Shown here piece after piece: positions 1-64,000 of a DNA stretch of 64,000 nucleotides; the first letter of the stretch is position 1; every line of letters begins with the position of its first letter. Both the position numbers and the translations under genes were made by a program. The notes beneath the pieces were generated by a model. The model did no database searches, was not told the DNA's origin, and saw only the letters and a program-made list of their open reading frames with translations. Source of the stretch: Affinundibacterium nitidum (lineage in GTDB: Bacteria; Pseudomonadota; Gammaproteobacteria; Burkholderiales; Burkholderiaceae_D); contig NZ_JACOFZ010000001.1 of NCBI RefSeq assembly GCF_014284155.1, positions 1,072,545 to 1,136,544 on the forward strand. Direction: 5' to 3'.

Positions 1-1238
1 CTTTAGGAGCCTTGTTGATCGTGGCCTTAATTGTGAATAGCTTAGTGGCGCGTCTGAAAGATGAAAGCATGACGGCTAAGCGCAATGAGCTTCGAGCGCG
101 ACAGTTACAGTCCTTCGCTATCTCGCTGTCAAACGCAGCATCGATAGAGCAAGCACAGCAGATGACTAAGTTAGCTTTCGAAACCGCATTTTCTTACACA
201 ACCCACTTGCGTTTTCTCGGACAATTGAACGCACATGAAGCGCTACCACAAGTCATCAATGATGGCTTGGAAGCCTGCATCAAGGAACAAAAGATCATAG
301 GTTCAGGCACTGGTCGCTGGAACGAACTTGAGCATTGGTTTGTTCCAATTGGTGAACAGGAAATTTTTGGTGCTGCCTGCATACAGGATGTCGCGCTCGA
401 CGACCATGCGGGTCGAGAGCACGCAGCAGCGCTATGTAGCCTTAGTGCGCAAGGCTTACGACGCTTGCATTTGAGCCAGAAAATCAACCATGCGAATCAA
501 GAGATTGAACGACAACAACTGCAAACCATGTTTTTGTCAGCGATATCGCACGACCTACGTACGCCGCTTGCGGTGGTTCTCGGCGCCGCATCTGCACTGC
601 AAACGCAAGCGGATAAACTCAGCACAGAAGAACAAGCTCGCTTACTCAATAGTATCGTCGACGAGACTAATTACCTCGGCACCATCACCGAAAATACTTT
701 GCAACTGGTTAGACTGAAACAAGCACAGCCGAATCTACGCACCGATTGGGAATCGATGGAAGAAATTGTCGGTTCGGTACTGCAAAGGATAAAACAAAGG
801 CATACCGGTAATCGCATTCGCTATCAAATCGCGACAGACCTCCCATTGATACAAGTCGATGCAGTTTTGATCGCTCAACTGCTCAGCAACTTGATCGACA
901 ATGCGCTAAAGTACAGTGAAGATAAAGTTACACTGAGTGTGGAACTTACCCAGCCTAAGCTATTGCAGATCTGCATCAAAGACTTGGGCCCAGGCATTCC
1001 ACAACAAGAACGTGAAAGTATCTTTGAGGCCTACACGCACTCGCGACAACATGATCAATCCTCACAACGCGGTGCAGGATTAGGTTTGGCGGTATGCCGC
1101 GCCATTGCCCGTGCGCATGGCGGCGACTTAACCGTGAAGGCACGCCAAACAGGCGGTAGCAATTTTGTTGTCAAACTACCCGTCAGCAACACCGAGATGA
1201 GCCATCGCATTTCAGAATTCAATGAGGAAACAAAGTGA
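1..1238 (+). CDS. kdpD: Potassium sensor histidine kinase KdpD, C-terminal part (5' end outside window)
   Basis: The reading frame is already open at base 3, so this is the 3' part of a longer gene cut by the window edge. The visible ~410 residues start in the last membrane segment (ALLIVALIVNSL), continue through a GAF-like region, then the phosphoacceptor box SAISHDLRTP near residue 180, the N box LIDNALKYS and glycine-rich ATP-binding boxes (DLGPGIP, GAGLGLAV). KdpD autophosphorylates under K+ limitation and passes phosphate to KdpE to induce the KdpFABC pump. The stop overlaps the kdpE start by four bases (GTGA), so the two are translationally coupled. kdpFABC is expected upstream, outside the window. 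The identity rests on H-box similarity and the kdpE neighbour. Confidence 0.93.
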   Translation, partial: LGALLIVALIVNSLVARLKDESMTAKRNELRARQLQSFAISLSNAASIEQAQQMTKLAFETAFSYTTHLRFLGQLNAHEALPQVINDGLEACIKEQKIIGSGTGRWNELEHWFVPIGEQEIFGAACIQDVALDDHAGREHAAALCSLSAQGLRRLHLSQKINHANQEIERQQLQTMFLSAISHDLRTPLAVVLGAASALQTQADKLSTEEQARLLNSIVDETNYLGTITENTLQLVRLKQAQPNLRTDWESMEEIVGSVLQRIKQRHTGNRIRYQIATDLPLIQVDAVLIAQLLSNLIDNALKYSEDKVTLSVELTQPKLLQICIKDLGPGIPQQERESIFEAYTHSRQHDQSSQRGAGLGLAVCRAIARAHGGDLTVKARQTGGSNFVVKLPVSNTEMSHRISEFNEETK

Positions 1239-1918
1239 TTCGTGTTTTAGTCGTAGAGGACGATAAAGAGATTCGGGCTTTGGTGAAAAGCAGCCTTGAA
1301 GTCGAAGGCTTTGAAGTTCTCACTGCGGTGTCGATCGCCGAGGCGCAACGAATACTCAACCATGCGAAACCCGACTTACTCATTCTCGACCTCGGTCTGC
1401 CCGATGGTGACGGTGCTGAGTTAGTACACAGTGTTCGTAAAGAACAGAATTTACCCATCATTATCATTTCGGCGCGTGACCAAGAAGCACAGAAAATTCG
1501 CCTTTTAGATGCAGGAGCAGACGACTATTTGAGCAAACCCTTTGGCGTACAAGAGTTATTGGCACGAATTCGTGTCGCTTTACGTCATCGTGGAACCGTG
1601 ATTGGTGTGGCGCAAACCCTGCTGGAGGTAGATCAACTCAAGATTGACCTCAGTGCACACCGCATCACACTCAAAGGGCAGGAGCTCCACTTAACACCCA
1701 CGGAATATAATCTCATGGCACGTTTGGTCCGCAGTGCGGGCAAAGTAGTCACGCATCGTCAATTATTGGTCGATGTCTGGGGCGAAGAATTTATCGACCA
1801 CACCCATTACTTACGTCTGTATATGGGTCAATTGCGGGCCAAAATTGAAGATCAACCTGCCGAACCACGCTACTTATTGACCGAAACAGGCGTCGGCTAT
1901 CGTCTGGTGACTGAATAG
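1235..1918 (+). CDS. kdpE: Response regulator KdpE, OmpR family
   Basis: A 227-residue cytoplasmic regulator of normal family length. The receiver domain has the acidic pocket VEDD (residues 7-10), phosphoacceptor Asp52 in LLILDLGLPD and Lys101 in DDYLSKPFG. A C-terminal winged helix follows (LTPTEYNLMARL, then the THYLRLYMGQLRAKIE recognition region). It starts with GTG overlapping the kdpD stop, behind a GAGGAAA ribosome site at 1224-1230. It activates kdpFABC transcription when phosphorylated by KdpD. OmpR-family membership is certain; the KdpE assignment follows from the partner and from the sequence. Confidence 0.93.
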   Translation: MIRVLVVEDDKEIRALVKSSLEVEGFEVLTAVSIAEAQRILNHAKPDLLILDLGLPDGDGAELVHSVRKEQNLPIIIISARDQEAQKIRLLDAGADDYLSKPFGVQELLARIRVALRHRGTVIGVAQTLLEVDQLKIDLSAHRITLKGQELHLTPTEYNLMARLVRSAGKVVTHRQLLVDVWGEEFIDHTHYLRLYMGQLRAKIEDQPAEPRYLLTETGVGYRLVTE

Positions 1919-2024
1919 CTTTGTGAGGAAGAATCGAGGCTCGTTCAAGATTTGGGCCTTCCATATGCTTTCCTAATACGCGCTTGTTTATAGTTTGGGC
2001 TCGTTGACTTTGATTGAAAAGATT

Positions 2025-3902
2025 ATGAGCACAGATTCACAACGCGAAAGCGTCGCCGCCCTGACCTTGGGCGCACTTGGTGTTGTCTACGGTGACATCG
2101 GCACCAGTCCTTTGTACACCATGAAGGAAATTTTTAGCCCTGCCACAGGCGTACCGCTCGATAACGCGCATCTTATTGGCGCGGTATCTGTCATTTTTTG
2201 GGGCTTGATGATGGTGGTCACACTCAAATATGTGATGCTTATCTTACGCGCAGACAACCGCGGTGAAGGTGGCATTATGGCCTTGACTGCCCTAGCTGCC
2301 AAAGCCGCTGGCACTACCCACGGCAAACGCATCGCCTTATTGTTGACGGGTGTATTAGGTGCCGCTTTATTCTATGGTGATAGTGTCATCACACCGGCGA
2401 TGTCGGTATTAAGTGCGGTCGAGGGGTTAGAAGTGATCTCTCCGAATTTCAAACCGTACATTCTTCCTATCTCCATCGGCATCTTGATTGCCCTCTTTGC
2501 AGTGCAAAAGCATGGCACCTCGGTCGTTGGCAAAATGTTTGGGCCTATCATTGTCATTTGGTTTGGTGTGCTGGGCTTTACTGGCGTCATTGAAATCGCT
2601 AAACAACCAGCAATTTTAGCTGCACTCAACCCACTCAATGCCATCGTTTTCTTGCATGCCCAAGGTGGACATGTATTCGTCGTCATCGGTGCCATTGTGC
2701 TGGCATTCACGGGTGCAGAAGCCTTGTATGCCGACATGGGCCACTTTGGTAAACAACCAATACGTTTAGCGTGGACTGGCATGGTCATGCCTGCGTTAGC
2801 TTTAAATTACATGGGACAAGGTGCTTTGCTCATGCGTGACGCTTCTGCTCTCGACAACCCTTTCTTCCATTTATTTCCGAATGAATTGATGGTACCCGCC
2901 GTGATTTTGGCGACCGTTGCAACGATTATCGCTTCACAAGCTGTGATTTCAGGCGCGTATTCGATGACGAAGCAAGCGATGCAGTTAGGCTTATTGCCTC
3001 GTATGCAAGTGCATTTCACCTCCGTTAAAGAAGTAGGCCAAATCTATATCCCTAGTGTGAATTGGATGCTACTCGTTGGTGTTTTACTGGCGGTATTGGG
3101 TTTTGGTAGTTCTTCTGCTATGGCTGGCGCCTACGGTATTGCAGTCACAGTAACGATGTTAATCACCACACTTCTCACCTTTTTCGTCGTGCGCCATGGT
3201 TGGAAGTATCCCTTGCCACTGGCAATTGGTGCGACTAGTGTATTCTTGGTTTTCGACGCACTGTTGGTTGTGTCCTGCTCATTCAAAATATTCGAAGGCG
3301 GCTGGTTCCCTCTCGCACTCGGCGCAACCATTTTTATGATCATGGCAACCTGGCGTCGTGGTCGCGAACTCTTGATCAACCACATCCGTCAAGATGATCC
3401 GGAACTTCTACCATTCATTACTGCATTATCAGGCGATAGTATGCATCGTGCCGCACGCACTGCGGTCTATGCAGTCGCAAACCCAGACACGGTGCCGCAA
3501 GCGCTGATGCACAACCTCAAACATAACCAAGTTTTACACGAACGCAATGTGATTTTGACCGTGGTGTTCCATGATGTGCCTTGGATTCCGTTTGAAGAAC
3601 GATTGCAAGTGACGCCGCTAGTTGCAGGTTTCTGGCGCGTGACGATCAATTATGGCTTTAAGAATACACCCGATATTCCGAAAGCACTCGGTATGTGCCA
3701 CACCCAAGGCTTAGATATCAACCTATTTGAAACATCGTATTTCTTGAGCCGAGAAATTGTGGTACCGACCAAAGGTACAGGCATGGCGCATTGGCGTGAG
3801 CTGCTGTTTGCGTTGATGTCGCGTAACTCACGTAGCGTGGCAGATTTCTTCCACTTACCGAATAACTGCGTCATCGAGCTCGGTACCAGGGTACAAATTT
3901 AA
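2025..3902 (+). CDS. kup: Low-affinity potassium transporter Kup
   Basis: A 625-residue inner-membrane K+ uptake protein (K+:H+ symport, KUP/HAK family). The N-terminal signature [14 protein letters not shown] is at residues 19-32. About twelve hydrophobic segments follow up to residue ~430, then a soluble C-terminal domain. The ATG at 2025 (MSTDSQ) is chosen because the Escherichia coli protein starts MSTDNK; an in-frame TTG at 1995 would add ten poorly supported residues. No strong Shine-Dalgarno sequence is visible. Sitting directly after kdpDE, it makes a potassium locus that pairs the regulated high-affinity system with the constitutive transporter. Confidence 0.95.
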
Positions 3903-3911
3903 GAGGAAGAA

Positions 3912-3948
3912 TGGGGTGGCATCGTGACGTAAGGTCTTTGCTACCCCA
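3912..3948. terminator. Weak hairpin between convergent kup and HD-GYP gene
   Basis: TGGGGTGGC (3912-3920) pairs with GCTACCCCA (3940-3948) with one mismatch across a 19-base loop, followed on the plus strand by ATTTT. The right arm overlaps the end of the minus-strand gene. It may terminate kup; the long loop makes this uncertain. Confidence 0.3.
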
Positions 3949-5317
3949 ATTTTGCAATGGCTAGTTTCAAGGCTTCAAAACAACGCACATCGATCGCCGT
4001 GTGCAAATTCTCCGCCATCATTTCTAAAGTCTTAGGAATCGGAATCGCACCACGATACGGGCGTTCTGCCGTAATCGCGTCAAAAATATCTGCGGTGGTA
4101 ATGATGCGTGTTTCCAGCGAAATTTCATCGCCCTTCAAACCGCGTGGATAACCAGTACCATCAAGCTTCTCATGGTGTGCAGCCGCGACTTTGGCTAACT
4201 CTGAAAAAGCGTTGACGCGAGACAAAATGGTTTCGGTGTATGCCGCGTGCATCTTCACTTCTTCCCATTCCGAAATGTCGAGCTTACCTGCCTTATCGAG
4301 CACGCTATTACTTACGCCCAGCTTCCCTACGTCATGCAACAAGGCACCCCGTTTTAGCCAACGTCTGCGCTCCATTGGCAGATCTAATGCTTCGGCAATC
4401 ATGTCGGTGTAGAGAGCAACACGTTCACTATGGCCGCTGGTGTATGGGCTCTTGGAATCAACCACTTGTCCGAAAGCTGCCGCAATGTCATCGAGATAAT
4501 CATCATCGAGCGGCACCACATGACCGCTTGGCTCTAAATTAAGAACTTCTTGCGTGACTTCATCCGACGCTAAGATACGCCAAAACTCATGCTTTTGCGC
4601 CACTCGTTCAAACGCTTCGACCAAGACAGGATCAAACCATTGCTGAGTACGAGACCGAATTTCTTCGATTGCCGCACCGGGGCCATCGGCCGTATGAAAG
4701 ACGTCGATCACCTGCGACAACAGAGCAATGCGCGAAAACACAGGAATAGCATCGCCACGCAAACCGTCTGGGCGACCTTGACCATTGTAGTGCTCGTCAA
4801 GATGATAAATACCACGAGCCACTTCTTCATCAAAGCGTAACAACCGGGCAATTTCAGCACCGCGTTGACAGCGCGTTGCAATCAACTCCTGCGCAATATT
4901 GCGACCATCGCGCAAGATCGTCAGCACGCTGCGGAAGCGTTCCGACAAACCCGCTTTTAAACCGGTGTGTTTCAAAACAAAATGTAAGACCTGAGGCAAG
5001 CTATCGCCAACTGTTTTGAAATCGCGTTTGAAATGTAAGTCATCAGTGAGATACAGCTCGCAAATACGCGCAGCGTTGCTGCTACAACCGAGATCTTTCA
5101 AGAGCAGGGTGTAGTACAAATCCCATAACTGGTTTTCAGGAAGCTGTAACTCGCGACCGATATGCATACCGATCCAACAACAACGAATACAATGCCCTGC
5201 GGGCTGTCCTTCGGTGATATCTAAAGCATGGCTCAAGGCACTGATCAATTCAGACAAGCGCAACTCATGGGAGCCTGTGGGAACATGAAATAAGGAAGAA
5301 CCAGGTTCTCTAAACAT
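3941..5317 (-). CDS. HD-GYP domain protein, probable cyclic-di-GMP phosphodiesterase
   Basis: A 458-residue cytoplasmic protein. The C-terminal HD-GYP domain is intact: HDVGKLG near residue 325 and HHEKLDGTGYP near residue 375, the metal-binding and GYP signatures of enzymes that hydrolyse c-di-GMP. The first half looks like a degenerate copy of the same fold (HYNGQGRPDG near residue 200 replaces HHE..DGTGYP, and HCIRCC replaces the HD). No receiver or transmembrane segment is seen. The ATG at 5317 has GAGAG nine bases upstream; a TTG at 5344 in frame is less likely. It is convergent with kup and monocistronic. Confidence 0.85.
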   Translation of the reverse strand: MFREPGSSLFHVPTGSHELRLSELISALSHALDITEGQPAGHCIRCCWIGMHIGRELQLPENQLWDLYYTLLLKDLGCSSNAARICELYLTDDLHFKRDFKTVGDSLPQVLHFVLKHTGLKAGLSERFRSVLTILRDGRNIAQELIATRCQRGAEIARLLRFDEEVARGIYHLDEHYNGQGRPDGLRGDAIPVFSRIALLSQVIDVFHTADGPGAAIEEIRSRTQQWFDPVLVEAFERVAQKHEFWRILASDEVTQEVLNLEPSGHVVPLDDDYLDDIAAAFGQVVDSKSPYTSGHSERVALYTDMIAEALDLPMERRRWLKRGALLHDVGKLGVSNSVLDKAGKLDISEWEEVKMHAAYTETILSRVNAFSELAKVAAAHHEKLDGTGYPRGLKGDEISLETRIITTADIFDAITAERPYRGAIPIPKTLEMMAENLHTAIDVRCFEALKLAIAKLG

Positions 5318-5406
5318 GTATTTACTCTCTGAACTTGAATTCAATCAAGAGGATGCACGAAAAGCGAGAGCGCTTATCGCTGCATGTCCTTAGCATACCG
5401 CATTTC

Positions 5407-5443
5407 AAAAAAAATGGCTGAGAAGAAATGTCTCTTCCCAGCC
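5407..5443 (-). terminator. Rho-independent terminator of the propeller lipoprotein gene
   Basis: On the minus strand GGCTGGGAAGA (5433-5443) pairs with TCTTCTCAGCC (5416-5426) through one G-T pair and a short loop, followed by A and eight Ts (5407-5414). It lies 35 bases beyond the stop at 5478. Confidence 0.8.
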
Positions 5444-5477
5444 AAATTCAAGCGGTGTTCAACCATTAAACCAGAGC

Positions 5478-7136
5478 TTACTTCCCTACTGCGAACAAAA
5501 CAGCGTTATTAATTGCATAAACTTTACCGTCAGGACCGATCGCGGTCGGCGTATAGGATTCGCCTAGCCCACTAGTTAATCGAATCTTCTCGGTGAGTTT
5601 GTTGGTCGTGAGATCCCAACGATAGAGATTGCCATCTTCACTATTCACAATCACCGATTTGGTAAAAGGGTCGACCGCCGCGGTATTGACGCACCATTCA
5701 ATAAAGCCGCCTGGCACTGCTGGATCTGGCGTTGGTCCAAGCATGGTCAACACTTCTTTCATCGATTTGATCGGTGAAATCTTGTCATCAGCCTCGGTAT
5801 TGGGATCGATGATGGCGATTTGATTGGAGCCATCGCCGGAGCCTGCTCTTTCGTAATTATTGTATTTAACCATCAACAAATACTTCGAAGTTCCGGTATA
5901 TGACGGAATCAAGTTTGCCGGGACAATCGATGGCGTGTCATCCCAACCAAATGAACCGGGAATTTTAGTCTGGGAGAGATCCGCGTTGAAATGCAACAAC
6001 CATCCGCGAGCATTATGCGAACCATAAGTTTTCTCCAGTACCCCGATATACACATCGTCATCGGGGCCGACTAAAGGTGATGCAGTGCTATCGTCAGAAA
6101 CATTGGCAGGTCCTTTTTCGAATGGATCGATTAATTGCACGCTACTCTTGAGTGCCAGGCTTGCGCTATCTAGAGCCAACAAATAACCTGTTTGTCGAGT
6201 GTTAGCCAAGAAGTTATTGTTGGTGACGACGTAAATTGTTTTTTGATCACGCGAAACAGCGATCGAAGAATTGGTCGCGGCCTTGGAAATATTTGAATTA
6301 CCAGTGATCTTTGCAGTTGACACCCAGCTGCCTTTGCCATCCGCGCCAATACGGGCAACACCGCTAATCAAGCCAGCCGGATTCTCCGGCGTGGCAGTAA
6401 ATCCAAAGTAAATATTATTGTTTGCATCTGCCGTGATAGGCGTATTAATGATGATCGCTGCATCAAGCGCCACCTTGTTTGCGGTGTAGTTCGTATCACC
6501 ATAAAAGACCAAAGATTTTAAGGTGCCATTTTTATCGTCGGCATCATCACGATACAAAACTTTGCCGCCAGCACCCGCCGCATAAACGCGATTGTTCGGT
6601 GCGATCGTAACGTTATAGGTCGGTGTCCAACGATGACTGGGCATAATATAGTCGGTAGTCTCTGACCAAATCAAATCTCCCGTATTCCCATTGCGCGCCT
6701 CAAACCTGTAACTCAAACCTGCAGCAGTTTTCACAGGCAAGATCACCGTGTTTTTGGCGGTTATCACCGGAGAGCCATAATGCACCAGTAAATAACCTTG
6801 GGTTGAATATTGTGGTGCTAAATCCACCGGCGCTTGCCAAGCAATTTTGCCGAAACTCTGTGTGGCAACCGCTGACAAGGCTTCATGTTGGGCATTTCCA
6901 CCATAGCTTAACCACGGAGGTCCGACAACAGCCGTATTTCCCGTACCTGTTCCGGTTGTACCTCCTGGCGTCGTACCACCTGTATTGCCGTTATTATTGC
7001 TCGATGAAGTACTCGTCCCGCCAGAACCACCGCAAGCAACAACAATCGCAGCCGCTAAGACTGCACTCATACCAGTTCCAAATACTCGCACTTTTCTGGA
7101 CTTAGATGCTGCTTTCAAAAATTGGAAATAACTCAT
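5478..7136 (-). CDS. Predicted lipoprotein with PQQ-type beta-propeller
   Basis: A 552-residue envelope protein. The N-terminus has a basic stretch, a hydrophobic core and the lipobox-like VVAC near residue 35, followed by a Gly/Ser/Thr/Asn-rich linker to residue ~75. The rest consists of repeated strands of the pattern 'GRVYAAGAGGKVLYR', 'NNNIYFGF', 'GKVYAINN', typical of PQQ-like/outer-membrane quinoprotein-like propellers. No cofactor or active-site residues are recognised, so it is probably a structural or binding protein. It is divergent from the haem propeller gene at 7393. The start codon abuts three 13-bp repeats (7137-7175). Confidence 0.75.
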   Translation of the reverse strand: MSYFQFLKAASKSRKVRVFGTGMSAVLAAAIVVACGGSGGTSTSSSNNNGNTGGTTPGGTTGTGTGNTAVVGPPWLSYGGNAQHEALSAVATQSFGKIAWQAPVDLAPQYSTQGYLLVHYGSPVITAKNTVILPVKTAAGLSYRFEARNGNTGDLIWSETTDYIMPSHRWTPTYNVTIAPNNRVYAAGAGGKVLYRDDADDKNGTLKSLVFYGDTNYTANKVALDAAIIINTPITADANNNIYFGFTATPENPAGLISGVARIGADGKGSWVSTAKITGNSNISKAATNSSIAVSRDQKTIYVVTNNNFLANTRQTGYLLALDSASLALKSSVQLIDPFEKGPANVSDDSTASPLVGPDDDVYIGVLEKTYGSHNARGWLLHFNADLSQTKIPGSFGWDDTPSIVPANLIPSYTGTSKYLLMVKYNNYERAGSGDGSNQIAIIDPNTEADDKISPIKSMKEVLTMLGPTPDPAVPGGFIEWCVNTAAVDPFTKSVIVNSEDGNLYRWDLTTNKLTEKIRLTSGLGESYTPTAIGPDGKVYAINNAVLFAVGK

Positions 7137-7175
7137 TTTTTCGTCTCAGTTTTTCGTCTCAGTTTTTCGTCTCAA
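7137..7175. repeat. Three tandem 13-bp repeats abutting a start codon
   Basis: TTTTTCGTCTCAG occurs at 7137-7149 and 7150-7162, and TTTTTCGTCTCAA at 7163-7175. On the minus strand each unit reads (C/T)TGAGACGAAAAA, and the last ends right at the ATG of the lipoprotein gene, so the repeats form its ribosome-binding region (GAGACG as a weak Shine-Dalgarno). Confidence 0.95.
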
Positions 7176-7392
7176 TTTTAACTAGTGTCATGCGAATCAA
7201 GTGATGCGCTGCAATAAAATCTCTCACATCCATCAATCACATTCACGCTCGCTTAAGATTGACCTAATTTGGTGAAAATTTCAAGTAAGATATCCCACCA
7301 CGACGGGGTTTGATCCCCGAATGCAGCATGAAGCCTTCATGCAACCTTATCAGGCTTTATTTTGTTGCATTACTCAACAATCAGAAATTAAC

Positions 7393-9795
7393 ATGCGCTA
7401 CCTATCCTTGTTCTTGATTTACGTGCTGCTTTGCACCAGTACAGCTTGCCGCCCACAGCAGGAACAAACCAATCTCATCGAGTACTTTACCGTTTCCAGC
7501 AAGTATGTCGGCGAAGGAGAAGAGCTCACCATTCGCTGGAAAACTCAAGCAGCGAAGCAGGTTTGGCTGAACGATACTTCCGTCAATTCCGAAGCAGAGT
7601 TAAAACGCCAGATGCGAAGTGATGGCATGTTCACATTACGTGTGGTCGATAGCAAGGGTCGCACCGCACAAGCGGAACAGTACGTGAAAGTTGTTAAGAC
7701 TCAGTTAAATACTGGTGACTTTCCGCTTCTATTTGTAACCCAAGTGCCCCCCGAACATGACAACAATACGCGTTTCTCGGCATTCGCCAATCACTTAACA
7801 ACACCTGCCCATGTACCACGCGGCGGCGATTTGATCATCCGCTACCCCAATGGCAACGTGCGAAATCTCACCCACGAAGCGGGCTACGGCAACGAGGGAG
7901 TTCAAGGAGATAAATCGATCGCCGTTCGAGAACCTAGCGTGCATTGGTCTGGCGAAAAAGCGATCTTCAGCATGTTACTCGGCTCGCCTAAACAAGGGCA
8001 AGCAATTGATCAACAACGCTGGCAACTATACGAAGTGACGGGGCTTGGTAAAACACAAAAGGCGGAGATCAAGCCTGTACCAAATCAAGATAAGCGCTTT
8101 AACAACCTATCGCCCATTTACGATGCCGACGACAATATTATTTTCACTTCAGACCGTCCACGTAACGGCGCCACGCATCTCTATCCGCAGCTTGATGAAT
8201 ACGAAGCTACTCCCAGCACTTCGGGCATCTGGAAGCTAGATCCAAAAAATGGCAAGTTACAAATACTCAGTCATACGCCCAGTGGCGCCTTCCAACCTTT
8301 GATCGATCGCTTCGGGCGCGTCATTTTTACGCGCTGGGACCATTTACAGCAAGATCAACTGGCAGATCGAGATCGTGATGCAAACCGCAACGGCGTGCAG
8401 CTACCGTTCCGGTCATTTAACTACAGTAGTGAAGACGGAAATGCACGCGATTTAGGTCATCGTGATGAACAGTTTCCCGAATCTCGGGTTGGCAGTCAAA
8501 GTCGATACGGTTATGTGAATCCTTATCGCAATAACTTTTTTGGCGTTTGGCAAATTGATCAAGACGGTGGAAATGAAGAAACCATCAATCATCTAGGACT
8601 ACATGAAGTGAGCTTCGGTGCGATGTTAGCTAGCTTCAACGACGACCCAGCATTAGGTCGCAAGAATCAAACATCGTTCCATACAAATCAATTAAGCATT
8701 AAACGCGAAGGCGGACTATTTCAAATCCGTGAAAACCCCCTACAAGCTGGCGAATATTTTGCGGTCAAAGCGCGTGAATCGGCTTCGTTCGCCACCGATA
8801 GTATCGTCAAATTTAGAGCTGCACCAAGCGACAATCCGGAGCGCATAGCGATTCTTGCAGTGACACCGATTGCCAGCAATGACAGTCTCAAAGAAGGCCG
8901 CATGCGCAATCCACTTCCGCTTTCCAATGGCCAACTCATTGCATCTCATAGCTCGGATCAACTTCCGCCTGAGGCTGGACAACGCTTAAAGAATCTAAGG
9001 CTGCGTTTGTTGCGTGTTGATCAGGGCGATGGTCTGTATCATCCCGACAAATTCCTCAGTCCTGGTTTCCACAAAAAATTAAGCTGGTGGAATGGTAAAG
9101 AAATCGTGCAATTCAAGGGTGAACTATGGGAGACCGAAGCGGTGGAAGTACGTCCACGCCCACGTGTTCACAGCATCCGCAGTACTTTAGAACTGCCCGA
9201 GAAACAGATTTTTGAGGAAGAGAAAGTTAAAGAAGATGAACTCATTTCTTGGCTCACCGAAAACAAACTCGCATTGATCATCACGCGCGATCAAACCAGC
9301 CGCGACCGCGCTGATCTGCAACAACCGTTTAACCTCAAGGTGACAGGCGGAAAACAAACAATTTCAATGACCCAAGCTTCAGCAAAAGTTTACGACATCA
9401 GCCATTTCCAAATTGTTCAAGCGGAACAAGTACGGGCCTATGCAGATCGGCCAGGCCGACGCCATTTAGCCCAGCCTATCCAAGATTTTTCCAGTATAAA
9501 CATCAGCTCAGACCAAGTGAAAAGTAGTGTGATCATCGCTAAGGACGGCTCGACGGCGGCTTTCGTCCCCGCCGAACGTGCCTTGAGTTGGCAAACGACC
9601 GATGCACAAGGCACTCCCATCGTCCGCGAGAGAAACTGGGTCAGCTTCAAAGCCGGGGAAATTCGTACTTGCGCGGCCTGCCACGGCATCAATACGAAAA
9701 ATCAAGCAGATATGGCGCCACCTATCAATAAACCTGAGGCGTTACGCGAACTCCTACAGAAATGGAAGAAAAGCTTTAAAACAAGCCAAAAGTAG
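7393..9795 (+). CDS. Secreted beta-propeller protein with C-terminal c-type haem motif (HzsA-like)
   Basis: About 800 residues. The ATG at 7393 gives a clean export signal, MRYLSLFLIYVLLCTSTAC, whose STAC may be a lipobox; an in-frame ATG at 7321 would bury the signal. Next come an immunoglobulin-like N-terminal domain (residues ~20-100), TolB/PD40-type propeller blades (for example 'IIFTSDRP', 'GRVIFTRWDH') and, about 35 residues before the end, CAACH, a single CxxCH haem c attachment site followed by a Met-containing 'DMAPP' that could supply the distal ligand. The layout resembles proteins annotated as hydrazine-synthase alpha-subunit-like in non-anammox bacteria; that name reflects fold only. 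The substrate is unknown. Confidence 0.7.
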   Translation: MRYLSLFLIYVLLCTSTACRPQQEQTNLIEYFTVSSKYVGEGEELTIRWKTQAAKQVWLNDTSVNSEAELKRQMRSDGMFTLRVVDSKGRTAQAEQYVKVVKTQLNTGDFPLLFVTQVPPEHDNNTRFSAFANHLTTPAHVPRGGDLIIRYPNGNVRNLTHEAGYGNEGVQGDKSIAVREPSVHWSGEKAIFSMLLGSPKQGQAIDQQRWQLYEVTGLGKTQKAEIKPVPNQDKRFNNLSPIYDADDNIIFTSDRPRNGATHLYPQLDEYEATPSTSGIWKLDPKNGKLQILSHTPSGAFQPLIDRFGRVIFTRWDHLQQDQLADRDRDANRNGVQLPFRSFNYSSEDGNARDLGHRDEQFPESRVGSQSRYGYVNPYRNNFFGVWQIDQDGGNEETINHLGLHEVSFGAMLASFNDDPALGRKNQTSFHTNQLSIKREGGLFQIRENPLQAGEYFAVKARESASFATDSIVKFRAAPSDNPERIAILAVTPIASNDSLKEGRMRNPLPLSNGQLIASHSSDQLPPEAGQRLKNLRLRLLRVDQGDGLYHPDKFLSPGFHKKLSWWNGKEIVQFKGELWETEAVEVRPRPRVHSIRSTLELPEKQIFEEEKVKEDELISWLTENKLALIITRDQTSRDRADLQQPFNLKVTGGKQTISMTQASAKVYDISHFQIVQAEQVRAYADRPGRRHLAQPIQDFSSINISSDQVKSSVIIAKDGSTAAFVPAERALSWQTTDAQGTPIVRERNWVSFKAGEIRTCAACHGINTKNQADMAPPINKPEALRELLQKWKKSFKTSQK

Positions 9796-10107
9796 ACAAC
9801 TCCACTCATTTTCAACACAAATTACTGCAATTACTCTGATTCCAAATGCAAAGCCGAGTACAACATGAACTAGACCGTATTTTGCGCCGCAAAAACGGCC
9901 ATTTATAGAGTGAAAAGCCTTTATAATCAAAGGTTTTTGCCAATAGTACTTTCATTAGCGACGATTAGCCCCCAATTAAGCGCTATCTGCAGAGCTAAAG
10001 AACACTCAAAAAAATGGTAAAAGACGCAAGTTTAAACAACGCAAATGTTGATCGGCGCTACGCTTTTCCAGCGAACGCCCATTTAATTTTATAAAGAACA
10101 ACATGGT
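9796..10107 (+). other. Gene-free stretch upstream of ribF with two weak dyads
   Basis: Two structures are visible: an AT-rich hairpin AAAAGCCTTT/AAAGGTTTTT at 9913-9938 that could be a weak terminator for the haem propeller gene, and a near-perfect dyad centred on TTTTGCGCCGCAAAA at 9875-9898 with almost no loop, more like a protein-binding site than an RNA hairpin. No FMN riboswitch signature was found before ribF, and no credible small ORF. Confidence 0.4.
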
Positions 10108-11076
10108 ATGAAGGTTTTTCGCGGTCTACCCAATGCTGCCTCACGTGCGCCTTGCGCTCTGGCAATAGGCAATTTTGATGGCGTACATTTAGGACACCAA
10201 GCTTTGCTGTCTGAGTTGCGCACGGCTGCCACTCGCCTTGGGATTGACGCCGCCGTCATGAGCTTTGAGCCGCATCCACGTGCTTTCTTCGCGCAACTGA
10301 TGGGCGACCTGTCAAAAGCCCCGAGCCGCATCGCCAACCTGCGCGACAATTTATCGGCGTTGGATCGTGCTGGGGTTGACCGAGTCATCGTCGAGCATTT
10401 CAACGCACAATTTGCTGCTTTAAGCCCCGATGATTTCATCAAACAAATTTTGGTCGATGGCATGCACGTCAAGTGGGTAATGGTCGGCGACGACTTCCGC
10501 TTCGGCGCCAAACGGGCGGGTGACATCTACACCTTAATCGAAGCGGGTAAGCGTTACGGCTTTGAAGTACAAGCGATGGAAACAGTCGCCAAGCAAGGCG
10601 TGCGCGTTTCCTCATCGGCAGTGCGTGCCGCATTAGACGCTGGCGATTTCGAACATGTTGAGGAATTGCTCGGTCGCCCTTATCAAATTTCTGGTCATGT
10701 GATTCATGGTCAAAAACTCGGTCGCACCTTGGGCTTCCCGACCTTGAACTTACGCATTGCGCATCACAAACCTGCTGTGATGGGAATCTTTGTGGTGCAA
10801 GTACATGGCTTGCGTGAACAGCCCTTACCTGCTGTCGCCAGCATGGGTGTACGCCCGACGGTTGACGATAGCGGCCGCGTCTTACTCGAAACGCATATAC
10901 TCGATCACAAGGTCGACGCCTATGGCAAGATCATTCACGTCGAGTTTTTAAAGAAGCTGCGCGACGAAGAAAAGTATGTCGATTTACCGACCTTAACTGA
11001 AGCGATCAACCGCGATGCCGATCAAGCGCGTAGCTATTTCAAGCAGCGCCATGGCTCTGCTACAGACCGAATTTGA
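10108..11076 (+). CDS. ribF: Bifunctional riboflavin kinase / FAD synthetase
   Basis: A 322-residue cytoplasmic enzyme that phosphorylates riboflavin to FMN and adenylylates FMN to FAD. The N-terminal nucleotidyltransferase half shows GNFDGVHLGH at residues 21-30 (the HIGH-like site) and SSSAVRAAL near residue 170. The C-terminal flavokinase half contains GRTLGFPTLNL and the conserved MGVRPTVDD region. The ATG at 10108 is chosen; the ATG at 10103 is out of frame and ends at once. It begins the ribF-ileS-lspA order common in proteobacteria. Confidence 0.97.
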   Translation: MKVFRGLPNAASRAPCALAIGNFDGVHLGHQALLSELRTAATRLGIDAAVMSFEPHPRAFFAQLMGDLSKAPSRIANLRDNLSALDRAGVDRVIVEHFNAQFAALSPDDFIKQILVDGMHVKWVMVGDDFRFGAKRAGDIYTLIEAGKRYGFEVQAMETVAKQGVRVSSSAVRAALDAGDFEHVEELLGRPYQISGHVIHGQKLGRTLGFPTLNLRIAHHKPAVMGIFVVQVHGLREQPLPAVASMGVRPTVDDSGRVLLETHILDHKVDAYGKIIHVEFLKKLRDEEKYVDLPTLTEAINRDADQARSYFKQRHGSATDRI

Positions 11077-11147
11077 AGGACGCCCAGCGTCCTCCCTCTC
11101 CCCTATTTTTATACCGATTTTAGATTTCAAATTGAAGCGAAACGACT

Positions 11148-14036
11148 ATGTCTAACGATAAGCAAGCAAAAAAAGAATCCGCAAAACCTGCAAGTAAGTA
11201 CCCAGTCAACATGACGGAAACCCCATTCCCTATGCGCGGCGATCTCGCCAAGCGCGAACCACAATGGGTGAAGAGCTGGCAAGAAAAGAAAATTTACGAA
11301 CGCGTGCGCAAAGCGTCCAAAGGCCGCCCAAAATTCATCTTGCACGATGGTCCTCCATATGCCAACGGTGACATCCACATCGGTCATGCGGTCAATAAAA
11401 TCTTGAAAGATATGATCATCAAGGCGCGCACCTTGGGCGGCTTTGATGCGCCTTACGTGCCAGGTTGGGATTGCCACGGCATGCCGATCGAGATCCAAAT
11501 CGAAAAACTGTATGGCAAAAATTTGCCGGTCGCTGAAGTACAGGCCAAAGCGCGTGCGTATGCAGAAGAACAAATCGAACGTCAAAAGGCTGACTTCATT
11601 CGTTTGGGTGTATTGGGCGAATGGGATAATCCGTATAAGACCATGGCTTTCGGTAACGAAGCCGATGAGATCCGTGCCCTCGGTCAGTTGTTCGACAAAG
11701 GTTATGTCTACCGTGGCTTGAAACCCGTCAACTGGTGTTTTGATTGCGGCTCCGCTTTGGCAGAAGCGGAAGTCGAATACGAAAACAAACGCGATCCATC
11801 GATCGATGTAGGTTTTCCATTTGTAGGCGGTGAAGAAAACGCCAAAATCGCCAAAGCCTTCGGCTTAGACAAACTGCCACTCGACAAAGGTTATTGCGTG
11901 ATCTGGACCACTACACCGTGGACCATCCCATCCAACCAAGCCTTGAACATGCATCCAGAAATCACTTACGCCTTGGTCAAAACCGAGCGTGATGGTGAGC
12001 CATGCTTGATCTTGATGGCGAAAGATTTGGTTGAAGCGGCTTTCACCAACTGGAACTTGCAACCAGAAATCATCGCCACTTGCTTGGGCGAAGCTTTATC
12101 GCTGGTCAAATTCAAACATCCTTTGGCGTCTACGCACGAAGGTTTTGATCGCATGTCGCCCGTGTACTTGGGCGACTACGTCAGCACTGAAACCGGTACT
12201 GGCGTGGTTCACTCCGCTCCGTCTTATGGTATCGAAGACTTTTTGTCCTGCAAAGCGCATGGCATGAAAGATGACGACATGCTTAACCCAGTGATGGGTG
12301 ATGGCCGTTATGCATCTTGGTTACCGTTCTTTGCTGGCATGACGATCTGGGAAGCATCGAAACCGATCTGCGACAAATTGCGCGAAGCCGGAACGCTGTT
12401 CTCATTGAAGATGTTTGACCACAGCTACATGCACTGCTGGCGCCATAAAACGCCGATCATTTATCGTGCGACGTCTCAGTGGTTTGCGAGTATGGACAAC
12501 ACGCCTAAAGCAGGCGGCGCGAGTTTGCGCGAAACTGCCTTGGCAGCGATCGAGCAAACCGCGTTCTACCCATCATGGGGTAAAGCACGTTTGCATGGCA
12601 TGATCGCCAATCGTCCTGACTGGACATTATCACGTCAACGTCAATGGGGCGTGCCTATGGCCTTTCTCTTACATAAAGAAACTGGCCAAATCCACCCACG
12701 CACACCAGAGTTGTTAGAGGTCATTGCAAAACGCGTCGAAAAAGAAGGTATCGAAGCCTGGCAAAATATCACCGTCGAAGAATTGATCGGCGATGAAGCT
12801 GCACAGTATGAAAAAAATCGCGACACCTTAGACGTGTGGTTCGACTCCGGTGCCACGCATTTCACCGTCTTGCGCGGCTCGCACAAAGAACAATCCGCCT
12901 ACCCTGCCGATCTCTACCTCGAAGGTTCCGATCAACATCGCGGCTGGTTCCACTCATCTTTATTGACGGCCTCTATGCTCGACGGCCATGCGCCTTACAA
13001 AGCTTTGTTGACACACGGTTTCGTGGTCGACGGCGAAGGCAAGAAAATGTCGAAATCCAAAGGCAATGTGATCGCACCACAAAAAGTGTTCGACACTTTG
13101 GGTGCTGACATCTTGCGTTTGTGGGTAGCATCGACAGACTACTCTGGCGAACTCTCGATCTCTGATGAAATCTTAAAACGCGTGACGGAAGCCTATCGCC
13201 GTATCCGTAACACACTGCGCTTCTTGTTAGCGAACACGTCCGACTTCGACTTTAGCAAAGATGCGGTTGCAACCAATGATTTACTCGAGATCGACCAATA
13301 CGCGATCGCGCACACAGCCGCATTGCAGAAAGAGATCTTGGCGCATTACGACGCTTTTGAATTCCACCCTGTGATCAGTAAATTGCAATCTTTCTGCTCT
13401 GAAGATTTGGGCGGTTTCTACCTCGACATTTTGAAAGATCGTTTGTACACCAGCGGCACAACATCGTTTGCACGTCGCTCTGCACAAACCGCGATCTGGC
13501 ACATCACACAAAGCTTGTTACGTTTGATGGCACCAACCTTGTCGTTCACAGCAGAAGAAGCATGGCAAAGTTTTGCGAGTGCAGAAGCCTTCGCCGGCAG
13601 CGACGAAACCATCTTCACACAAACTTACTACGAGTTGCCCGTCATCGCCAACAGCGAAGCCTTGGAAGCGAAGTACGCAAGCTTGCGTGCAGTACGTGCA
13701 GATGTGACCAAACAGTTAGAAGAAGTACGTGTTTCTGGTGCGATTGGTTCCTCCTTGCAAGCCGAAGTGGTAATCAAAGCGAGTGGCGATAAATTTGGCG
13801 TATTGAGTAGCCTTGAAGATGATTTGAAATTTGCCTTGATCACTTCTGCAGCAAGCGTCGAACAAGTCGCGAGCGAAGGCGAAGAAACGGTTGTGGTGAA
13901 CGCATCTAAATATCAAAAATGCGAACGCTGCTGGCACTATCGCGCGGATGTCGGCGTCAATGCTGAACACCCAACATTGTGCGGCCGTTGCAATAGCAAT
14001 TTGTTTGGCGCAGGTGAAAAACGTAAGTTTGCTTAA
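11148..14036 (+). CDS. ileS: Isoleucyl-tRNA synthetase
   Basis: A 962-residue class Ia synthetase that charges tRNA-Ile with isoleucine and edits valine. It has the HIGH box in [12 protein letters not shown] (residues 69-80), the connective/editing domain with [15 protein letters not shown] at residues 633-637 and a C-terminal zinc finger with Cys925, Cys928, Cys945 and Cys948. This is full length for the bacterial type (the mupirocin-sensitive architecture has this terminal zinc site). It lies 71 bases after ribF, likely co-transcribed with ribF and lspA. Confidence 0.98.
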
Positions 14037-14042
14037 ACGTTC

Positions 14043-14105
14043 GTTATTCCTGCGCAGGCAGGATTGACGGCAACCAGTTGCCCTTCTCCCCATCCGGTGA
14101 AGGGC
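14043..14105. repeat. Two adjacent small palindromes between ileS and lspA
   Basis: First palindrome: GTTATTCCTG (14043-14052) opposite CAGGATTGAC (14059-14068), 8 of 10 positions pairing. It is a decayed relative of the perfect hairpin at 34083-34112 (shared core ATTCCTG/CAGGAAT). Second palindrome: GCCCTTC (14080-14086) with GAAGGGC (14099-14105) around CTCCCCATCCGGT, a motif type seen widely in beta- and gammaproteobacterial intergenic repeats. Both are transcribed with the operon. Confidence 0.6.
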
Positions 14106-14129
14106 GTTAATAACAAAACCGAAAACAAT

Positions 14130-14648
14130 ATGGCGACGAAAAAAACCAATACTTTCTCAAGCAAACCAAAATCTTCTGGTGGTAACTGGGCGGTTTGGCT
14201 CGGGATTTCAGCAATTGTGATTCTGCTCGACCAGATCACTAAGATTACAATCGAACGTTCGTTTCAATTTGCTGAGATCTATCCTGTCACGTCTTTCTTC
14301 AACTTAACACTGGCTTACAACAAAGGCGCAGCTTTTAGTTTCTTAGCGACAGAAGGTGGCTGGCAACGTTATATGTTCACGGCGATTGGTGTCATTGCTT
14401 CTATCGTTATCACCTATTTGCTGAGAAAGAACGCCACAGAAAAACTTTTCTGCTGGTCACTGTCTTTAATTATGGGCGGCGCGATAGGCAATGTGATTGA
14501 CCGCGTGCTGTATGGTCACGTCATCGACTTTCTTGATTTCCATTATAAAGAAACTTACCACTTTGCTGCTTTCAACTTAGCCGACAGCGCGATCTGTTTA
14601 GGAGCAGCTTTGTTTATTCTCGATGAATTACGACGCGTAAAAAAATAA
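14130..14648 (+). CDS. lspA: Lipoprotein signal peptidase
   Basis: A 172-residue inner-membrane aspartyl peptidase (family A8) that cleaves signal peptides of diacylglyceryl prolipoproteins. Four hydrophobic segments are visible. The catalytic aspartates lie in [17 protein letters not shown] and FNLADSAIC. The ATG at 14130 is chosen over the in-frame ATG at 14064, which would place intergenic repeat sequence inside the protein. It is followed by coaBC after ten bases. Its substrates in this window include the propeller, TPR and DUF4266 lipoproteins. Confidence 0.96.
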
Positions 14649-14658
14649 GGAAACAATC

Positions 14659-15864
14659 ATGGCTTCCCGACTCGCTGGTAAAAAAATCGTTCTTGGCTTG
14701 ACTGGTGGCGTAGCCTGCTACAAGGTCGCCGACCTCTGCCGCTCGCTAGTCAAACTCGGCGCGACGGTGCAAGTTGTGATGACACAAAGTGCTACACAGT
14801 TTATTACACCAGTGACGATGCAAGCCTTGTCGGGCAACACGGTTTACACCGACCAGTGGGATGCGCGCATCGCCAACAACATGCCGCATATCGATCTCAC
14901 ACGCGATGCTGATGCCATCTTGATCGCGCCATGCAGCACGAATTTCATCTACAAATTGGCGCATGGCGCTTGCGACGATTTACTGTCGACACTCTGCATC
15001 GCTCGCCCTGCTCACTTACCTTTATTCATTGCTCCAGCGATGAACGTAGAGATGTGGAGCAACTCGGCGACGCAACGCAATGTGGAACAAGTTAAACAGG
15101 ACGGTATCCAAGTCTTCGGCCCAGCCGCTGGCGAACAAGCCTGTGGCGAAGTTGGCATGGGCCGCATGTTAGAACCAGCGCAAATTTTGTCGGAACTCGA
15201 AGCGGCATTTCAAAAGAAATCATTGGCAGGCAAGCGCGTTTTAGTCACCGCTGGCCCAACCTTTGAACCTATCGACCCCGTACGTGGCATCACCAATTTA
15301 TCGTCCGGCAAAATGGGCTATGCCATCGCACAAGCAGCATGGGAAGCTGGCGCGCACGTCACACTAGTCTCTGGCCCAACCGCCTTAGACGCCCCTTACG
15401 GAGTACAACGCCAACAAGTACAAACCGCCCAGCAGATGCACGATGCGGTGATGGCACAGGTGAGCACGCAAGATATTTTCATCGCCGTAGCGGCGGTAGC
15501 CGATTGGCGCGTAGCGAATGCCAGCGATCAAAAAATCAAGAAGACCAATGAGAGCGACACGCCACAACTACAATTCGCCCAAAACCCAGACATCCTCGCC
15601 AGCGTCGCCGCGTTAGCAAAAGCGCCCTACTGCGTAGGCTTCGCAGCAGAATCAGAAAACCTGCTCGAATACGGCACCGCCAAACGCATCAAGAAAAACA
15701 TCCCACTCTTAGTCGGCAATATCGGCCACCAAACTTTTGGCAAAGACGAGAATGAGTTGGTGTTGTTTGATGCGAACGGGCATCAGGCTTTGGCTAAGGC
15801 GGATAAGAAGACCTTGGCGAATCAACTCGTCTCCGAAATCGCGAAAAGAATTCAAACGAACTGA
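14659..15864 (+). CDS. coaBC: Phosphopantothenoylcysteine decarboxylase / phosphopantothenate-cysteine ligase
   Basis: A 401-residue bifunctional enzyme of coenzyme A synthesis. The N-terminal CoaC flavoprotein half has GLTGGVACYK at the start, and APAMNVEMW carries the conserved PxMNxxMW substrate motif. The CoaB half begins near residue 190 (GKRVLVTAGPTFEPIDPVRGITN) and contains the dimerisation/CTP region VAAVADWR and the lysine-rich KIKK loop. It has AGGAAACAATC before the ATG, ten bases after lspA and seven before dut, so it is operonic. Confidence 0.97.
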   Translation: MASRLAGKKIVLGLTGGVACYKVADLCRSLVKLGATVQVVMTQSATQFITPVTMQALSGNTVYTDQWDARIANNMPHIDLTRDADAILIAPCSTNFIYKLAHGACDDLLSTLCIARPAHLPLFIAPAMNVEMWSNSATQRNVEQVKQDGIQVFGPAAGEQACGEVGMGRMLEPAQILSELEAAFQKKSLAGKRVLVTAGPTFEPIDPVRGITNLSSGKMGYAIAQAAWEAGAHVTLVSGPTALDAPYGVQRQQVQTAQQMHDAVMAQVSTQDIFIAVAAVADWRVANASDQKIKKTNESDTPQLQFAQNPDILASVAALAKAPYCVGFAAESENLLEYGTAKRIKKNIPLLVGNIGHQTFGKDENELVLFDANGHQALAKADKKTLANQLVSEIAKRIQTN

Positions 15865-15870
15865 AACAAC

Positions 15871-16320
15871 ATGAAAAACATAGACCTAAAAATCCTTGAC
15901 CCTCGTATGAAAGACCAACTCCCTGCCTACGGCACGCCGGGCAGCGCGGGCCTTGATCTACGTGCTTGCATAGACGAAGCAATCACTATACAACCAGGCG
16001 AAACCGTCTTGATTCCAACCGGCTTAGCGATTCATATCGGCGACCCAGGCTACGCCGCCATGATCTTGCCACGCAGCGGCATGGGCCACAAGAACGGCAT
16101 CGTGCTCGGTAACTTGGTTGGCTTGATCGATTCCGATTACCAAGGCCAATTAATGGTGTCGACATGGAATCGTGGTCAAAACGCCTTCACACTCAACCCT
16201 ATGGAGCGTTTAGCCCAATTGATCATTGTGCCAGTGCTGCAAGTAGGCTTTAACATCGTCGAAGAGTTTGGCGAGAGTAAACGTGGTGAAGGTGGGTTTG
16301 GAAGTACGGGCAAGAATTAA
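15871..16320 (+). CDS. dut: Deoxyuridine triphosphatase
   Basis: A 149-residue homotrimeric dUTP pyrophosphatase that prevents uracil incorporation and supplies dUMP. All five motifs are present: GSAGLDLRA (24-32), [19 protein letters not shown], the NPMERLAQL region and the flexible C-terminal [10 protein letters not shown]. It follows coaBC at a seven-base distance, the usual coaBC-dut arrangement, and is probably the last gene of the ileS operon before the repeat at 16342. Confidence 0.98.
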
Positions 16321-16341
16321 TCGGATCATTAGAAAATTTGC

Positions 16342-16406
16342 AGGGCGGGTGAAACCCGCGCCGCCAGCAAGTAATGCACATGAGCAGCGCGGGTTTCACC
16401 CGCCCT
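16342..16406. repeat. Perfect 20-bp inverted repeat element
   Basis: AGGGCGGGTGAAACCCGCGC (16342-16361) is exactly reverse-complementary to 16387-16406, separated by 25 bases. Each arm itself contains a short GGGTGAAACCC dyad. The arms match a motif type (GGGCGGGTTTCACCCGCCC) found scattered between genes in many proteobacteria, so this is probably a dispersed non-coding element. It has no T-tract, so it is not a classical terminator. Confidence 0.85.
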
Positions 16407-16439
16407 ACGATACTGGAACCGAATTTAAGAAAATTTGTA

Positions 16440-16625
16440 ATGAAAGAATACAAAACAGTTAATTTGGAGTTCAAGAGCGGTTTTCTCACCAAGGGTGACC
16501 CTGATATACAGACTGCTCTCAACGAACATGCCAGCGAAGGATGGAGATTGATCCAAATTTTGGAGCCCTCTAATACGATGGGTGAAATAAGTAAATACAT
16601 CTTGATCTTGGAGAGAGATCGGTAA
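16440..16625 (+). CDS. DUF4177 small protein
   Basis: 61 residues beginning MKEYKTVNLEFKSG, with ASEGWRLIQI in the middle and a terminal strand YILILERDR. This pattern (YK.V....G, then GW.L..., then ...ER) is that of the DUF4177 family, small cytoplasmic proteins of unknown function. The in-frame ATG at 16374 is rejected because it lies inside the inverted repeat. The ribosome site is weak (TAAGAAAA). It is isolated between repeats; possibly transcribed from the dut side. Confidence 0.7.
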   Translation: MKEYKTVNLEFKSGFLTKGDPDIQTALNEHASEGWRLIQILEPSNTMGEISKYILILERDR

Positions 16626-17009
16626 TAGGAAGTTTTTGTCGGGCGTGGAAGCCGTCGAGAGAGCGCGATTTTTCCGCTTCTAAATCGCCAATGATGCTCA
16701 ACAGAAAATGGAAAAAGAAAGTGTTGTTGTCTGAGCGCAGCGAGTTTCAACACTTTCCCATTTTTTGTTGTGCGGCATTGGGGACCCGAAGGGCGATTTA
16801 GTGCGGTCGCCTTTTTTGGGTTACCTTTTTTGGCGAGACAAAAAAGGTAACTAGCTGTCGGGCTACCCCCGACCTGCAAACGTCGAGAAACAGAAAGAGT
16901 AATTCTGAGATAAGCTTTATCGCTGACTCAGCAAAATGAAGATTAAGAAAAAAAGCAACACCCAAGCCCAACTCAATAAGAGCGACGGCAATTCAGTAAC
17001 CAACACAAA
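16626..17009. repeat. Dispersed palindromic repeat block
   Basis: No credible gene is present. A 13-bp perfect inverted repeat GTTACCTTTTTTG (16820-16832) / CAAAAAAGGTAAC (16839-16851) has a six-base loop. A second hairpin GTCGGG/CCCGAC lies at 16857-16873. The surrounding bases (16640-16880) read on the minus strand like the 'hypothetical' repeats scattered in Burkholderiales and Xanthomonadales genomes (…LFCLAKKGNPKK…). The simplest reading is a non-coding repeat family copy with chance open frames. Confidence 0.5.
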
Positions 17010-17038
17010 TTGGTTTTAACGGCGCAAACGGCTATCAT
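17010..17038 (+). promoter_or_regulatory. Candidate sigma-70 promoter for asnS
   Basis: TTGGTT (17010-17015), a 17-base spacer, then TATCAT (17033-17038). The start would be near 17045, leaving a ~75-base leader before asnS at 17121. Box matches are 4/6 and 5/6; this is prediction only. Confidence 0.5.
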
Positions 17039-17120
17039 ATGCGCCACTAGAGAATTTCGAGAAATAGCATTACGGAATGCCTTTTCAAAAATCCTCGTCG
17101 AAATATTGGAGAAATAAAAC

Positions 17121-18521
17121 ATGGCAACTTTCAGCGTTAAAGACGTCCTCAACGGCAAAGCCCCGAGTGACACTACCGTCACCGTGCAAGGTTGGGTGCG
17201 TACCCGCCGCGATTCCAAAGCAGGCGTATCCTTTTTGGCCTTAACCGATGGCTCTTGCTTCGGTACTTTGCAAATCGTCGTGCCAAACACTTTGGGCAAT
17301 TACGACAGCGAAGTCTTGCATTTGACAGCCGGTGCTTCTTTTGCTGCGACTGGCAACATCGTGCCATCACAAGGCGGCGGTCAAAGTTTCGAAATGCAGG
17401 CTGAAAGCGTGCAAGTATTTGGCTTGGTCGAAGACCCAGACACCTACCCTATTCAACCAAAACCACACAGCATGGAATTCTTGCGTGAGAACGCACACTT
17501 GCGCGCACGCACCAACATCATGGGTGCAGTAGCACGTGTACGCCACTCCATCGCACAAGCCATTCACCGCTTCTTCCATGAACAAGATTTTTACTGGGTT
17601 AACACCCCAATCCTGACTGCATCTGATTGCGAAGGCGCAGGCGAAATGTTCCGCGTATCCACCTTGGATATGATGAACTTCCCAAAAACACCAGAAGGCA
17701 AGCCAGACTTCTCTAAAGACTTCTTCGGCAAAGAAACCTTCCTCACGGTGTCTGGTCAGTTGAACGTAGAAACCTATTGCATGGCCTTGTCCAAAGTTTA
17801 TACTTTCGGCCCAACCTTCCGCGCAGAAAATTCCAACACCAGCCGCCACTTGGCTGAGTTCTGGATGATCGAACCTGAAGTCGCTTTTGCTGACCTCAAA
17901 CAAAATGCTGACCTCGCTGAAGCCATGTTGAAATATGTGTTCACTGCAGTGTTGAATGAACGTGCAGACGACATGGCCTTTTTCGAAGAGCGTGTAGAGA
18001 AAGGTGTGATCGCTAAGTTGCAAAACATGATCGCCAAACCATTCGTACGTATGGACTACACCGAAGCGGTCAACATCTTGCAAAACTGCGGTCAAAAATT
18101 CGAATACCCAGTGTCATGGGGCACCGATCTGCAATCTGAACACGAGCGCTATCTCGCTGAGAAACACGTCAATGGCCCAGTGGTTCTGCAAAACTATCCG
18201 AAGGACATCAAATCTTTCTACATGCGCATGAACGACGACGGCAAAACCGTAGCAGCGATGGACATCTTGGCCCCAGGCATCGGCGAAATCATCGGCGGCT
18301 CACAACGCGAAGAACGTTTAGACGTATTAGACGCACGTATGGAAGAAGTCGGCTTGGCGAAAGAACCGTACTACTGGTACCGCGACCTACGCCGCTACGG
18401 CACAGTACCACACGCTGGTTTCGGCTTAGGCTTCGAACGCGCGGTGTCTTACATCACTGGCGTGGGCAATGTGCGTGACGTAATTCCGTTCCCACGTACA
18501 CCAGGGAATGTGCGTTTCTAA
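17121..18521 (+). CDS. asnS: Asparaginyl-tRNA synthetase
   Basis: A 466-residue class IIb synthetase. An OB-fold anticodon-binding domain comes first ([14 protein letters not shown]), then the catalytic core with [16 protein letters not shown] (motif 1 and asparagine-specific region), [21 protein letters not shown] (motif 2) and the terminal [15 protein letters not shown] (motif 3 with its arginine). AENSNTSRH rather than an AspRS-type sequence supports asparagine specificity. The gene is monocistronic, with its own promoter upstream and a strong terminator. Confidence 0.97.
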
Positions 18522-18545
18522 TTTATTGCTTTGAGCTTGAATCAA

Positions 18546-18574
18546 TAAGGGGCGACAAATTGTCGCCCTTTTTT
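18546..18574 (+). terminator. Rho-independent terminator of asnS
   Basis: GGGCGACA (18550-18557), loop AAT, TGTCGCCC (18561-18568), then six Ts. It starts 25 bases after the asnS stop. A textbook structure. Confidence 0.92.
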
Positions 18575-18711
18575 GTTGGTATTTGATGTTCAAATCGTAG
18601 ATTTCCAAATTCTGTGATCTGCACTTTTCTCGATTTCGTTATATCTCAGGTTTGTACAGTGGAACTAATTTAAGCCAAGCAAAATGCGGGTTTCAAGAGA
18701 CTTCACGCAAA

Positions 18712-18740
18712 TTGGTTTTTTTGATAATCCGAGTTAAACT
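18712..18740 (+). promoter_or_regulatory. Promoter in front of the gene cassette (copy A of a three-copy family)
   Basis: TTGGTT, 17-base spacer TTTTTGATAATCCGAGT, TAAACT. The spacer as well as the boxes resembles those at 22468-22496 and 37969-37997. The expected start is about 18747, 29 bases before the cassette ATG. It lies outside the cassette boundary (18765), so it would act like an integron Pc promoter. Confidence 0.55.
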
Positions 18741-18764
18741 TCATTTTTGCAAATTGAATAAGCG

Positions 18765-19268
18765 TTAGGTGAATAATGTCTTCCGTCATAGGAGTTATAC
18801 CAACTTTTCCGTTGAATTGGGAATTGCTTAAGACAAGAGCGAACACCAAAATCGAAGTGAATGAAATTAGTAAAGGTTACTTATATAAAATTGAATTCAG
18901 GGGGAAGCTTTTTAATTTCCGAAATAGTGACTCCCGTAAAGATTTCAAAATTCATCCTCCAATTGAATATTTAGATGAAAAACGATCGAACCTCATAGAC
19001 ATAGAAAGTTTGTCGCGCGGTTGGGAGTCGGTTGGTTGTAGTTATTACATAGCACCAGAAGGGGAGTACGAGGATGCCGACTTTGTAGATTTGGTGGCTA
19101 TAATTGCCGAAACTACTCAAGGAATAATTCTAAATATCAATAGTATATGGTCATGGAGCTTTGGATTATCGACGCCGCAAGAGCTAATTTCTAGGTCTTC
19201 GGCTTTGAGGTAACACCACCTAACAAGGCAATGTTGGCGGACGCATAAATGCGCCGCAAATCTTTACG
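18765..19268 (+). mobile_element. Single integron-type gene cassette
   Basis: A core site GTTAGGT (18764-18770, fits GTTRRRY) stands six bases before the ORF start, and a full attC ending in GTTAGAC (19268-19274) follows the stop codon within five bases. With integrase cutting between G and TT, the mobile unit is 504 bp: almost no leader, one low-GC ORF, one attC. No integrase gene or further attC is visible in the window, so this is either an orphan attC (CALIN-like) or a cassette inserted at a secondary site. Confidence 0.65.
18776..19213 (+). CDS. Cassette-borne protein of unknown function
   Basis: 145 residues, ATG six bases after a core site. No signal peptide and no transmembrane segment. 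The sequence is soluble and strand-rich (YLYKIEFRGKLFNF), with an acidic middle (PEGEYEDADFVD) and a hydrophobic stretch AIIAETTQGIILNINSIWSW near residues 107-126. I do not recognise a family. It is visibly richer in A+T than the housekeeping neighbours, with AAA/ATT/TTT codons, which fits horizontal arrival. A possible immunity or stress role, common among cassette genes, would be guesswork. Confidence 0.7.
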   Translation: MSSVIGVIPTFPLNWELLKTRANTKIEVNEISKGYLYKIEFRGKLFNFRNSDSRKDFKIHPPIEYLDEKRSNLIDIESLSRGWESVGCSYYIAPEGEYEDADFVDLVAIIAETTQGIILNINSIWSWSFGLSTPQELISRSSALR

Positions 19269-19274
19269 TTAGAC
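19218..19274 (+). other. attC recombination site (57 bp)
   Basis: R'' ACCTAAC (19218-19224, fits RYYYAAC) and R' GTTAGAC (19268-19274, fits GTTRRRY) share a pairing CTAAC/GTTAG. Inside, TTGGCGG pairs with CCGCAA leaving one unpaired G (the extrahelical base expected in attC), and CGCAT/ATGCG form the terminal hairpin around AA. The length and order match minimal integron attC sites. Confidence 0.72.
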
Positions 19275-19329
19275 TTTACTGGATACTTCATGCTACTTCT
19301 TATGACCATTGCAGCGGCATCGTAGCTTG

Positions 19330-20910
19330 ATGTCTACGACAAATTTATCAAAACAGCTTTATCTAAGATTAGCGAAATTTTTGGATCATATCCTAAATAA
19401 ATTGGTTACTATCAGAATGCAAAATGACGAATCAAAAACAAAGGCAAGCTCAAGTGAGCTGAGTTGGACTTGCCAAATCTCATTTGACGAAAATGCAGAG
19501 AAAAAGCGCGAGCAATTTCGAGCCAGTCTGGTGTCGTTGACGCCGTTGTTTGATTTTGCGCCTTTTGCTCGGAAGATGTGTGAGCTACCCGAGAGCGAGT
19601 TATATGGCAAACCAGATTGGTGTAAAGCAATCAGTGTTGCAGCTACGACTTACCTAGAAGAACTCGATGCTCTGCACACGAAAAATCCATTGATTGCAAT
19701 CAAGCTCGCTGCGATTGGGGCAGCAACGGTATCTCGTCAATATCGCCTAGGTCAAGACATGATGCAACGGGTCTCCAAATGGTTAAGCGACGATCAAGTG
19801 CCAATACGCGACCGAATCGAACTCGGACTCCTCATTCAAGCCAATTGGCCCGATCGGTACAACAAGCTGGACGGTCTTGAGGAACAATTGCTCGATATCT
19901 TGGTCATCGAATCGTCAGCTCATCCAAAATACGTACATGAGATTATCGAAAAACATCATGAGGGTACCCGAGCTTTTTCGGGGGATATCTTTTCTTCATC
20001 TGATGATCCGAACAAGATTCTATTGATTGCTCAAAATCTCAAGGCATTCGAGCCGCAATTCTACATCCATGCGTTGCGAAATTACCTTGAACACGGGAGA
20101 TCGCGGTACGGCTTGTTCGAGGCAGCAGAACCCCAACTGCGGTCCATAGCTGATAAATATTTTCTAGCCGTCCAATCCGAGCCAGGTCTAAAAGAGACTG
20201 AGAAGGGCTTACATTATTTTTGGTTGAACGCGTTAACTTATCCTGATGCTAAATGGTATCCAATAGTGTTGAGGCGTTTACTCGATGCTGCCGATGAGTG
20301 TAACAACCCTTACTATGCAGCAGAGTGGAACCGTTCAGTAGCACTCAACGCCAATCCACAGTCAGAGATATTTTCCGTCGCAATTCAATCTTACACTAGG
20401 TATTTACAAAGTTTTCTAACTCCAAACATTACCGATCAAAACATACTTCGCAATTTCTCACGATTCTTGAATGAAAGCCTAGATTGCGCACTCGAAGATG
20501 GCGCATCACGAGGTCGAAACTACTCAGTACCATCAAGTCCAAAACACCCTATTGTCGAACTAACTCGACAAGCTTATTGGGATTTGGTTGCGTTGGCGAC
20601 GACGCTACCCACAGGTATCGTACTGCACATTCTTTCGAGAGGTGTTGCAAATGACGATACGATTCTAGCCACAACCGCTGCTACCAAAATTGTCGAAGTT
20701 TTTGAGTCTAAAGCTAAGCAGAATCTAAACGAAGCGGCTGAGGTTGTTGGTTTCTTCGATTGTTATCACTGGTCTTCGGGAGTGAACGATGTCAAAAGAG
20801 CGCGCTGTCTCGACGTATGGCGTCAGCTGTCAACCATATTGACAGAAGTTTCCCCAGAAGCGGCGAAAAAGGCTGAAACCTTCGGTCGAAATCCAATGTG
20901 GGATCGATAA
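19330..20910 (+). CDS. Large alpha-helical protein of unknown function
   Basis: About 526 residues from ATG 19330. In-frame alternatives are TTG 19309 and ATG 19417 (MQNDESK), and no good Shine-Dalgarno sequence decides between them. There is no signal peptide, membrane segment or motif I recognise. The protein is helical throughout with many Leu/Ala/Tyr pairs (LAATTYLEELDALH, LRNYLEHGRSRYG, LDAADECNNPYYAAEWN), suggesting an alpha-solenoid or a domain from defence or toxin-like loci. It lies 56 bases after attC, so it was probably the original neighbour of the insertion point. No partner gene is apparent. Confidence 0.7.
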   Translation: MSTTNLSKQLYLRLAKFLDHILNKLVTIRMQNDESKTKASSSELSWTCQISFDENAEKKREQFRASLVSLTPLFDFAPFARKMCELPESELYGKPDWCKAISVAATTYLEELDALHTKNPLIAIKLAAIGAATVSRQYRLGQDMMQRVSKWLSDDQVPIRDRIELGLLIQANWPDRYNKLDGLEEQLLDILVIESSAHPKYVHEIIEKHHEGTRAFSGDIFSSSDDPNKILLIAQNLKAFEPQFYIHALRNYLEHGRSRYGLFEAAEPQLRSIADKYFLAVQSEPGLKETEKGLHYFWLNALTYPDAKWYPIVLRRLLDAADECNNPYYAAEWNRSVALNANPQSEIFSVAIQSYTRYLQSFLTPNITDQNILRNFSRFLNESLDCALEDGASRGRNYSVPSSPKHPIVELTRQAYWDLVALATTLPTGIVLHILSRGVANDDTILATTAATKIVEVFESKAKQNLNEAAEVVGFFDCYHWSSGVNDVKRARCLDVWRQLSTILTEVSPEAAKKAETFGRNPMWDR

Positions 20911-21467
20911 GAAAGCATGGAATCGTGTCGTGCCTTAACACATTTTAAGAACCATTTACCCGAAAATCGCACGGATACTGCTATTAGGAGATCGATCGTC
21001 AATTAGTGATTTATGGAGATCATGTTAACGCAAAGTACGGGGGGCACGCCTTGACATCACACATTTCACAGCCCTGTAGAGTGAGCACACCTTTTGTGCC
21101 CAAGCGGAATTGCTAGCTCATCATTTAACGATCTTTTACGGGTTTGATTTTTTCAACCTCAGCAAACGTAACGCGTGGGCACGATGATTCGGTGCCCCCC
21201 CCCTACGCACTGAAGTTGGATCAATCATAATTGTTCGTCTCAAGATATGTTCACCATCGACGGAAAAATACAGGCGATTGGTAAAACCAAATCGCCCCGA
21301 CGCGCCTCCAAACGATGATTACGTCACAAATCCCCAATTTCACGTATACTCCACCACCCTCTCCGCTGTTTCATCACTCTTTTTCGAATTCTCGATGCTA
21401 TTTGAATACGGAAAAACGAAGCAGCGCCGAATAGACAATCATCGCATCACTCTCCTCAAGGACATTC
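20911..21467. other. 557-bp gene-free stretch with palindromic repeat traces
   Basis: There is no convincing gene; the frame at 21278-21493 has no ribosome site and overlaps the next start. At 21173-21208 GCGTGGGCAC pairs with GTGCCC…ACGC around an interior run of nine Cs (21195-21203), resembling the widespread GGGTGGGCAC…GTGCCCAC intergenic repeat in decayed form. A weaker relative, GCACA/TGTGC, is at 21085-21099. Confidence 0.5.
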
Positions 21468-21797
21468 ATGTCACAAGTTCAATCCTGGTCTGACATTTCA
21501 GACACCAGCATCTCTGAAGTCGGCGTACGTCAACAGCACCGCCCTTCTGAAAATTTTAAGTTTTACAGCAATACCTATGAAGCTAATCAAAGCATTACTA
21601 TCAAAGCCTCACACGGATTTCGTGTGTATGTGTTGACAGGTAGCTGTGCTTTGAACGTCAACGGCCAAGTGGTAGAGTTGGAAACCGAACAATTCATCCA
21701 GCTAAAAGATGGCAGCTACACTTGCGATACCGGCAGCGAAGGTCTCAGCATTGTGAAAGTATTTAACACGGCGAAGTCTACTGCAGTAAAGAAATAA
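21468..21797 (+). CDS. Small cupin-like protein
   Basis: 109 residues. AAGGA five bases before the ATG supports the start. The central part has a jelly-roll rhythm: ASHGFRVYVLTGSCALNVNGQVVELETEQFIQL, that is G-x-x-V..L.G…V.G….L…..F, as in small cupins, but the metal-binding histidines of active cupins are missing. Likely a cytoplasmic binding protein. It is followed after 12 bases by the gene at 21810, so the two form an operon. Confidence 0.65.
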   Translation: MSQVQSWSDISDTSISEVGVRQQHRPSENFKFYSNTYEANQSITIKASHGFRVYVLTGSCALNVNGQVVELETEQFIQLKDGSYTCDTGSEGLSIVKVFNTAKSTAVKK

Positions 21798-21809
21798 AAG
21801 AGCGCAGCC

Positions 21810-22286
21810 ATGTCTGATCAAGAAGTTCAACTCATACAAGAAGACCGCGTCTGGCAAGCCAAAGAATGGACTGCCCGCGTGATCAAGAATGAAGACGACG
21901 ATGGCTGGGCAGTTGCCATGTACAAAGATGGGCAGGCGGAGCCCGCCCTCGTTGGCCCTTGGACTATGGGGCGCGACAAGAAAAATCCCAAGCCTTTAGA
22001 TCACAATGCGTTTAATACTTTGGTCAAAACCGCCAGTGAATTTGTACGCCGTCACGAACAACAATTGCACGCGACATTGAATAAGAATCTGATCATCAAT
22101 GGCGCTGAGATGGATTACAAAATCTGTCTACAAATCATTCCCGATGAAGATGAACCGTATGCGTATTTGAGTGCGTTTGATCTTGATGGTGAGCAAATTG
22201 CGAAAATAAAGGTACGGCCTGACTTCAAGCTCAATCAAGCGTCGGCGATGAAGTGGATGCAGCAGGAATTTGCAAGGATTGATTGA
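21810..22286 (+). CDS. Conserved hypothetical cytoplasmic protein
   Basis: 158 residues, acidic, no signal or membrane segment. The first half looks like a small strand-rich domain (EWTARVIKNEDDDGWAVAMYKDGQAEPALVGPWTMG), the middle is helical (LVKTASEFVRRHEQQL), and the end is a second alpha/beta unit (YKICLQIIPDEDEPYAYLSAFDLDGEQIAKIKV). I know no named domain for it. Its pairing with the cupin-like gene at a 12-base spacing suggests joint expression. Confidence 0.7.
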   Translation: MSDQEVQLIQEDRVWQAKEWTARVIKNEDDDGWAVAMYKDGQAEPALVGPWTMGRDKKNPKPLDHNAFNTLVKTASEFVRRHEQQLHATLNKNLIINGAEMDYKICLQIIPDEDEPYAYLSAFDLDGEQIAKIKVRPDFKLNQASAMKWMQQEFARID

Positions 22287-22467
22287 GCCCATATTCCTCC
22301 GACTAGCTCCAGCCCAATAGGAGTGAGATCATGAACGGGCTTGTGTCGTTCTCGAATGTGGAAATTATTCCAACGATCAAGTATTCGAGCGGAATAGCTC
22401 TGTCAAGGTAAACTACTAAAATAGACTTTGCGATGCGTTCGGCCATTTAGAAAAAACGTGATGTGAA

Positions 22468-22496
22468 TTGGCTTTTTTGACATTACGAGATACACT
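22468..22496 (+). promoter_or_regulatory. Promoter of the 22529 gene (copy B of a three-copy family)
   Basis: TTGGCT, 17-base spacer TTTTTGACATTACGAGA, TACACT. The start would be near 22503, which excludes the GTG at 22499 as a start codon and supports ATG 22529. Confidence 0.55.
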
Positions 22497-22528
22497 CGGT
22501 GCTCATCAACCCAAGCCTATCTTGCCCC

Positions 22529-22894
22529 ATGTCCAATAACGATCGCGCACTAAAAGCAGTTTACGTTTGTTTGCCTTTTCTAGTCGCCTACCTCATCACC
22601 TATTTTTTTCTGATGGGTCTTAAAGTAAATAGTGCAGAAACATCATTCGGACTGTTTTTGAATTTTCCGCTTCTTGTGATGGGATTGCCATGGTCTCTTG
22701 GGGCTATATATGTGTCAGAGTCATTTAAAAGTGTTTTTTCCGAGAAAACGCTAGAGCTAATTGGTGTAACGCTTACCTTTATTGGCTTTTGGTTCAACGC
22801 CTATCTTCTGCTCGGTAAATACAGCGCCGGCTCCCTAATTTCGCTAAGTACCTTCATCACAATATTACTGCTTTGCGCTTTTGTTTTTTCTTAG
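22529..22894 (+). CDS. Small integral membrane protein, unknown
   Basis: 121 residues with four hydrophobic segments: AVYVCLPFLVAYLITYFFLMG (first 20 residues or so of this stretch), FGLFLNFPLLVMGLPWSLGA, LIGVTLTFIGFWFNAYLLLG and LISLSTFITILLLCAFVF. ATG 22529 (MSNNDRALK) is preferred to the GTG at 22499 because of the promoter position. There is no recognisable family. It ends 39 bases before the phosphatase-like gene and may be co-transcribed with it. Confidence 0.6.
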   Translation: MSNNDRALKAVYVCLPFLVAYLITYFFLMGLKVNSAETSFGLFLNFPLLVMGLPWSLGAIYVSESFKSVFSEKTLELIGVTLTFIGFWFNAYLLLGKYSAGSLISLSTFITILLLCAFVFS

Positions 22895-22932
22895 TATTCT
22901 TGGTTCTAATCATATCAATTCAAAGTCTACCA

Positions 22933-23469
22933 ATGAATATCTCTAAAACCCTATTCGCATCAATAGCCTTGTCTGTATCTATGACCACATTTGCGCAAAC
23001 CGAGCTAAACATCAAGGCTAGAAACGTCGTTGCAATCTCTGAGAACTTGGTTACCGCAGGCCAACCAACGGCAGAATCGCTTGCCGGGCTTTCTAAACTT
23101 GGGTTTAAGGCTGTCATCAATCTCGCGCCGCCAACTGCGCCAGACGCGGTTGCGAACGAAGCACAGATTGTCAGCGATCAAGGAATGAGCTTCGTGAATA
23201 TTCCCGTTCAATGGACAAACCCGACAGAGGCAGACTTCCTCTCGTTCGTTGAAGCAATGAAGCGATTTCAAGGCCAAAAGGTTTTGGTTCACTGCCAAGC
23301 CAATATGCGCGCCTCAGCAATGACCTTCTTGTACCGTGTAATCGTCGCCAAAGAGAACCCCGCACTTGCCTACGAAACTGTTCTCAAAGTATGGGCTCCG
23401 AAAGATCAATGGAAAGAACTCATCAATTCTCAACTGCAAAAGGCCAATATTGCTTTTGAAATAAAGTGA
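22933..23469 (+). CDS. Exported tyrosine-phosphatase-like protein
   Basis: 178 residues starting MNISKTLFASIALSVSMTTFAQ, a clear Sec signal cleaved after FAQ. The mature part follows the small phosphatase-like (DUF442/DSP) pattern: TAGQPTAESLAGLSKLGFKAVINL, then VLVHCQANMRAS with Cys121 and Arg126. The loop is C-x4-R, one residue shorter than the classical C-x5-R of protein tyrosine phosphatases, as in other periplasmic members of this group, so activity is uncertain. A frame open upstream to 22873 is not used, because it would hide the signal. Confidence 0.75.
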   Translation: MNISKTLFASIALSVSMTTFAQTELNIKARNVVAISENLVTAGQPTAESLAGLSKLGFKAVINLAPPTAPDAVANEAQIVSDQGMSFVNIPVQWTNPTEADFLSFVEAMKRFQGQKVLVHCQANMRASAMTFLYRVIVAKENPALAYETVLKVWAPKDQWKELINSQLQKANIAFEIK

Positions 23470-23542
23470 AAGCACTTGGACAATACTCGATCTTCATTTA
23501 AATTTAGACCTTAAACAATCACCAAGTACCAGAGATATATCA

Positions 23543-23776
23543 ATGCATGCATTCGGAACCACGGCACTACTCGCCGGCTTACTCATTATCCTGCTATCAC
23601 AGTTGTATGTGACCGCGATGACCTTTAAGCTTTCTCCTATAAAAGGAATTCTCTGTTTAGTAATACCTGGCTATGCACTTTTTTGTGCAAAGAGACATGG
23701 CTTTTATGGAAAATTTTTTGCTGCCTATGTTATTGGGATTTTAGGATTAGTCATTGGTGGTGCGATTCTTAGTTGA
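23543..23776 (+). CDS. Small membrane protein, unknown
   Basis: 77 residues with three hydrophobic stretches (TTALLAGLLIILLSQLYVTA, GILCLVIPGYALF, AAYVIGILGLVIGGAIL) and a short basic loop AKRHGFYGK. The layout is that of small inner-membrane proteins with two or three spans. There is no known family. It stands alone between the phosphatase-like gene and the BlaI operator. Confidence 0.55.
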   Translation: MHAFGTTALLAGLLIILLSQLYVTAMTFKLSPIKGILCLVIPGYALFCAKRHGFYGKFFAAYVIGILGLVIGGAILS

Positions 23777-23942
23777 AACCACACAGAACAAGCATTGATA
23801 ACGGGCACAAAACACAGACAACTAGACTGACGAGGTCGCGAGAGAAAGACCTCACTCACACTACCCTTCCTAAAGCCTTCCTTAATTCCACGCGCAATGC
23901 CAAACATCTGCGCTTAGACAAAAAACAACTCAGCACAATTTT

Positions 23943-23990
23943 TTTACACAACTACGAAAGTTTTCGTATATATTTACGAAAACCTTCGTA
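23943..23990 (+). promoter_or_regulatory. Promoter with two tandem BlaI-type operators
   Basis: Two 16-bp dyads, TACGAAAGTTTTCGTA (23953-23968) and TACGAAAACCTTCGTA (23975-23990), have centres 22 bp apart, so they sit on the same DNA face. Together they also form a 40-bp imperfect palindrome. Promoter boxes TTTACA (23943-23948) and TATATA (23967-23972) overlap them, so bound repressor would block transcription. The blaI-like start is at 24017. Autoregulation is inferred from position. Confidence 0.75.
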
Positions 23991-24016
23991 GTTTAAACTT
24001 TGAATTGATAAACTCT

Positions 24017-24445
24017 ATGAACCCACCTACCCCTGCCGAACTCGAAATCCTTGCCATTCTCTGGCGTCTTGGCGAAAGCAAGACACAAGCGGTCAATGAC
24101 GAATTGTGCAAAGTTCGGCCCGTTGGCTACACCACCACCTTGAAGACCATGCAGATCATGGAACAAAAAGGGCTATTGGGTCGCAAGAAAGATGGCAAAA
24201 GCCACATTTACTTTCCTGTTGAAAATCAACAATCAACACAGGGATCTTTACTCGATCGCCTCTTAAATAGCGCATTCGCTGGATCAAAGACCGCGTTAGT
24301 CATGCAACTCTTTGGCAATAAGGAGGTGAGTAAAGATGAAGTACAAGAGTTAAAAAAATTTCTAGATCAGCTCGAGTCGAATGAGGCGGCAAACCAATCA
24401 GCCAACAATTTGAGGAATAGAAATCATGGCCACTTCAAGTCTTGA
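24017..24445 (+). CDS. BlaI/MecI-family transcriptional repressor
   Basis: 142 residues. The N-terminal winged helix has the family signature PAELEILAILWRLGESKTQAVND and GYTTTLKTMQIMEQKGLLGRKKDGKSHIY. A C-terminal helical dimerisation region follows (residues ~75-130). In the family, the partner peptidase leads to cleavage of the repressor and release of DNA. ATG 24017 is preferred to TTG 24005. The end overlaps the M56 gene by 20 bases, so the pair is coupled. No beta-lactamase gene lies nearby, so the regulated targets are unknown. Confidence 0.9.
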   Translation: MNPPTPAELEILAILWRLGESKTQAVNDELCKVRPVGYTTTLKTMQIMEQKGLLGRKKDGKSHIYFPVENQQSTQGSLLDRLLNSAFAGSKTALVMQLFGNKEVSKDEVQELKKFLDQLESNEAANQSANNLRNRNHGHFKS

Positions 24446-25829
24446 GCTAAACGCCGTCGTCTTTGCGCTTGGTTGGACGATGATCCAATCAATGTGGCAA
24501 AGTAGTGTCGTTGCGCTATCCACACATAGCATTTTGCAGATGTTCGGAATTACAAATGCGAATGTGAGATGCAAACTATTTTGCTTCGCGATGGTCGTTT
24601 GCACAGGATGGAGTCTCGCTACTTTTCTTGGACTATATGATAGCCAAGTCGCAATCGGCGCGAAGGAGCCTAGCTCTACTTCGGTCTACCAAGTATTCAC
24701 TAGCATCTCGGAATTTGATCGCTTCGACTCCTACAATTCACTTTGCTTACTTGTTTTGTTCTGGTTAATCGGGTGCATCGTTCTCTCGTTTAAATTGATG
24801 TTCGACGTATTGACGACTCATCGACTCAAACATCAAAACACAACGATACTGAATGAAGATTGGCAAATTAAGTTGGCACAACTCAAACATCAAATCGGTG
24901 TTAGGAAAGATGTCGCAATGCGGCTGTCACAAAGTATCTCGGTGCCTTGCGTCATCGGTTACGTCAAACCAGTGATCTTGATACCGACTAGCCTCTTTCT
25001 CGGACTGAACCCGCAGCAAGTTGAAATGATTGTCTTGCACGAGCTGGCTCATGTCCGTCGCCATGATGTACTGATCGGTTTTGTGCAAGTCTTGGTAAGG
25101 ATCGTTTTTTTCTTCAGCCCCGCCGTCCATCATTTATCCAACCGCATCGACCAAGAACGCGAACATGCCTGTGATGATTTAGCGATTCAAGCTTGCGGCG
25201 ACGCCCTGTCCTATGCGCGAACCTTACAAACCTGTGCAGAAATGCATTTGGTGATAAGCCCTCGATTCGCTTTCGTCAATCACTACTTTGGAAGAAATTC
25301 TATGCTCAAGCAACGTATCCTTCGTTTATTTGTAGGCAATGCCACACACCCCGTGAACATCAGAAACCTCACAGGCGGCGTCATCACTTTAGTCACATCG
25401 ATGATCATTGCAGGTTGTAGCCTCATGTTTGTTAACGAACCTGATCTCAATGTGGAAGGCAAAGGCGTTCGCTTCGAAATTTCTATCAAGAAAAATGGAG
25501 AGTTATTGGCGCAACCAAAACTAGTTTCGACATTCGGTCAAGCAGCAAGTTTCGAACTTGAGAAGCAAATCAAAATTGTCAGCGTCGCGCAGAAACCAAA
25601 AGGACAACGTTCGCATGTCGAATCAAGTATCTATCAATTTGATGGCGACAAATGGGTATTGGTTTGGAGTCCCAGTATGGACGCAGTGATCACACAAACT
25701 CCATCCTTTGAATTTACGAGTCAAGATGATCAATATCGGATCGTGATCAAGCCACGTTTGGCAGATCTGCCGTCAACAACGCCAGTGGTTAGCAATCAAA
25801 CCACTGCCAAAAGTACTGCCACATACTAA
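24426..25829 (+). CDS. BlaR1/MecR1-like M56 membrane peptidase without penicillin-binding domain
   Basis: 467 residues. Hydrophobic spans are near 10-30, 50-70, 105-125 and 220-235. The zinc site HELAH is at 205-209, and the downstream acidic motif EREHACDD is at 244-251. Another membrane span is at ~315-335. The external tail (residues ~340-467) is a predicted beta-sandwich (VRFEISIKKNGELLAQPKLV, then ASFELEKQIKIVSV) and lacks the SxxK/penicillin-binding sensor of BlaR1. The signal sensed is therefore probably not a beta-lactam. It overlaps the repressor gene by 20 bases. Confidence 0.85.
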   Translation: MATSSLELNAVVFALGWTMIQSMWQSSVVALSTHSILQMFGITNANVRCKLFCFAMVVCTGWSLATFLGLYDSQVAIGAKEPSSTSVYQVFTSISEFDRFDSYNSLCLLVLFWLIGCIVLSFKLMFDVLTTHRLKHQNTTILNEDWQIKLAQLKHQIGVRKDVAMRLSQSISVPCVIGYVKPVILIPTSLFLGLNPQQVEMIVLHELAHVRRHDVLIGFVQVLVRIVFFFSPAVHHLSNRIDQEREHACDDLAIQACGDALSYARTLQTCAEMHLVISPRFAFVNHYFGRNSMLKQRILRLFVGNATHPVNIRNLTGGVITLVTSMIIAGCSLMFVNEPDLNVEGKGVRFEISIKKNGELLAQPKLVSTFGQAASFELEKQIKIVSVAQKPKGQRSHVESSIYQFDGDKWVLVWSPSMDAVITQTPSFEFTSQDDQYRIVIKPRLADLPSTTPVVSNQTTAKSTATY

Positions 25830-26078
25830 CCACAATTAGCACATCAATTAGTGGCAATACAAAAATGGGATTGCAGATTCGCAGATCAATGCCAAGATCT
25901 CGCGCTATCTTCTATCCCATATCCTCCTATGCCCTCTAGGGCGAGTCTATTCTCCTCTAGAGTTAAACTTTTTTAACAAAGCTGTCATCGCCTTTCCAAT
26001 CTCAAGCGTTAGTTGCTCAAGAGGTAACCGCGGATTGTCTCTCCTAGTTCAACATCTTTGAGTAAGTGGAGAGTTTTT

Positions 26079-27200
26079 ATGTCTTACGTATATGGCGATG
26101 GTAGTTATTTTGACGAGAGAACCAAAGGTTTTGATTCGGATAGTTTGAGCTCAACTTTTAAAGTGCAACGCGGCATGGTGTCGTTTGGCAAATTGTCTGC
26201 CAACGATTTAACCGACTGGTACCAACTCAACCTCGATGGTCCTGGGCATTATTCCATTTTGCTTTCTACCGATGTCATCAATAATTACAGCGATGCGAAT
26301 GCTTGGCGCGAGACGTATAGCGGCATACAAGTCACAATCACGGATCGATTTGGCGTCCCTCTCAGCGGCGTTGACAAAGGCTTTGCCAATATCACTTCCG
26401 ATGGTCGCATTAGCTTTGACTACAATGGTGATTACTCGCATGGCGACTTCTTTATCAAGGTCAGCAATTTGTCGTATGCCTCAACCGATTATGTAATTGG
26501 TCTGGAAGCGACTAGTGTGGCTGGTATAAATGTGTATGGTAGCTACGCACATGACTATTTGAAAGGTAGCACTGGCGACGACAATATCGAAGCCTATGGA
26601 GGTAGCGATACCATCATCAATAGCCCAGGCAACGACTATATCAACGGCGGTAGCGGCCTCGACTTTCTTGTCATGTCGGGTAAGATCGATGAATACAGTA
26701 TCAGCGGCACATTGAATAATTTTGTACTCAAGGACAAACTCGGACAAGAAGGCGTCGATCACGTTTCGCAAGTTGAACGATTGCTGTTTGATGATTACGC
26801 CTTGGCATTTGATGTGAACGGCTCTGCGGGACAAGCCTATCGTTTGTATCAAGCCGCATTTAACCGTACGCCAGACTTAAAAGGCCTAGGCTATTGGATC
26901 GATAAATTAGATGACGGCATGAGTTTGACCAAAGTGGCCAAGGCATTTTACGAATCGGATGAATTCAATTGGCTGTATGGTAGCTATACGAGTAACGCCA
27001 CTTTCGTCACTACCTTGTATAACAACGTATTGCATCGTTCCCCCGATGTCGGTGGATTCAACTACTGGAATTACAAACTCAATAGTGGCGACCTTTCTCG
27101 AGCTGAAGTACTCGCCAGCTTTAGTGAGAGCCCGGAAAATCAAGCGCAAATTATTGGTCAGATTCAAAACGGTATCGAGTATATCGAATGGGGATCTTAA
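26079..27200 (+). CDS. RTX-type secreted protein with C-terminal DUF4214
   Basis: 373 residues from ATG 26079 (GGAG seven bases upstream). The N-terminal 150 residues resemble a pre-peptidase-like beta domain (LSANDLTDWYQLNLDGPGHYSI). Degenerate RTX nonapeptides follow (GSTGDDNIEAYGGSDTI, GNDYINGGSGLDFL), then a strand domain, then DUF4214 (AYRLYQAAFNRTPDLKGLGYWI and LYNNVLHRSPDVGGFNYWN). There is no Sec signal, which fits type I secretion. Related to the protein at 49229. The transporter is not in the window. Confidence 0.85.
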   Translation: MSYVYGDGSYFDERTKGFDSDSLSSTFKVQRGMVSFGKLSANDLTDWYQLNLDGPGHYSILLSTDVINNYSDANAWRETYSGIQVTITDRFGVPLSGVDKGFANITSDGRISFDYNGDYSHGDFFIKVSNLSYASTDYVIGLEATSVAGINVYGSYAHDYLKGSTGDDNIEAYGGSDTIINSPGNDYINGGSGLDFLVMSGKIDEYSISGTLNNFVLKDKLGQEGVDHVSQVERLLFDDYALAFDVNGSAGQAYRLYQAAFNRTPDLKGLGYWIDKLDDGMSLTKVAKAFYESDEFNWLYGSYTSNATFVTTLYNNVLHRSPDVGGFNYWNYKLNSGDLSRAEVLASFSESPENQAQIIGQIQNGIEYIEWGS

Positions 27201-27412
27201 TTCCAGGCGGTTTTGATTTCAGCAGTTCGCAAGTACTTTCTTGAGGCGATGTCTTCCTATCTACATCCAGAAATATGGTGGGTGGGAAGACTCGTTTCAA
27301 TTACCCCCCCAATCAAGAGCCTCCTCACAACCCGCGAACTGAACTTTACAAAAAGGACCTTTGAATCTACTCTCTTGTTCAAGTTCATATTTTTTAAATT
27401 TGCGGAGCCATT

Positions 27413-27727
27413 GTGGAAATTCTTGTTCATCGCCCCAGTCAATATCAAGACAAAATTCGAGACTATCGATTATTTGTTGATGGCGTGTTTCTTACCAAGA
27501 TCAAACCCAACTCACAAACTGTGCTGAACATCCCTGACGATGCCAAGCAACTTCAAGCAAAGATTGATTGGTGTACTAGCGCAATGTTTATGGTCAATGA
27601 GATCAAATCAAATCGCATCACGATCAAGAATACCTATGGCGATCATCTTGCAAAAGCTTTGCTAATGCCTTTGTACTACATCAGTTTAGGTAGGAAACAG
27701 TACTTGACGATCGAAAGTGGGCAATAG
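27413..27727 (+). CDS. Small hypothetical protein
   Basis: 104 residues from a GTG start with GGAG six bases upstream. It looks like a beta-sandwich accessory domain (DYRLFVDGVFLTKIKPNSQT, VLNIPDDAKQLQAKIDWC), a pattern seen in small proteins with a 'V.vDg..v..i..g' core, followed by a short helical/hydrophobic LLMPLYYISLG. No signal peptide. No family name known to me. The preceding 212 bases show no gene. Confidence 0.6.
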   Translation: MEILVHRPSQYQDKIRDYRLFVDGVFLTKIKPNSQTVLNIPDDAKQLQAKIDWCTSAMFMVNEIKSNRITIKNTYGDHLAKALLMPLYYISLGRKQYLTIESGQ

Positions 27728-28071
27728 ACTTCCTTGGTGACCAACGATTGCAATTTAAAGTAAGTGTTGTCCGGTTGAATTCAAACTCCAAAGCCAAATG
27801 GACTACAAATAAAACCGCACCTGCAAAATACTAGGCGACCACCGATCAATTAGTACAAACAATAAGTAAATTAACAAGTGTAGCCAATTATTTTTGTGAG
27901 AGATTGCAAAATATAGGGTTTCATTCACTATTTACCACCTTCTGCACCACACTCTATTTGACCACCTGCTCGCCTTGAATTATTCTCAAAAATAAGAACA
28001 GGCGTACTAATCTGGCGCCATCTGTTTTCATGTTTCGTTCAAATTCGACCGGTTAGGTGTTCGCAGAAGTC
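27728..28071. other. 344-bp stretch without recognised features
   Basis: AT-rich sequence between two plus-strand genes. I see no hairpin with a T-tract, no repeat shared with elsewhere in the window and no open frame with a ribosome site. Confidence 0.4.
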
Positions 28072-28839
28072 ATGAATAAAAGAATCAAGCCACCGCCGCT
28101 TTTGCTTCGCGCCTTATACCTCGGGATTGCTTCTGCTTCTTTTTTAGCCTCACCGTCAACAAGTATCGCGCAATCGAAACAAACGACGATCAACATCACA
28201 ACCGAATATCTTTATCCATTGAACATCGCCGATAAAGATGGTGGCGCCATTTACGGACAGTCTGCTGACAAGGTACATGAACTCTTTAAACGCAGCCAAC
28301 TGCCGTACCAGATGAAAATGATGAGTTGGAATCGGGCCTTAGAGCTAGCTCGCAAGAACGTTGATACTTGCGTATTTTCTACCGCAAGAATTAAGGAACG
28401 AGAAACGTCATTTCAATGGATAGGTCCTATCGCTACGGGCAACTGGGCCATTTTCGGAAACCCAGATAAACTCGGCAAGGTAACGCGCCTTGAGGAAATC
28501 AAACAATCCAAAATCGGAACTGAAGTAGGCAATGTCAGTGTCGCCTATCTTTCCGAAAAAGGCTTTCAGGTCATCACTTCCAATGAATCATCTACCACAT
28601 TCAAAAATGTCGCGCTCGGGCGAATAGACTACGCAGCCGCTGGCGATACACACGGCAAAAAAATCATTCTCGAAAATCAACTCGAAGACAAAGTGGTGAT
28701 GCTGTTTAACTTCAACTCTTCTGATTACTACCTCGCCTGCAACAAAAACATGGACGCAGCGACCATCGCGTTTCTCAATAGCAAACTCCGCGAGATAAAA
28801 GCCGATGGTAGTTTCAAGAATATCGATAGCAAATATTAA
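28072..28839 (+). CDS. Periplasmic solute-binding protein, SBP family 3-like
   Basis: 255 residues. The start MNKRIKPPPLLLRALYLGIASASF with cleavage after IAQ indicates export. The mature protein follows the amino-acid-binding protein fold (TTINITTEYLYPLNI, GQSADKVHELFKRSQLPYQMKMMSWNRAL, ARIKERETSFQWIGPI, IGTEVGNVSVAYL, RIDYAAAGD). In this short form, without a permease gene nearby, it resembles the stand-alone 'transporter substrate-binding' proteins of betaproteobacteria. The ligand is unknown. ATG 28072 is chosen over GTG 28057. Confidence 0.8.
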   Translation: MNKRIKPPPLLLRALYLGIASASFLASPSTSIAQSKQTTINITTEYLYPLNIADKDGGAIYGQSADKVHELFKRSQLPYQMKMMSWNRALELARKNVDTCVFSTARIKERETSFQWIGPIATGNWAIFGNPDKLGKVTRLEEIKQSKIGTEVGNVSVAYLSEKGFQVITSNESSTTFKNVALGRIDYAAAGDTHGKKIILENQLEDKVVMLFNFNSSDYYLACNKNMDAATIAFLNSKLREIKADGSFKNIDSKY

Positions 28840-28888
28840 ACCAGCGTTATAATCGAATCATACTTTTTGCTCTTGTGAACTAGAGCAC

Positions 28889-29515
28889 ATGTCGACTATT
28901 CATTTTCATTTCCCAACCTCAATGCAAGATCTTTCTCAACAACTCGATTTCATTCTAGAACTCGACAAACTCAAAGCGATATACCGCAAAGCACTGATCA
29001 AGACTGATAATAATCGTTATGAAAATAGCGCTGAACACAGTTGGCATATTTCCTTAACAGCACATGTACTTGCTCCCTATGCTGAAGCAAGTGTCGACAT
29101 CTCACGCGTTTGTCTGATGTTGCTGATTCACGATATTGTCGAGATCGATGCTGGCGACACCTTCGCCTTTGATCACCACGCCATTCTTGGTCAACAGTCA
29201 GACAAAGAAACCGCTGCAGCAAAACGTATTTTCGGACTATTACCCGAACCGCATAAAAGCAAGTTCATCGACTTATGGCATGAATTTGAAGACGCAGCAA
29301 CCGCCGATGCGCAATTTGCGAAAGCGATGGATCGCATTCTGCCTTTGATCCAAAATATGCAAAACGACGGCGGTAGCTGGGCGCAAAATCAGGTGTTGAA
29401 GCATCAGGTCATACAACGTAACAAGTATCTAGAAACCTCAGCGCCGAAACTGTGGACTTACGTACTGGGGCAGATTGACATTGCGACTGAAAAGGGTTGG
29501 TTGCGAGTTGTATAA
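28889..29515 (+). CDS. HD-domain hydrolase (YfbR/HDDC2-like)
   Basis: 208 residues, cytoplasmic. HD-superfamily metal ligands are visible: NSAEHSWHIS (His), LLIHDIVEIDAGDTFAFD (HD plus the EIDAGD signature) and a later Asp in KAMDRILPLIQN. This set is typical of small HD enzymes that remove phosphate from deoxynucleoside monophosphates. Substrate specificity cannot be told from sequence. An internal ATG at 28922 could be an alternative start. Confidence 0.85.
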   Translation: MSTIHFHFPTSMQDLSQQLDFILELDKLKAIYRKALIKTDNNRYENSAEHSWHISLTAHVLAPYAEASVDISRVCLMLLIHDIVEIDAGDTFAFDHHAILGQQSDKETAAAKRIFGLLPEPHKSKFIDLWHEFEDAATADAQFAKAMDRILPLIQNMQNDGGSWAQNQVLKHQVIQRNKYLETSAPKLWTYVLGQIDIATEKGWLRVV

Positions 29516-29557
29516 TTCAATGCCAACATGAAAGAGTAGATAAACCCATTTTTCAAT

Positions 29558-30025
29558 ATGAGCCAAATACAACCTCACTTCACGATCTACCGAGAAGATT
29601 TTGTCGATGAAAAGTTCCCGCCACATGGCGATGTAAAGCAATCACTCATGGGACAAATTATCGTCGACGAGGCTTATGGACCATTCAATCGCGAATTGCT
29701 GGAGCAATACGAGCAAAAAGCCGCGCCACTTTATATGCAAGCAAAAGCGGCAGGCAAATTTGTGACCTTGTCTTTATTCAGCGGCAGCATGATGATGGGA
29801 CAAGAAACCATAGCCCAATTTGTGAGCCTCGCTGTCAACTATGTGTCACACCAAATCGCACCAGAAGCTGTTGCCTTTGTCGCGGATGACACTGTTGATG
29901 GACGCGACTTTATGTTCCCGATTATCAAAGCCAAAGTGTTTGATCCTGTGGGTGTGCCAATACGATTGTTCACAAATCGCGCTGAGGCAGAACGATGGCT
30001 CAAGGAAAAAATCTTGGCTGACTAA
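29558..30025 (+). CDS. Hypothetical protein, possibly STAS/SpoIIAA-like
   Basis: 155 residues, soluble. Alternating alpha/beta pattern: AAGKFVTLSLFSGSMMMGQET, AVAFVADDTVDGRDF, VGVPIRLFTNRAEAERWLKEK. The closing 'RLFTNRAEAERWL' resembles the last strand-helix of SpoIIAA-like/STAS-fold proteins, but the match is weak. It lies 42 bases after the HD hydrolase and may be co-transcribed. Confidence 0.65.
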   Translation: MSQIQPHFTIYREDFVDEKFPPHGDVKQSLMGQIIVDEAYGPFNRELLEQYEQKAAPLYMQAKAAGKFVTLSLFSGSMMMGQETIAQFVSLAVNYVSHQIAPEAVAFVADDTVDGRDFMFPIIKAKVFDPVGVPIRLFTNRAEAERWLKEKILAD

Positions 30026-30131
30026 TTCCTAAGCTAGGCGAACAAACCGAGAGAGCACCAAGATAAAAATAACTTTATTTAAATAGGCTGTCGATTTAAT
30101 ATGCCTATCCGACAATTCAATTCGTATTCGC

Positions 30132-30548
30132 ATGCAAACCAATACTTACTCACCTCCGGTCGCCGATGTTGAAATCGAACCGGCTAAAATCGAAGTGCCA
30201 GACATCATTCTCAAGAGAATCAAAAACGCATGGATTACCGGTATTGTTTCGGGAAGCATCACTTTGATCTTCACCCTCATTGCCATGAACGGCAGTCAGA
30301 TTCTGGGTTTTAGTATTTGGAACCTCTCTGATGTGGCCCTTATTTTCGGCTTGACGTTTGGCATTTACAAAAAGAGCCGTGCATGCGCGGTGGCTATGCT
30401 CGCCTACTTCTTACTCTCGAAGATCATCGTGATTGCGCAAACTGGCTCATTTAATGGAGGCATCTTGGCAATCGTTTTTATTTATTACTATGTATACGGT
30501 GTGATTGGTACTTTTGCTTACCATAAGCATTTAAAAGAGAATCAATAA
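30132..30548 (+). CDS. Four-span membrane protein, unknown
   Basis: 138 residues: a 30-residue acidic N-terminal tail (NTYSPPVADVEIEP), then four hydrophobic segments (AWITGIVSGSITLIFTLIAM, IWNLSDVALIFGLTFGIY, ACAVAMLAYFLLSKIIVIA, GILAIVFIYYYVYGVIGTFA). The 'NPYSPP-.V.D' style N-terminus is common in small membrane proteins of unknown role in beta/gammaproteobacteria. Confidence 0.65.
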   Translation: MQTNTYSPPVADVEIEPAKIEVPDIILKRIKNAWITGIVSGSITLIFTLIAMNGSQILGFSIWNLSDVALIFGLTFGIYKKSRACAVAMLAYFLLSKIIVIAQTGSFNGGILAIVFIYYYVYGVIGTFAYHKHLKENQ

Positions 30549-31009
30549 AGACTGCCTGTTCAAATATGCTTTTGGAAGGATCATTCAGGCGTCCTAGTTG
30601 AAGTATTCGTAGATTATTTTTACGGCAAATAATTCAGAGAACCGCTATATTGCATTTCTCTCACCGTCGTATTGTCTGCCACAAAAGTCGACGACTTTTG
30701 GTGGCAGCACGGAATCTCACCACCGACAATTCAAGTCATCTGGTCAATAGATTTACCGACTAAACATTCGGTTCTCGCGCAGCTATGCCCTTCACTTAAG
30801 GTTCAACAATTTTTACACATCACAATTGCCACTGGCCGTAAAGCCACCTAAGTGCTAACGACACTTCGTCAGGTCCCCTCTTTTTAGTTTGGTTCAATTT
30901 ATTAGCGATTCTTTATCTTGCCTAAAATACTGAATGGATGTACAGTATTTTTGTTTTGTAATTGAACGACGTAAAGCGCTTTTAACCACCCAATTTGGAG
31001 ATTGTTACC
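30549..31009. other. 461-bp gene-free stretch with one inverted repeat
   Basis: CTGCCACAAAAGT (30676-30688) and ACTTTTGGTGGCAG (30694-30707) form a stem with one bulged base around CGACG. It has no T-tract. No credible open frame or promoter pair was recognised elsewhere in the stretch. Confidence 0.5.
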
Positions 31010-31423
31010 ATGCTCGACCACATGACATTTCGCGTTACTGATATCGCCCGTGCTAAACATTTTTACCAGGCAGCGCTTGCACCGCTTGGTTATAGTTTGT
31101 ACTTCGAAGGCAACTATGGGATGAACATCGTCGGGTTTTCCTACCCTGATCCATCAGAAGCCGATGGCAAAAAGGTAGACGTGTGGTTCATCGATGGCCC
31201 ATCCCCTTATGGCGGTGCGCCGGCAACAACCGGCTGCCACCTTGCATGGCGGGCAAAAAACCGCGCTGAAGTCGATGCCTTTTATGAGGCGGCAATGGCT
31301 GCTGGTGGGCGCGACAATGGTGGCCCTGGTTTGCGACCTGACTATCACCCTAATTACTACGGCGCGTTTGTGATCGACCCCGAGGGAAATAATATTGAAG
31401 CGGTGTGCCACTTGCCCGAATGA
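31010..31423 (+). CDS. VOC (glyoxalase/bleomycin-resistance) family protein
   Basis: 137 residues from ATG 31010 with GGAG ten bases upstream. It follows the betaalphabetabetabeta repeat of the vicinal oxygen chelate fold: MLDHMTFRVTDIARAKHFYQAALAPLGY at the start, GCHLAWRAKNRAEVDAFYEAA in the middle and YGAFVIDPEGNNIEAVCH at the end. Metal-site positions His4 and the C-terminal Glu of NNIEAV are present. The substrate is unknown. The stop overlaps a small downstream ORF by four bases. Confidence 0.85.
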   Translation: MLDHMTFRVTDIARAKHFYQAALAPLGYSLYFEGNYGMNIVGFSYPDPSEADGKKVDVWFIDGPSPYGGAPATTGCHLAWRAKNRAEVDAFYEAAMAAGGRDNGGPGLRPDYHPNYYGAFVIDPEGNNIEAVCHLPE

Positions 31424-31602
31424 GTCTTGATCGCAGTAAAACACTAAGCAAAATCTTTAAGCGACGCAACAGGCTCAATAAACAGATCGCCAATCTGCTT
31501 GTTGGGCCTTCTTCACTTTCACTCACAAGCAAATCGAAACTTGTGTTGGCACAACGCAGCATCAAATTCAATGACATGATTTCAGCGAATCAACTAAGCT
31601 GA
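31420..31602 (+). CDS. Small basic ORF coupled to the VOC gene
   Basis: 60 residues, ATG overlapping the preceding TGA (ATGA), a classical translational-coupling junction. The product is basic and helical (MSLDRSKTLSKIFKRRNRLNKQIANLLVG). There is no known family and the frame may be chance. The strongest argument for it is the junction. Confidence 0.4.
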   Translation: MSLDRSKTLSKIFKRRNRLNKQIANLLVGPSSLSLTSKSKLVLAQRSIKFNDMISANQLS

Positions 31603-31724
31603 ATTCAAACACAAGGCAAGACTCAGTTCTACCTGCTTTGCCTCAGGCACCCTCATATTCATCCCGTCATGCGCACCTGCTTCACAGCTTTATGATTAAT
31701 ATTAGTCAAAATTTATCCATTTGA

Positions 31725-31742
31725 TAAATTTAATTAAATTTA
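31725..31742. promoter_or_regulatory. 18-bp perfect palindrome upstream of katG
   Basis: TAAATTTAATTAAATTTA is a perfect AT-rich palindrome 80 bases before the katG start. It could be an operator; spacing relative to an OxyR consensus (ATAG-N7-CTAT repeats) is only loosely met by GATA and CTAT at its edges. The regulator is not determined. Confidence 0.4.
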
Positions 31743-31764
31743 CCTATTGATTCCCAAGCCCTAG

Positions 31765-34050
<2,286 letters not shown>

Positions 34051-34082
34051 CTTTTCGCCATTAGCTTGGCAACTGAGTCACT

Positions 34083-34112
34083 CGGTCATTCCTGTGAAGG
34101 CAGGAATGACCG
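34083..34112. repeat. REP-like 12-bp hairpin after katG
   Basis: CGGTCATTCCTG (34083-34094), loop TGAAGG, CAGGAATGACCG (34101-34112): a perfect stem. The core GTCATTCCTG…CAGGAATGAC is a very common extragenic palindrome in proteobacteria, and a decayed copy is at 14043-14068. It could protect the katG mRNA 3' end; there is no T-tract. Confidence 0.85.
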
Positions 34113-34231
34113 AAGCAGCGATCCTACCTCGCTACCCTTCCCGCACCTCCCGGTAATACCTCAACTTCTTTTCATTGCAAAGAAAAGAGTCGCAAGCTAG
34201 CATCTGGCATCTTCCTTACTGAGATTGCTTT

Positions 34232-35905
34232 ATGAAACTTCTGTTTAAGCCGCTCACCTGCATGGCACTTCTTTTGGCTAGCCTCTCCGCTCATGGCGCG
34301 ACATGGGAGGAAACAGATGGCCAATTTTTTATGAGTGGCGATCTTAAAGCAGTCAAGCGCATCCTCGCCAAAGAAAAATATAGTGGTGATCAACTTGCCG
34401 AAGCCTTTAATTATTCTGCGATGTCGGGCAATGTGGTTTTAACTCAGTACCTTGAAGGTTTAGGTTGGATCAAAGCCTGCAATAAGCTACGAAGCTGTCA
34501 ACCGATGCAATACGCTAGCATGAATGACCCCAAACCGCAGATGGTCGAATGGTTGCTTAGCAAAGGCTTCAAATCTGATCGCGGATCATTGGAGTCGGCG
34601 GCTGTACTCAATCTACCTGAAGATACAACAATCTCAAACAGCTTTGCCGTCGTCAAAATCCACTGCGACAACGGTGTGAATCCACTCCTACCTGCCAGCT
34701 ACATACATGAAGGGAAGAAAGTAGTCGAACCTCCGATTTTGGAAAGGCTCACTGAAAGACTGAATTCCGCGACACAAGATCAAGGCTTTGCCTTATTACA
34801 TGCACGCGCTCGTGCAGCCGAGGTCATTACCACTAGCTTTATCAAATCTGGCCTTTGCAAAAAAGGAGCAGCGAAGTCTGCTTGGTTCGATGACTATCTC
34901 AAGCTCGTACATTCGACCCGTGCGGGAGACACTGACCTCAGCAAAGCAAATGCCTATCTCGCTGCCAACGTGCGTAAAGAATGGCAAGCCATCGTCGAGA
35001 ATTACTGGATGAGCGAAGCTGTGGCCATAGCCGATGACGCCCAACGACTAGCGATGTTGAATGCTTTCAAAGAAGCCGGATGGTTAGCACGTTGCCGTCA
35101 ACGCGCCAGTTGTAGCGTGGTCGATGTCGCAGCAGAGAGTGGCGCAGATAAAACAACTTTCAGTTTCCTTGCAAAGGAAGGCCACAAGCTAGATAGTCCA
35201 AATGCTTCTGGTGTGACGCCACTCGCCTACGCAACAGCCAATGCACAATCCAATGTAGTGAAGAATCTATGTGAACTCGGCGCAGATTTCCGACAAACGA
35301 CGAAAATCGAAATCTATGAGCGATCGATCATGAGTATTGCGCACCGAGCGTATAGCTATAGCTGGTGTAGCGCCGCCATTAATGCCCCGCTCTCGAAGGC
35401 AGACAAAGACTTGGCACAAAATCGCTGCGAATATGAAGGTGGCTCCATCGGCAGCCCACAAACGGGTGTCACAATCCCCGAATGCGTACCAGGTAAAACT
35501 TGCATGGGTATCGCTTTCCCGCCCAAGGGCAAAGACAAAGAAGTCAAAGACCTCAAAGCGCTCGCTGACATCATTGACTATTATAAAAATGGCTTGTGCA
35601 AAGCCCCCAATCAAGTTCTCAATTGCACCGCCAACACAAAGCCGTATGCAGTGTTAATTGCCGATAAAGTTCAACTACGTAGCGAAGCTAGCGCTACCAG
35701 CAACAAAGTCGACACCTTGCCATTTGGAACTATGTTCGAAGTCATTGATAGCAAGCGCGTTTGCGAAAATATTAGCAGCCGTGAAGGACGCTGGATCAAA
35801 GTCAAGGTCTACTCGATGCCCTTGCGTTACACAGAAGAAGTCAAAGAATTGAATGGTTGGATCTTTGATGCTTATATCGATTACTTGCCGACTTTGGAGC
35901 CTTAA
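34232..35905 (+). CDS. Exported ankyrin-like protein with C-terminal SH3-type domain
   Basis: 557 residues with a Sec signal (LFKPLTCMALLLASLSAHGA). Helical pairs typical of degenerate ankyrin repeats occur at ~25-110 (LAEAFNYSAMSGNVVLTQYLEGLGW) and ~265-350 (GVTPLAYATANAQSNVVKNLCELGADF). The C-terminal part (residues ~465-550) looks like a bacterial SH3 domain (VLIADKVQLRSEASATSNKV, then FGTMFEVI…WIKV). Many paired cysteines suggest periplasmic disulfides. A peptidoglycan- or protein-binding role is inferred. Confidence 0.7.
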   Translation: MKLLFKPLTCMALLLASLSAHGATWEETDGQFFMSGDLKAVKRILAKEKYSGDQLAEAFNYSAMSGNVVLTQYLEGLGWIKACNKLRSCQPMQYASMNDPKPQMVEWLLSKGFKSDRGSLESAAVLNLPEDTTISNSFAVVKIHCDNGVNPLLPASYIHEGKKVVEPPILERLTERLNSATQDQGFALLHARARAAEVITTSFIKSGLCKKGAAKSAWFDDYLKLVHSTRAGDTDLSKANAYLAANVRKEWQAIVENYWMSEAVAIADDAQRLAMLNAFKEAGWLARCRQRASCSVVDVAAESGADKTTFSFLAKEGHKLDSPNASGVTPLAYATANAQSNVVKNLCELGADFRQTTKIEIYERSIMSIAHRAYSYSWCSAAINAPLSKADKDLAQNRCEYEGGSIGSPQTGVTIPECVPGKTCMGIAFPPKGKDKEVKDLKALADIIDYYKNGLCKAPNQVLNCTANTKPYAVLIADKVQLRSEASATSNKVDTLPFGTMFEVIDSKRVCENISSREGRWIKVKVYSMPLRYTEEVKELNGWIFDAYIDYLPTLEP

Positions 35906-36030
35906 CCTTCAATACTTAGCCCCTCAACACAACATTCATCATGCATCGAGGAAACACCGCCTAATTTTTGAAGACACTCACTGCCGCGAGGACTATACTA
36001 CGCGGAACTTTCCAAGATTAGGCTTCCAAT

Positions 36031-37746
36031 ATGCGCCTCCCTTTCAAGAACACGCAATCCCTACCTCGCCTCTCAGCCATCGCCGTCGCCATCACCGTGA
36101 TGGCCGCTTGTTCATCGATTCCTTTCCTACCTGACCAACATGCAACAGCGCCGGTACTCGATGGCTTTGGCGGTGGAAATTTGATTCCCTCAAAAGGCAA
36201 TCTGGCAGCACAGAAATTATTCGCCCAAGGGGTTTCGCAGATGTATGGCTTTAATGGTGATGAAGCGATCCGCGCTTTTAAAGCTGCTTTGGCCAAAGAT
36301 CCGGAATGCGCCATGTGTGCTTGGGGTATCGCCAATCAAATGGGACCGAACATCAACAACCCTTCGCGAGGTGATTTGACCGAAGCCGTAAAATATGTGG
36401 ATTACGCCCTCAAACATAGTGCTGGTTCCTCAGCGCGTGATCAAGCATTGATCGAATCGCTCGCACTACGTTATGCTCACGACAGCGTTAAACGCGAGGT
36501 GACGCCGTTGATGGGGCAAGTCTGTGCCGTTGCCGGAAAAAGCGTAGAACGTGCCAATCCGCTTGACGTCGCTTATGCCGATCGCATGCGCAAACTTGTG
36601 GAACAATTTCCGAACGATCCGGACGTGTTGGCGATCTACGCCGAAGCGGAAATGGTCGCTACCACCGAAGATTGGTGGGACAAACAAGGCAAACCCGGCG
36701 GTAGAATTGGTGAGCTCGCCACACGTATTGAAGCGGCCCTAAAGGCCTACCCCAACCACACAGGCCTCAATCACTACATGATTCATAGTGTCGACGCTGT
36801 ACAAGTGGCGGGCCGCGCCGAAGCGGCTGCGGATCGCTTAGGTGCCCTAGCACCTAAGTCGCCACACTTATTGCACATGCCTTCGCATACCTATGCACAA
36901 ATTGGGCGCTATGCCGATGCCACACGCGTGAATCAACTTGCGGTTGCCGCCGATGAAGCGATGATGGTCGAACTGAAACGTCAAAACTTCGCCGATACCA
37001 AAGACTGGCGTGGTCACAATCGTCACTTCCAATGGTATGGCGCGCTGATGGAAGGTCGTGGAGATCTCGCCATAGAAACAGCCAGAGCCGCTGCCGCAGC
37101 CTCGACAGGAGATCATGAATATGGCGAATACGTACGTAGCTTACCAATACTGACACTAATGTATTTACAACGCTGGGATACTCTGCAAACCGAGTCCATG
37201 CCAAGCGGTAATCATGGCGTAGCAACAGCCTTAGGCGAAATGGCGCGCGGCACAGCGTATGCGCGTAAAGGTGATATTGCCACCGCCAAAGCATCACTCG
37301 CCAAACTAGAACCTGCCGCTGCTGAATTAATTAAGAAGAATACGAGCAATGACTACGTCGGAAAACTAATTCGCAGTATTGCTGGAACAGCCCAACATCA
37401 ACTTCGCGCGGAAATTGCATTGGCAGAAAAACGTTTTGACGACGCCATCAAAGAACAGAACGAAGCCGTCACCGCTTCGAATGATGCTGATAGTACAGAA
37501 CCGCCAACACTCGGCGGTGCCACGCGCAGACGCCTAGGCATGATGCAGCTACAAGCAAAACGCTTTGCTGAAGCGGAACACAGTTTCCGTACAGATCTCA
37601 AAGAACACTTGCGCAGTGGTTGGTCACTGCAAGGTTTAAGCAACGCCTTAATCGCACAAGGTAAAACGAGTGAAGCACAGGCTGTGAAGCCTGAACTTGA
37701 AACTAGTTGGAAGCTGGCAGATGCCGCTTTGAGGCAGATGAAGTAG
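36031..37746 (+). CDS. TPR-containing predicted lipoprotein
   Basis: 571 residues. Signal with lipobox VMAAC near residue 27. The mature part is alpha-helical with tetratricopeptide-like units: AAQKLFAQGVSQMYGFNGDEAIRAFKAAL with the following PECAMCAWGIANQMGPN, later LAEKRFDDAIKEQNEAVTAS and RLGMMQLQAKRFAEAEHSF. The CAMCAWG motif and 'HMPSHTYAQIGRYADA' are typical of a family of bacterial TPR proteins of unknown role (sometimes annotated as tetratricopeptide repeat protein near chaperone or respiratory genes). No catalytic motif. Confidence 0.8.
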   Translation: MRLPFKNTQSLPRLSAIAVAITVMAACSSIPFLPDQHATAPVLDGFGGGNLIPSKGNLAAQKLFAQGVSQMYGFNGDEAIRAFKAALAKDPECAMCAWGIANQMGPNINNPSRGDLTEAVKYVDYALKHSAGSSARDQALIESLALRYAHDSVKREVTPLMGQVCAVAGKSVERANPLDVAYADRMRKLVEQFPNDPDVLAIYAEAEMVATTEDWWDKQGKPGGRIGELATRIEAALKAYPNHTGLNHYMIHSVDAVQVAGRAEAAADRLGALAPKSPHLLHMPSHTYAQIGRYADATRVNQLAVAADEAMMVELKRQNFADTKDWRGHNRHFQWYGALMEGRGDLAIETARAAAAASTGDHEYGEYVRSLPILTLMYLQRWDTLQTESMPSGNHGVATALGEMARGTAYARKGDIATAKASLAKLEPAAAELIKKNTSNDYVGKLIRSIAGTAQHQLRAEIALAEKRFDDAIKEQNEAVTASNDADSTEPPTLGGATRRRLGMMQLQAKRFAEAEHSFRTDLKEHLRSGWSLQGLSNALIAQGKTSEAQAVKPELETSWKLADAALRQMK

Positions 37747-38019
37747 AAAGAAAGATCCAATGCCAAGATCGTATTGCGTTCGGTATTTCTCCTAATGGAA
37801 AATATTTGCCGAAATGCATAACAATGAAACACGCGCTTAATTAAATGCGGCTGTCTCGATCCAAATTCCAAATTTCTCGTTGGGATTTTCCTCAACGTTT
37901 AAAACAACTGTTTGAGGAAAATGATGCAAGTGATGCGCTATGCAGACTTCAAGCGTTTTGAAATCGAATTGTCTTTTTGAATATGCCAAGTTAAACTTCA
38001 AACTTAACTATTGAACGCC
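37747..38019. other. Intergenic stretch with promoter
   Basis: No gene. Contains the promoter at 37969-37997. Confidence 0.5.
37969..37997 (+). promoter_or_regulatory. Promoter, copy C of a three-copy family
   Basis: TTGTCT, 17-base spacer TTTTGAATATGCCAAGT, TAAACT, followed by TTCA as in copy A. The expected start is near 38004, about 16 bases before the small ORF at 38020. Confidence 0.5.
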
Positions 38020-38391
38020 ATGACTAGGACTTGGATTTTGATTTCTTTAAAAAAGGCGCAGGTAATAGTCCAAGAAGCGCTCGAATCATTGACGCATTCT
38101 TGTGGTCAACAATTCACGCTTCAAACAGAACAAACAATTGAGAGGCCACTTATCTTTGTTTTTCTGCGAGGGCCAGCAATCCCTTAGCGAGGCTTGCGGG
38201 TAATACGCGACTACTGGTGGTCGGATCACAAGTGAAGTTCATATTGTAGGCAGTGCTCACCCCCCTGAACATTACATACAAGCGTTAGAGACCGAGCTCG
38301 CCGCAAGAATTCAGCTCAAGCAAAGAATTCGGGGTCCCACACGTCGGGCTAACATTTTTAAATACCTTAGATCAAACAGAGGGAATCAACA
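38020..38391 (+). pseudogene. Possible broken small gene
   Basis: An ATG at 38020 opens a 55-residue frame (MTRTWILISLKKAQVIVQEA…), ending in TAG at 38185. Protein-like sequence then continues in another frame from about 38230 (EVHIVGSAHPPEHYIQALET, then ELAARIQLKQRI). A gene interrupted by a stop and a frameshift would explain this, and a promoter stands just upstream. I recognise no family, and chance open frames remain possible. Confidence 0.3.
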
Positions 38392-38877
38392 ATGCAATCA
38401 TTCAAAACAACAATCAGTGCTGCCATTTTGGGTTTGGTTATTTCTTTTAGTGCACAAGGCCAAACTAAAGAAGTGAAAACACCTGATCCGCAAAAAGTCG
38501 CCGTCATCAAAGAGCTAATTACCCTCTCTGGCTCGACAAATCTTGGCAATAAAATGGTGACCCAGTTAATTAATTCCTTTAAGCCAGCCTATCCTGGTGT
38601 TCCGAATGAAGTGTGGGACCGTTTCGCAAAAAAATTGAATGCAGAAGAATTAGTTGATTCGATCATCGTTGTTTACGACCGCCACTTCTCGATAGAGGAT
38701 CTTCAAGCAGCAGTTGACTTCTATCGAACTCCATCTGGGCAACGTCTGCTCAAAGAGCTCCCACTTGTCATGTCTGAAGGGGCAGCAATTGGACAGGAAT
38801 GGGGCAAGAAAAAGGCAGCTGAGCTGATTGAGGAGCTTAAGGCAGAGCGCGCTGCATCGAAAAACATTAAGCAGTGA
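38392..38877 (+). CDS. Exported DUF2059 protein
   Basis: 161 residues: Sec signal MQSFKTTISAAILGLVISFS with cleavage near AQG, then a helical domain with the DUF2059 hallmarks DSIIVVYDRHFSIEDLQAAVDFYRTPSGQRLLKELP (split here into DSIIVVYDRHFS and IEDLQAAVDFYRTPSGQRLL). The family is periplasmic and of unknown function. GAGGGAATCAAC precedes the ATG. It is separated by 92 bases from the reductase-like gene. Confidence 0.85.
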   Translation: MQSFKTTISAAILGLVISFSAQGQTKEVKTPDPQKVAVIKELITLSGSTNLGNKMVTQLINSFKPAYPGVPNEVWDRFAKKLNAEELVDSIIVVYDRHFSIEDLQAAVDFYRTPSGQRLLKELPLVMSEGAAIGQEWGKKKAAELIEELKAERAASKNIKQ

Positions 38878-38969
38878 ATATTTTTGTAAAGACTCCTATG
38901 GGCATTTTGGATTGATGAGACCCCATAATTCAAACCGTAAACCATCACAATTACATCGAAAAAATCCAC

Positions 38970-39542
38970 ATGAGAAAACTCAAAATCATCGAACACATCT
39001 CACTCGATGGCATCATCCAACATTCAGATGATGGTGACGGTTTCCCGTTTAGTGATTGGACTGCGCCCTACCGTACACCAACCGGACGAGAAGCGATGTT
39101 GGCCGCCTACGGTTCAGAATTAGATTTACTTTTAGGCCGACACACCTACGATATTTGGTCTGGATATTGGCCGACGATGCTAGTAAACCCTATGGGTGAC
39201 CTGCTGAATGCAGCGACCAAGTATGTCGTAACACATCACCCGGAAAGCCTCTCTTGGGGGCCAGTCGAAGCAGTCGAGGGTGACATTATAGAAAGCGTGC
39301 GCCAGATTAAATCACGACCAGGACCCGATATTATTCTAGCGGGTAGCTCAAGCCTTACCTCAAGCTTACTCGAACACGGGGTTGTCGATGAAGTGTGGCT
39401 AGCAATCTACCCAGTGCTACTCGGTACAGGAAAACGTTTTTTTGTGGAAGGCACGACAGCGCAAAAATTCACACTCATCAAAACCCTGGCTACTCCTTCT
39501 GGCATTGTGTTTAACACCTACCAGGTCAATGGACCGTTGTAA
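38970..39542 (+). CDS. Dihydrofolate-reductase-like (RibD C-terminal) family protein
   Basis: 190 residues, cytoplasmic, with the RibD_C/YyaP pattern: MRKLKIIEHISLDGIIQ at the N-terminus, LLLGRHTYDIW in the NADPH-site region, DIILAGSSSLTSSLLEHGVVDEVWLAIYPVLLGTGKRFF (here seen as IILAGSSSLTSSLLEHG and YPVLLGTGKRFF). These small reductases use NAD(P)H; the substrate is unknown and is unlikely to be the riboflavin intermediate because no deaminase part is present. Confidence 0.85.
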   Translation: MRKLKIIEHISLDGIIQHSDDGDGFPFSDWTAPYRTPTGREAMLAAYGSELDLLLGRHTYDIWSGYWPTMLVNPMGDLLNAATKYVVTHHPESLSWGPVEAVEGDIIESVRQIKSRPGPDIILAGSSSLTSSLLEHGVVDEVWLAIYPVLLGTGKRFFVEGTTAQKFTLIKTLATPSGIVFNTYQVNGPL

Positions 39543-39617
39543 GCCGCAAGAGCGATACTATTCGAAGCCAAGCCATGTAGCCCCCTCGTTCTCCCTCAAT
39601 TCAAAAGGAAATTGAAC

Positions 39618-39824
39618 ATGACAGAAAAAGTAAAAGGCCCCGCCTCCTATTTTCCATCTATCGAAAAAAAGTACGAGCAACCCATGGATCATTGGTTCGC
39701 TATCGTTGAAAAACATCTCCATTTAAAACACATGGAAATCGTCAACGTCCTCAAATCTGAGCATGCCATGGGGCACGGACATGCCAATGCGATTGTTGCC
39801 TATGTGTTAGCGCAGAAAAAGTAA
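39618..39824 (+). CDS. DUF4287 small protein
   Basis: 68 residues. AGGAAATTG sits before ATG 39618. The sequence KGPASYFPSIEKKYEQPMDH followed by MEIVNVLKSEHAMGHGHANAIVAYVLA matches the DUF4287 pattern (helical, conserved GHGHANA), a small cytoplasmic domain of unknown function often encoded near DUF5655 or SRPBCC-type genes. It follows the reductase-like gene by 75 bases and is probably in the same unit. Confidence 0.85.
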   Translation: MTEKVKGPASYFPSIEKKYEQPMDHWFAIVEKHLHLKHMEIVNVLKSEHAMGHGHANAIVAYVLAQKK

Positions 39825-39945
39825 TCCATTCTGGCAATTTAAGAGATACGCCAGACGTGGGTTTGGAAGTCATTTCATTTGATGCATCCGATCTCACGAA
39901 CATATCACCTACCGCGAGCAAGCTATCGAAAATTGGAGAAAAACC

Positions 39946-42117
39946 ATGACTTATTCGATCACCCGACGACAATTGATTAGCTATGGCATTGCGGCCAGTT
40001 TCACTCCAAGTCTTGCCATCGCAGGTTCACAAATTCGTCGCCAGTCAACATTAAATTTACCACCAAAAGCAAGGATTAGCGAAGTCACTGATCAATATTG
40101 GGGAGTATCGGTCACAGATCCTTATCGTTGGATGGAAGCGCAACCCAAAACTGCAGAATGGGAAAATTGGCTCAAAGCCCAAGACGTTTATGCGCGTGAA
40201 ATACTGGCCGCAATGCCGGAACAAAAATCCATACTCAAACGACTTGAATATTATTCATCCGATGTAGATCAACTCCGATATGTGATGCCAGCAGGTGGCA
40301 AACTCTTTATCTATAAGAGTCTCAAAGGAGAACAAACGTACAAAGTGTTCATGCGCGATTCGGCAACTTCTTCTGATCAATTACTGATCGATCCAAGTGT
40401 GGGAAGATCACCAAGCGAGGCGCCGGCTAGCCTTGACTTTTTTTCTCCTGCACCGAATGGCAAGCACATCGCCTATGGCATATCGATAGGAGGCTCGGAG
40501 AAGTCCACCGTTTTCATCAAAGATATAGCGTCGGGAAGTTCTGTCGAAATCACTAGTTTGTTTTCTCGCGGTACTGGGTGGAGTGCTGACGGCAAATACT
40601 TCTTTTACTTTAGAGTGAGGGAAGATGCAGTGGCGACGAACGCCGATTTCACCCTGCATTCATCGTGCTGGATGCATGAACTGGGCACCAATCCCAAAAA
40701 CGACCTTGAAGTTTTACGTGCCGGTCAAACGCCAGATGGTGCGAGTATGCCAGACGATCTACCGATGGTCACAGGAGCCGTGGGTAGTGAGTGGGTGCTC
40801 GGTCTGTGCGTATTGAACGAATTCGATATCAACCTCGTTTATGTTGCCAAAGCAGTTGATCTGTACGCGGGTAAACCACAGTGGCGACAAATCGCCGGCA
40901 AAGAGGATGGCATCAAAGATGTGGAGCTACATGGTGATCATGTCTATGTCTTAGCCAAAGGCAAGCAAAGCAACGGTGAGATTATCAAGATCAAGGCCGC
41001 AAAGGAAAACATAAACACGGGCAAAGTCGTGTTAGCGGCCAGTGATCGCGTGCTCAATAGTATGAGTTGTGCTCGCGACGGCATTTACGTGATTGACCTG
41101 CATCATGGAAAGGCGGGACTACACCGTATTGCCAGCAACGACCAAGTGCAAGCAGTGAAGTTGCCGCAAACAGGATCGGTGTGGGGACTCTATACTGCCG
41201 CAGATGAGGCTGGCGCATGGTATAACATGGATGAACTGAGTTCACCTGGTATCACCTACAAGGTCGACGCTCGAGATCTCAGTAGTCGCCGTTACGATTT
41301 TGTTAGACCTTCCGCTCGTGATTTCTCAGCCTATACCACAACCCGCATACAAGCTCCTAGCCGCGACGGTGTCAAGGTGCCACTCGATATCCTGCACCAC
41401 CGAAGTATCCAACTGAATCGCCGTAACCCTGTGTTAATGATTGCCTATGGTGCCTACGGGGACATGCTCGACCCTGGCTTCAATCCGAAGAACATGGCGT
41501 TTCTCGATGCCGGCGGCGTGATTGTCTATGCACACGTACGAGGAGGTGGCGAACTAGGACGAAGCTGGCACGAAGCTGGAAAAAAAGCGCGCAAACACAA
41601 TACGTGGCGCGATGCAATTGACTCGGCTGAACATCTGATTAAGCTAGGCTGGACTAACAAAAAACATCTTGCTCTATGGGGCACCTCAGCCGGCGGCATT
41701 ATGGTCGGCCGAGCTATCACCGAACGCCCCGACCTCTTTGCTGCAGCCATTGGCGAAGTGGGAATATTCAATGCACTGCGTTTCGAACTCACGCCTAATG
41801 GGGCTGGCAACGACGCTGAATTTGGCACAATAAAGAAAGAAGATGAGTTTCATGCCTTACTTAACATGGACGCCTATCATGCCTTGAAAGATGGTGTACG
41901 ATATCCTGCTTGCATGTTACTTACCGGTGCAAACGATATGCGCGTCGAGCCCTGGCAAGTTGGAAAATTTGCGGCTCGCCTGCAAGCAGCATCAACGCAT
42001 GCTCCCGGTGCGATACTGAGAGTTGACTACGAATCTGGCCATTTCGCAGCCTCGAGGAAAAAAGGCCTAGAGAAAACCGCCGATATTTTTTACTTTGTGC
42101 TTCACTCTACAAAGTAA
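39946..42117 (+). CDS. Tat-exported prolyl oligopeptidase family protein (S9)
   Basis: 723 residues. The twin-arginine signal TRRQLISYGIAASFTPSLAIAG predicts folded export (core RRQLI followed by a hydrophobic stretch). A seven-bladed propeller spans ~50-430 (SVTDPYRWMEAQPKTAEWENWL is the family's N-terminal signature). The catalytic alpha/beta hydrolase domain has nucleophile Ser in WGTSAGG, Asp in LTGANDMRVEP and His in YESGHF. It cleaves short peptides after proline. GGAG is seven bases before the ATG. Confidence 0.9.
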   Translation: MTYSITRRQLISYGIAASFTPSLAIAGSQIRRQSTLNLPPKARISEVTDQYWGVSVTDPYRWMEAQPKTAEWENWLKAQDVYAREILAAMPEQKSILKRLEYYSSDVDQLRYVMPAGGKLFIYKSLKGEQTYKVFMRDSATSSDQLLIDPSVGRSPSEAPASLDFFSPAPNGKHIAYGISIGGSEKSTVFIKDIASGSSVEITSLFSRGTGWSADGKYFFYFRVREDAVATNADFTLHSSCWMHELGTNPKNDLEVLRAGQTPDGASMPDDLPMVTGAVGSEWVLGLCVLNEFDINLVYVAKAVDLYAGKPQWRQIAGKEDGIKDVELHGDHVYVLAKGKQSNGEIIKIKAAKENINTGKVVLAASDRVLNSMSCARDGIYVIDLHHGKAGLHRIASNDQVQAVKLPQTGSVWGLYTAADEAGAWYNMDELSSPGITYKVDARDLSSRRYDFVRPSARDFSAYTTTRIQAPSRDGVKVPLDILHHRSIQLNRRNPVLMIAYGAYGDMLDPGFNPKNMAFLDAGGVIVYAHVRGGGELGRSWHEAGKKARKHNTWRDAIDSAEHLIKLGWTNKKHLALWGTSAGGIMVGRAITERPDLFAAAIGEVGIFNALRFELTPNGAGNDAEFGTIKKEDEFHALLNMDAYHALKDGVRYPACMLLTGANDMRVEPWQVGKFAARLQAASTHAPGAILRVDYESGHFAASRKKGLEKTADIFYFVLHSTK

Positions 42118-42271
42118 GCCGGCGCTCAAGTTTGCAAAGAGATTGAAGGTTGGTCTGGCTAGCACTCCAACAGGCAAAACGCATGATCTATTGCAGGGCC
42201 CCTTCTATACATTTTCAAACGCTAATCTTCGTTTCAAATCAGAAATCGTTGATTGCTCACAAATATTTAGT

Positions 42272-43174
42272 CTACAAGACTCTCTTGCTCGATCTTACAA
42301 AAGCCTTCGCTTCTTTCTTTAGCCAATCGGCGAAGGCTTGTAAGTCATCAGACTTTTGCAAGCCTATCGGAGTCACCAGATAGTAACTGTAGTCAGACGG
42401 CGCGACGATGTCGAATAGACGGAGCAAATTACCTGCCGCTATTTCCGCGGCGACCAGACTATGACGGGCGACGGCAATTCCCTGCCCTGCCATGGCTGCA
42501 GTCAACATTAAATTACTGTCGCTGAGATGCGACTCAAGTTTGAATTGATGAATATCGATGCCGGCATGATGGCCCCAGTTTTGCCACTCGCGCCCATGTT
42601 CGACGCACAGAATGCGATGCTTCAACAGTTGCTGTGGCGTGCGTGGGAATCGACCTTGATTAAAGTTAGGACTACAAACTGGGTAGAGCTGATCGTCGAG
42701 TAGCTTCTCTGCATCGTAACCATCCCATTTACCCAAGCCAAAACGAATCGCGATATCGGTTTTCGTTTTTTCTAAATTGACGAGTCCAATCGCCGCTTGA
42801 ATATGAATCGGTAAATCAGGATGTAAAGCTTGAAACTTGCCGAGACGAGGCAACAGCCAAAAAGTGGCGAAGGATTGCAAGGTCGCCACCTTGATGCCCG
42901 GTGAGCGTTTCTCGGTCTGAATCTGACCAAGAGCTCGTGCGATTTGGCGCAACGCGGGTTGAATTTGCTTGAGCAGTTGTGCGCCATCGGCTGTCAACTG
43001 CATCTGCCTGCTTTTGCGCTCAAACAGAGCAACGCCTAAGGCTTGCTCCAAGCCACGCATCTGCTGACTGACAGCACTATGCGTAATGTTCAGCTCTTGC
43101 GCTGCCAAGGAATAGCTTTTATGGCGCGCCGCCGTTTCGAAGGTTTGCAGTGAATTTAACGATATTGTACTCAT
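42272..43174 (-). CDS. LysR-family regulator, GcvA-like
   Basis: 300 residues. N-terminal winged helix LNSLQTFETAARHKSYSLAAQEL with ITHSAVSQQMRGLEQALGVALFERKSRQMQLTADG (shown in parts) is the GcvA/AmpR-type HTH. The effector domain contains the typical VATLQSFATFWLLPRLGKFQ. It is divergent from the EamA transporter at 43325 with a 150-base shared region, so it probably controls that exporter. The effector is unknown. Confidence 0.9.
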   Translation of the reverse strand: MSTISLNSLQTFETAARHKSYSLAAQELNITHSAVSQQMRGLEQALGVALFERKSRQMQLTADGAQLLKQIQPALRQIARALGQIQTEKRSPGIKVATLQSFATFWLLPRLGKFQALHPDLPIHIQAAIGLVNLEKTKTDIAIRFGLGKWDGYDAEKLLDDQLYPVCSPNFNQGRFPRTPQQLLKHRILCVEHGREWQNWGHHAGIDIHQFKLESHLSDSNLMLTAAMAGQGIAVARHSLVAAEIAAGNLLRLFDIVAPSDYSYYLVTPIGLQKSDDLQAFADWLKKEAKAFVRSSKRVL

Positions 43175-43324
43175 GACGTATTGTTAGAAAAACTTACAGC
43201 GGATGTCAATAAGTATCGTTGGCTTTTTTTTGTGTTGAGGTCTAGCATGCCAACCTGTTCAGCATATTTACTGCCTTATTTGCACCATTATTGATACTCC
43301 ATTCCCTCAAATAGCGAAAAATCT

Positions 43325-44218
43325 ATGTCAACTACCAATCTGATCCGTCTACTATCGCTGGCTTTAATATGGGGCACAAGCTTCATGTTGATGCGTATTG
43401 CTTCGCCTGTGTTTGGGCCGTTCCTGACGACTTTCGGGCGCGCTAGTCTTGGCGCACTCGCCATTTATTTGTATGCACGCCATCGCCGTATAGAGTTTCA
43501 ATGGAAGCGCAACGCAAAAACCTATTTGATTATCGGTTTAGGGAATACCGCGATTCCTTTCAGTTTATTTGCCTGGTCGGCCTTGCATGTGCCTTCTGCT
43601 TACATGGCAACCATGAATTCTCTGGCACCAATCTTTACCGCGGTGTTTGGCTTCATCATGCTCGGCGAACGTTTGAGTTGGTTGCGCATCTGTGCTTTTA
43701 TACTTGGTTTGTTTGGTGTCGCAGTTTTGGTCGGAATAGGCCCAGTTGATGTCACGCCTTGGGTGATTGGTGGCGTCTTAGCGGGCATGGGTGCAGCGGT
43801 GGGCTATGGTTTCGCAGCCACTTACACTCGTATGTACGCCAAAGAGATTCCTGCCTTAGCGACTGCCACAGGTAGTCAATTTGCTGCGGCGCTTGCCCTA
43901 TTGCCTTTAGCTGCACCAGCGATCCCACATGCGATTACCCACGGCACGGGCACGGCCTTACTCGCTGTTGCCATCTTGGGCGTAGTCTGCACAGGCATTG
44001 CTTATGCCATGTTCTTCCAATTGATTTCAACTGAGGGGGCAAGCAAAGCGATTACGGTCACTTTCTTGATTCCGGCTACTGCCTCCATTTGGGCTTGGCT
44101 ATTACTGAACGAGCCAATCACCCATGGCATCATTGCTGGCATCTTGATTGTGTTGTGTGCGACAGCGATGTCTTTGGGTTTAATCAAGTTACCTAAACGG
44201 ACTCAAAAAATCGCATAA
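43325..44218 (+). CDS. EamA-family (DMT) transporter
   Basis: 297 residues with ten hydrophobic segments arranged as two EamA repeats (first: LALIWGTSFMLMRIASPVFG and AYMATMNSLAPIFTAVFGF; second: GYGFAATYTRMYAKEI and TVTFLIPATASIWAWLLLNE). Drug/metabolite exporters of this group move amino acids or small metabolites out of the cell. The divergent LysR gene is its likely regulator. A hairpin GAAGGAGG/CCTCCTTC at 44234-44258 follows, without a T-tract. Confidence 0.9.
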   Translation: MSTTNLIRLLSLALIWGTSFMLMRIASPVFGPFLTTFGRASLGALAIYLYARHRRIEFQWKRNAKTYLIIGLGNTAIPFSLFAWSALHVPSAYMATMNSLAPIFTAVFGFIMLGERLSWLRICAFILGLFGVAVLVGIGPVDVTPWVIGGVLAGMGAAVGYGFAATYTRMYAKEIPALATATGSQFAAALALLPLAAPAIPHAITHGTGTALLAVAILGVVCTGIAYAMFFQLISTEGASKAITVTFLIPATASIWAWLLLNEPITHGIIAGILIVLCATAMSLGLIKLPKRTQKIA

Positions 44219-44349
44219 AGATTAGACTTGTTGGAAGGAGGTCACAAGAGCCTCCTTCGCTGCTCTCCCCGCACTTGTCAAACCCTTACACAGCACACCG
44301 CTCGTTTGTTAAAATAAAGGCATGATGGCAAAGCCTTAAACGAACACAT

Positions 44350-45228
44350 ATGCGCGTCCTCAAACAGGTTATCTTAAGCTGTATCGCTGCTTTAATCAGT
44401 TTTCATGCTCACGCGCAACTGCGCTCACATCTTTTCGAGCTCTCACGACAATCGATTGAATACACAACGGCGGGAAGCGATAGGAAAGCTGCAGCTCGCA
44501 TGCTGGTATTCGATGCACTGGCGCAGGATCTTCCTTGGTCAAGACCCTCTTTCAATCATGCCGCGGTTATTTTTCAGCATACGAACACAGAGCACGAACC
44601 AGATGACGGTGAACTCTACCGTTCACAAGAAATGCATTTACTGACTTTTTTCTTATTGAAGGAAGAAGCGAGACTTAACAATAGCCTACCACGTGGCTTA
44701 CTTGGCACCTATCGTTACGTTCGCGTAATGGACTTACCTAAAGAATTGAACCTCGAATGGGTTGACGATCCATTGACCCAAATCCTTGTATTAGCTGTCG
44801 ATAACATCAGCGACGAAGAACGCTTAAGGCGTGGCTTCCCTTTCGCTCTACTCAAATCATCCAACACCCTCAATCCAAATCCACTCGACCAAACTCTTCG
44901 CACTCACAAGCGCGAGCAAGAGACCGAACAACTGTATATCGCCGATCAGCAAACCAGAAGCTTGTTCAAAAAAGAGGAGATGATCTTTAATCGCTATATT
45001 GAACGCGTTGGAGATGCTCAACGTCGTGCGCGTCTATACGAGATGACGTCGGAAGATGTGTTATGGGATGCCAAGACACTTTATCGTGCTGCCGTGGTCT
45101 TAAATGACACGCCCAGCACCATCAAAAGAAAAGCTAAACCACACTATCAATTGCAGGAAAATCACCTACTCGCTTTTTTCTTTGCACGACAAGCTTTTCT
45201 CAAGGGTGAACATAAGCGGCACCATTAG
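44350..45228 (+). CDS. Exported hypothetical protein
   Basis: 292 residues. Signal peptide MRVLKQVILSCIAALISFHAHAQ. The mature protein is charged and helical, with a repeated feature: 'ARMLVFDALAQDLPWSRPSFNHAAVIFQ' and 'AKTLYRAAVVLNDTPS', each followed by 'EMHLLTFFLLKEEARL' or 'ENHLLAFFFARQAFL', suggesting an internal duplication. No family recognised. It stands alone. Confidence 0.65.
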   Translation: MRVLKQVILSCIAALISFHAHAQLRSHLFELSRQSIEYTTAGSDRKAAARMLVFDALAQDLPWSRPSFNHAAVIFQHTNTEHEPDDGELYRSQEMHLLTFFLLKEEARLNNSLPRGLLGTYRYVRVMDLPKELNLEWVDDPLTQILVLAVDNISDEERLRRGFPFALLKSSNTLNPNPLDQTLRTHKREQETEQLYIADQQTRSLFKKEEMIFNRYIERVGDAQRRARLYEMTSEDVLWDAKTLYRAAVVLNDTPSTIKRKAKPHYQLQENHLLAFFFARQAFLKGEHKRHH

Positions 45229-45542
45229 TCGTTAGCAGTCTCAACACTTATCTGAGGGTCAGCCAGATGCCAGACAACTTCGGACTTAAAATCGAAAATA
45301 CCAATCCTTCGAGAGTCTGCCAAAAAGAGTTACATGTGAGCGTGGAACAATGGGGAAAATACGAATTTCCATTTCATCTTGGGCGCTTGATGAAAGCATT
45401 ATGCAATCCTGTTTAGATCCTGAAAAACCAAATGCAAAGTGTCATCAAGGACCATTTTCAGGACAAAAAAAATTTGATTATCATCACATCCTTTGGCCAG
45501 ATTCAAAATTAAAATTATGACTCCTCATCATTTTTTTGAAAT
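45229..45542. other. 314-bp stretch with small uncertain frames
   Basis: Between two exported-protein genes. It contains overlapping short frames at 45267-45416 (49 codons) and 45350-45520. No terminator hairpin after 45228 was recognised. Confidence 0.4.
45350..45520 (+). CDS. Possible 56-residue ORF
   Basis: ATG 45350 to TGA 45520. The product reads like real protein (LDESIMQSCLDPEKPNAKCH, then GPFSGQKKFDYHHILWPDSK) with two cysteines, but there is no Shine-Dalgarno sequence and it overlaps another short frame. It may be the tail of a decayed gene. Unknown family. Confidence 0.25.
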   Translation: MGKIRISISSWALDESIMQSCLDPEKPNAKCHQGPFSGQKKFDYHHILWPDSKLKL

Positions 45543-46568
45543 ATGAAAAAGCAATCTCTCACTTTCATTACCAAACTCATTTCGTCGCTGACGATCACGG
45601 TATTTAGTTTATCAAGCCTTGCGCAAAGCAAAGACCTTCCAAATGCTCAAGATCACCCTTTAATTCAGCGCTTCCAAGGATCGTGGATGTCCGGCTACCT
45701 GCAAACAGATTGGACTGAAGCAACGCTGCCGCAAGCGAAAACGATTAAACAAGATGGTGCGAAAAGCGTGGAATGGAAAGTCGTTGAAGGCAAAGAAACT
45801 CGTCTGCACTATCTATCTCCAGTAGGCAAAACGACTTTAGAGGTACATCGTAATTACCGTGATGCCTTGCTCAAGGCAGGTTTGCAAGTAAGCATGAGCT
45901 GCGACCAAAATTGTGACGATCTGTTTAGAGCTTGGCGGGACCAGGCAAAGCCATTTAAACGCCAATTCAAATGGGACGATGGCCACCATAAAGGTTTTAG
46001 TCACAATGGGGCTCCAGACAATGAAGAAGGCAGGCTCATCGTCGGTGCTTTCGCGGCAAATGGAAAACATTCCAAAACCTATGTTCTGGTCTATAACTCC
46101 ATGGCGTTTGGCGGTGGCAGAAAAGTAGACCCCATGGTCTCTACCTTTATCCAGATTATCGAGGAAAAAGCACAGCCCACAGGACAAGTAAGTGTCAACG
46201 CCGACTCGCTCAATCAAAGCCTTGATTACTCAGGCCATGTCTCGCTCTACGGTTTATTGTTCGATACCGGCAAAGCAGAATTGAAAACTGAAAGCCAAAC
46301 ACAGCTGGCCGAACTCACCAAAATGCTGAAGTCGCAAAATAATTTGAACGTTATCATTGTTGGCCACACTGATAACGTTGGCAGCATCGACAGCAATCTT
46401 AGTTTGAGTCAGGCGCGCGCTCAAGCCATCGTTCAAGGATTGGTTCAAGCTGGCATCGATAAACGTCGCCTCATCGCCAAAGGCGTCGCTAACTTCGCAC
46501 CGATTGCGACCAATAGCAGCGAAGAAGGACGGGCACTCAATCGACGCGTTGAAATTGTGGTGCAATAA
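45543..46568 (+). CDS. OmpA-like envelope protein with DUF4892-like N-terminal domain
   Basis: 341 residues. Sec signal to LAQ. The N-terminal ~190 residues (DHPLIQRFQGSWMSGYLQTDWTEATLP, shown in part as DHPLIQRFQGSWMSGY) resemble DUF4892. The C-terminal OmpA peptidoglycan-binding domain has LLFDTGKAEL, VIIVGHTDNVGSIDSNLSLSQARA and GVANFAPIATNSSEEGRALNRRVEI (seen in parts). The diaminopimelate-binding Asp and Arg (HTDN…NRRVEI) are present. It is anchored to the wall in the periplasm. A strong terminator follows. Confidence 0.85.
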   Translation: MKKQSLTFITKLISSLTITVFSLSSLAQSKDLPNAQDHPLIQRFQGSWMSGYLQTDWTEATLPQAKTIKQDGAKSVEWKVVEGKETRLHYLSPVGKTTLEVHRNYRDALLKAGLQVSMSCDQNCDDLFRAWRDQAKPFKRQFKWDDGHHKGFSHNGAPDNEEGRLIVGAFAANGKHSKTYVLVYNSMAFGGGRKVDPMVSTFIQIIEEKAQPTGQVSVNADSLNQSLDYSGHVSLYGLLFDTGKAELKTESQTQLAELTKMLKSQNNLNVIIVGHTDNVGSIDSNLSLSQARAQAIVQGLVQAGIDKRRLIAKGVANFAPIATNSSEEGRALNRRVEIVVQ

Positions 46569-46613
46569 GCTGACATCGCATTATTATTCCCGCCTCTTTG
46601 CGCTGTCTTCTCA

Positions 46614-46654
46614 AAGTCTTCGGCCACAATGCCATGTGGCACGAAGACTTTTTT
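46614..46654 (+). terminator. Rho-independent terminator of the OmpA-like gene
   Basis: AAGTCTTCG-GCCAC (46614-46627) pairs with GTGGC-A-CGAAGACTT (46636-46650) with one bulged A, eight-base loop, then Ts to 46654. It begins 45 bases after the stop. Confidence 0.88.
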
Positions 46655-46861
46655 ACTAAAATCTATATTTATTAACAACTACCTCAACTGTGAGCACAAA
46701 CTAGTGAGCGATGGCCTCATTTGATAATTTTTTTCTCAGATCACGAAAGGATTTGGAAAATTTTTAGACTAAGGTGTAATTCTTTGTAACCACAGTGGCA
46801 CAGTATTAACTCTTCTGGCACTTTTCCGTTTATGATGAAATTTTTGCGGCGGGAGAATCAC

Positions 46862-47104
46862 TTGAAAACAATAAAAGTCCTTCGTCTGAGCGTAAGCCTT
46901 AGCATCATTAGTCTCTCTTTGACATTGAGTGCCTGTAGCACAATACAGACTGTGCAACCATGGGAAAAAGGCAAATTAGCGCGCCAAGACATGCGCTTTG
47001 ACCGAGACAATCTCGATGCGCGATTTGTCGATCATACCTATTTCAGCAAAGAAGCTTCTTCAGGCGGCAGCGGCGTCGGTGGTGGCGGATGTGGTTGTAA
47101 CTAA
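46862..47104 (+). CDS. DUF4266 lipoprotein
   Basis: 80 residues from TTG 46862, chosen because GGGAG sits six bases upstream. The ATGs at 46832 and 46835 have no ribosome site and would lengthen the signal unnaturally. Lipobox LSAC after a hydrophobic core. The mature part has the family signature VQPWEKGKLARQDMRFD and a Gly/Cys-rich end GGGGCGCN. Small outer-membrane-associated lipoprotein of unknown role, almost always next to DUF3570, as here. Confidence 0.88.
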   Translation: MKTIKVLRLSVSLSIISLSLTLSACSTIQTVQPWEKGKLARQDMRFDRDNLDARFVDHTYFSKEASSGGSGVGGGGCGCN

Positions 47105-47145
47105 GTGACAACTCAACTTACCAGCAAGATTGAAGAAGACGGACA

Positions 47146-48258
47146 ATGAGCACAAATAGCAAATCCCACGCAAAATTTCTATTGGCAACCTTAGCTGTTC
47201 TTAACACTCAAGTTTGTCACGCCGAAGACCCACCCGAAAAAGCTTCGATCGCGGTCAAATATCTCGATTACTTCGATAAACAACCGAACAAAGACAGAAT
47301 TCGTGTCAAAGCTAGCGCGATCGGTGTGGTTGCGCCAATTTCCCCTGAATGGTCAATGACAGCTACGGCGACAACTGACGGCATCTCAGGTGCATCACCG
47401 GCCTATCACAACTCAGCTATCACTAAAATGCATGACAGGCGCAATGCAATTGACGCCGGACTGACACGTTACTTTGGCGATGGCAGCATCACACTTGGTA
47501 GTGCTTACTCTAATGAATCTGACTACGTGTCGAAGGCAATTACATTGCAAGGCTCATTAAGCTCAGAAGATCGAAATACCACCTGGTCTGCCGGGATCGG
47601 CCTGAGTTTCGACAGCATTAATCCAAACAATAAAATCGTACAAGATCAAAGTAAGCATGTAACTGATTTCTTGTTTGGTGTCTCTCAGGTACTAACTCCA
47701 GTCGATATCGTGCAAGTGAATGTCGGTTTAGCGAACGCGACGGGATACATGTCCGATCCATACAAAATTTTCGACAATCGCCCTGATCGTAAAAGCCATA
47801 CGATGACAGTACGTTGGAACCATCATCTTGATAAGCTCGATGCGACGACACGCTTTAGTTATCGTTACTACGGTGATGACTGGTCGGTGAAGTCACATAC
47901 TTTCGGTCTCGAGTATGTACAAAACTTAAGTGCCGGCTGGAGTATCACTCCCTTAGTGAGGCTCTATAGCCAAAGTGCGGCCAAGTTTTATGTCGATGCC
48001 GGTCCAGTTGGTTTCCCTTTCCCGCCGAATCCGCCTGAAGGTGCGATTTATTTCTCCGAAGATCAACGTCTTTCCGCTTATGGCGCGCACACACTAGGTT
48101 TTAAGATTGTCAAGAACCTTGGTGATGATTGGGTGGTCGATTTTAAATATGAGAAATACGAACAGCGTTCAAACTGGCGTCTATTTGGCGACGGCAGCCC
48201 AAGGCTCTTACCTTTTTCAGCGCGTAGTTTTCAGGTTGGTTTAGCACGTTCGTTTTAA
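47146..48258 (+). CDS. DUF3570 outer-membrane beta-barrel protein
   Basis: 370 residues: signal (LLATLAVLNTQVCHA), then alternating strands to a C-terminal phenylalanine (FQVGLARSF), the signature of outer-membrane barrels. Internal motifs IAVKYLDYFDKQPNKDRIRVKA and SYRYYGDDWSVKSHTFGLEY match the DUF3570 family. The known context is DUF4266-DUF3570-ApbE, often with a thioredoxin-like gene, which is absent here. Function unknown; a role in flavin-linked redox export is inferred from the ApbE partner only. Confidence 0.85.
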   Translation: MSTNSKSHAKFLLATLAVLNTQVCHAEDPPEKASIAVKYLDYFDKQPNKDRIRVKASAIGVVAPISPEWSMTATATTDGISGASPAYHNSAITKMHDRRNAIDAGLTRYFGDGSITLGSAYSNESDYVSKAITLQGSLSSEDRNTTWSAGIGLSFDSINPNNKIVQDQSKHVTDFLFGVSQVLTPVDIVQVNVGLANATGYMSDPYKIFDNRPDRKSHTMTVRWNHHLDKLDATTRFSYRYYGDDWSVKSHTFGLEYVQNLSAGWSITPLVRLYSQSAAKFYVDAGPVGFPFPPNPPEGAIYFSEDQRLSAYGAHTLGFKIVKNLGDDWVVDFKYEKYEQRSNWRLFGDGSPRLLPFSARSFQVGLARSF

Positions 48259-48289
48259 GCGGCTTGATGTCGATGGATGATACTTTTTG

Positions 48290-49177
48290 ATGGAGATTTT
48301 TCGCTTCCCATTCAAGGCTATGGGTTCGGCTTGTGAAATTGTAATTGCTGATATTGATCGGACTATCGCACAAGTAAAAGCCGCTGAAGCAGCACAAGAG
48401 GCCTTGAGGATTGAAAAAAAGTATTCCCGCTACCAAGCTGAAAGCGTCGTATCAAGAATCAATGCAGCGGCGGGGAAGCAGAAAGTTGAATGTGACCCAG
48501 AAACTTGGGAAATGTTGAACTATGCTGAACAGTTGTACCAGATGAGTGAAGGCTTGTTTGATATTAGTTCGGGTATTTTGCGGCAAGCTTGGAATTTTAA
48601 AGAGCCTCGCTTACCCGAAAAAGCACAGCTTGATGCACTATGCGAAAGCATAGACTGGCCTAGTATCGAACGTGAATGCAATCACATCTACCTTCCGAAA
48701 GTCGGGATGGAAATCGACTTTGGCGGATTTGGTAAAGAATATGCAGCGGATAAAGCTGGTGCAGTACTTGAACGTTTGAAGGTAAGACACGGATACGTTA
48801 ATCTTGGTGGCGATATCCGCGTTTTGGGACCTAAACCCGACGGTCAATCTTGGGTTATTGGAATTCAGCACCCTCGTGAGTTGTCGAAAATTATTGCGAC
48901 CATTCCGTTAAAAGAAGGTGCACTCGCAACCAGCGGAGACTATGAAAAATACTTTGAGCTTAATGGCAAACGGTACTGTCATATTCTTAATCCACGGACT
49001 GGAATGCCAGTTGAATATTGGTCATCGATAAGTGTTTTGGCACCGCTCAGTTTAATGGCTGGTAGCTACACCACTATTGCGATGCTAATGGAAGATCGAG
49101 GACTGGCTTTTTTGGAAGAGGCAGGTGCGAGTTACTTTACGACCGATTTACAATGCAATATTCGCTTTAAAAAGTAA
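48290..49177 (+). CDS. apbE: ApbE-family FAD:protein FMN transferase, variant
   Basis: 295 residues. Family motifs: FKAMGSACEIVI at the start, SRINAAAGKQ, GLFDISSGIL, MEIDFGGFGKEYAADKAG (FAD site) and YVNLGGDIRVLG. Two oddities: no signal peptide or lipobox (an in-frame stop at 48278 rules out upstream extension), and the usual metal-binding Asp in A-D-x-x-x-T is Gly in MAGSYTTIAML. Such AGS-x-T forms occur in ApbE proteins beside DUF3570. Activity in flavinylating a partner is plausible but unproven. Confidence 0.85.
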   Translation: MEIFRFPFKAMGSACEIVIADIDRTIAQVKAAEAAQEALRIEKKYSRYQAESVVSRINAAAGKQKVECDPETWEMLNYAEQLYQMSEGLFDISSGILRQAWNFKEPRLPEKAQLDALCESIDWPSIERECNHIYLPKVGMEIDFGGFGKEYAADKAGAVLERLKVRHGYVNLGGDIRVLGPKPDGQSWVIGIQHPRELSKIIATIPLKEGALATSGDYEKYFELNGKRYCHILNPRTGMPVEYWSSISVLAPLSLMAGSYTTIAMLMEDRGLAFLEEAGASYFTTDLQCNIRFKK

Positions 49178-49228
49178 ATGTTACGCACACGGCTAAATAT
49201 TTAATTTTCATAAATAAGAGGAAGAATC

Positions 49229-50368
49229 ATGCCTACCGTTATTGGAACAAATGGGAACGACAGTTGGAGTGTTGGCGAAGGTGGCACCTACGTCGTTGAT
49301 GGCTTGGGAGGGATTGATACGCTCAATTTCGGCACATCTCTGAGAAACGAATATACCTTTAAGCAATTAGCGGATGGCGCGATCCAAGTTGATTCCGTGT
49401 CGGGTGCGAGTAGCCCATTCCATGCCACGTTATACAACATGGAAAAACTGGTCTTCAATAACAATCGAGACACATTCGATCTGACTCTTGCCTTTCCAGG
49501 AGGTATCAATGGCACCAGTGGTAACGATACGCTCAATGGCACCGCCAACAATGACAAGATTAATGGTTTAGCGGGTAACGATACAATTACTGGCGGTGCT
49601 GGCAACGATACAATAGACGGCGGCACTGGGACTGATATTGCAGCGTACGCCAGCAAGTTATCGAACTACACTATCACTAAGAGTGGCGCGACTTACACGA
49701 TCAAAGCGAAAACAGGAACTGATGGTACTGATACGACCACAAATGTCGAGAGTCTCAAGTTCAGTGATATGACAGTCAACCTAGATGTCCATACTGTGGT
49801 CGCTAGCGCACCAAGTGCCAATGTGCAAAGCATCATCGAACTCTATGTCGCATTCTTCCGTCGCGTCCCGGATGCTGATGGTTTGGTCTATTGGATAGAG
49901 CAAATGAAGGCTGGTCAAACTATCAATCAAATTGCTGATAATTTCTACAACGCGGGTCTGCTCTTCCCAACTTTGACGGGCTTCGATGCCAAAATGAGTA
50001 ACGCTGATTTCGTCAACCTGATCTACAAGAACGTCTTGGGCCGCACCGATGGTGCAGACGCTGGCGGTTTAGCTTATTGGACCGATCAATTAGCGACTGG
50101 CAAGGCTACTAAAGGAAAATTGGTAACCGATATTTTGTTCGCTGCCCATAGCTTCAAAGGTGACGCCACCTTCGGCTGGGTAGCAGATTTATTAGACAAT
50201 CGCATTGCGGTGGCGAAGACTTTCTCCATCGACCTTGGCTTAGGCTACGTGCTGCCTGATGACTCTATTTTGCATGGTATGGAAATCACAGCTGCAGTAA
50301 CTCCGACCAATACCAGCACTGCCATCAGCTTGATTGGCATTTCAGCTGCGGACATCATCTTGGTTTAG
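49229..50368 (+). CDS. RTX repeat protein with DUF4214
   Basis: 379 residues; AGAGGAAGAATC before the ATG. It begins with an RTX-like MPTVIGTNGNDSWSVGEGG and a beta domain, then perfect nonapeptides (GTSGNDTLNGTANNDKINGL, then GNDTITGGAGNDTIDGG), then DUF4214 twice (IIELYVAFFRRVPDADGLVYW and LIYKNVLGRTDGADAGGLAYW), with a short hydrophobic C-terminus typical of type I secretion. Calcium-dependent folding outside the cell is expected. Sister of the protein at 26079. Confidence 0.9.
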   Translation: MPTVIGTNGNDSWSVGEGGTYVVDGLGGIDTLNFGTSLRNEYTFKQLADGAIQVDSVSGASSPFHATLYNMEKLVFNNNRDTFDLTLAFPGGINGTSGNDTLNGTANNDKINGLAGNDTITGGAGNDTIDGGTGTDIAAYASKLSNYTITKSGATYTIKAKTGTDGTDTTTNVESLKFSDMTVNLDVHTVVASAPSANVQSIIELYVAFFRRVPDADGLVYWIEQMKAGQTINQIADNFYNAGLLFPTLTGFDAKMSNADFVNLIYKNVLGRTDGADAGGLAYWTDQLATGKATKGKLVTDILFAAHSFKGDATFGWVADLLDNRIAVAKTFSIDLGLGYVLPDDSILHGMEITAAVTPTNTSTAISLIGISAADIILV

Positions 50369-50381
50369 TTTATCTCTATCA

Positions 50382-50407
50382 CGGGTAGCGAAGTCGTTTG
50401 CTACCCG
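50382..50407 (+). terminator. Hairpin after the RTX gene
   Basis: CGGGTAGC (50382-50389) / GCTACCCG (50400-50407), perfect, ten-base loop, followed by CGCCACTTTTC. Terminator-like with a poor T-tract. Confidence 0.5.
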
Positions 50408-50526
50408 CGCCACTTTTCAAACTCCCATTTTCCTCGCTAAGTTCGATCGACGATTTGTTGATTTGCCTATTATTGAACTTAAAATCCGGTGTAGGATAAA
50501 CACTCTTTTACTTTAAGCGGACCGTC

Positions 50527-50931
50527 ATGAAAATCACCGTCAAAACCTTAATATCTGCACCTATTTCCAAAGTCTGGAGCTATTACACGACACCCGATCA
50601 TATCGTGCAATGGAATGCTGCTTCAGACGATTGGCATACAACCCGTGCCTCTGTCGACCTACGTGCCGGCGGTGCATTCTCTTCACGAATGGAAGCCAAA
50701 GATGGAAGTATGGGTTTTGACTTTGCTGGAACCTATGACCAAGTCATTGAGCCTTCCTTGATCGAATACAGTTTCGGTGAACGCAAAGCTGTAGTTGAAT
50801 TCAAAGAAACAGAAGCTGGTATCGAAGTCAGCGTCAGTTTCGACCCCGAAACGGTGTATCCGGTCGAACAGCAGCAACAGGGTTGGCAAGCGATTATCGA
50901 TAACTTTAAGCGACATGTAGAAACGAATTGA
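50527..50931 (+). CDS. SRPBCC/AHSA1-family protein
   Basis: 134 residues. Typical START-like sequence: KTLISAPISKVWSYYTTPDHIVQWNAASDDWH at the beginning, GGAFSSRMEAKDGSMGFDFAGTYDQV in the middle and GWQAIIDNFKRHVET at the end (quoted in part). Binds a hydrophobic ligand or acts as an Aha1-like domain; the ligand is unknown. Stand-alone, with a 278-base gene-free gap after it in which nothing was recognised. Confidence 0.88.
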   Translation: MKITVKTLISAPISKVWSYYTTPDHIVQWNAASDDWHTTRASVDLRAGGAFSSRMEAKDGSMGFDFAGTYDQVIEPSLIEYSFGERKAVVEFKETEAGIEVSVSFDPETVYPVEQQQQGWQAIIDNFKRHVETN

Positions 50932-51209
50932 TCACGATTTGATCACTTCATATCCCTGCAAGCAACCGGCCCTATCTTGCCCCCGAGCTAAAACCGGTTG
51001 CTAGAATCGTTTTTAGCGCAGCGCTCACGAACACCTGCAAACACAGCCACATCGAGAAATAACAGGCAAACACCCCTTTCCTCCGAGCTTCACATTTCAC
51101 TAGCTCTATCATAATCAACGCTCATGCTCAGACCTTTGCCGCTGATGGAACGCAGCTCGCAAAATAGATGCTTTCCAATGTGAATTAACGCTGAACGAAA
51201 GGAATTGTG

Positions 51210-52133
51210 ATGCTGATTGAACGCGAAGCCGAGAGTTGCTATTTAGGGCAATTCATTCCACTGCAATACCATCACAATATGCTGATGGACTCCAATCGTA
51301 TGGACAATTTCAAAGCAGCGATTCAATACCGCGTATTTGAAGGGGCAAAAGTGTTAGAGCTCGGCGGGGGCACTGGTGTGCTTTCTTGGTTTGCAGCGCA
51401 AACAGCGGAAAAGGTCTACTGCGTTGAATTTAACCCGGACATGGTTGCGGAAGCGCGCCGCTTACTTGCATTGAACCACAGAGGTGAACGCGTACAGGTG
51501 ATTCACGCCGATGCCTTCGAATATCTTCCACCCGAACCTGTCGACTTTGTTATCTGTGAAATGATTCATGTTGCGATGCTGCGCGAAAAGCAGGTCGAGG
51601 TCATCGAGAATTTCAAACAGCGCTATGCGGAAAAATTCCCAGGTCATATGCCTATCTTCATTCCCGAAGCAGTAGTGATGGCAGTCCAACCCTTACAGCA
51701 GCGTTACGATTTCTTGGGATTTCAAGCGCCGATCATTCAATTCCAATTACCTGGGGCATTTACTGCCGACACCACTGAACTAGGTCAACCGGCCTTATAC
51801 AAAATTATCGATTTCACTCAAACCAACGAGAAACTGATCGAATGGGAAGGTCAAATTGCAATCGAGCATAGTGGTCAGTTAAGCGCACTTCGTTTTATCA
51901 CCAAAAACATTTTAGCGATACGCGGAGAAGACAATAGCACCATCGATTGGCTTAACCACTATATGGCCTTGCCTCTCGCACGCCCTATTTCCGTGCGTGC
52001 TGGAGATCTCATTCATATTCGATTCGCCTACCGTACGGGTGCTTCAATTGACTCTCTACAAAATGCGATCGAAGTCGAAGTCGATCAAGTACAAAGCCCT
52101 TCTCGCTCACAGCCTATTCTGGCGAGCGTCTAA
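51210..52133 (+). CDS. SAM-dependent methyltransferase resembling protein arginine methyltransferases
   Basis: 307 residues; AAAGGA seven bases before ATG 51210. Rossmann motif VLELGGGTGVLSWFAA, motif II acidic residue in YCVEFNPD, then VDFVICEMIHVAMLREKQ, which aligns with the 'double-E' loop region of PRMTs (the first Glu present). The C-terminal ~140 residues form a beta-barrel-like domain as in PRMTs. Target unknown; a protein substrate is inference from fold. Confidence 0.75.
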   Translation: MLIEREAESCYLGQFIPLQYHHNMLMDSNRMDNFKAAIQYRVFEGAKVLELGGGTGVLSWFAAQTAEKVYCVEFNPDMVAEARRLLALNHRGERVQVIHADAFEYLPPEPVDFVICEMIHVAMLREKQVEVIENFKQRYAEKFPGHMPIFIPEAVVMAVQPLQQRYDFLGFQAPIIQFQLPGAFTADTTELGQPALYKIIDFTQTNEKLIEWEGQIAIEHSGQLSALRFITKNILAIRGEDNSTIDWLNHYMALPLARPISVRAGDLIHIRFAYRTGASIDSLQNAIEVEVDQVQSPSRSQPILASV

Positions 52134-52138
52134 AAAGC

Positions 52139-52171
52139 ACAGTCGCGAGGTCGACGAAGACCTCGCTGTGC
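52139..52171. repeat. Hairpin after the methyltransferase gene
   Basis: CGAGGTC (52146-52152) and GACCTCG (52159-52165) pair around GACGAA; flanking CACAG and CTGTG extend the stem over a bulge. There is no T-tract, so terminator function is uncertain. Confidence 0.4.
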
Positions 52172-52327
52172 TTGTCTATACATGCCAACAATGAGGTTTC
52201 AACGCCCAGAACGGCGGCCCATAAACGATCGTACCGAAATCGATGAATGTCAGTATAATTTGCCTTCACGCAATTCAGGTGCAGACAAACACTAGACTGT
52301 CTTTTCACATTTTCAAACGCCGACAAA

Positions 52328-52888
52328 ATGGATAAACGATTCTTTACAGCTGCGATCCTTGTACTATCCGCCATCTCGGCAAACGCCAATGCGCAACTAC
52401 ATAAGTGTGTCAATGCTGAGGGGAAAGCGACCTACACTGATCAACCATGCGCCATTAAGTCGGGAGAGAAAAGTGCCGACGCCAATGATGCCGCGATTCG
52501 AAAAATTACGGCCATCTCCAAGTTTAAGGACGTAGGAAAGACCTGCTGGCAATTTGAGCATAGGGCGACCCAATGCTACGACGTTCAGAGTCAAGACTTG
52601 CGTACGGTTTTTCGCGAAAACTGCACGCTGCCTGCCAAGAAATTCGAAGAAGAGCAATACAAAGATCAACGTCGAACAAAGAAATACAACCAAGAAAATG
52701 AAGATGGTGATGATCTGGAGTACTCACATCGATATACAAGAAAGAGTCGTGCCGTCTTGCGTTGTGAATCACTCGACCGTGAGATATGGGATTTTTTAAA
52801 CCAACAGTTCCCGAACAAAATTACCGACGCCGATCGCAAGATTATTGTCCATCAATTACAAATTACGCCGACAAAATCGAAATACTAG
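52328..52888 (+). CDS. Exported DUF4124-domain protein
   Basis: 186 residues. Sec signal to ANAQ, then LHKCVNAEGKATYTDQPC, the DUF4124 signature. The rest is charged with four further cysteines, likely disulfides. DUF4124 proteins are periplasmic with unknown function. The stop TAG overlaps, over CTAG (52885-52888), the stop of the convergent histidine kinase gene. Confidence 0.85.
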   Translation: MDKRFFTAAILVLSAISANANAQLHKCVNAEGKATYTDQPCAIKSGEKSADANDAAIRKITAISKFKDVGKTCWQFEHRATQCYDVQSQDLRTVFRENCTLPAKKFEEEQYKDQRRTKKYNQENEDGDDLEYSHRYTRKSRAVLRCESLDREIWDFLNQQFPNKITDADRKIIVHQLQITPTKSKY

Positions 52889-54231
52889 GTACACATTTCA
52901 CTAGGAATTACTAGGCGCCAACTAGTACCACGTCCTATTTTTGTATCGACCGATATCGTGCCCCCCAATAACTGGGTCACGATATTGTAGGCGATATGCA
53001 TTCCCAACCCGTTGCCCCCCTGTCCCAATTTCGTCGTAAAAAATGGATCGAACACATGCTTGACGACATGCTCGGGCATTCCACATCCATCATCTGAGAA
53101 CACAATTTCAATGTGATTCTCTTGATTGACACTGGCGTCCAAGACCATATGTCCTTCAGTCCGTCCCTCAAACGCATGAACAAGCGCATTATTAATAAAG
53201 TTCACGATAATCTGGGTAAGTGGACCAGGGTAACTCTTCATCTTCAAATCGGCTGGAACTTGAATATCCAATTTAAATGGCGATCGTCGCAAGGTTGGCC
53301 CCATTGCTAATAGAACTTCATCGATCACTTCTACCAATACAAACACGCGTTGCTGCTCAGTCGCTCGATCAACGGCAAGTTGTTTAAAGCCCTGCACCAG
53401 TTTTCCAGCACGCTTGAGATTCGAGACTAAGACATCACTCCCCTTGGTCACAAAATCGACATGTTTGTCGAGCAAACTACGCGTCACTTTTTGTGATGAA
53501 TGGATAGAAAAATGTTCGATCTCTTCACGTAAAGAAGTTCCAACCAAGAGAGCATTTCCAATTGGGGTATTAATTTCATGTGCAACCCCTGCCACCAAAA
53601 AACCAAGGGAGGCGAGTTTCTCGCTTTGTACCAGTTGACGCTGCGCCCCACGTAATTCGCTCAAAGCTTGCTCTAAATTTTGATTGGCGAGTAATAAATC
53701 ATGGGTGCGCTCTTTCACCTTTTGTTCCAATTCAGCGGTACCTCGCATTTCCGTTTCGGCTAATAGCTTTTCAGCACGCTTTCGTTCGCTAATATCTAAA
53801 CGAAAACCAATCACACCACCATCGGAGGTTTTGCGATCAGATGCCAATATCCACGTATCAGGGCCCATCAAGTATTCATCATCACATTCGTCAGGATTGA
53901 GATGCTGTGTCACCCTCGCATTAACATAGGCATCTTCACTCAATTCGGTGCGGCGATGAAATTCACGTCGATAGAAGGTCCGCGCGATTTCGCTATACGG
54001 AGTGCCTGGAGTAAGGATATCTGCTATCTCTGGATAAATTTCGCGAAAGCGACGATTACAAAAAACGAGGACGTCGTCTGGGCCATACATCACCAACCCC
54101 GATTGCAAATGGTCTAAAGCTTGCAAAATACGTGTTTGCCATGCGCGAGTCTGTTGAAGTTCGCGTCTTAATGTTGCGATCAGTTCGGCGTCTGATTGGG
54201 GCACCTGTGAGTTCGAATCTGGTTGCGACAT
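52885..54231 (-). CDS. PAS-domain sensor histidine kinase
   Basis: 448 residues from ATG 54231 (GGGAA nine bases upstream; longer in-frame starts at 54327 lack support). No membrane segment, so it is a soluble sensor. PAS_7-like domain at ~40-150 (LQALDHLQSGLVMYGPDDVLVFCNRRFREIYPE, given in parts), a coiled coil (~160-225), the phosphoacceptor in VAGVAHEINTPIGNAL, and ATPase boxes NFINNALVHA, DDGCGMP, GQGGNGLGMHIAYNI. No response regulator lies adjacent, so it is an orphan kinase. Confidence 0.9.
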   Translation of the reverse strand: MSQPDSNSQVPQSDAELIATLRRELQQTRAWQTRILQALDHLQSGLVMYGPDDVLVFCNRRFREIYPEIADILTPGTPYSEIARTFYRREFHRRTELSEDAYVNARVTQHLNPDECDDEYLMGPDTWILASDRKTSDGGVIGFRLDISERKRAEKLLAETEMRGTAELEQKVKERTHDLLLANQNLEQALSELRGAQRQLVQSEKLASLGFLVAGVAHEINTPIGNALLVGTSLREEIEHFSIHSSQKVTRSLLDKHVDFVTKGSDVLVSNLKRAGKLVQGFKQLAVDRATEQQRVFVLVEVIDEVLLAMGPTLRRSPFKLDIQVPADLKMKSYPGPLTQIIVNFINNALVHAFEGRTEGHMVLDASVNQENHIEIVFSDDGCGMPEHVVKHVFDPFFTTKLGQGGNGLGMHIAYNIVTQLLGGTISVDTKIGRGTSWRLVIPSEMCT

Positions 54232-54514
54232 GATCGGTTCCCGACATCTCAACTTTGAATTCACCAATCTGAGCTGAGCCAACAATTGAGCCGCAGATGG
54301 TATGATTCGAGTATGCATCAAAATCAAGAATGTCAGGTGATAAAATTTGGAGAATGTCGGTTTTTGCCAATCCCAAGTAGCGATAAACGCAGCAATACCG
54401 TAGAAAATCGTGCTGTCTTAAACATTCTAAAAATGTAAATTTTCTTTTTGAAATGCTTTTATATCAATCACCTCAATCGCGCGAGTCCCACCGTATTTTC
54501 TAACTTTATCAACC

Positions 54515-54907
54515 ATGCTAAAACGTCTTCTTCTGATCATTTGTTTCGCTGGGATTGCAGTCTATTCAGTCAAGATCTATCAACTAAAAGATACGATATC
54601 GTTTCAACCATCCGGCAAAGCAGACTCGCCTTCGATTGTAAAGAAAGCGAGTTTGCTACGATTGAATTTCTATATCGAATCAGATAATGCCGAGTTGCTG
54701 CAGCGCTGCCAAAATATGTTCGCGGCAAGTACTGACAAGATCACAATGGAAGCGCACGCCACCAATCCTAAACTCGCGATCCTGCACGTGGTACGTGATT
54801 TCGCTCCAGAGAAATTACCTGAAATAGTGCAACTTCAAACTAAAGTAAAAGAGGCAGGATGTCTTGCGGGTCCACGCAATACTTTTATTTACGCACCACT
54901 AAGATAA
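54515..54907 (+). CDS. Membrane-anchored hypothetical protein
   Basis: 130 residues with one N-terminal membrane anchor (MLKRLLLIICFAGIAVYSVK) and a soluble C-terminal part with two cysteines (LQRCQNMF, AGCLAGP). No family recognised. It is followed by a strong bidirectional terminator and is convergent with the DUF885 gene. Confidence 0.6.
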   Translation: MLKRLLLIICFAGIAVYSVKIYQLKDTISFQPSGKADSPSIVKKASLLRLNFYIESDNAELLQRCQNMFAASTDKITMEAHATNPKLAILHVVRDFAPEKLPEIVQLQTKVKEAGCLAGPRNTFIYAPLR

Positions 54908-54934
54908 TTCGCGTGTAAGCATGGGCGAGAAAAG

Positions 54935-54969
54935 AAAAACGGCGACTTCAAAATGAAGCCGCCGTTTTT
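54935..54969. terminator. Bidirectional terminator
   Basis: AAAAACGGCG-A-CTTC (54935-54949), loop AAAAT, GAAG-C-CGCCGTTTTT (54955-54969), one A/C mismatch, A-run on the left and T-run on the right. It serves both the 54515 gene and the convergent DUF885 gene. Confidence 0.9.
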
Positions 54970-55017
54970 CTTGAATGAATCAAGCGCTCAACTTGCCCTA
55001 ATTGGCGCTAATTGGCC

Positions 55018-56802
55018 TTATTTGGAATGCGCAGGAATGAACTCTTGTTGTACCGCTTGACGCAATACTTTTGCTGGCACCAAGCCTTGCGCTAAAACGA
55101 AATCGTTAAACGCCTGACGATTGAATTTTTTACGCAAAGCGACCTCTGCTGCCTGACGCGTTTCCATCAACTGCTGATAGCCATAGAAGTAGGAAGTTGC
55201 TTGACCTGGAGCGCGGAAAGTATAGCGTTGCATTTCTTGGGTTGCCATCCCTTCAGACAAACCTACCTCATCCATCAAGAAGGATTTCACCGCTTCTGGC
55301 GTGATTTGACCTAAGTTGACCATAGGATCGAGGAAGGCACGAGCCGCACGCTGAGCGCGCGCTTGCAAAGCAAATAACTGACCATCGCTAGGTTCAAATG
55401 GTTGCATTTCTGCTTCTGCATACAATGCCCAACCTTCAACGTTGACGCTATTAAAGGCAAACACCGCGCGCGCTGTCGATACACCCGCTTCGATCATTTT
55501 GGCAAATTGCAATTCATGGCCTGGACGCGCCTCATGTGCAGTCAACGTCCATGTACCGCCTTCGTGCGTAAAGTCGTCGAATGCCAAGGATTTTCCTCCC
55601 GCACCTGCGGGAATACCTGTGGTCAACACGAATTCACCATATTCACCAGTATTGCCAATCAAACGTGGTGGGCTCATATGCGGTGCCGGTTGTTGGGCAT
55701 TTTCTGCATCTGTTGCTAAACGAATTTTCGCTTTGCGATCTGGCAGTGACACAATATGTTGCTGGCGAATTGTGTTTTCTATTTGCAGCAAGCGATCTTC
55801 GTACAGAGGCATGACTTTGTCTTTAGCAATTTGCTGCTTCTTCAATTCACGAATCACTGCACGATAGTCAGCGTCTGGCAAGCCACGTTCCTTAGCGATA
55901 ATGCCTGCCGTGATCTGCATTTGATTACGGATTTCTGCAAACGACGTAAGCGCTTTGCTGATCAATTCTTCTGGACCAATATCCACGCCGAACTGATGCA
56001 GATTGTCAGCGTACACCTCGGCTGGCAATTTGTGATCAGTCCGCGCGCGAGGCAAGACTTCTGCTTTGATCATGGCGTTATAGGCATTCAATTGCTGTTC
56101 GATCGCAGCAAACGATTTTTCCCAGCCTTTCAGTTCGCTCTTGGTCAGCAAATCTTTCATCCCTGCGATTAAGGCTGGTGCATCACTGAGCGCCTGCTCA
56201 ACTTCACCTTTAAATGGGCCGATTAATTTTGGATTTGCCTTCAAGCGTTCAAACATGCGCTCTTTCGCCAATTCTGTAAAAGGACGATGCCCCTTCGCCA
56301 ATCCCGCATATTTATCGATTCGAACTAACAGCGATTTTTGACGATCCTTAGGGACACGTGGGTCCAAGGTTTGACGCATCACGCCGAACAACATGCCAGT
56401 GACATCCATATAAGGCAAAAAGTATTTACGGCGCAAACCCTCGCTACGAATACTATCTTCAGCGCTCGAGATCAAAATCATCAAATCCTGCTTGATCTTA
56501 GGATCCGTTTCATTGCGCAAACGTTTTTGGTATTCAGCGATCACCGCACGCGTTTCTTTGATATTGATATCGAAGGTGTCACGCGACAAATCGGTGATTT
56601 GCTCATCCAAGCCGTCTACACCTAAGGCACCAGCGCCTTCTGGCGAATACTTACCCATCAGATTGAGCAAGATTTTGGCATTGTCATTACTCTTGGCCAC
56701 CCACGTTTGTTCAGCCGCATACACAGGAGCCACGCTCAAACTGCAAAAGGCGCTTACAGCAAGCGCACCTAGAACGGCGCGCAACATTGTTTTTTTCTTC
56801 AT
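55018..56802 (-). CDS. DUF885 family exported metallopeptidase-like protein
   Basis: 594 residues from ATG 56802 (MKKKTMLRAVLG, a good signal peptide to VYAAE); the earlier in-frame start at 56844 is rejected. Helical throughout. The signature HEARPGHELQ (a zinc HExxH-like variant) and downstream NVEGWALYAEAEM with a Glu ligand are conserved in DUF885, a family related to M3/M32-type peptidases. A periplasmic peptidase is likely; it fits the other peptidases here. Confidence 0.9.
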   Translation of the reverse strand: MKKKTMLRAVLGALAVSAFCSLSVAPVYAAEQTWVAKSNDNAKILLNLMGKYSPEGAGALGVDGLDEQITDLSRDTFDINIKETRAVIAEYQKRLRNETDPKIKQDLMILISSAEDSIRSEGLRRKYFLPYMDVTGMLFGVMRQTLDPRVPKDRQKSLLVRIDKYAGLAKGHRPFTELAKERMFERLKANPKLIGPFKGEVEQALSDAPALIAGMKDLLTKSELKGWEKSFAAIEQQLNAYNAMIKAEVLPRARTDHKLPAEVYADNLHQFGVDIGPEELISKALTSFAEIRNQMQITAGIIAKERGLPDADYRAVIRELKKQQIAKDKVMPLYEDRLLQIENTIRQQHIVSLPDRKAKIRLATDAENAQQPAPHMSPPRLIGNTGEYGEFVLTTGIPAGAGGKSLAFDDFTHEGGTWTLTAHEARPGHELQFAKMIEAGVSTARAVFAFNSVNVEGWALYAEAEMQPFEPSDGQLFALQARAQRAARAFLDPMVNLGQITPEAVKSFLMDEVGLSEGMATQEMQRYTFRAPGQATSYFYGYQQLMETRQAAEVALRKKFNRQAFNDFVLAQGLVPAKVLRQAVQQEFIPAHSK

Positions 56803-56969
56803 GTATTTCTCGCTATTAAATGTAAAAATTAAGGGTGAGATCAATCACCTGCACGATGCAGGCATAGCAGCGAGTATCCACTCAAGCATGGTGAGCGTCA
56901 ATTACCAAAGGGGTGAGCCGTCAAAAACGCGGCATCAAAGCCTATTTTGGAGGAACGAACGTAAAATGA

Positions 56970-58058
56970 CTAAGCGACGAGGTCAATTTGCTGCAAGCTA
57001 TGGGCCTGCCCGGCCTCGCTTAACCAAAGTCCACTCGAGCGCAGTTGGGCGAGTGGTTTATTTTGAGTATCATTCATAGAAAAACTGGTATTCACATTAC
57101 CAAGGAAAAGCGCTCCAACATGCGCTTCTTTCAAGCTGGCGAGATGGTCCTTACCTGTCGCATTTTTTGTCCACACTTGCAATTGTTGATACACGGGATC
57201 GTTTTCGTCGATCCAACCGTTATGGTCAATATCGTACTGTTGCAACTCTCCGAAACCATTACCCGACTGTGGCCCGAATAACTCTTTGCCATCATCAATT
57301 TTGCCGTTCTTATTTTTGTCCAACGCTAAAAAACCAGCTCCATTGACGAATGAAATATTCTCTTTCTTTCCATCCGCATCCAGATCGAAAGAAAATTGTT
57401 GATCACTCAACTGCAAGGGCGATGCTGAAAAATTTAACACCAAAGGGTCAACTTTTTTTGCACTACTCGCAACGATGTCCGTGCTCGACACTTGTTGAAA
57501 CTCACGCTGTAGTTCAAAGCTCAAATTGAATTTAATTTCGCGATTATCCGACGTTCGCACTACACCACTCGATTGAAATTGGACTTGCTCACTTTCCTTC
57601 ACTGTCGTGCGCGCGTGATATTCTAATTCCCATGCCTGCGGCGACGGTCTAGATGATCGCACTTGTGGCTTTCTTTCTTCTGCCACATTCGATGCTGATT
57701 CACATTGATTGCATGTCGCTCTTGTACCACCAAACAATTTGATGTTTTGCCCCAACATGTATTCGATCAGCGTTTTAATGAGCTGCACACGAGGATCACT
57801 GCTTTCCTCTTCCGAGAGCTGCTCTACGTTGGTAGTGGGAGGTGGCGCAGTGAGCGATTGCTCATACTGCTGAAAAATTCTAGCAAGCTCTGAAATAGAG
57901 ACATCGAGATCAAGATTTCGATTTTCCGCTAGCGAGTTCGGGTTGATTCTTGATTCGGGATTTTTGGTAACTTCAAGCTTCAGACTTTCCTCCACCGTTT
58001 TCTGGTAGGAATAGGAGGAGCTCGATGCCATCACAACATCGGACGATGCGATTTTCAT
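56970..58058 (-). CDS. Hypothetical protein with EF-hand-like calcium loops
   Basis: 362 residues, GGAGG six bases before the ATG. No signal peptide. N-terminal ~110 residues are low-complexity and charged, then a strand domain (ELEYHARTTVKESEQVQFQS). Two calcium-type loops follow: DLDADGKKE and DKNKNGKIDDGKEL, and a third DIDHNGWIDENDPVY. It resembles non-secreted or flagellum/biofilm-linked 'VCBS-type' accessory proteins, but I cannot name the family. Confidence 0.65.
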   Translation of the reverse strand: MKIASSDVVMASSSSYSYQKTVEESLKLEVTKNPESRINPNSLAENRNLDLDVSISELARIFQQYEQSLTAPPPTTNVEQLSEEESSDPRVQLIKTLIEYMLGQNIKLFGGTRATCNQCESASNVAEERKPQVRSSRPSPQAWELEYHARTTVKESEQVQFQSSGVVRTSDNREIKFNLSFELQREFQQVSSTDIVASSAKKVDPLVLNFSASPLQLSDQQFSFDLDADGKKENISFVNGAGFLALDKNKNGKIDDGKELFGPQSGNGFGELQQYDIDHNGWIDENDPVYQQLQVWTKNATGKDHLASLKEAHVGALFLGNVNTSFSMNDTQNKPLAQLRSSGLWLSEAGQAHSLQQIDLVA

Positions 58059-58165
58059 AGTAAACCTCCGAACGAGCGGTCTTTAGCTTATCGGAAGCTT
58101 TCCAAATTCCTTTAATAGCTTTTTTTGTGGATACTTCCCTCCATCACAGGGAAAAACTATAAGCG

Positions 58166-58201
58166 AAAAAAAACCGCAAGCTTCTCGCGAAGTTGCGGTT
58201 T
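58166..58201 (-). terminator. Terminator of the yggL-like gene
   Basis: On the minus strand AAACCGCAA-CTTC (58189-58201) pairs with GAAG-C-TTGCGGTTT (58171-58184) around GCGA, with a T-run from 58173 down to 58166. Confidence 0.85.
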
Positions 58202-58262
58202 AATTTGGCGAGAAAAATTAGAACGAATTCAACAGCCCAGTTTTCCTCGACCTCATTTTGTC

Positions 58263-58613
58263 TTATGCGAATTCAGTATTCATTGGTGAATACCAGGCAT
58301 CTTTCAATGCACCAACTTGTACGTTTTTGAATTCTGGACGAGCTTCCAACCATGATTTCAATGCAGCACGATCTTCATCTGTTGCAGAACCAGGGCCAAA
58401 ACGGCAGACGAAACCACTATCAATCCAGCCGCTCAAAGCGAGATCGCGTTTTTCGATGACCTCATCGAGAAAAACGTGAATCAATTGTGCTTCTTGATCT
58501 GGGCTCAATACTTCTTTCAACTCAGCGACATATTCGAAACCGAACTCTTGAAATGCACCAACATGCATTTTCTTTTCTTGACGTGGCTTACGGGATTTTT
58601 TTGATGGAATCAT
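58263..58613 (-). CDS. yggL: YggL-family 50S ribosome-associated protein
   Basis: 116 residues from ATG 58613 (MIPSKKSRKPRQEKKMHVGAFQEFGF). It matches E. coli YggL (RRLRKKMH.DEFQELGF) through the N-terminus and continues with FLDEVIEKRDLALSG and a conserved W/G pattern. An in-frame start at 58673 would add 20 residues unlike the family. Cytoplasmic; thought to bind ribosomes and tune translation. Terminator downstream. Confidence 0.85.
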   Translation of the reverse strand: MIPSKKSRKPRQEKKMHVGAFQEFGFEYVAELKEVLSPDQEAQLIHVFLDEVIEKRDLALSGWIDSGFVCRFGPGSATDEDRAALKSWLEARPEFKNVQVGALKDAWYSPMNTEFA

Positions 58614-58789
58614 TTTTTGCTTTCTTGGGAATGGGTCATGAATAGAAACGAAAAGCTGAAAACTCTTCCCCATTCATGATGTGAGGGCCCCATTGTAGTC
58701 AGTGTTGGGACATAAAACAAATATAGAAAGCAAAAAAGCATGCATTAAGAGTAACTATCTACCAAATCGATTCCCGATCACAAGAAATT

Positions 58790-60058
58790 TTACTGTCTTA
58801 GCCAATCGCGCAACTCGTAATACCAATAGGTCATCTGCGCACCAAGTAGCCCCAAATAGCCAAAGGTAGTTGGCGAACGATAGCGCTCTAAACCATCAGG
58901 AAGGCGCTGAGCGCCAAGAATCGCGCTGGCCAATACTTCCCCTGCCAAAGTCGTTGGCGCAACCCCATGGCCTCCAAAACCCAGCCCATACCAAACCCCA
59001 TCCGCGAGTTGTCCAATCTGCGGCATTTTATGTCTGCCATAACTCATCAAACCACTCCACGCAAAATCGACACGTGTTCCTGCTAGTTGCGGATAAACCT
59101 TCAGCATATCTCGATACAGGAGCTCTTCTACTCGCTCAGGTGTACGCTGGGTTATCGAGATTCGACCACCCCACAAAATACGAGTATCAGGTAAAGGACG
59201 ATAGTAGTCGAATGCGAAACGTGTATCGTAAACTGCTGCCTGCGTTTGCATGGCGCTGGCCAAGATCTCACCTAAGGGTTCAGTCGCCATCGCGTAGGTC
59301 GCAATCGGCAATACCGCACGACTCAACTGCGGATAAAGCTGCTCGATGTAACCACCACATGCGACGACGACATGTTTTGCTCGAATACTCTGCCCCGCAT
59401 CTGTTTCCACAATTTTCATTGCGCCTTGATGTTTAATGGATCGCACGCGAGTCTGCTCGAATACTAAACCGCCCTGCTTGCTCATCACGCGCGCCAGACC
59501 TTGAGCGTATTTAAGTGGATGAAAGTGAAAAGCATTTTTCTCATGCAAGGCGCCGAAATAGCGATCAGTATGTAGCAGCTCACGCAATTGTTCTCTCTTA
59601 ATCCAATCCCATTCGACGTCGAACGCGGAACGCATAAAGTCACGTTGCGCCAAGAGACTGCGATCATCATCGAACCAATTGGTCAATAAGACACCACTTT
59701 CATTCTTATCACAGGCAATGTCATAGCGTTCAATACGCTGGCGAATTAGATTTACCGCATCGATCGTCAATTGATATAGGGCACTCGCTTTCTGAGATCC
59801 CAACTGGCGCACAAGGTCTTTGTTATCAAGACTAAATCCGCCGAATACAAAACCACCATTACGACCCGAGGCACCATAGCCAACGTTTTCCGCTTCTAGG
59901 ATCACGAGGTTTTTTATCCCTCGCTCCAATAAACCTAAGGCAGTTGCCAGACCAGCGAAGCCCGCACCAATAATGCAAACTTCGATATCGAGATCCGTTT
60001 CAAGCGGTGGATATGAATGCACATCTGCAGTTGCTTGATAAAAGGTCTGAGAAGTCAT
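58790..60058 (-). CDS. FAD-dependent amine oxidase of the DAO family (PuuB/OrdL-like)
   Basis: 422 residues. N-terminal FAD-binding motif VCIIGAGFAGLATALGLLERG, then ENVGYGASGRNGGF, the covalent/FAD contact of DAO enzymes. The catalytic domain ends with GVWYGLGFGGHGVAPTTLAGEVLA. This set is typical of gamma-glutamylputrescine oxidase and related amine oxidases. No puu genes are nearby, so the substrate is open. Confidence 0.88.
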   Translation of the reverse strand: MTSQTFYQATADVHSYPPLETDLDIEVCIIGAGFAGLATALGLLERGIKNLVILEAENVGYGASGRNGGFVFGGFSLDNKDLVRQLGSQKASALYQLTIDAVNLIRQRIERYDIACDKNESGVLLTNWFDDDRSLLAQRDFMRSAFDVEWDWIKREQLRELLHTDRYFGALHEKNAFHFHPLKYAQGLARVMSKQGGLVFEQTRVRSIKHQGAMKIVETDAGQSIRAKHVVVACGGYIEQLYPQLSRAVLPIATYAMATEPLGEILASAMQTQAAVYDTRFAFDYYRPLPDTRILWGGRISITQRTPERVEELLYRDMLKVYPQLAGTRVDFAWSGLMSYGRHKMPQIGQLADGVWYGLGFGGHGVAPTTLAGEVLASAILGAQRLPDGLERYRSPTTFGYLGLLGAQMTYWYYELRDWLRQ

Positions 60059-60128
60059 ACGAAAAAACCTAGCCTGAGAAACTTTGATTGTCGCTCTTTG
60101 CTAGTTTCCTTTCAATGAAAATTGATGT

Positions 60129-60162
60129 AAAAAAAGCGATCATCAGAGACGATCGCTTTTTT
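60129..60162. terminator. Bidirectional terminator after the S9 peptidase gene
   Basis: AAAAAGCGATC (60131-60141), nine-base loop, GATCGCTTTTT (60151-60161), perfect stem with A- and T-runs. It lies 24 bases past the stop at 60186 on the minus strand. Confidence 0.92.
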
Positions 60163-60185
60163 CCATTAACGTCGAAATGCCTAAA

Positions 60186-62603
60186 TCACTTCGTTTTCAA
60201 ATCACGACCTTTCACTTCTTTTTCCATCAATTTGAAAATGCGGCGATATTCATCGAGCCAGCTGGTAGGCTCACGGAAACCATGAGGTTCAATCGGATAC
60301 ACTGCAAACTCAAAATTAGGATTCTTCAACTCGATCAACTTCTGCACCATGCGCACGCTGTCTTGGAAGAAAACATTGTCATCCAAAATACCAGAGCAAA
60401 TTAAGAGCGGACGTTTCAAACCAGCGGCGAACTCGATTGGTGAACTGCGCAAATATGCATCAGGATCTACGTCTGGCGTATTCAAGATATTCGAGGTATA
60501 GCCATGGTTGTAATGCGCCCAATCAGCAACTGGACGTAACGCAGCCCCAGCTGCAAAAGCGTCGGTTTTAAACATCGCCATAAAGGTCATAAAACCACCG
60601 TAAGAGCCTCCATAAATGCCTACACGCTGCCGATCAACGTTGGCATTCTCGACTAACCAATCGATACCGTCGAGATAGTCTTCCAGCTCAGGCGTACCCA
60701 TGCGTTGATAAATCGCATTGCGCCAGTCTCGCCCATAACCAGCCGAGGCACGGTAATCCATATCGATGACCACATAACCTTCTTGCACCAGCAAATTATG
60801 GAACATCATTTCGCGGAAATAATTCGACCACCCATAATGCGCTGCTTGCAAATAACCAGCGCCGTGAACAAACATCACGGCAGGTTTCTTCTCTCCAGTT
60901 TTTTTAGACGTATCTTGATAAACACGTGAATAAATTGGCGCGGCGCCGTGTTTAGAAGGAACGGCAACCACATCTGGTACGATCCAATTGATTTGCCCAA
61001 ATTCTTTCGATGTGGAATCAGTCAAACGAGTTGCTTTAGCTTGTGGGCTCGTCGCTTGCACAAATAGGTCAGGTTGACGTGTGATGCTTGAATGCGTCAA
61101 CAACAAGCGATCTTCGTTTGGAGACAATTCGTAATCGGTACCACCGTTCATATCGGTCAGTGCTTCATCAATTTTGCCATCGGTGGAGAGTCGATAAATT
61201 TCATGCTTACCAGGATGTTTTTTATTCGCACGGTAGTAGACCCAACGACCATCGCGACTGGCTTGGATGCGGTTCATCTCATATTTTCCGCTGGTGATTG
61301 CACGTACCTGCGCGTCTTGATAGGTGTAAAGTTGGCTATAGCCAGTTTCTTCAGACAAAAACCATAAAGTCTTGTGGTCGCGACTCCATAGCATTTCATT
61401 GAAATCACCGTCGTTCACCCATGCTTTATCAGTTAAACGATGTACCAACTGCCACTGATCTTTTTCTTTATTTTGCGTGTCGATTTGCAAGATCCAACGA
61501 TCTTTGTTGTCCGCACTGAACAGTTGGAAGGCGACTTTCTGACCATTGAGTGACCAACGCGCGCCACGGAAGCCCACATACACTGCACGAGGTACTGCGG
61601 CTTTTGGCTCGGCCTTACCTAAGCGTTTTGCCGCATCTTTTTTCAGATCGAGTAAAGGATCTTCGTTAATGCCGGCCAATTTTTCCAGATTCAGTTTTTG
61701 CGCTTTATTTGCGGCGATGTCAATCAAATACACAAATTCATTGGCGTCTTCGCCTGTGCCCACTTTACTGCGAACATCATCAATTTTGGTGTAACCATCT
61801 GCGCTGACATAATGCGGCATTTTGTCATTACGGCCATCTTTGCGAGGTGCGGAAGTACTCAACAAGATATGTTTACCATCGGGTGACAAACTAAAACTAC
61901 GGAATTCTCGCCCTTTACCTAAGTAAATTGGCAGGGGCGCACTACTGCTTTGTGAGGCCAATTCATGTTGTCTCGCCTCTACTTCCTTCTTATCAGTTTC
62001 GCGCTTCTTAATGATGTCAAACAAACGTGTTTGTTGCAGGGTCAAATAATCGGCATTGTCTTTTTTCGCAGCCGGATCATCATCATTCTTGATATTGACC
62101 AAGGTCACGGTCTCGCCGCTACGTAAGTTAAATAGATTTACCTTGCCATCTTGGCGGAAAGCGAGTTGTTCATGACCGACAAAGCCCAACAAGCCGGACA
62201 TATCACCCGTGCGGCTTATTTGTGACTTCTTACCGTCTTTGATTACAAACAAATTGCCATTTCGCAGCCATGCCGCATAGCTACGATCAGGGCTAAAGAA
62301 AACTTGTTCACTTTCGACGCTAACACGCTCAGAAGCTGATAGCTTTACAGCGGGACCACCAGCAACCGGCACACGATAAGTATCACGCACTTCACTCCCA
62401 TCAGCTTTACGCAGGAAGTAGACATATTTGCCATCGGCGCTGAAATAGGACCGTTCTGGCGCAATTCCCATCCAATCAGTGTTGGACATGATTTTCTCAA
62501 GGCTAAGCTGGGTCGGGGCCTGGGCAGCGACATTCGCCATGAAACCCATTTGCATGAGGCTTCCAGCAATTAACAGACAAGCACTTATTTTCTTAATTTT
62601 CAT
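60186..62603 (-). CDS. Periplasmic S9 peptidase (dipeptidyl/acylaminoacyl type)
   Basis: 805 residues from ATG 62603 (AAGGGCG upstream; the longer start at 62678 is unlikely). Signal peptide ending near VAAQA. A propeller spans ~35-540 (LWFLSEETGYSQLYTY, GRWVYYRANKKHPGKHEIY) and the C-terminal alpha/beta hydrolase carries Ser in GIYGGSYGGFMTF, Asp in ICSGILDDNVFF and His in YPIEPHGFREP. Peptide or acyl-peptide hydrolase; substrates are not predictable. Confidence 0.9.
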   Translation of the reverse strand: MKIKKISACLLIAGSLMQMGFMANVAAQAPTQLSLEKIMSNTDWMGIAPERSYFSADGKYVYFLRKADGSEVRDTYRVPVAGGPAVKLSASERVSVESEQVFFSPDRSYAAWLRNGNLFVIKDGKKSQISRTGDMSGLLGFVGHEQLAFRQDGKVNLFNLRSGETVTLVNIKNDDDPAAKKDNADYLTLQQTRLFDIIKKRETDKKEVEARQHELASQSSSAPLPIYLGKGREFRSFSLSPDGKHILLSTSAPRKDGRNDKMPHYVSADGYTKIDDVRSKVGTGEDANEFVYLIDIAANKAQKLNLEKLAGINEDPLLDLKKDAAKRLGKAEPKAAVPRAVYVGFRGARWSLNGQKVAFQLFSADNKDRWILQIDTQNKEKDQWQLVHRLTDKAWVNDGDFNEMLWSRDHKTLWFLSEETGYSQLYTYQDAQVRAITSGKYEMNRIQASRDGRWVYYRANKKHPGKHEIYRLSTDGKIDEALTDMNGGTDYELSPNEDRLLLTHSSITRQPDLFVQATSPQAKATRLTDSTSKEFGQINWIVPDVVAVPSKHGAAPIYSRVYQDTSKKTGEKKPAVMFVHGAGYLQAAHYGWSNYFREMMFHNLLVQEGYVVIDMDYRASAGYGRDWRNAIYQRMGTPELEDYLDGIDWLVENANVDRQRVGIYGGSYGGFMTFMAMFKTDAFAAGAALRPVADWAHYNHGYTSNILNTPDVDPDAYLRSSPIEFAAGLKRPLLICSGILDDNVFFQDSVRMVQKLIELKNPNFEFAVYPIEPHGFREPTSWLDEYRRIFKLMEKEVKGRDLKTK

Positions 62604-62678
62604 TATTTTCGCCCTTGAAGAAAATTGAGACGCCGACACGTTCAACGTATCCACCTCTCTCGAAATCTCACAGCACAT

Positions 62679-62713
62679 AAAAAAACGCTGAGTTCTTTAC
62701 AAAATTCAGCGTT
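62679..62713 (-). terminator. Terminator of dctA
   Basis: On the minus strand AACGCTGA (62706-62713) pairs with TCAGCGTT (62684-62691), followed by seven Ts (62685-62679). It stands between dctA and the S9 gene. Confidence 0.88.
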
Positions 62714-62752
62714 CATTTGGACAAGTTATCGTAGGAAAAATTCCCGAGAATC

Positions 62753-64000
62753 TTAAGGAAGTTTTTGATTCGCTAAATCACCATCAACATGCTCACCTAA
62801 TTCACCCTCCCACTTCGCCACAACGGCAGTTGCTAAGCCGTTACCGATGACGTTGGTCGCAGAACGTGCCATGTCTAAGAAATGGTCGACACCTAACAAT
62901 AACAACAAGCCAGCTTCTGGGATATTGAATTGCGCCAACGTTGCTGCAATCACCACCAAGGAAGCACGTGGCACACCTGCCATCCCTTTTGAAGTCAGCA
63001 TCAAAATCAACATCATTGTGATTTGGGTACTCAAAGACAGCTCAATGCCATAAGCCTGGGCAATGAAAACGGTCGCGAATGTGCAATACATCATCGAACC
63101 GTCGAGGTTGAATGAATAACCGAGTGGCAAGACGAATGAAGCGATACGATTCTTCACGCCGAAACGTTCCAAACCTTCTAACGTCTTTGGAAACGCTGCT
63201 TCTGACGATGCGGTAGAAAATGCCAATAAAGTAGGCATGCGCAACTCGCGCAGCAAGGCACCGATGCGCTTACCTAAGAATAAGTAACCGATGAAGATCA
63301 GGGTCAACCACAGTACAAAAATGGACAAATAGAATTCGCCCATGAATACGCCATAGGTTTGCAACACACCTAAACCACTCTTTGCCACGACGCCAGAGAC
63401 AGCAGCGAATACCGCGATTGGGGCAAAATTCATGACGTAAGCAGTCACCTTCAACATGATGTGAGCCACACCATCGACAGTGTCGATCAAAGGCTTGCTG
63501 CGCTCACCAACCGCTGCTGCTGCTGTACCAAAGAAGATTGAGAACACCACAATTTGCAGAATCTCATTCTTAGCCATACCGTCAACGATCGAGGAAGGCA
63601 CCAGGTGCGTGACAAACTCTTTCATGCTTAAATTCGAAGTGACGATTCCAGAAACCGCATCAGTCGCTGGCAACATCGCATGCATGGCGTCGCCAGGGCG
63701 GAAGAAGTTCACCATGACTAAGCCCAGTGTTAATGAGATCAAGGAAGCGAGAATAAACCACCCCAATGCCTTACCACCCACGCGTCCAACCTCCTTAGCA
63801 TCGCCCATCTTCGCAATACCCACCACCAAAGTGGCGAATACCAAGGGCGCGATAATCATCTTAATTAAGCGCAGAAACATGGTCGTAATTAACGACATTG
63901 CATCGGCAAACTCGACGGGCTTTGCCATGTGTGTGTTTACGATGTAACCGACACCAATCCCGAGTACCAGTCCGATCAAAATATAAGTGGTTAAATTAAG
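62753..64000 (-). CDS. dctA: C4-dicarboxylate transporter DctA (5' end outside window)
   Basis: The visible 415 residues run open into the window edge (…LTTYILIGLVLGIGVGYIVN). Family hallmarks: FLRLIKMIIAPLVFATLV, the serine-rich FSTASSEAAFPKTL loop, SFNLDGSMMYCTF and TSKGMAGVPRASLV, and the terminal FLDMARSATNVIGNGLATAVVAKWEGEL. It is a Na+/H+-coupled uptake system for succinate, fumarate, malate and aspartate in the inner membrane. The terminator is directly downstream. Confidence 0.95.
   Translation of the reverse strand, partial: LNLTTYILIGLVLGIGVGYIVNTHMAKPVEFADAMSLITTMFLRLIKMIIAPLVFATLVVGIAKMGDAKEVGRVGGKALGWFILASLISLTLGLVMVNFFRPGDAMHAMLPATDAVSGIVTSNLSMKEFVTHLVPSSIVDGMAKNEILQIVVFSIFFGTAAAAVGERSKPLIDTVDGVAHIMLKVTAYVMNFAPIAVFAAVSGVVAKSGLGVLQTYGVFMGEFYLSIFVLWLTLIFIGYLFLGKRIGALLRELRMPTLLAFSTASSEAAFPKTLEGLERFGVKNRIASFVLPLGYSFNLDGSMMYCTFATVFIAQAYGIELSLSTQITMMLILMLTSKGMAGVPRASLVVIAATLAQFNIPEAGLLLLLGVDHFLDMARSATNVIGNGLATAVVAKWEGELGEHVDGDLANQKLP

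Follow-up and report, generated by a model that had tools for sequence, protein, structure and literature searches.

A lone gene cassette in a decayed attI platform of Affinundibacterium nitidum points to dispersed docking sites probably served in trans

The window analyzed here, a 64,000-nucleotide stretch of the Affinundibacterium nitidum genome, holds downstream of asnS a single gene cassette with a complete attC which, judged from its sequence, sits in an orphan attI platform. In the usual description of an integron, a single integrase and a single attI precede a single array. Here, by comparison with the genomes of the genus Undibacterium, we consider it probable (roughly 70%) that dispersed orphan attI sites, served in trans, hold cassettes and that the window contains one such platform. 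The comparisons suggest that these orphan docking sites still exchange genes, with an integrase that is probably made elsewhere.

The cassette starts at the attI/cassette core G|TTAGGT on the plus strand (positions 18764 to 18770, read directly from the sequence), with the crossover after 18764; this is also the point at which the similarity between species stops. From core to core the cassette spans 504 bp (18765 to 19268, plus strand), precisely the extent given in the original prediction, and it carries a single ORF between the core site and the attC, as gene cassettes do. This ORF (18776 to 19213, plus strand), taken from the ORF list and used for protein searches, has the 145 codons and the preceding GTTAGGT core that had been predicted, but the spacing between the core and the ATG at 18776 is five bases rather than six. 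The GC content of the cassette (39%) lies below that of the window (47%) and of asnS (51%). When the 44 genomes of the genus were searched with positions 18200 to 19700 and up to eight candidates per genome were scored, no match outside the genome of origin reached beyond query position 571 (window position 18770), i.e., into the cassette, which is unmatched in the 43 other genomes. The cassette is thus absent from the same place in relatives, and the objection that ORF and flanks might be fixed chromosomal sequence was not borne out.

The attC of the cassette occupies 57 bp on the plus strand (19218 to 19274), from R'' (ACCTAAC, 19218 to 19224) to R' (GTTAGAC, 19268 to 19274). Its stem pairs TTGGCGG with CCGCAA and leaves an extra G, and an extra A precedes the CGCA/TGCG tip. 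Ranked by a score with hand-set weights, this site was the top place in the window, with 42.1 on the plus and 41.5 on the minus strand and 39.1 for the runner-up; in block-Markov shuffles of the window, 42.1 was attained anywhere on either strand in 2 of 60 cases. An earlier scorer, whose energy term was biased toward long sites and whose list lacked the window attC, was set aside. A covariance model (R1) built from 25 attCs of the genus, excluding the window site, ranked it first of two matches in the window, at 15.6 bits and E = 0.037 (E = 1.2 for the second). This is modest support, and it becomes E = 0.35 when the window is pooled with 40 other sources. The covariance search that had been proposed as a check therefore favored the site within the window but did not place it among the 20 matches at E ≤ 1 in the whole genome, for which 150 of 691 candidates were scored. 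In the computed excised circle, R' becomes GTTAGGT and is complementary to R'' throughout (7 of 7), and the two pair in the predicted folds of either strand. The integrated form pairs at only 5 of 7 positions, as it should if the final six bases are part of the downstream DNA. Together, the core, the ORF, the match to the attC model and the complete circular pairing uphold the prediction of a gene cassette with a complete attC. Two further palindromes lie between dut and asnS (16342 to 16406 and 16696 to 16773), of which the latter has an attC-like outline and a score of 38.7 on our own scale and is not listed by R1.

The 145-amino-acid protein encoded by the cassette gave nothing better than E of about 0.1 in Pfam, PHROGs, NCBIfam and the PDB sequences, no match in PADLOC, and no relative in viral_contigs or genome_contigs. 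Among 399 genomes of the order, three besides its own contained matches. The best of them is distant (E = 9e-11, 32% identity) and lies in another family of the order (L189), while the other two have E values of 0.002 to 0.004 and an internal stop. A single-sequence AlphaFold2 model was poor (pLDDT of 43.7). The match at L189 adjoins a 298-amino-acid ORF with no Pfam match over the cutoff, and it is from this neighbor alone that one might guess at a role as an immunity protein.

Judged by homology, the approximately 140 bp before the cassette are a decayed integron platform in which intI is reduced to a few codons. We refer to the recurring element as the attI unit. Its layout, seen across 45 aligned units, consists of the intI start codons, a LexA-like palindrome, a promoter-like stretch and an attI that closes in the core; it has no constant 5' boundary, the intI remnants varying in length. 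A sequence model of this unit (R2), built from 26 units without the window copy, matched positions 18630 to 18768 on the plus strand with 81 bits (E = 3.6e-24). The decayed 5' end of a divergent intI extends over 18578 to 18634 on the minus strand, as delimited by alignment with the corresponding stretch of the asnS units of relatives and with the intact intI of genome G144 (the low-coordinate boundary is uncertain), and the position of its start codon (18632 to 18634) reads ATC instead of ATG. This remnant is all that lies beside the attI in place of the intI of a complete integron, whereas the attI itself is homologous to the intI-linked attI sites of G144 and G160:C78. The alignments further place a degenerate palindrome, which we take to be a LexA-like box, at 18639 to 18665; it is better preserved in other units, e.g., that of G144. 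The promoter proposed at 18712 (TTGGTT, a 16-nucleotide spacer, and TTAAAC at 18734; 18712 to 18739, plus strand) matches, column by column, better hexamers in other units, but it was not listed by a consensus promoter scan and is best regarded as putative. Thus, while the cassette does lack a neighboring integrase, the notion that it lies at an arbitrary place outside an integron did not survive the comparison: its insertion point is the homologue of a true attI, within the remains of an integron platform.

The window contains a second decayed unit on the plus strand (37923 to 38005; R2, 29.9 bits, E = 3e-8), which covers model positions 38 to 119 and lacks the attI end; R1 found no attC in the 19 kb after it and listed, apart from the cassette's own attC, just a weak match at 57018. 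A short fragment resembling the promoter part of the unit (22466 to 22497, plus strand; blastn, 87.5% identity over 32 nucleotides, E = 2.9e-5) was unreported by R2 and may be a chance match. Between asnS and the platform, a terminator-like hairpin (18547 to 18571) coincides with a subthreshold Rfam match to DapZ (E = 0.0015) that is probably just the terminator.

Similar platforms recur in the genome of origin (G000), a draft of 80 contigs in which the window locus is C11:1091174. A DNA search with positions 18700 to 19300 recovered the stretch before the core on contigs C65 and C22, where each copy heads cassettes with attC matches. The C22 copy adjoins an IntI N-terminal remnant containing a stop codon, and the attI core of the C65 unit is GGTAGGC, not a GTT core. 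R2 returned five unit matches from this genome; four are located at C65, C22, C11:1091174 and C32, and the fifth is, by its score, probably the second unit of the window at 37923. At least 20 attC matches at E ≤ 1 (again with 150 of 691 candidates scored) are distributed over arrays on C22, C65 and C32, with several matches each, and singles. The arrays on C65 and C22 have in common a 1,224-nucleotide stretch with two cassettes that is 98% identical and bounded by GTT cores at both ends, although the units that head these arrays are only 83% identical. In line with the prediction that the window holds no integrase, nothing in the whole draft exceeded the IntI cutoff. A 318-amino-acid tyrosine recombinase (C11:1033086-1033889; L008, L182) shows partial, subcutoff likeness to the integron integrase model; an attC match lies about 2 kb beyond it, and similar recombinase matches occur in G160:C105 and G177:C235.

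Orphan units are also found at the same chromosomal places in different species. A close AsnS was present in 10 of the 44 genomes. A unit follows asnS in G000, G177, G160:C83 and G132, a partial one in G146, and one of another kind in G154; in G151 the unit stands after a second copy of the asnS 3' end, and none was seen after asnS in G150, G149 and G166 (the last judged from 1.5 kb of sequence). Between the asnS stop codon and the attI core, intI remnant included, the sequences of G000, G177, G160:C83 and G132 can be aligned; from the core onward they diverge. Indeed, the kilobase past the core showed no mutual blastn or tblastx match at 1e-8 among G000, G177 and G132, a comparison from which G160:C83 was left out since its contig ends 120 bp past the core. 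The asnS units of G146 and G154 have no attC match behind them. The same pattern holds between plsY and ybaK, where the alignment of G000 and G177 is close, with one 38-column gap and including the lost intI start codon, as far as the attI core; beyond it the two differ, while the ybaK product on the far side is 97% identical; in G149, too, a unit lies between these genes. At both loci, the alignments place the loss of intI before the split of the species, and the sequence after the core has changed since.

A tree of 45 units (156 columns, two incomplete units included) brings together six units located behind all or part of asnS, from G000, G177, G146, G132 and, twice, G160, with an ultrafast bootstrap of 100, while several deep nodes are poorly supported. 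This group also includes two units that do not follow asnS (G151:C29 and the G154:C5 unit at 96.9 kb), and the units behind asnS in G154 and G151 lie in other parts of the tree, so position and kinship of the units disagree in places. In G151:C36 (L105) and G160:C105 (L103), part of the asnS 3' end recurs as an additional copy ahead of an attI unit. This looks like the outcome of an element's insertion at the asnS terminus with duplication of that end.

Across the genus, 30 of the 44 genomes contain R2 unit matches at E ≤ 1e-3, 200 in all, and the other 14 contain none; strict filters may have lost further units, and individual matches were listed down to E = 4.9e-7, the weaker ones possibly being partial or second matches to one unit. 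G063 and G160 have the most (18 each), followed by G104 (15), G151 (14), and G132 and G154 (11 each); all 18 matches of G063 are distinct places. Full-length, stop-free IntI-like frames, 51 to 100% identical to the IntI of G144, amount to at least 15 copies in at least 11 of the 44 genomes, and many other genomes keep, among the matches listed, only N-terminal pieces of intI. We also observed that the listed remnants in the genus are mostly N-terminal, with no clear piece of the IntI C terminus alone among them, whereas some such pieces occur in other genera. In G144, a unit stands directly ahead of an intact 329-amino-acid intI on the opposite strand, and in G160:C78 a unit likewise immediately precedes an intact intI. 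Besides this complete integron, G144 contains three units that are 83 to 92% identical to the intI-linked one, each with an attC within 1 kb, i.e., the same anatomy as the window locus, and R2 located two further units at C1:3222023 and 3222767. G156 has five units, all on one 4.9-Mb contig, and its listed IntI-like matches are Xer-like only. In G177, two unit matches lie on other contigs than its two full-length integrases, and R2 reported no unit on the integrase contigs.

To relate units and attCs, we started from 56 R2 matches and removed eight short opposite-strand matches to the palindrome and two that end short of model position 130 (L109 and window 37923). For the remaining 46 units, which reach the attI end, attC matches within 1.5 kb lay on the same strand downstream of 22 and upstream of 3, with none on the opposite strand; 6 of the 56 attC matches were left out here (L185, which overlaps L006). 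The strand agreement (46/46) is partly built in, since the training attCs of R1 were oriented by their attI. The other 24 units have no attC within 1.5 kb, some of them being near contig ends, and many units may no longer be active. In both G063:C1 (67 to 77 kb; L117) and G104:C5 (69 to 75 kb; L121), four attI units succeed one another on a single strand, in the latter with attC matches between them.

Outside the genus, a 201-bp unit query was run against the remaining 138 genomes of a family sample of 146 (up to five candidates scored each) and gave a single match, of 26 bp. A degenerate pattern of the attI end retrieved 18 stretches from genome_contigs: 9 from Undibacterium, 1 from an Oxalobacteraceae metagenome-assembled genome, and 8 from unrelated bacteria. 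The latter had no R1 attC and only three weak, partial R2 matches (at best 18.9 bits), and were taken as chance.

How would cassettes come and go at a site without an integrase? We favor an integrase acting in trans because intI-less units are common to several species and yet the DNA beyond their cores differs, and because the stretch shared by C65 and C22 is far more alike than the units ahead of it. By the alignments, the window's unit had lost its intI already in a common ancestor of several species; on our account, an IntI from another locus, or one whose gene has since been lost, would move cassettes into and out of the orphan attI by recombination between attC and attI. One integrase would thereby serve several docking sites, although that of the present genome now seems gone, and the first gene at a site would be transcribed from the unit's own putative promoter, which looks weak in the window copy. 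Several points weigh on the other side. The genome is a draft, in which intI could be missing from the assembly. The two full-length integrases of G177 are of other types, being 63% and 51% identical to that of G144, and its two unit matches lie on other contigs. The 24 units that lack a nearby attC, the GGTAGGC core of the C65 unit, the disagreement between position and kinship of the units and the modest score of the window attC count here as well.

Alternatively, the locus could be an ordinary relic, in which a complete integron after asnS took up the cassette with its own integrase and then lost intI, with no action in trans. The intI remnants of many lengths, which indicate that integrases decay often in the genus, and the missing IntI match in G000 are in its favor; however, it accounts poorly for an intI-less state that is common, at asnS and between plsY and ybaK, to species that differ from the core onward, and for a 98% identical stretch at two orphan platforms of one genome, and we regard it as unlikely. 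It is less plausible still that the differences beyond the core arose from homologous replacement or random deletion of flanks. Flanks are indeed rearranged in places, the asnS 3' end being present a second time in G151 and G160, but the breaks at asnS, at plsY-ybaK and at either end of the 1,224-nucleotide stretch coincide with the core or miss it by only a few bases.

Two further explanations seem hardly credible. A lone cassette without an integrase is just what insertion at a nonclassical attG site would leave, and the likeness of the upstream DNA to attI would then be incidental; yet the insertion point, instead of being neither attI nor attC, belongs to a 140-bp homologue of a real intI-attI region, which goes far beyond a match to the core. 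Equally, although the attC score by itself would leave room for a chance hairpin next to an ordinary gene, such a hairpin would have to coincide with an attI unit, with full pairing of R'' and R' in the circle, and with the absence of the ORF at the same place in relatives.

These loci resemble several known systems. With sedentary chromosomal integrons (intI-Pc-attI plus cassettes, e.g., the ilvD locus of Xanthomonas) they have attI, attC and cassettes in common, and the unit retains, as in the intact G144 integron, the first codons of intI and a LexA-like box; in contrast to such integrons, most platforms here have no intI, and there are several per genome. CALINs, defined in the available text of PMC12444791 by at least two attC sites without an integrase, are likewise cassettes with no integrase nearby, and the same text states that they can be mobilized in trans and that Xanthomonas has several conserved CALIN loci. 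The window locus, with its one attC match, falls below that threshold, and the loci described here are headed by a recognizable attI unit. Insertion of lone cassettes at attG, mentioned in the accessible parts of PMC12901181 and PMC12444791, also yields cassettes outside complete integrons, but the site here is an attI homologue. Finally, the Delta-attI-type cassettes of mobile integrons, in which a truncated attI takes the place of the cassette attC, resemble our units in being copies of attI away from intI, and they still recombine (both points from the portion of PMC12901181 available); in our case, cassettes at numerous points of the chromosome are preceded by a 140-bp unit. Integrase-less cassettes, mobilization in trans, attG insertion and recombining attI fragments have thus already been published, as far as the available parts of these two papers extend (PMC12444791, PMC12901181). 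A literature search that covered few subscription papers found no description of many dispersed attI units per genome.

It is tempting to speculate further that the many orphan attI-promoter units of Undibacterium form one distributed integron, a network of docking sites on which one integrase, or a small number of them, acts in trans. The unit itself would have multiplied, perhaps by means of the integrase, as a promoter-plus-docking element that occurs in cassette arrays too. We put this forward tentatively, as a possibility with the odds somewhat against it.

If orphan attI sites are indeed served in trans, docking sites can multiply and work at a distance from the integrase, in a genus whose genomes have up to 18 unit matches and in which integrase genes are much scarcer. 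A large number of cassettes could then adjoin promoters simultaneously in different parts of the chromosome, and random insertion sites would not be needed to account for some of the cassettes that lack an integrase. Loci at which the same orphan attI is followed by a different cassette in each species would, in addition, provide natural experiments for cassette turnover.
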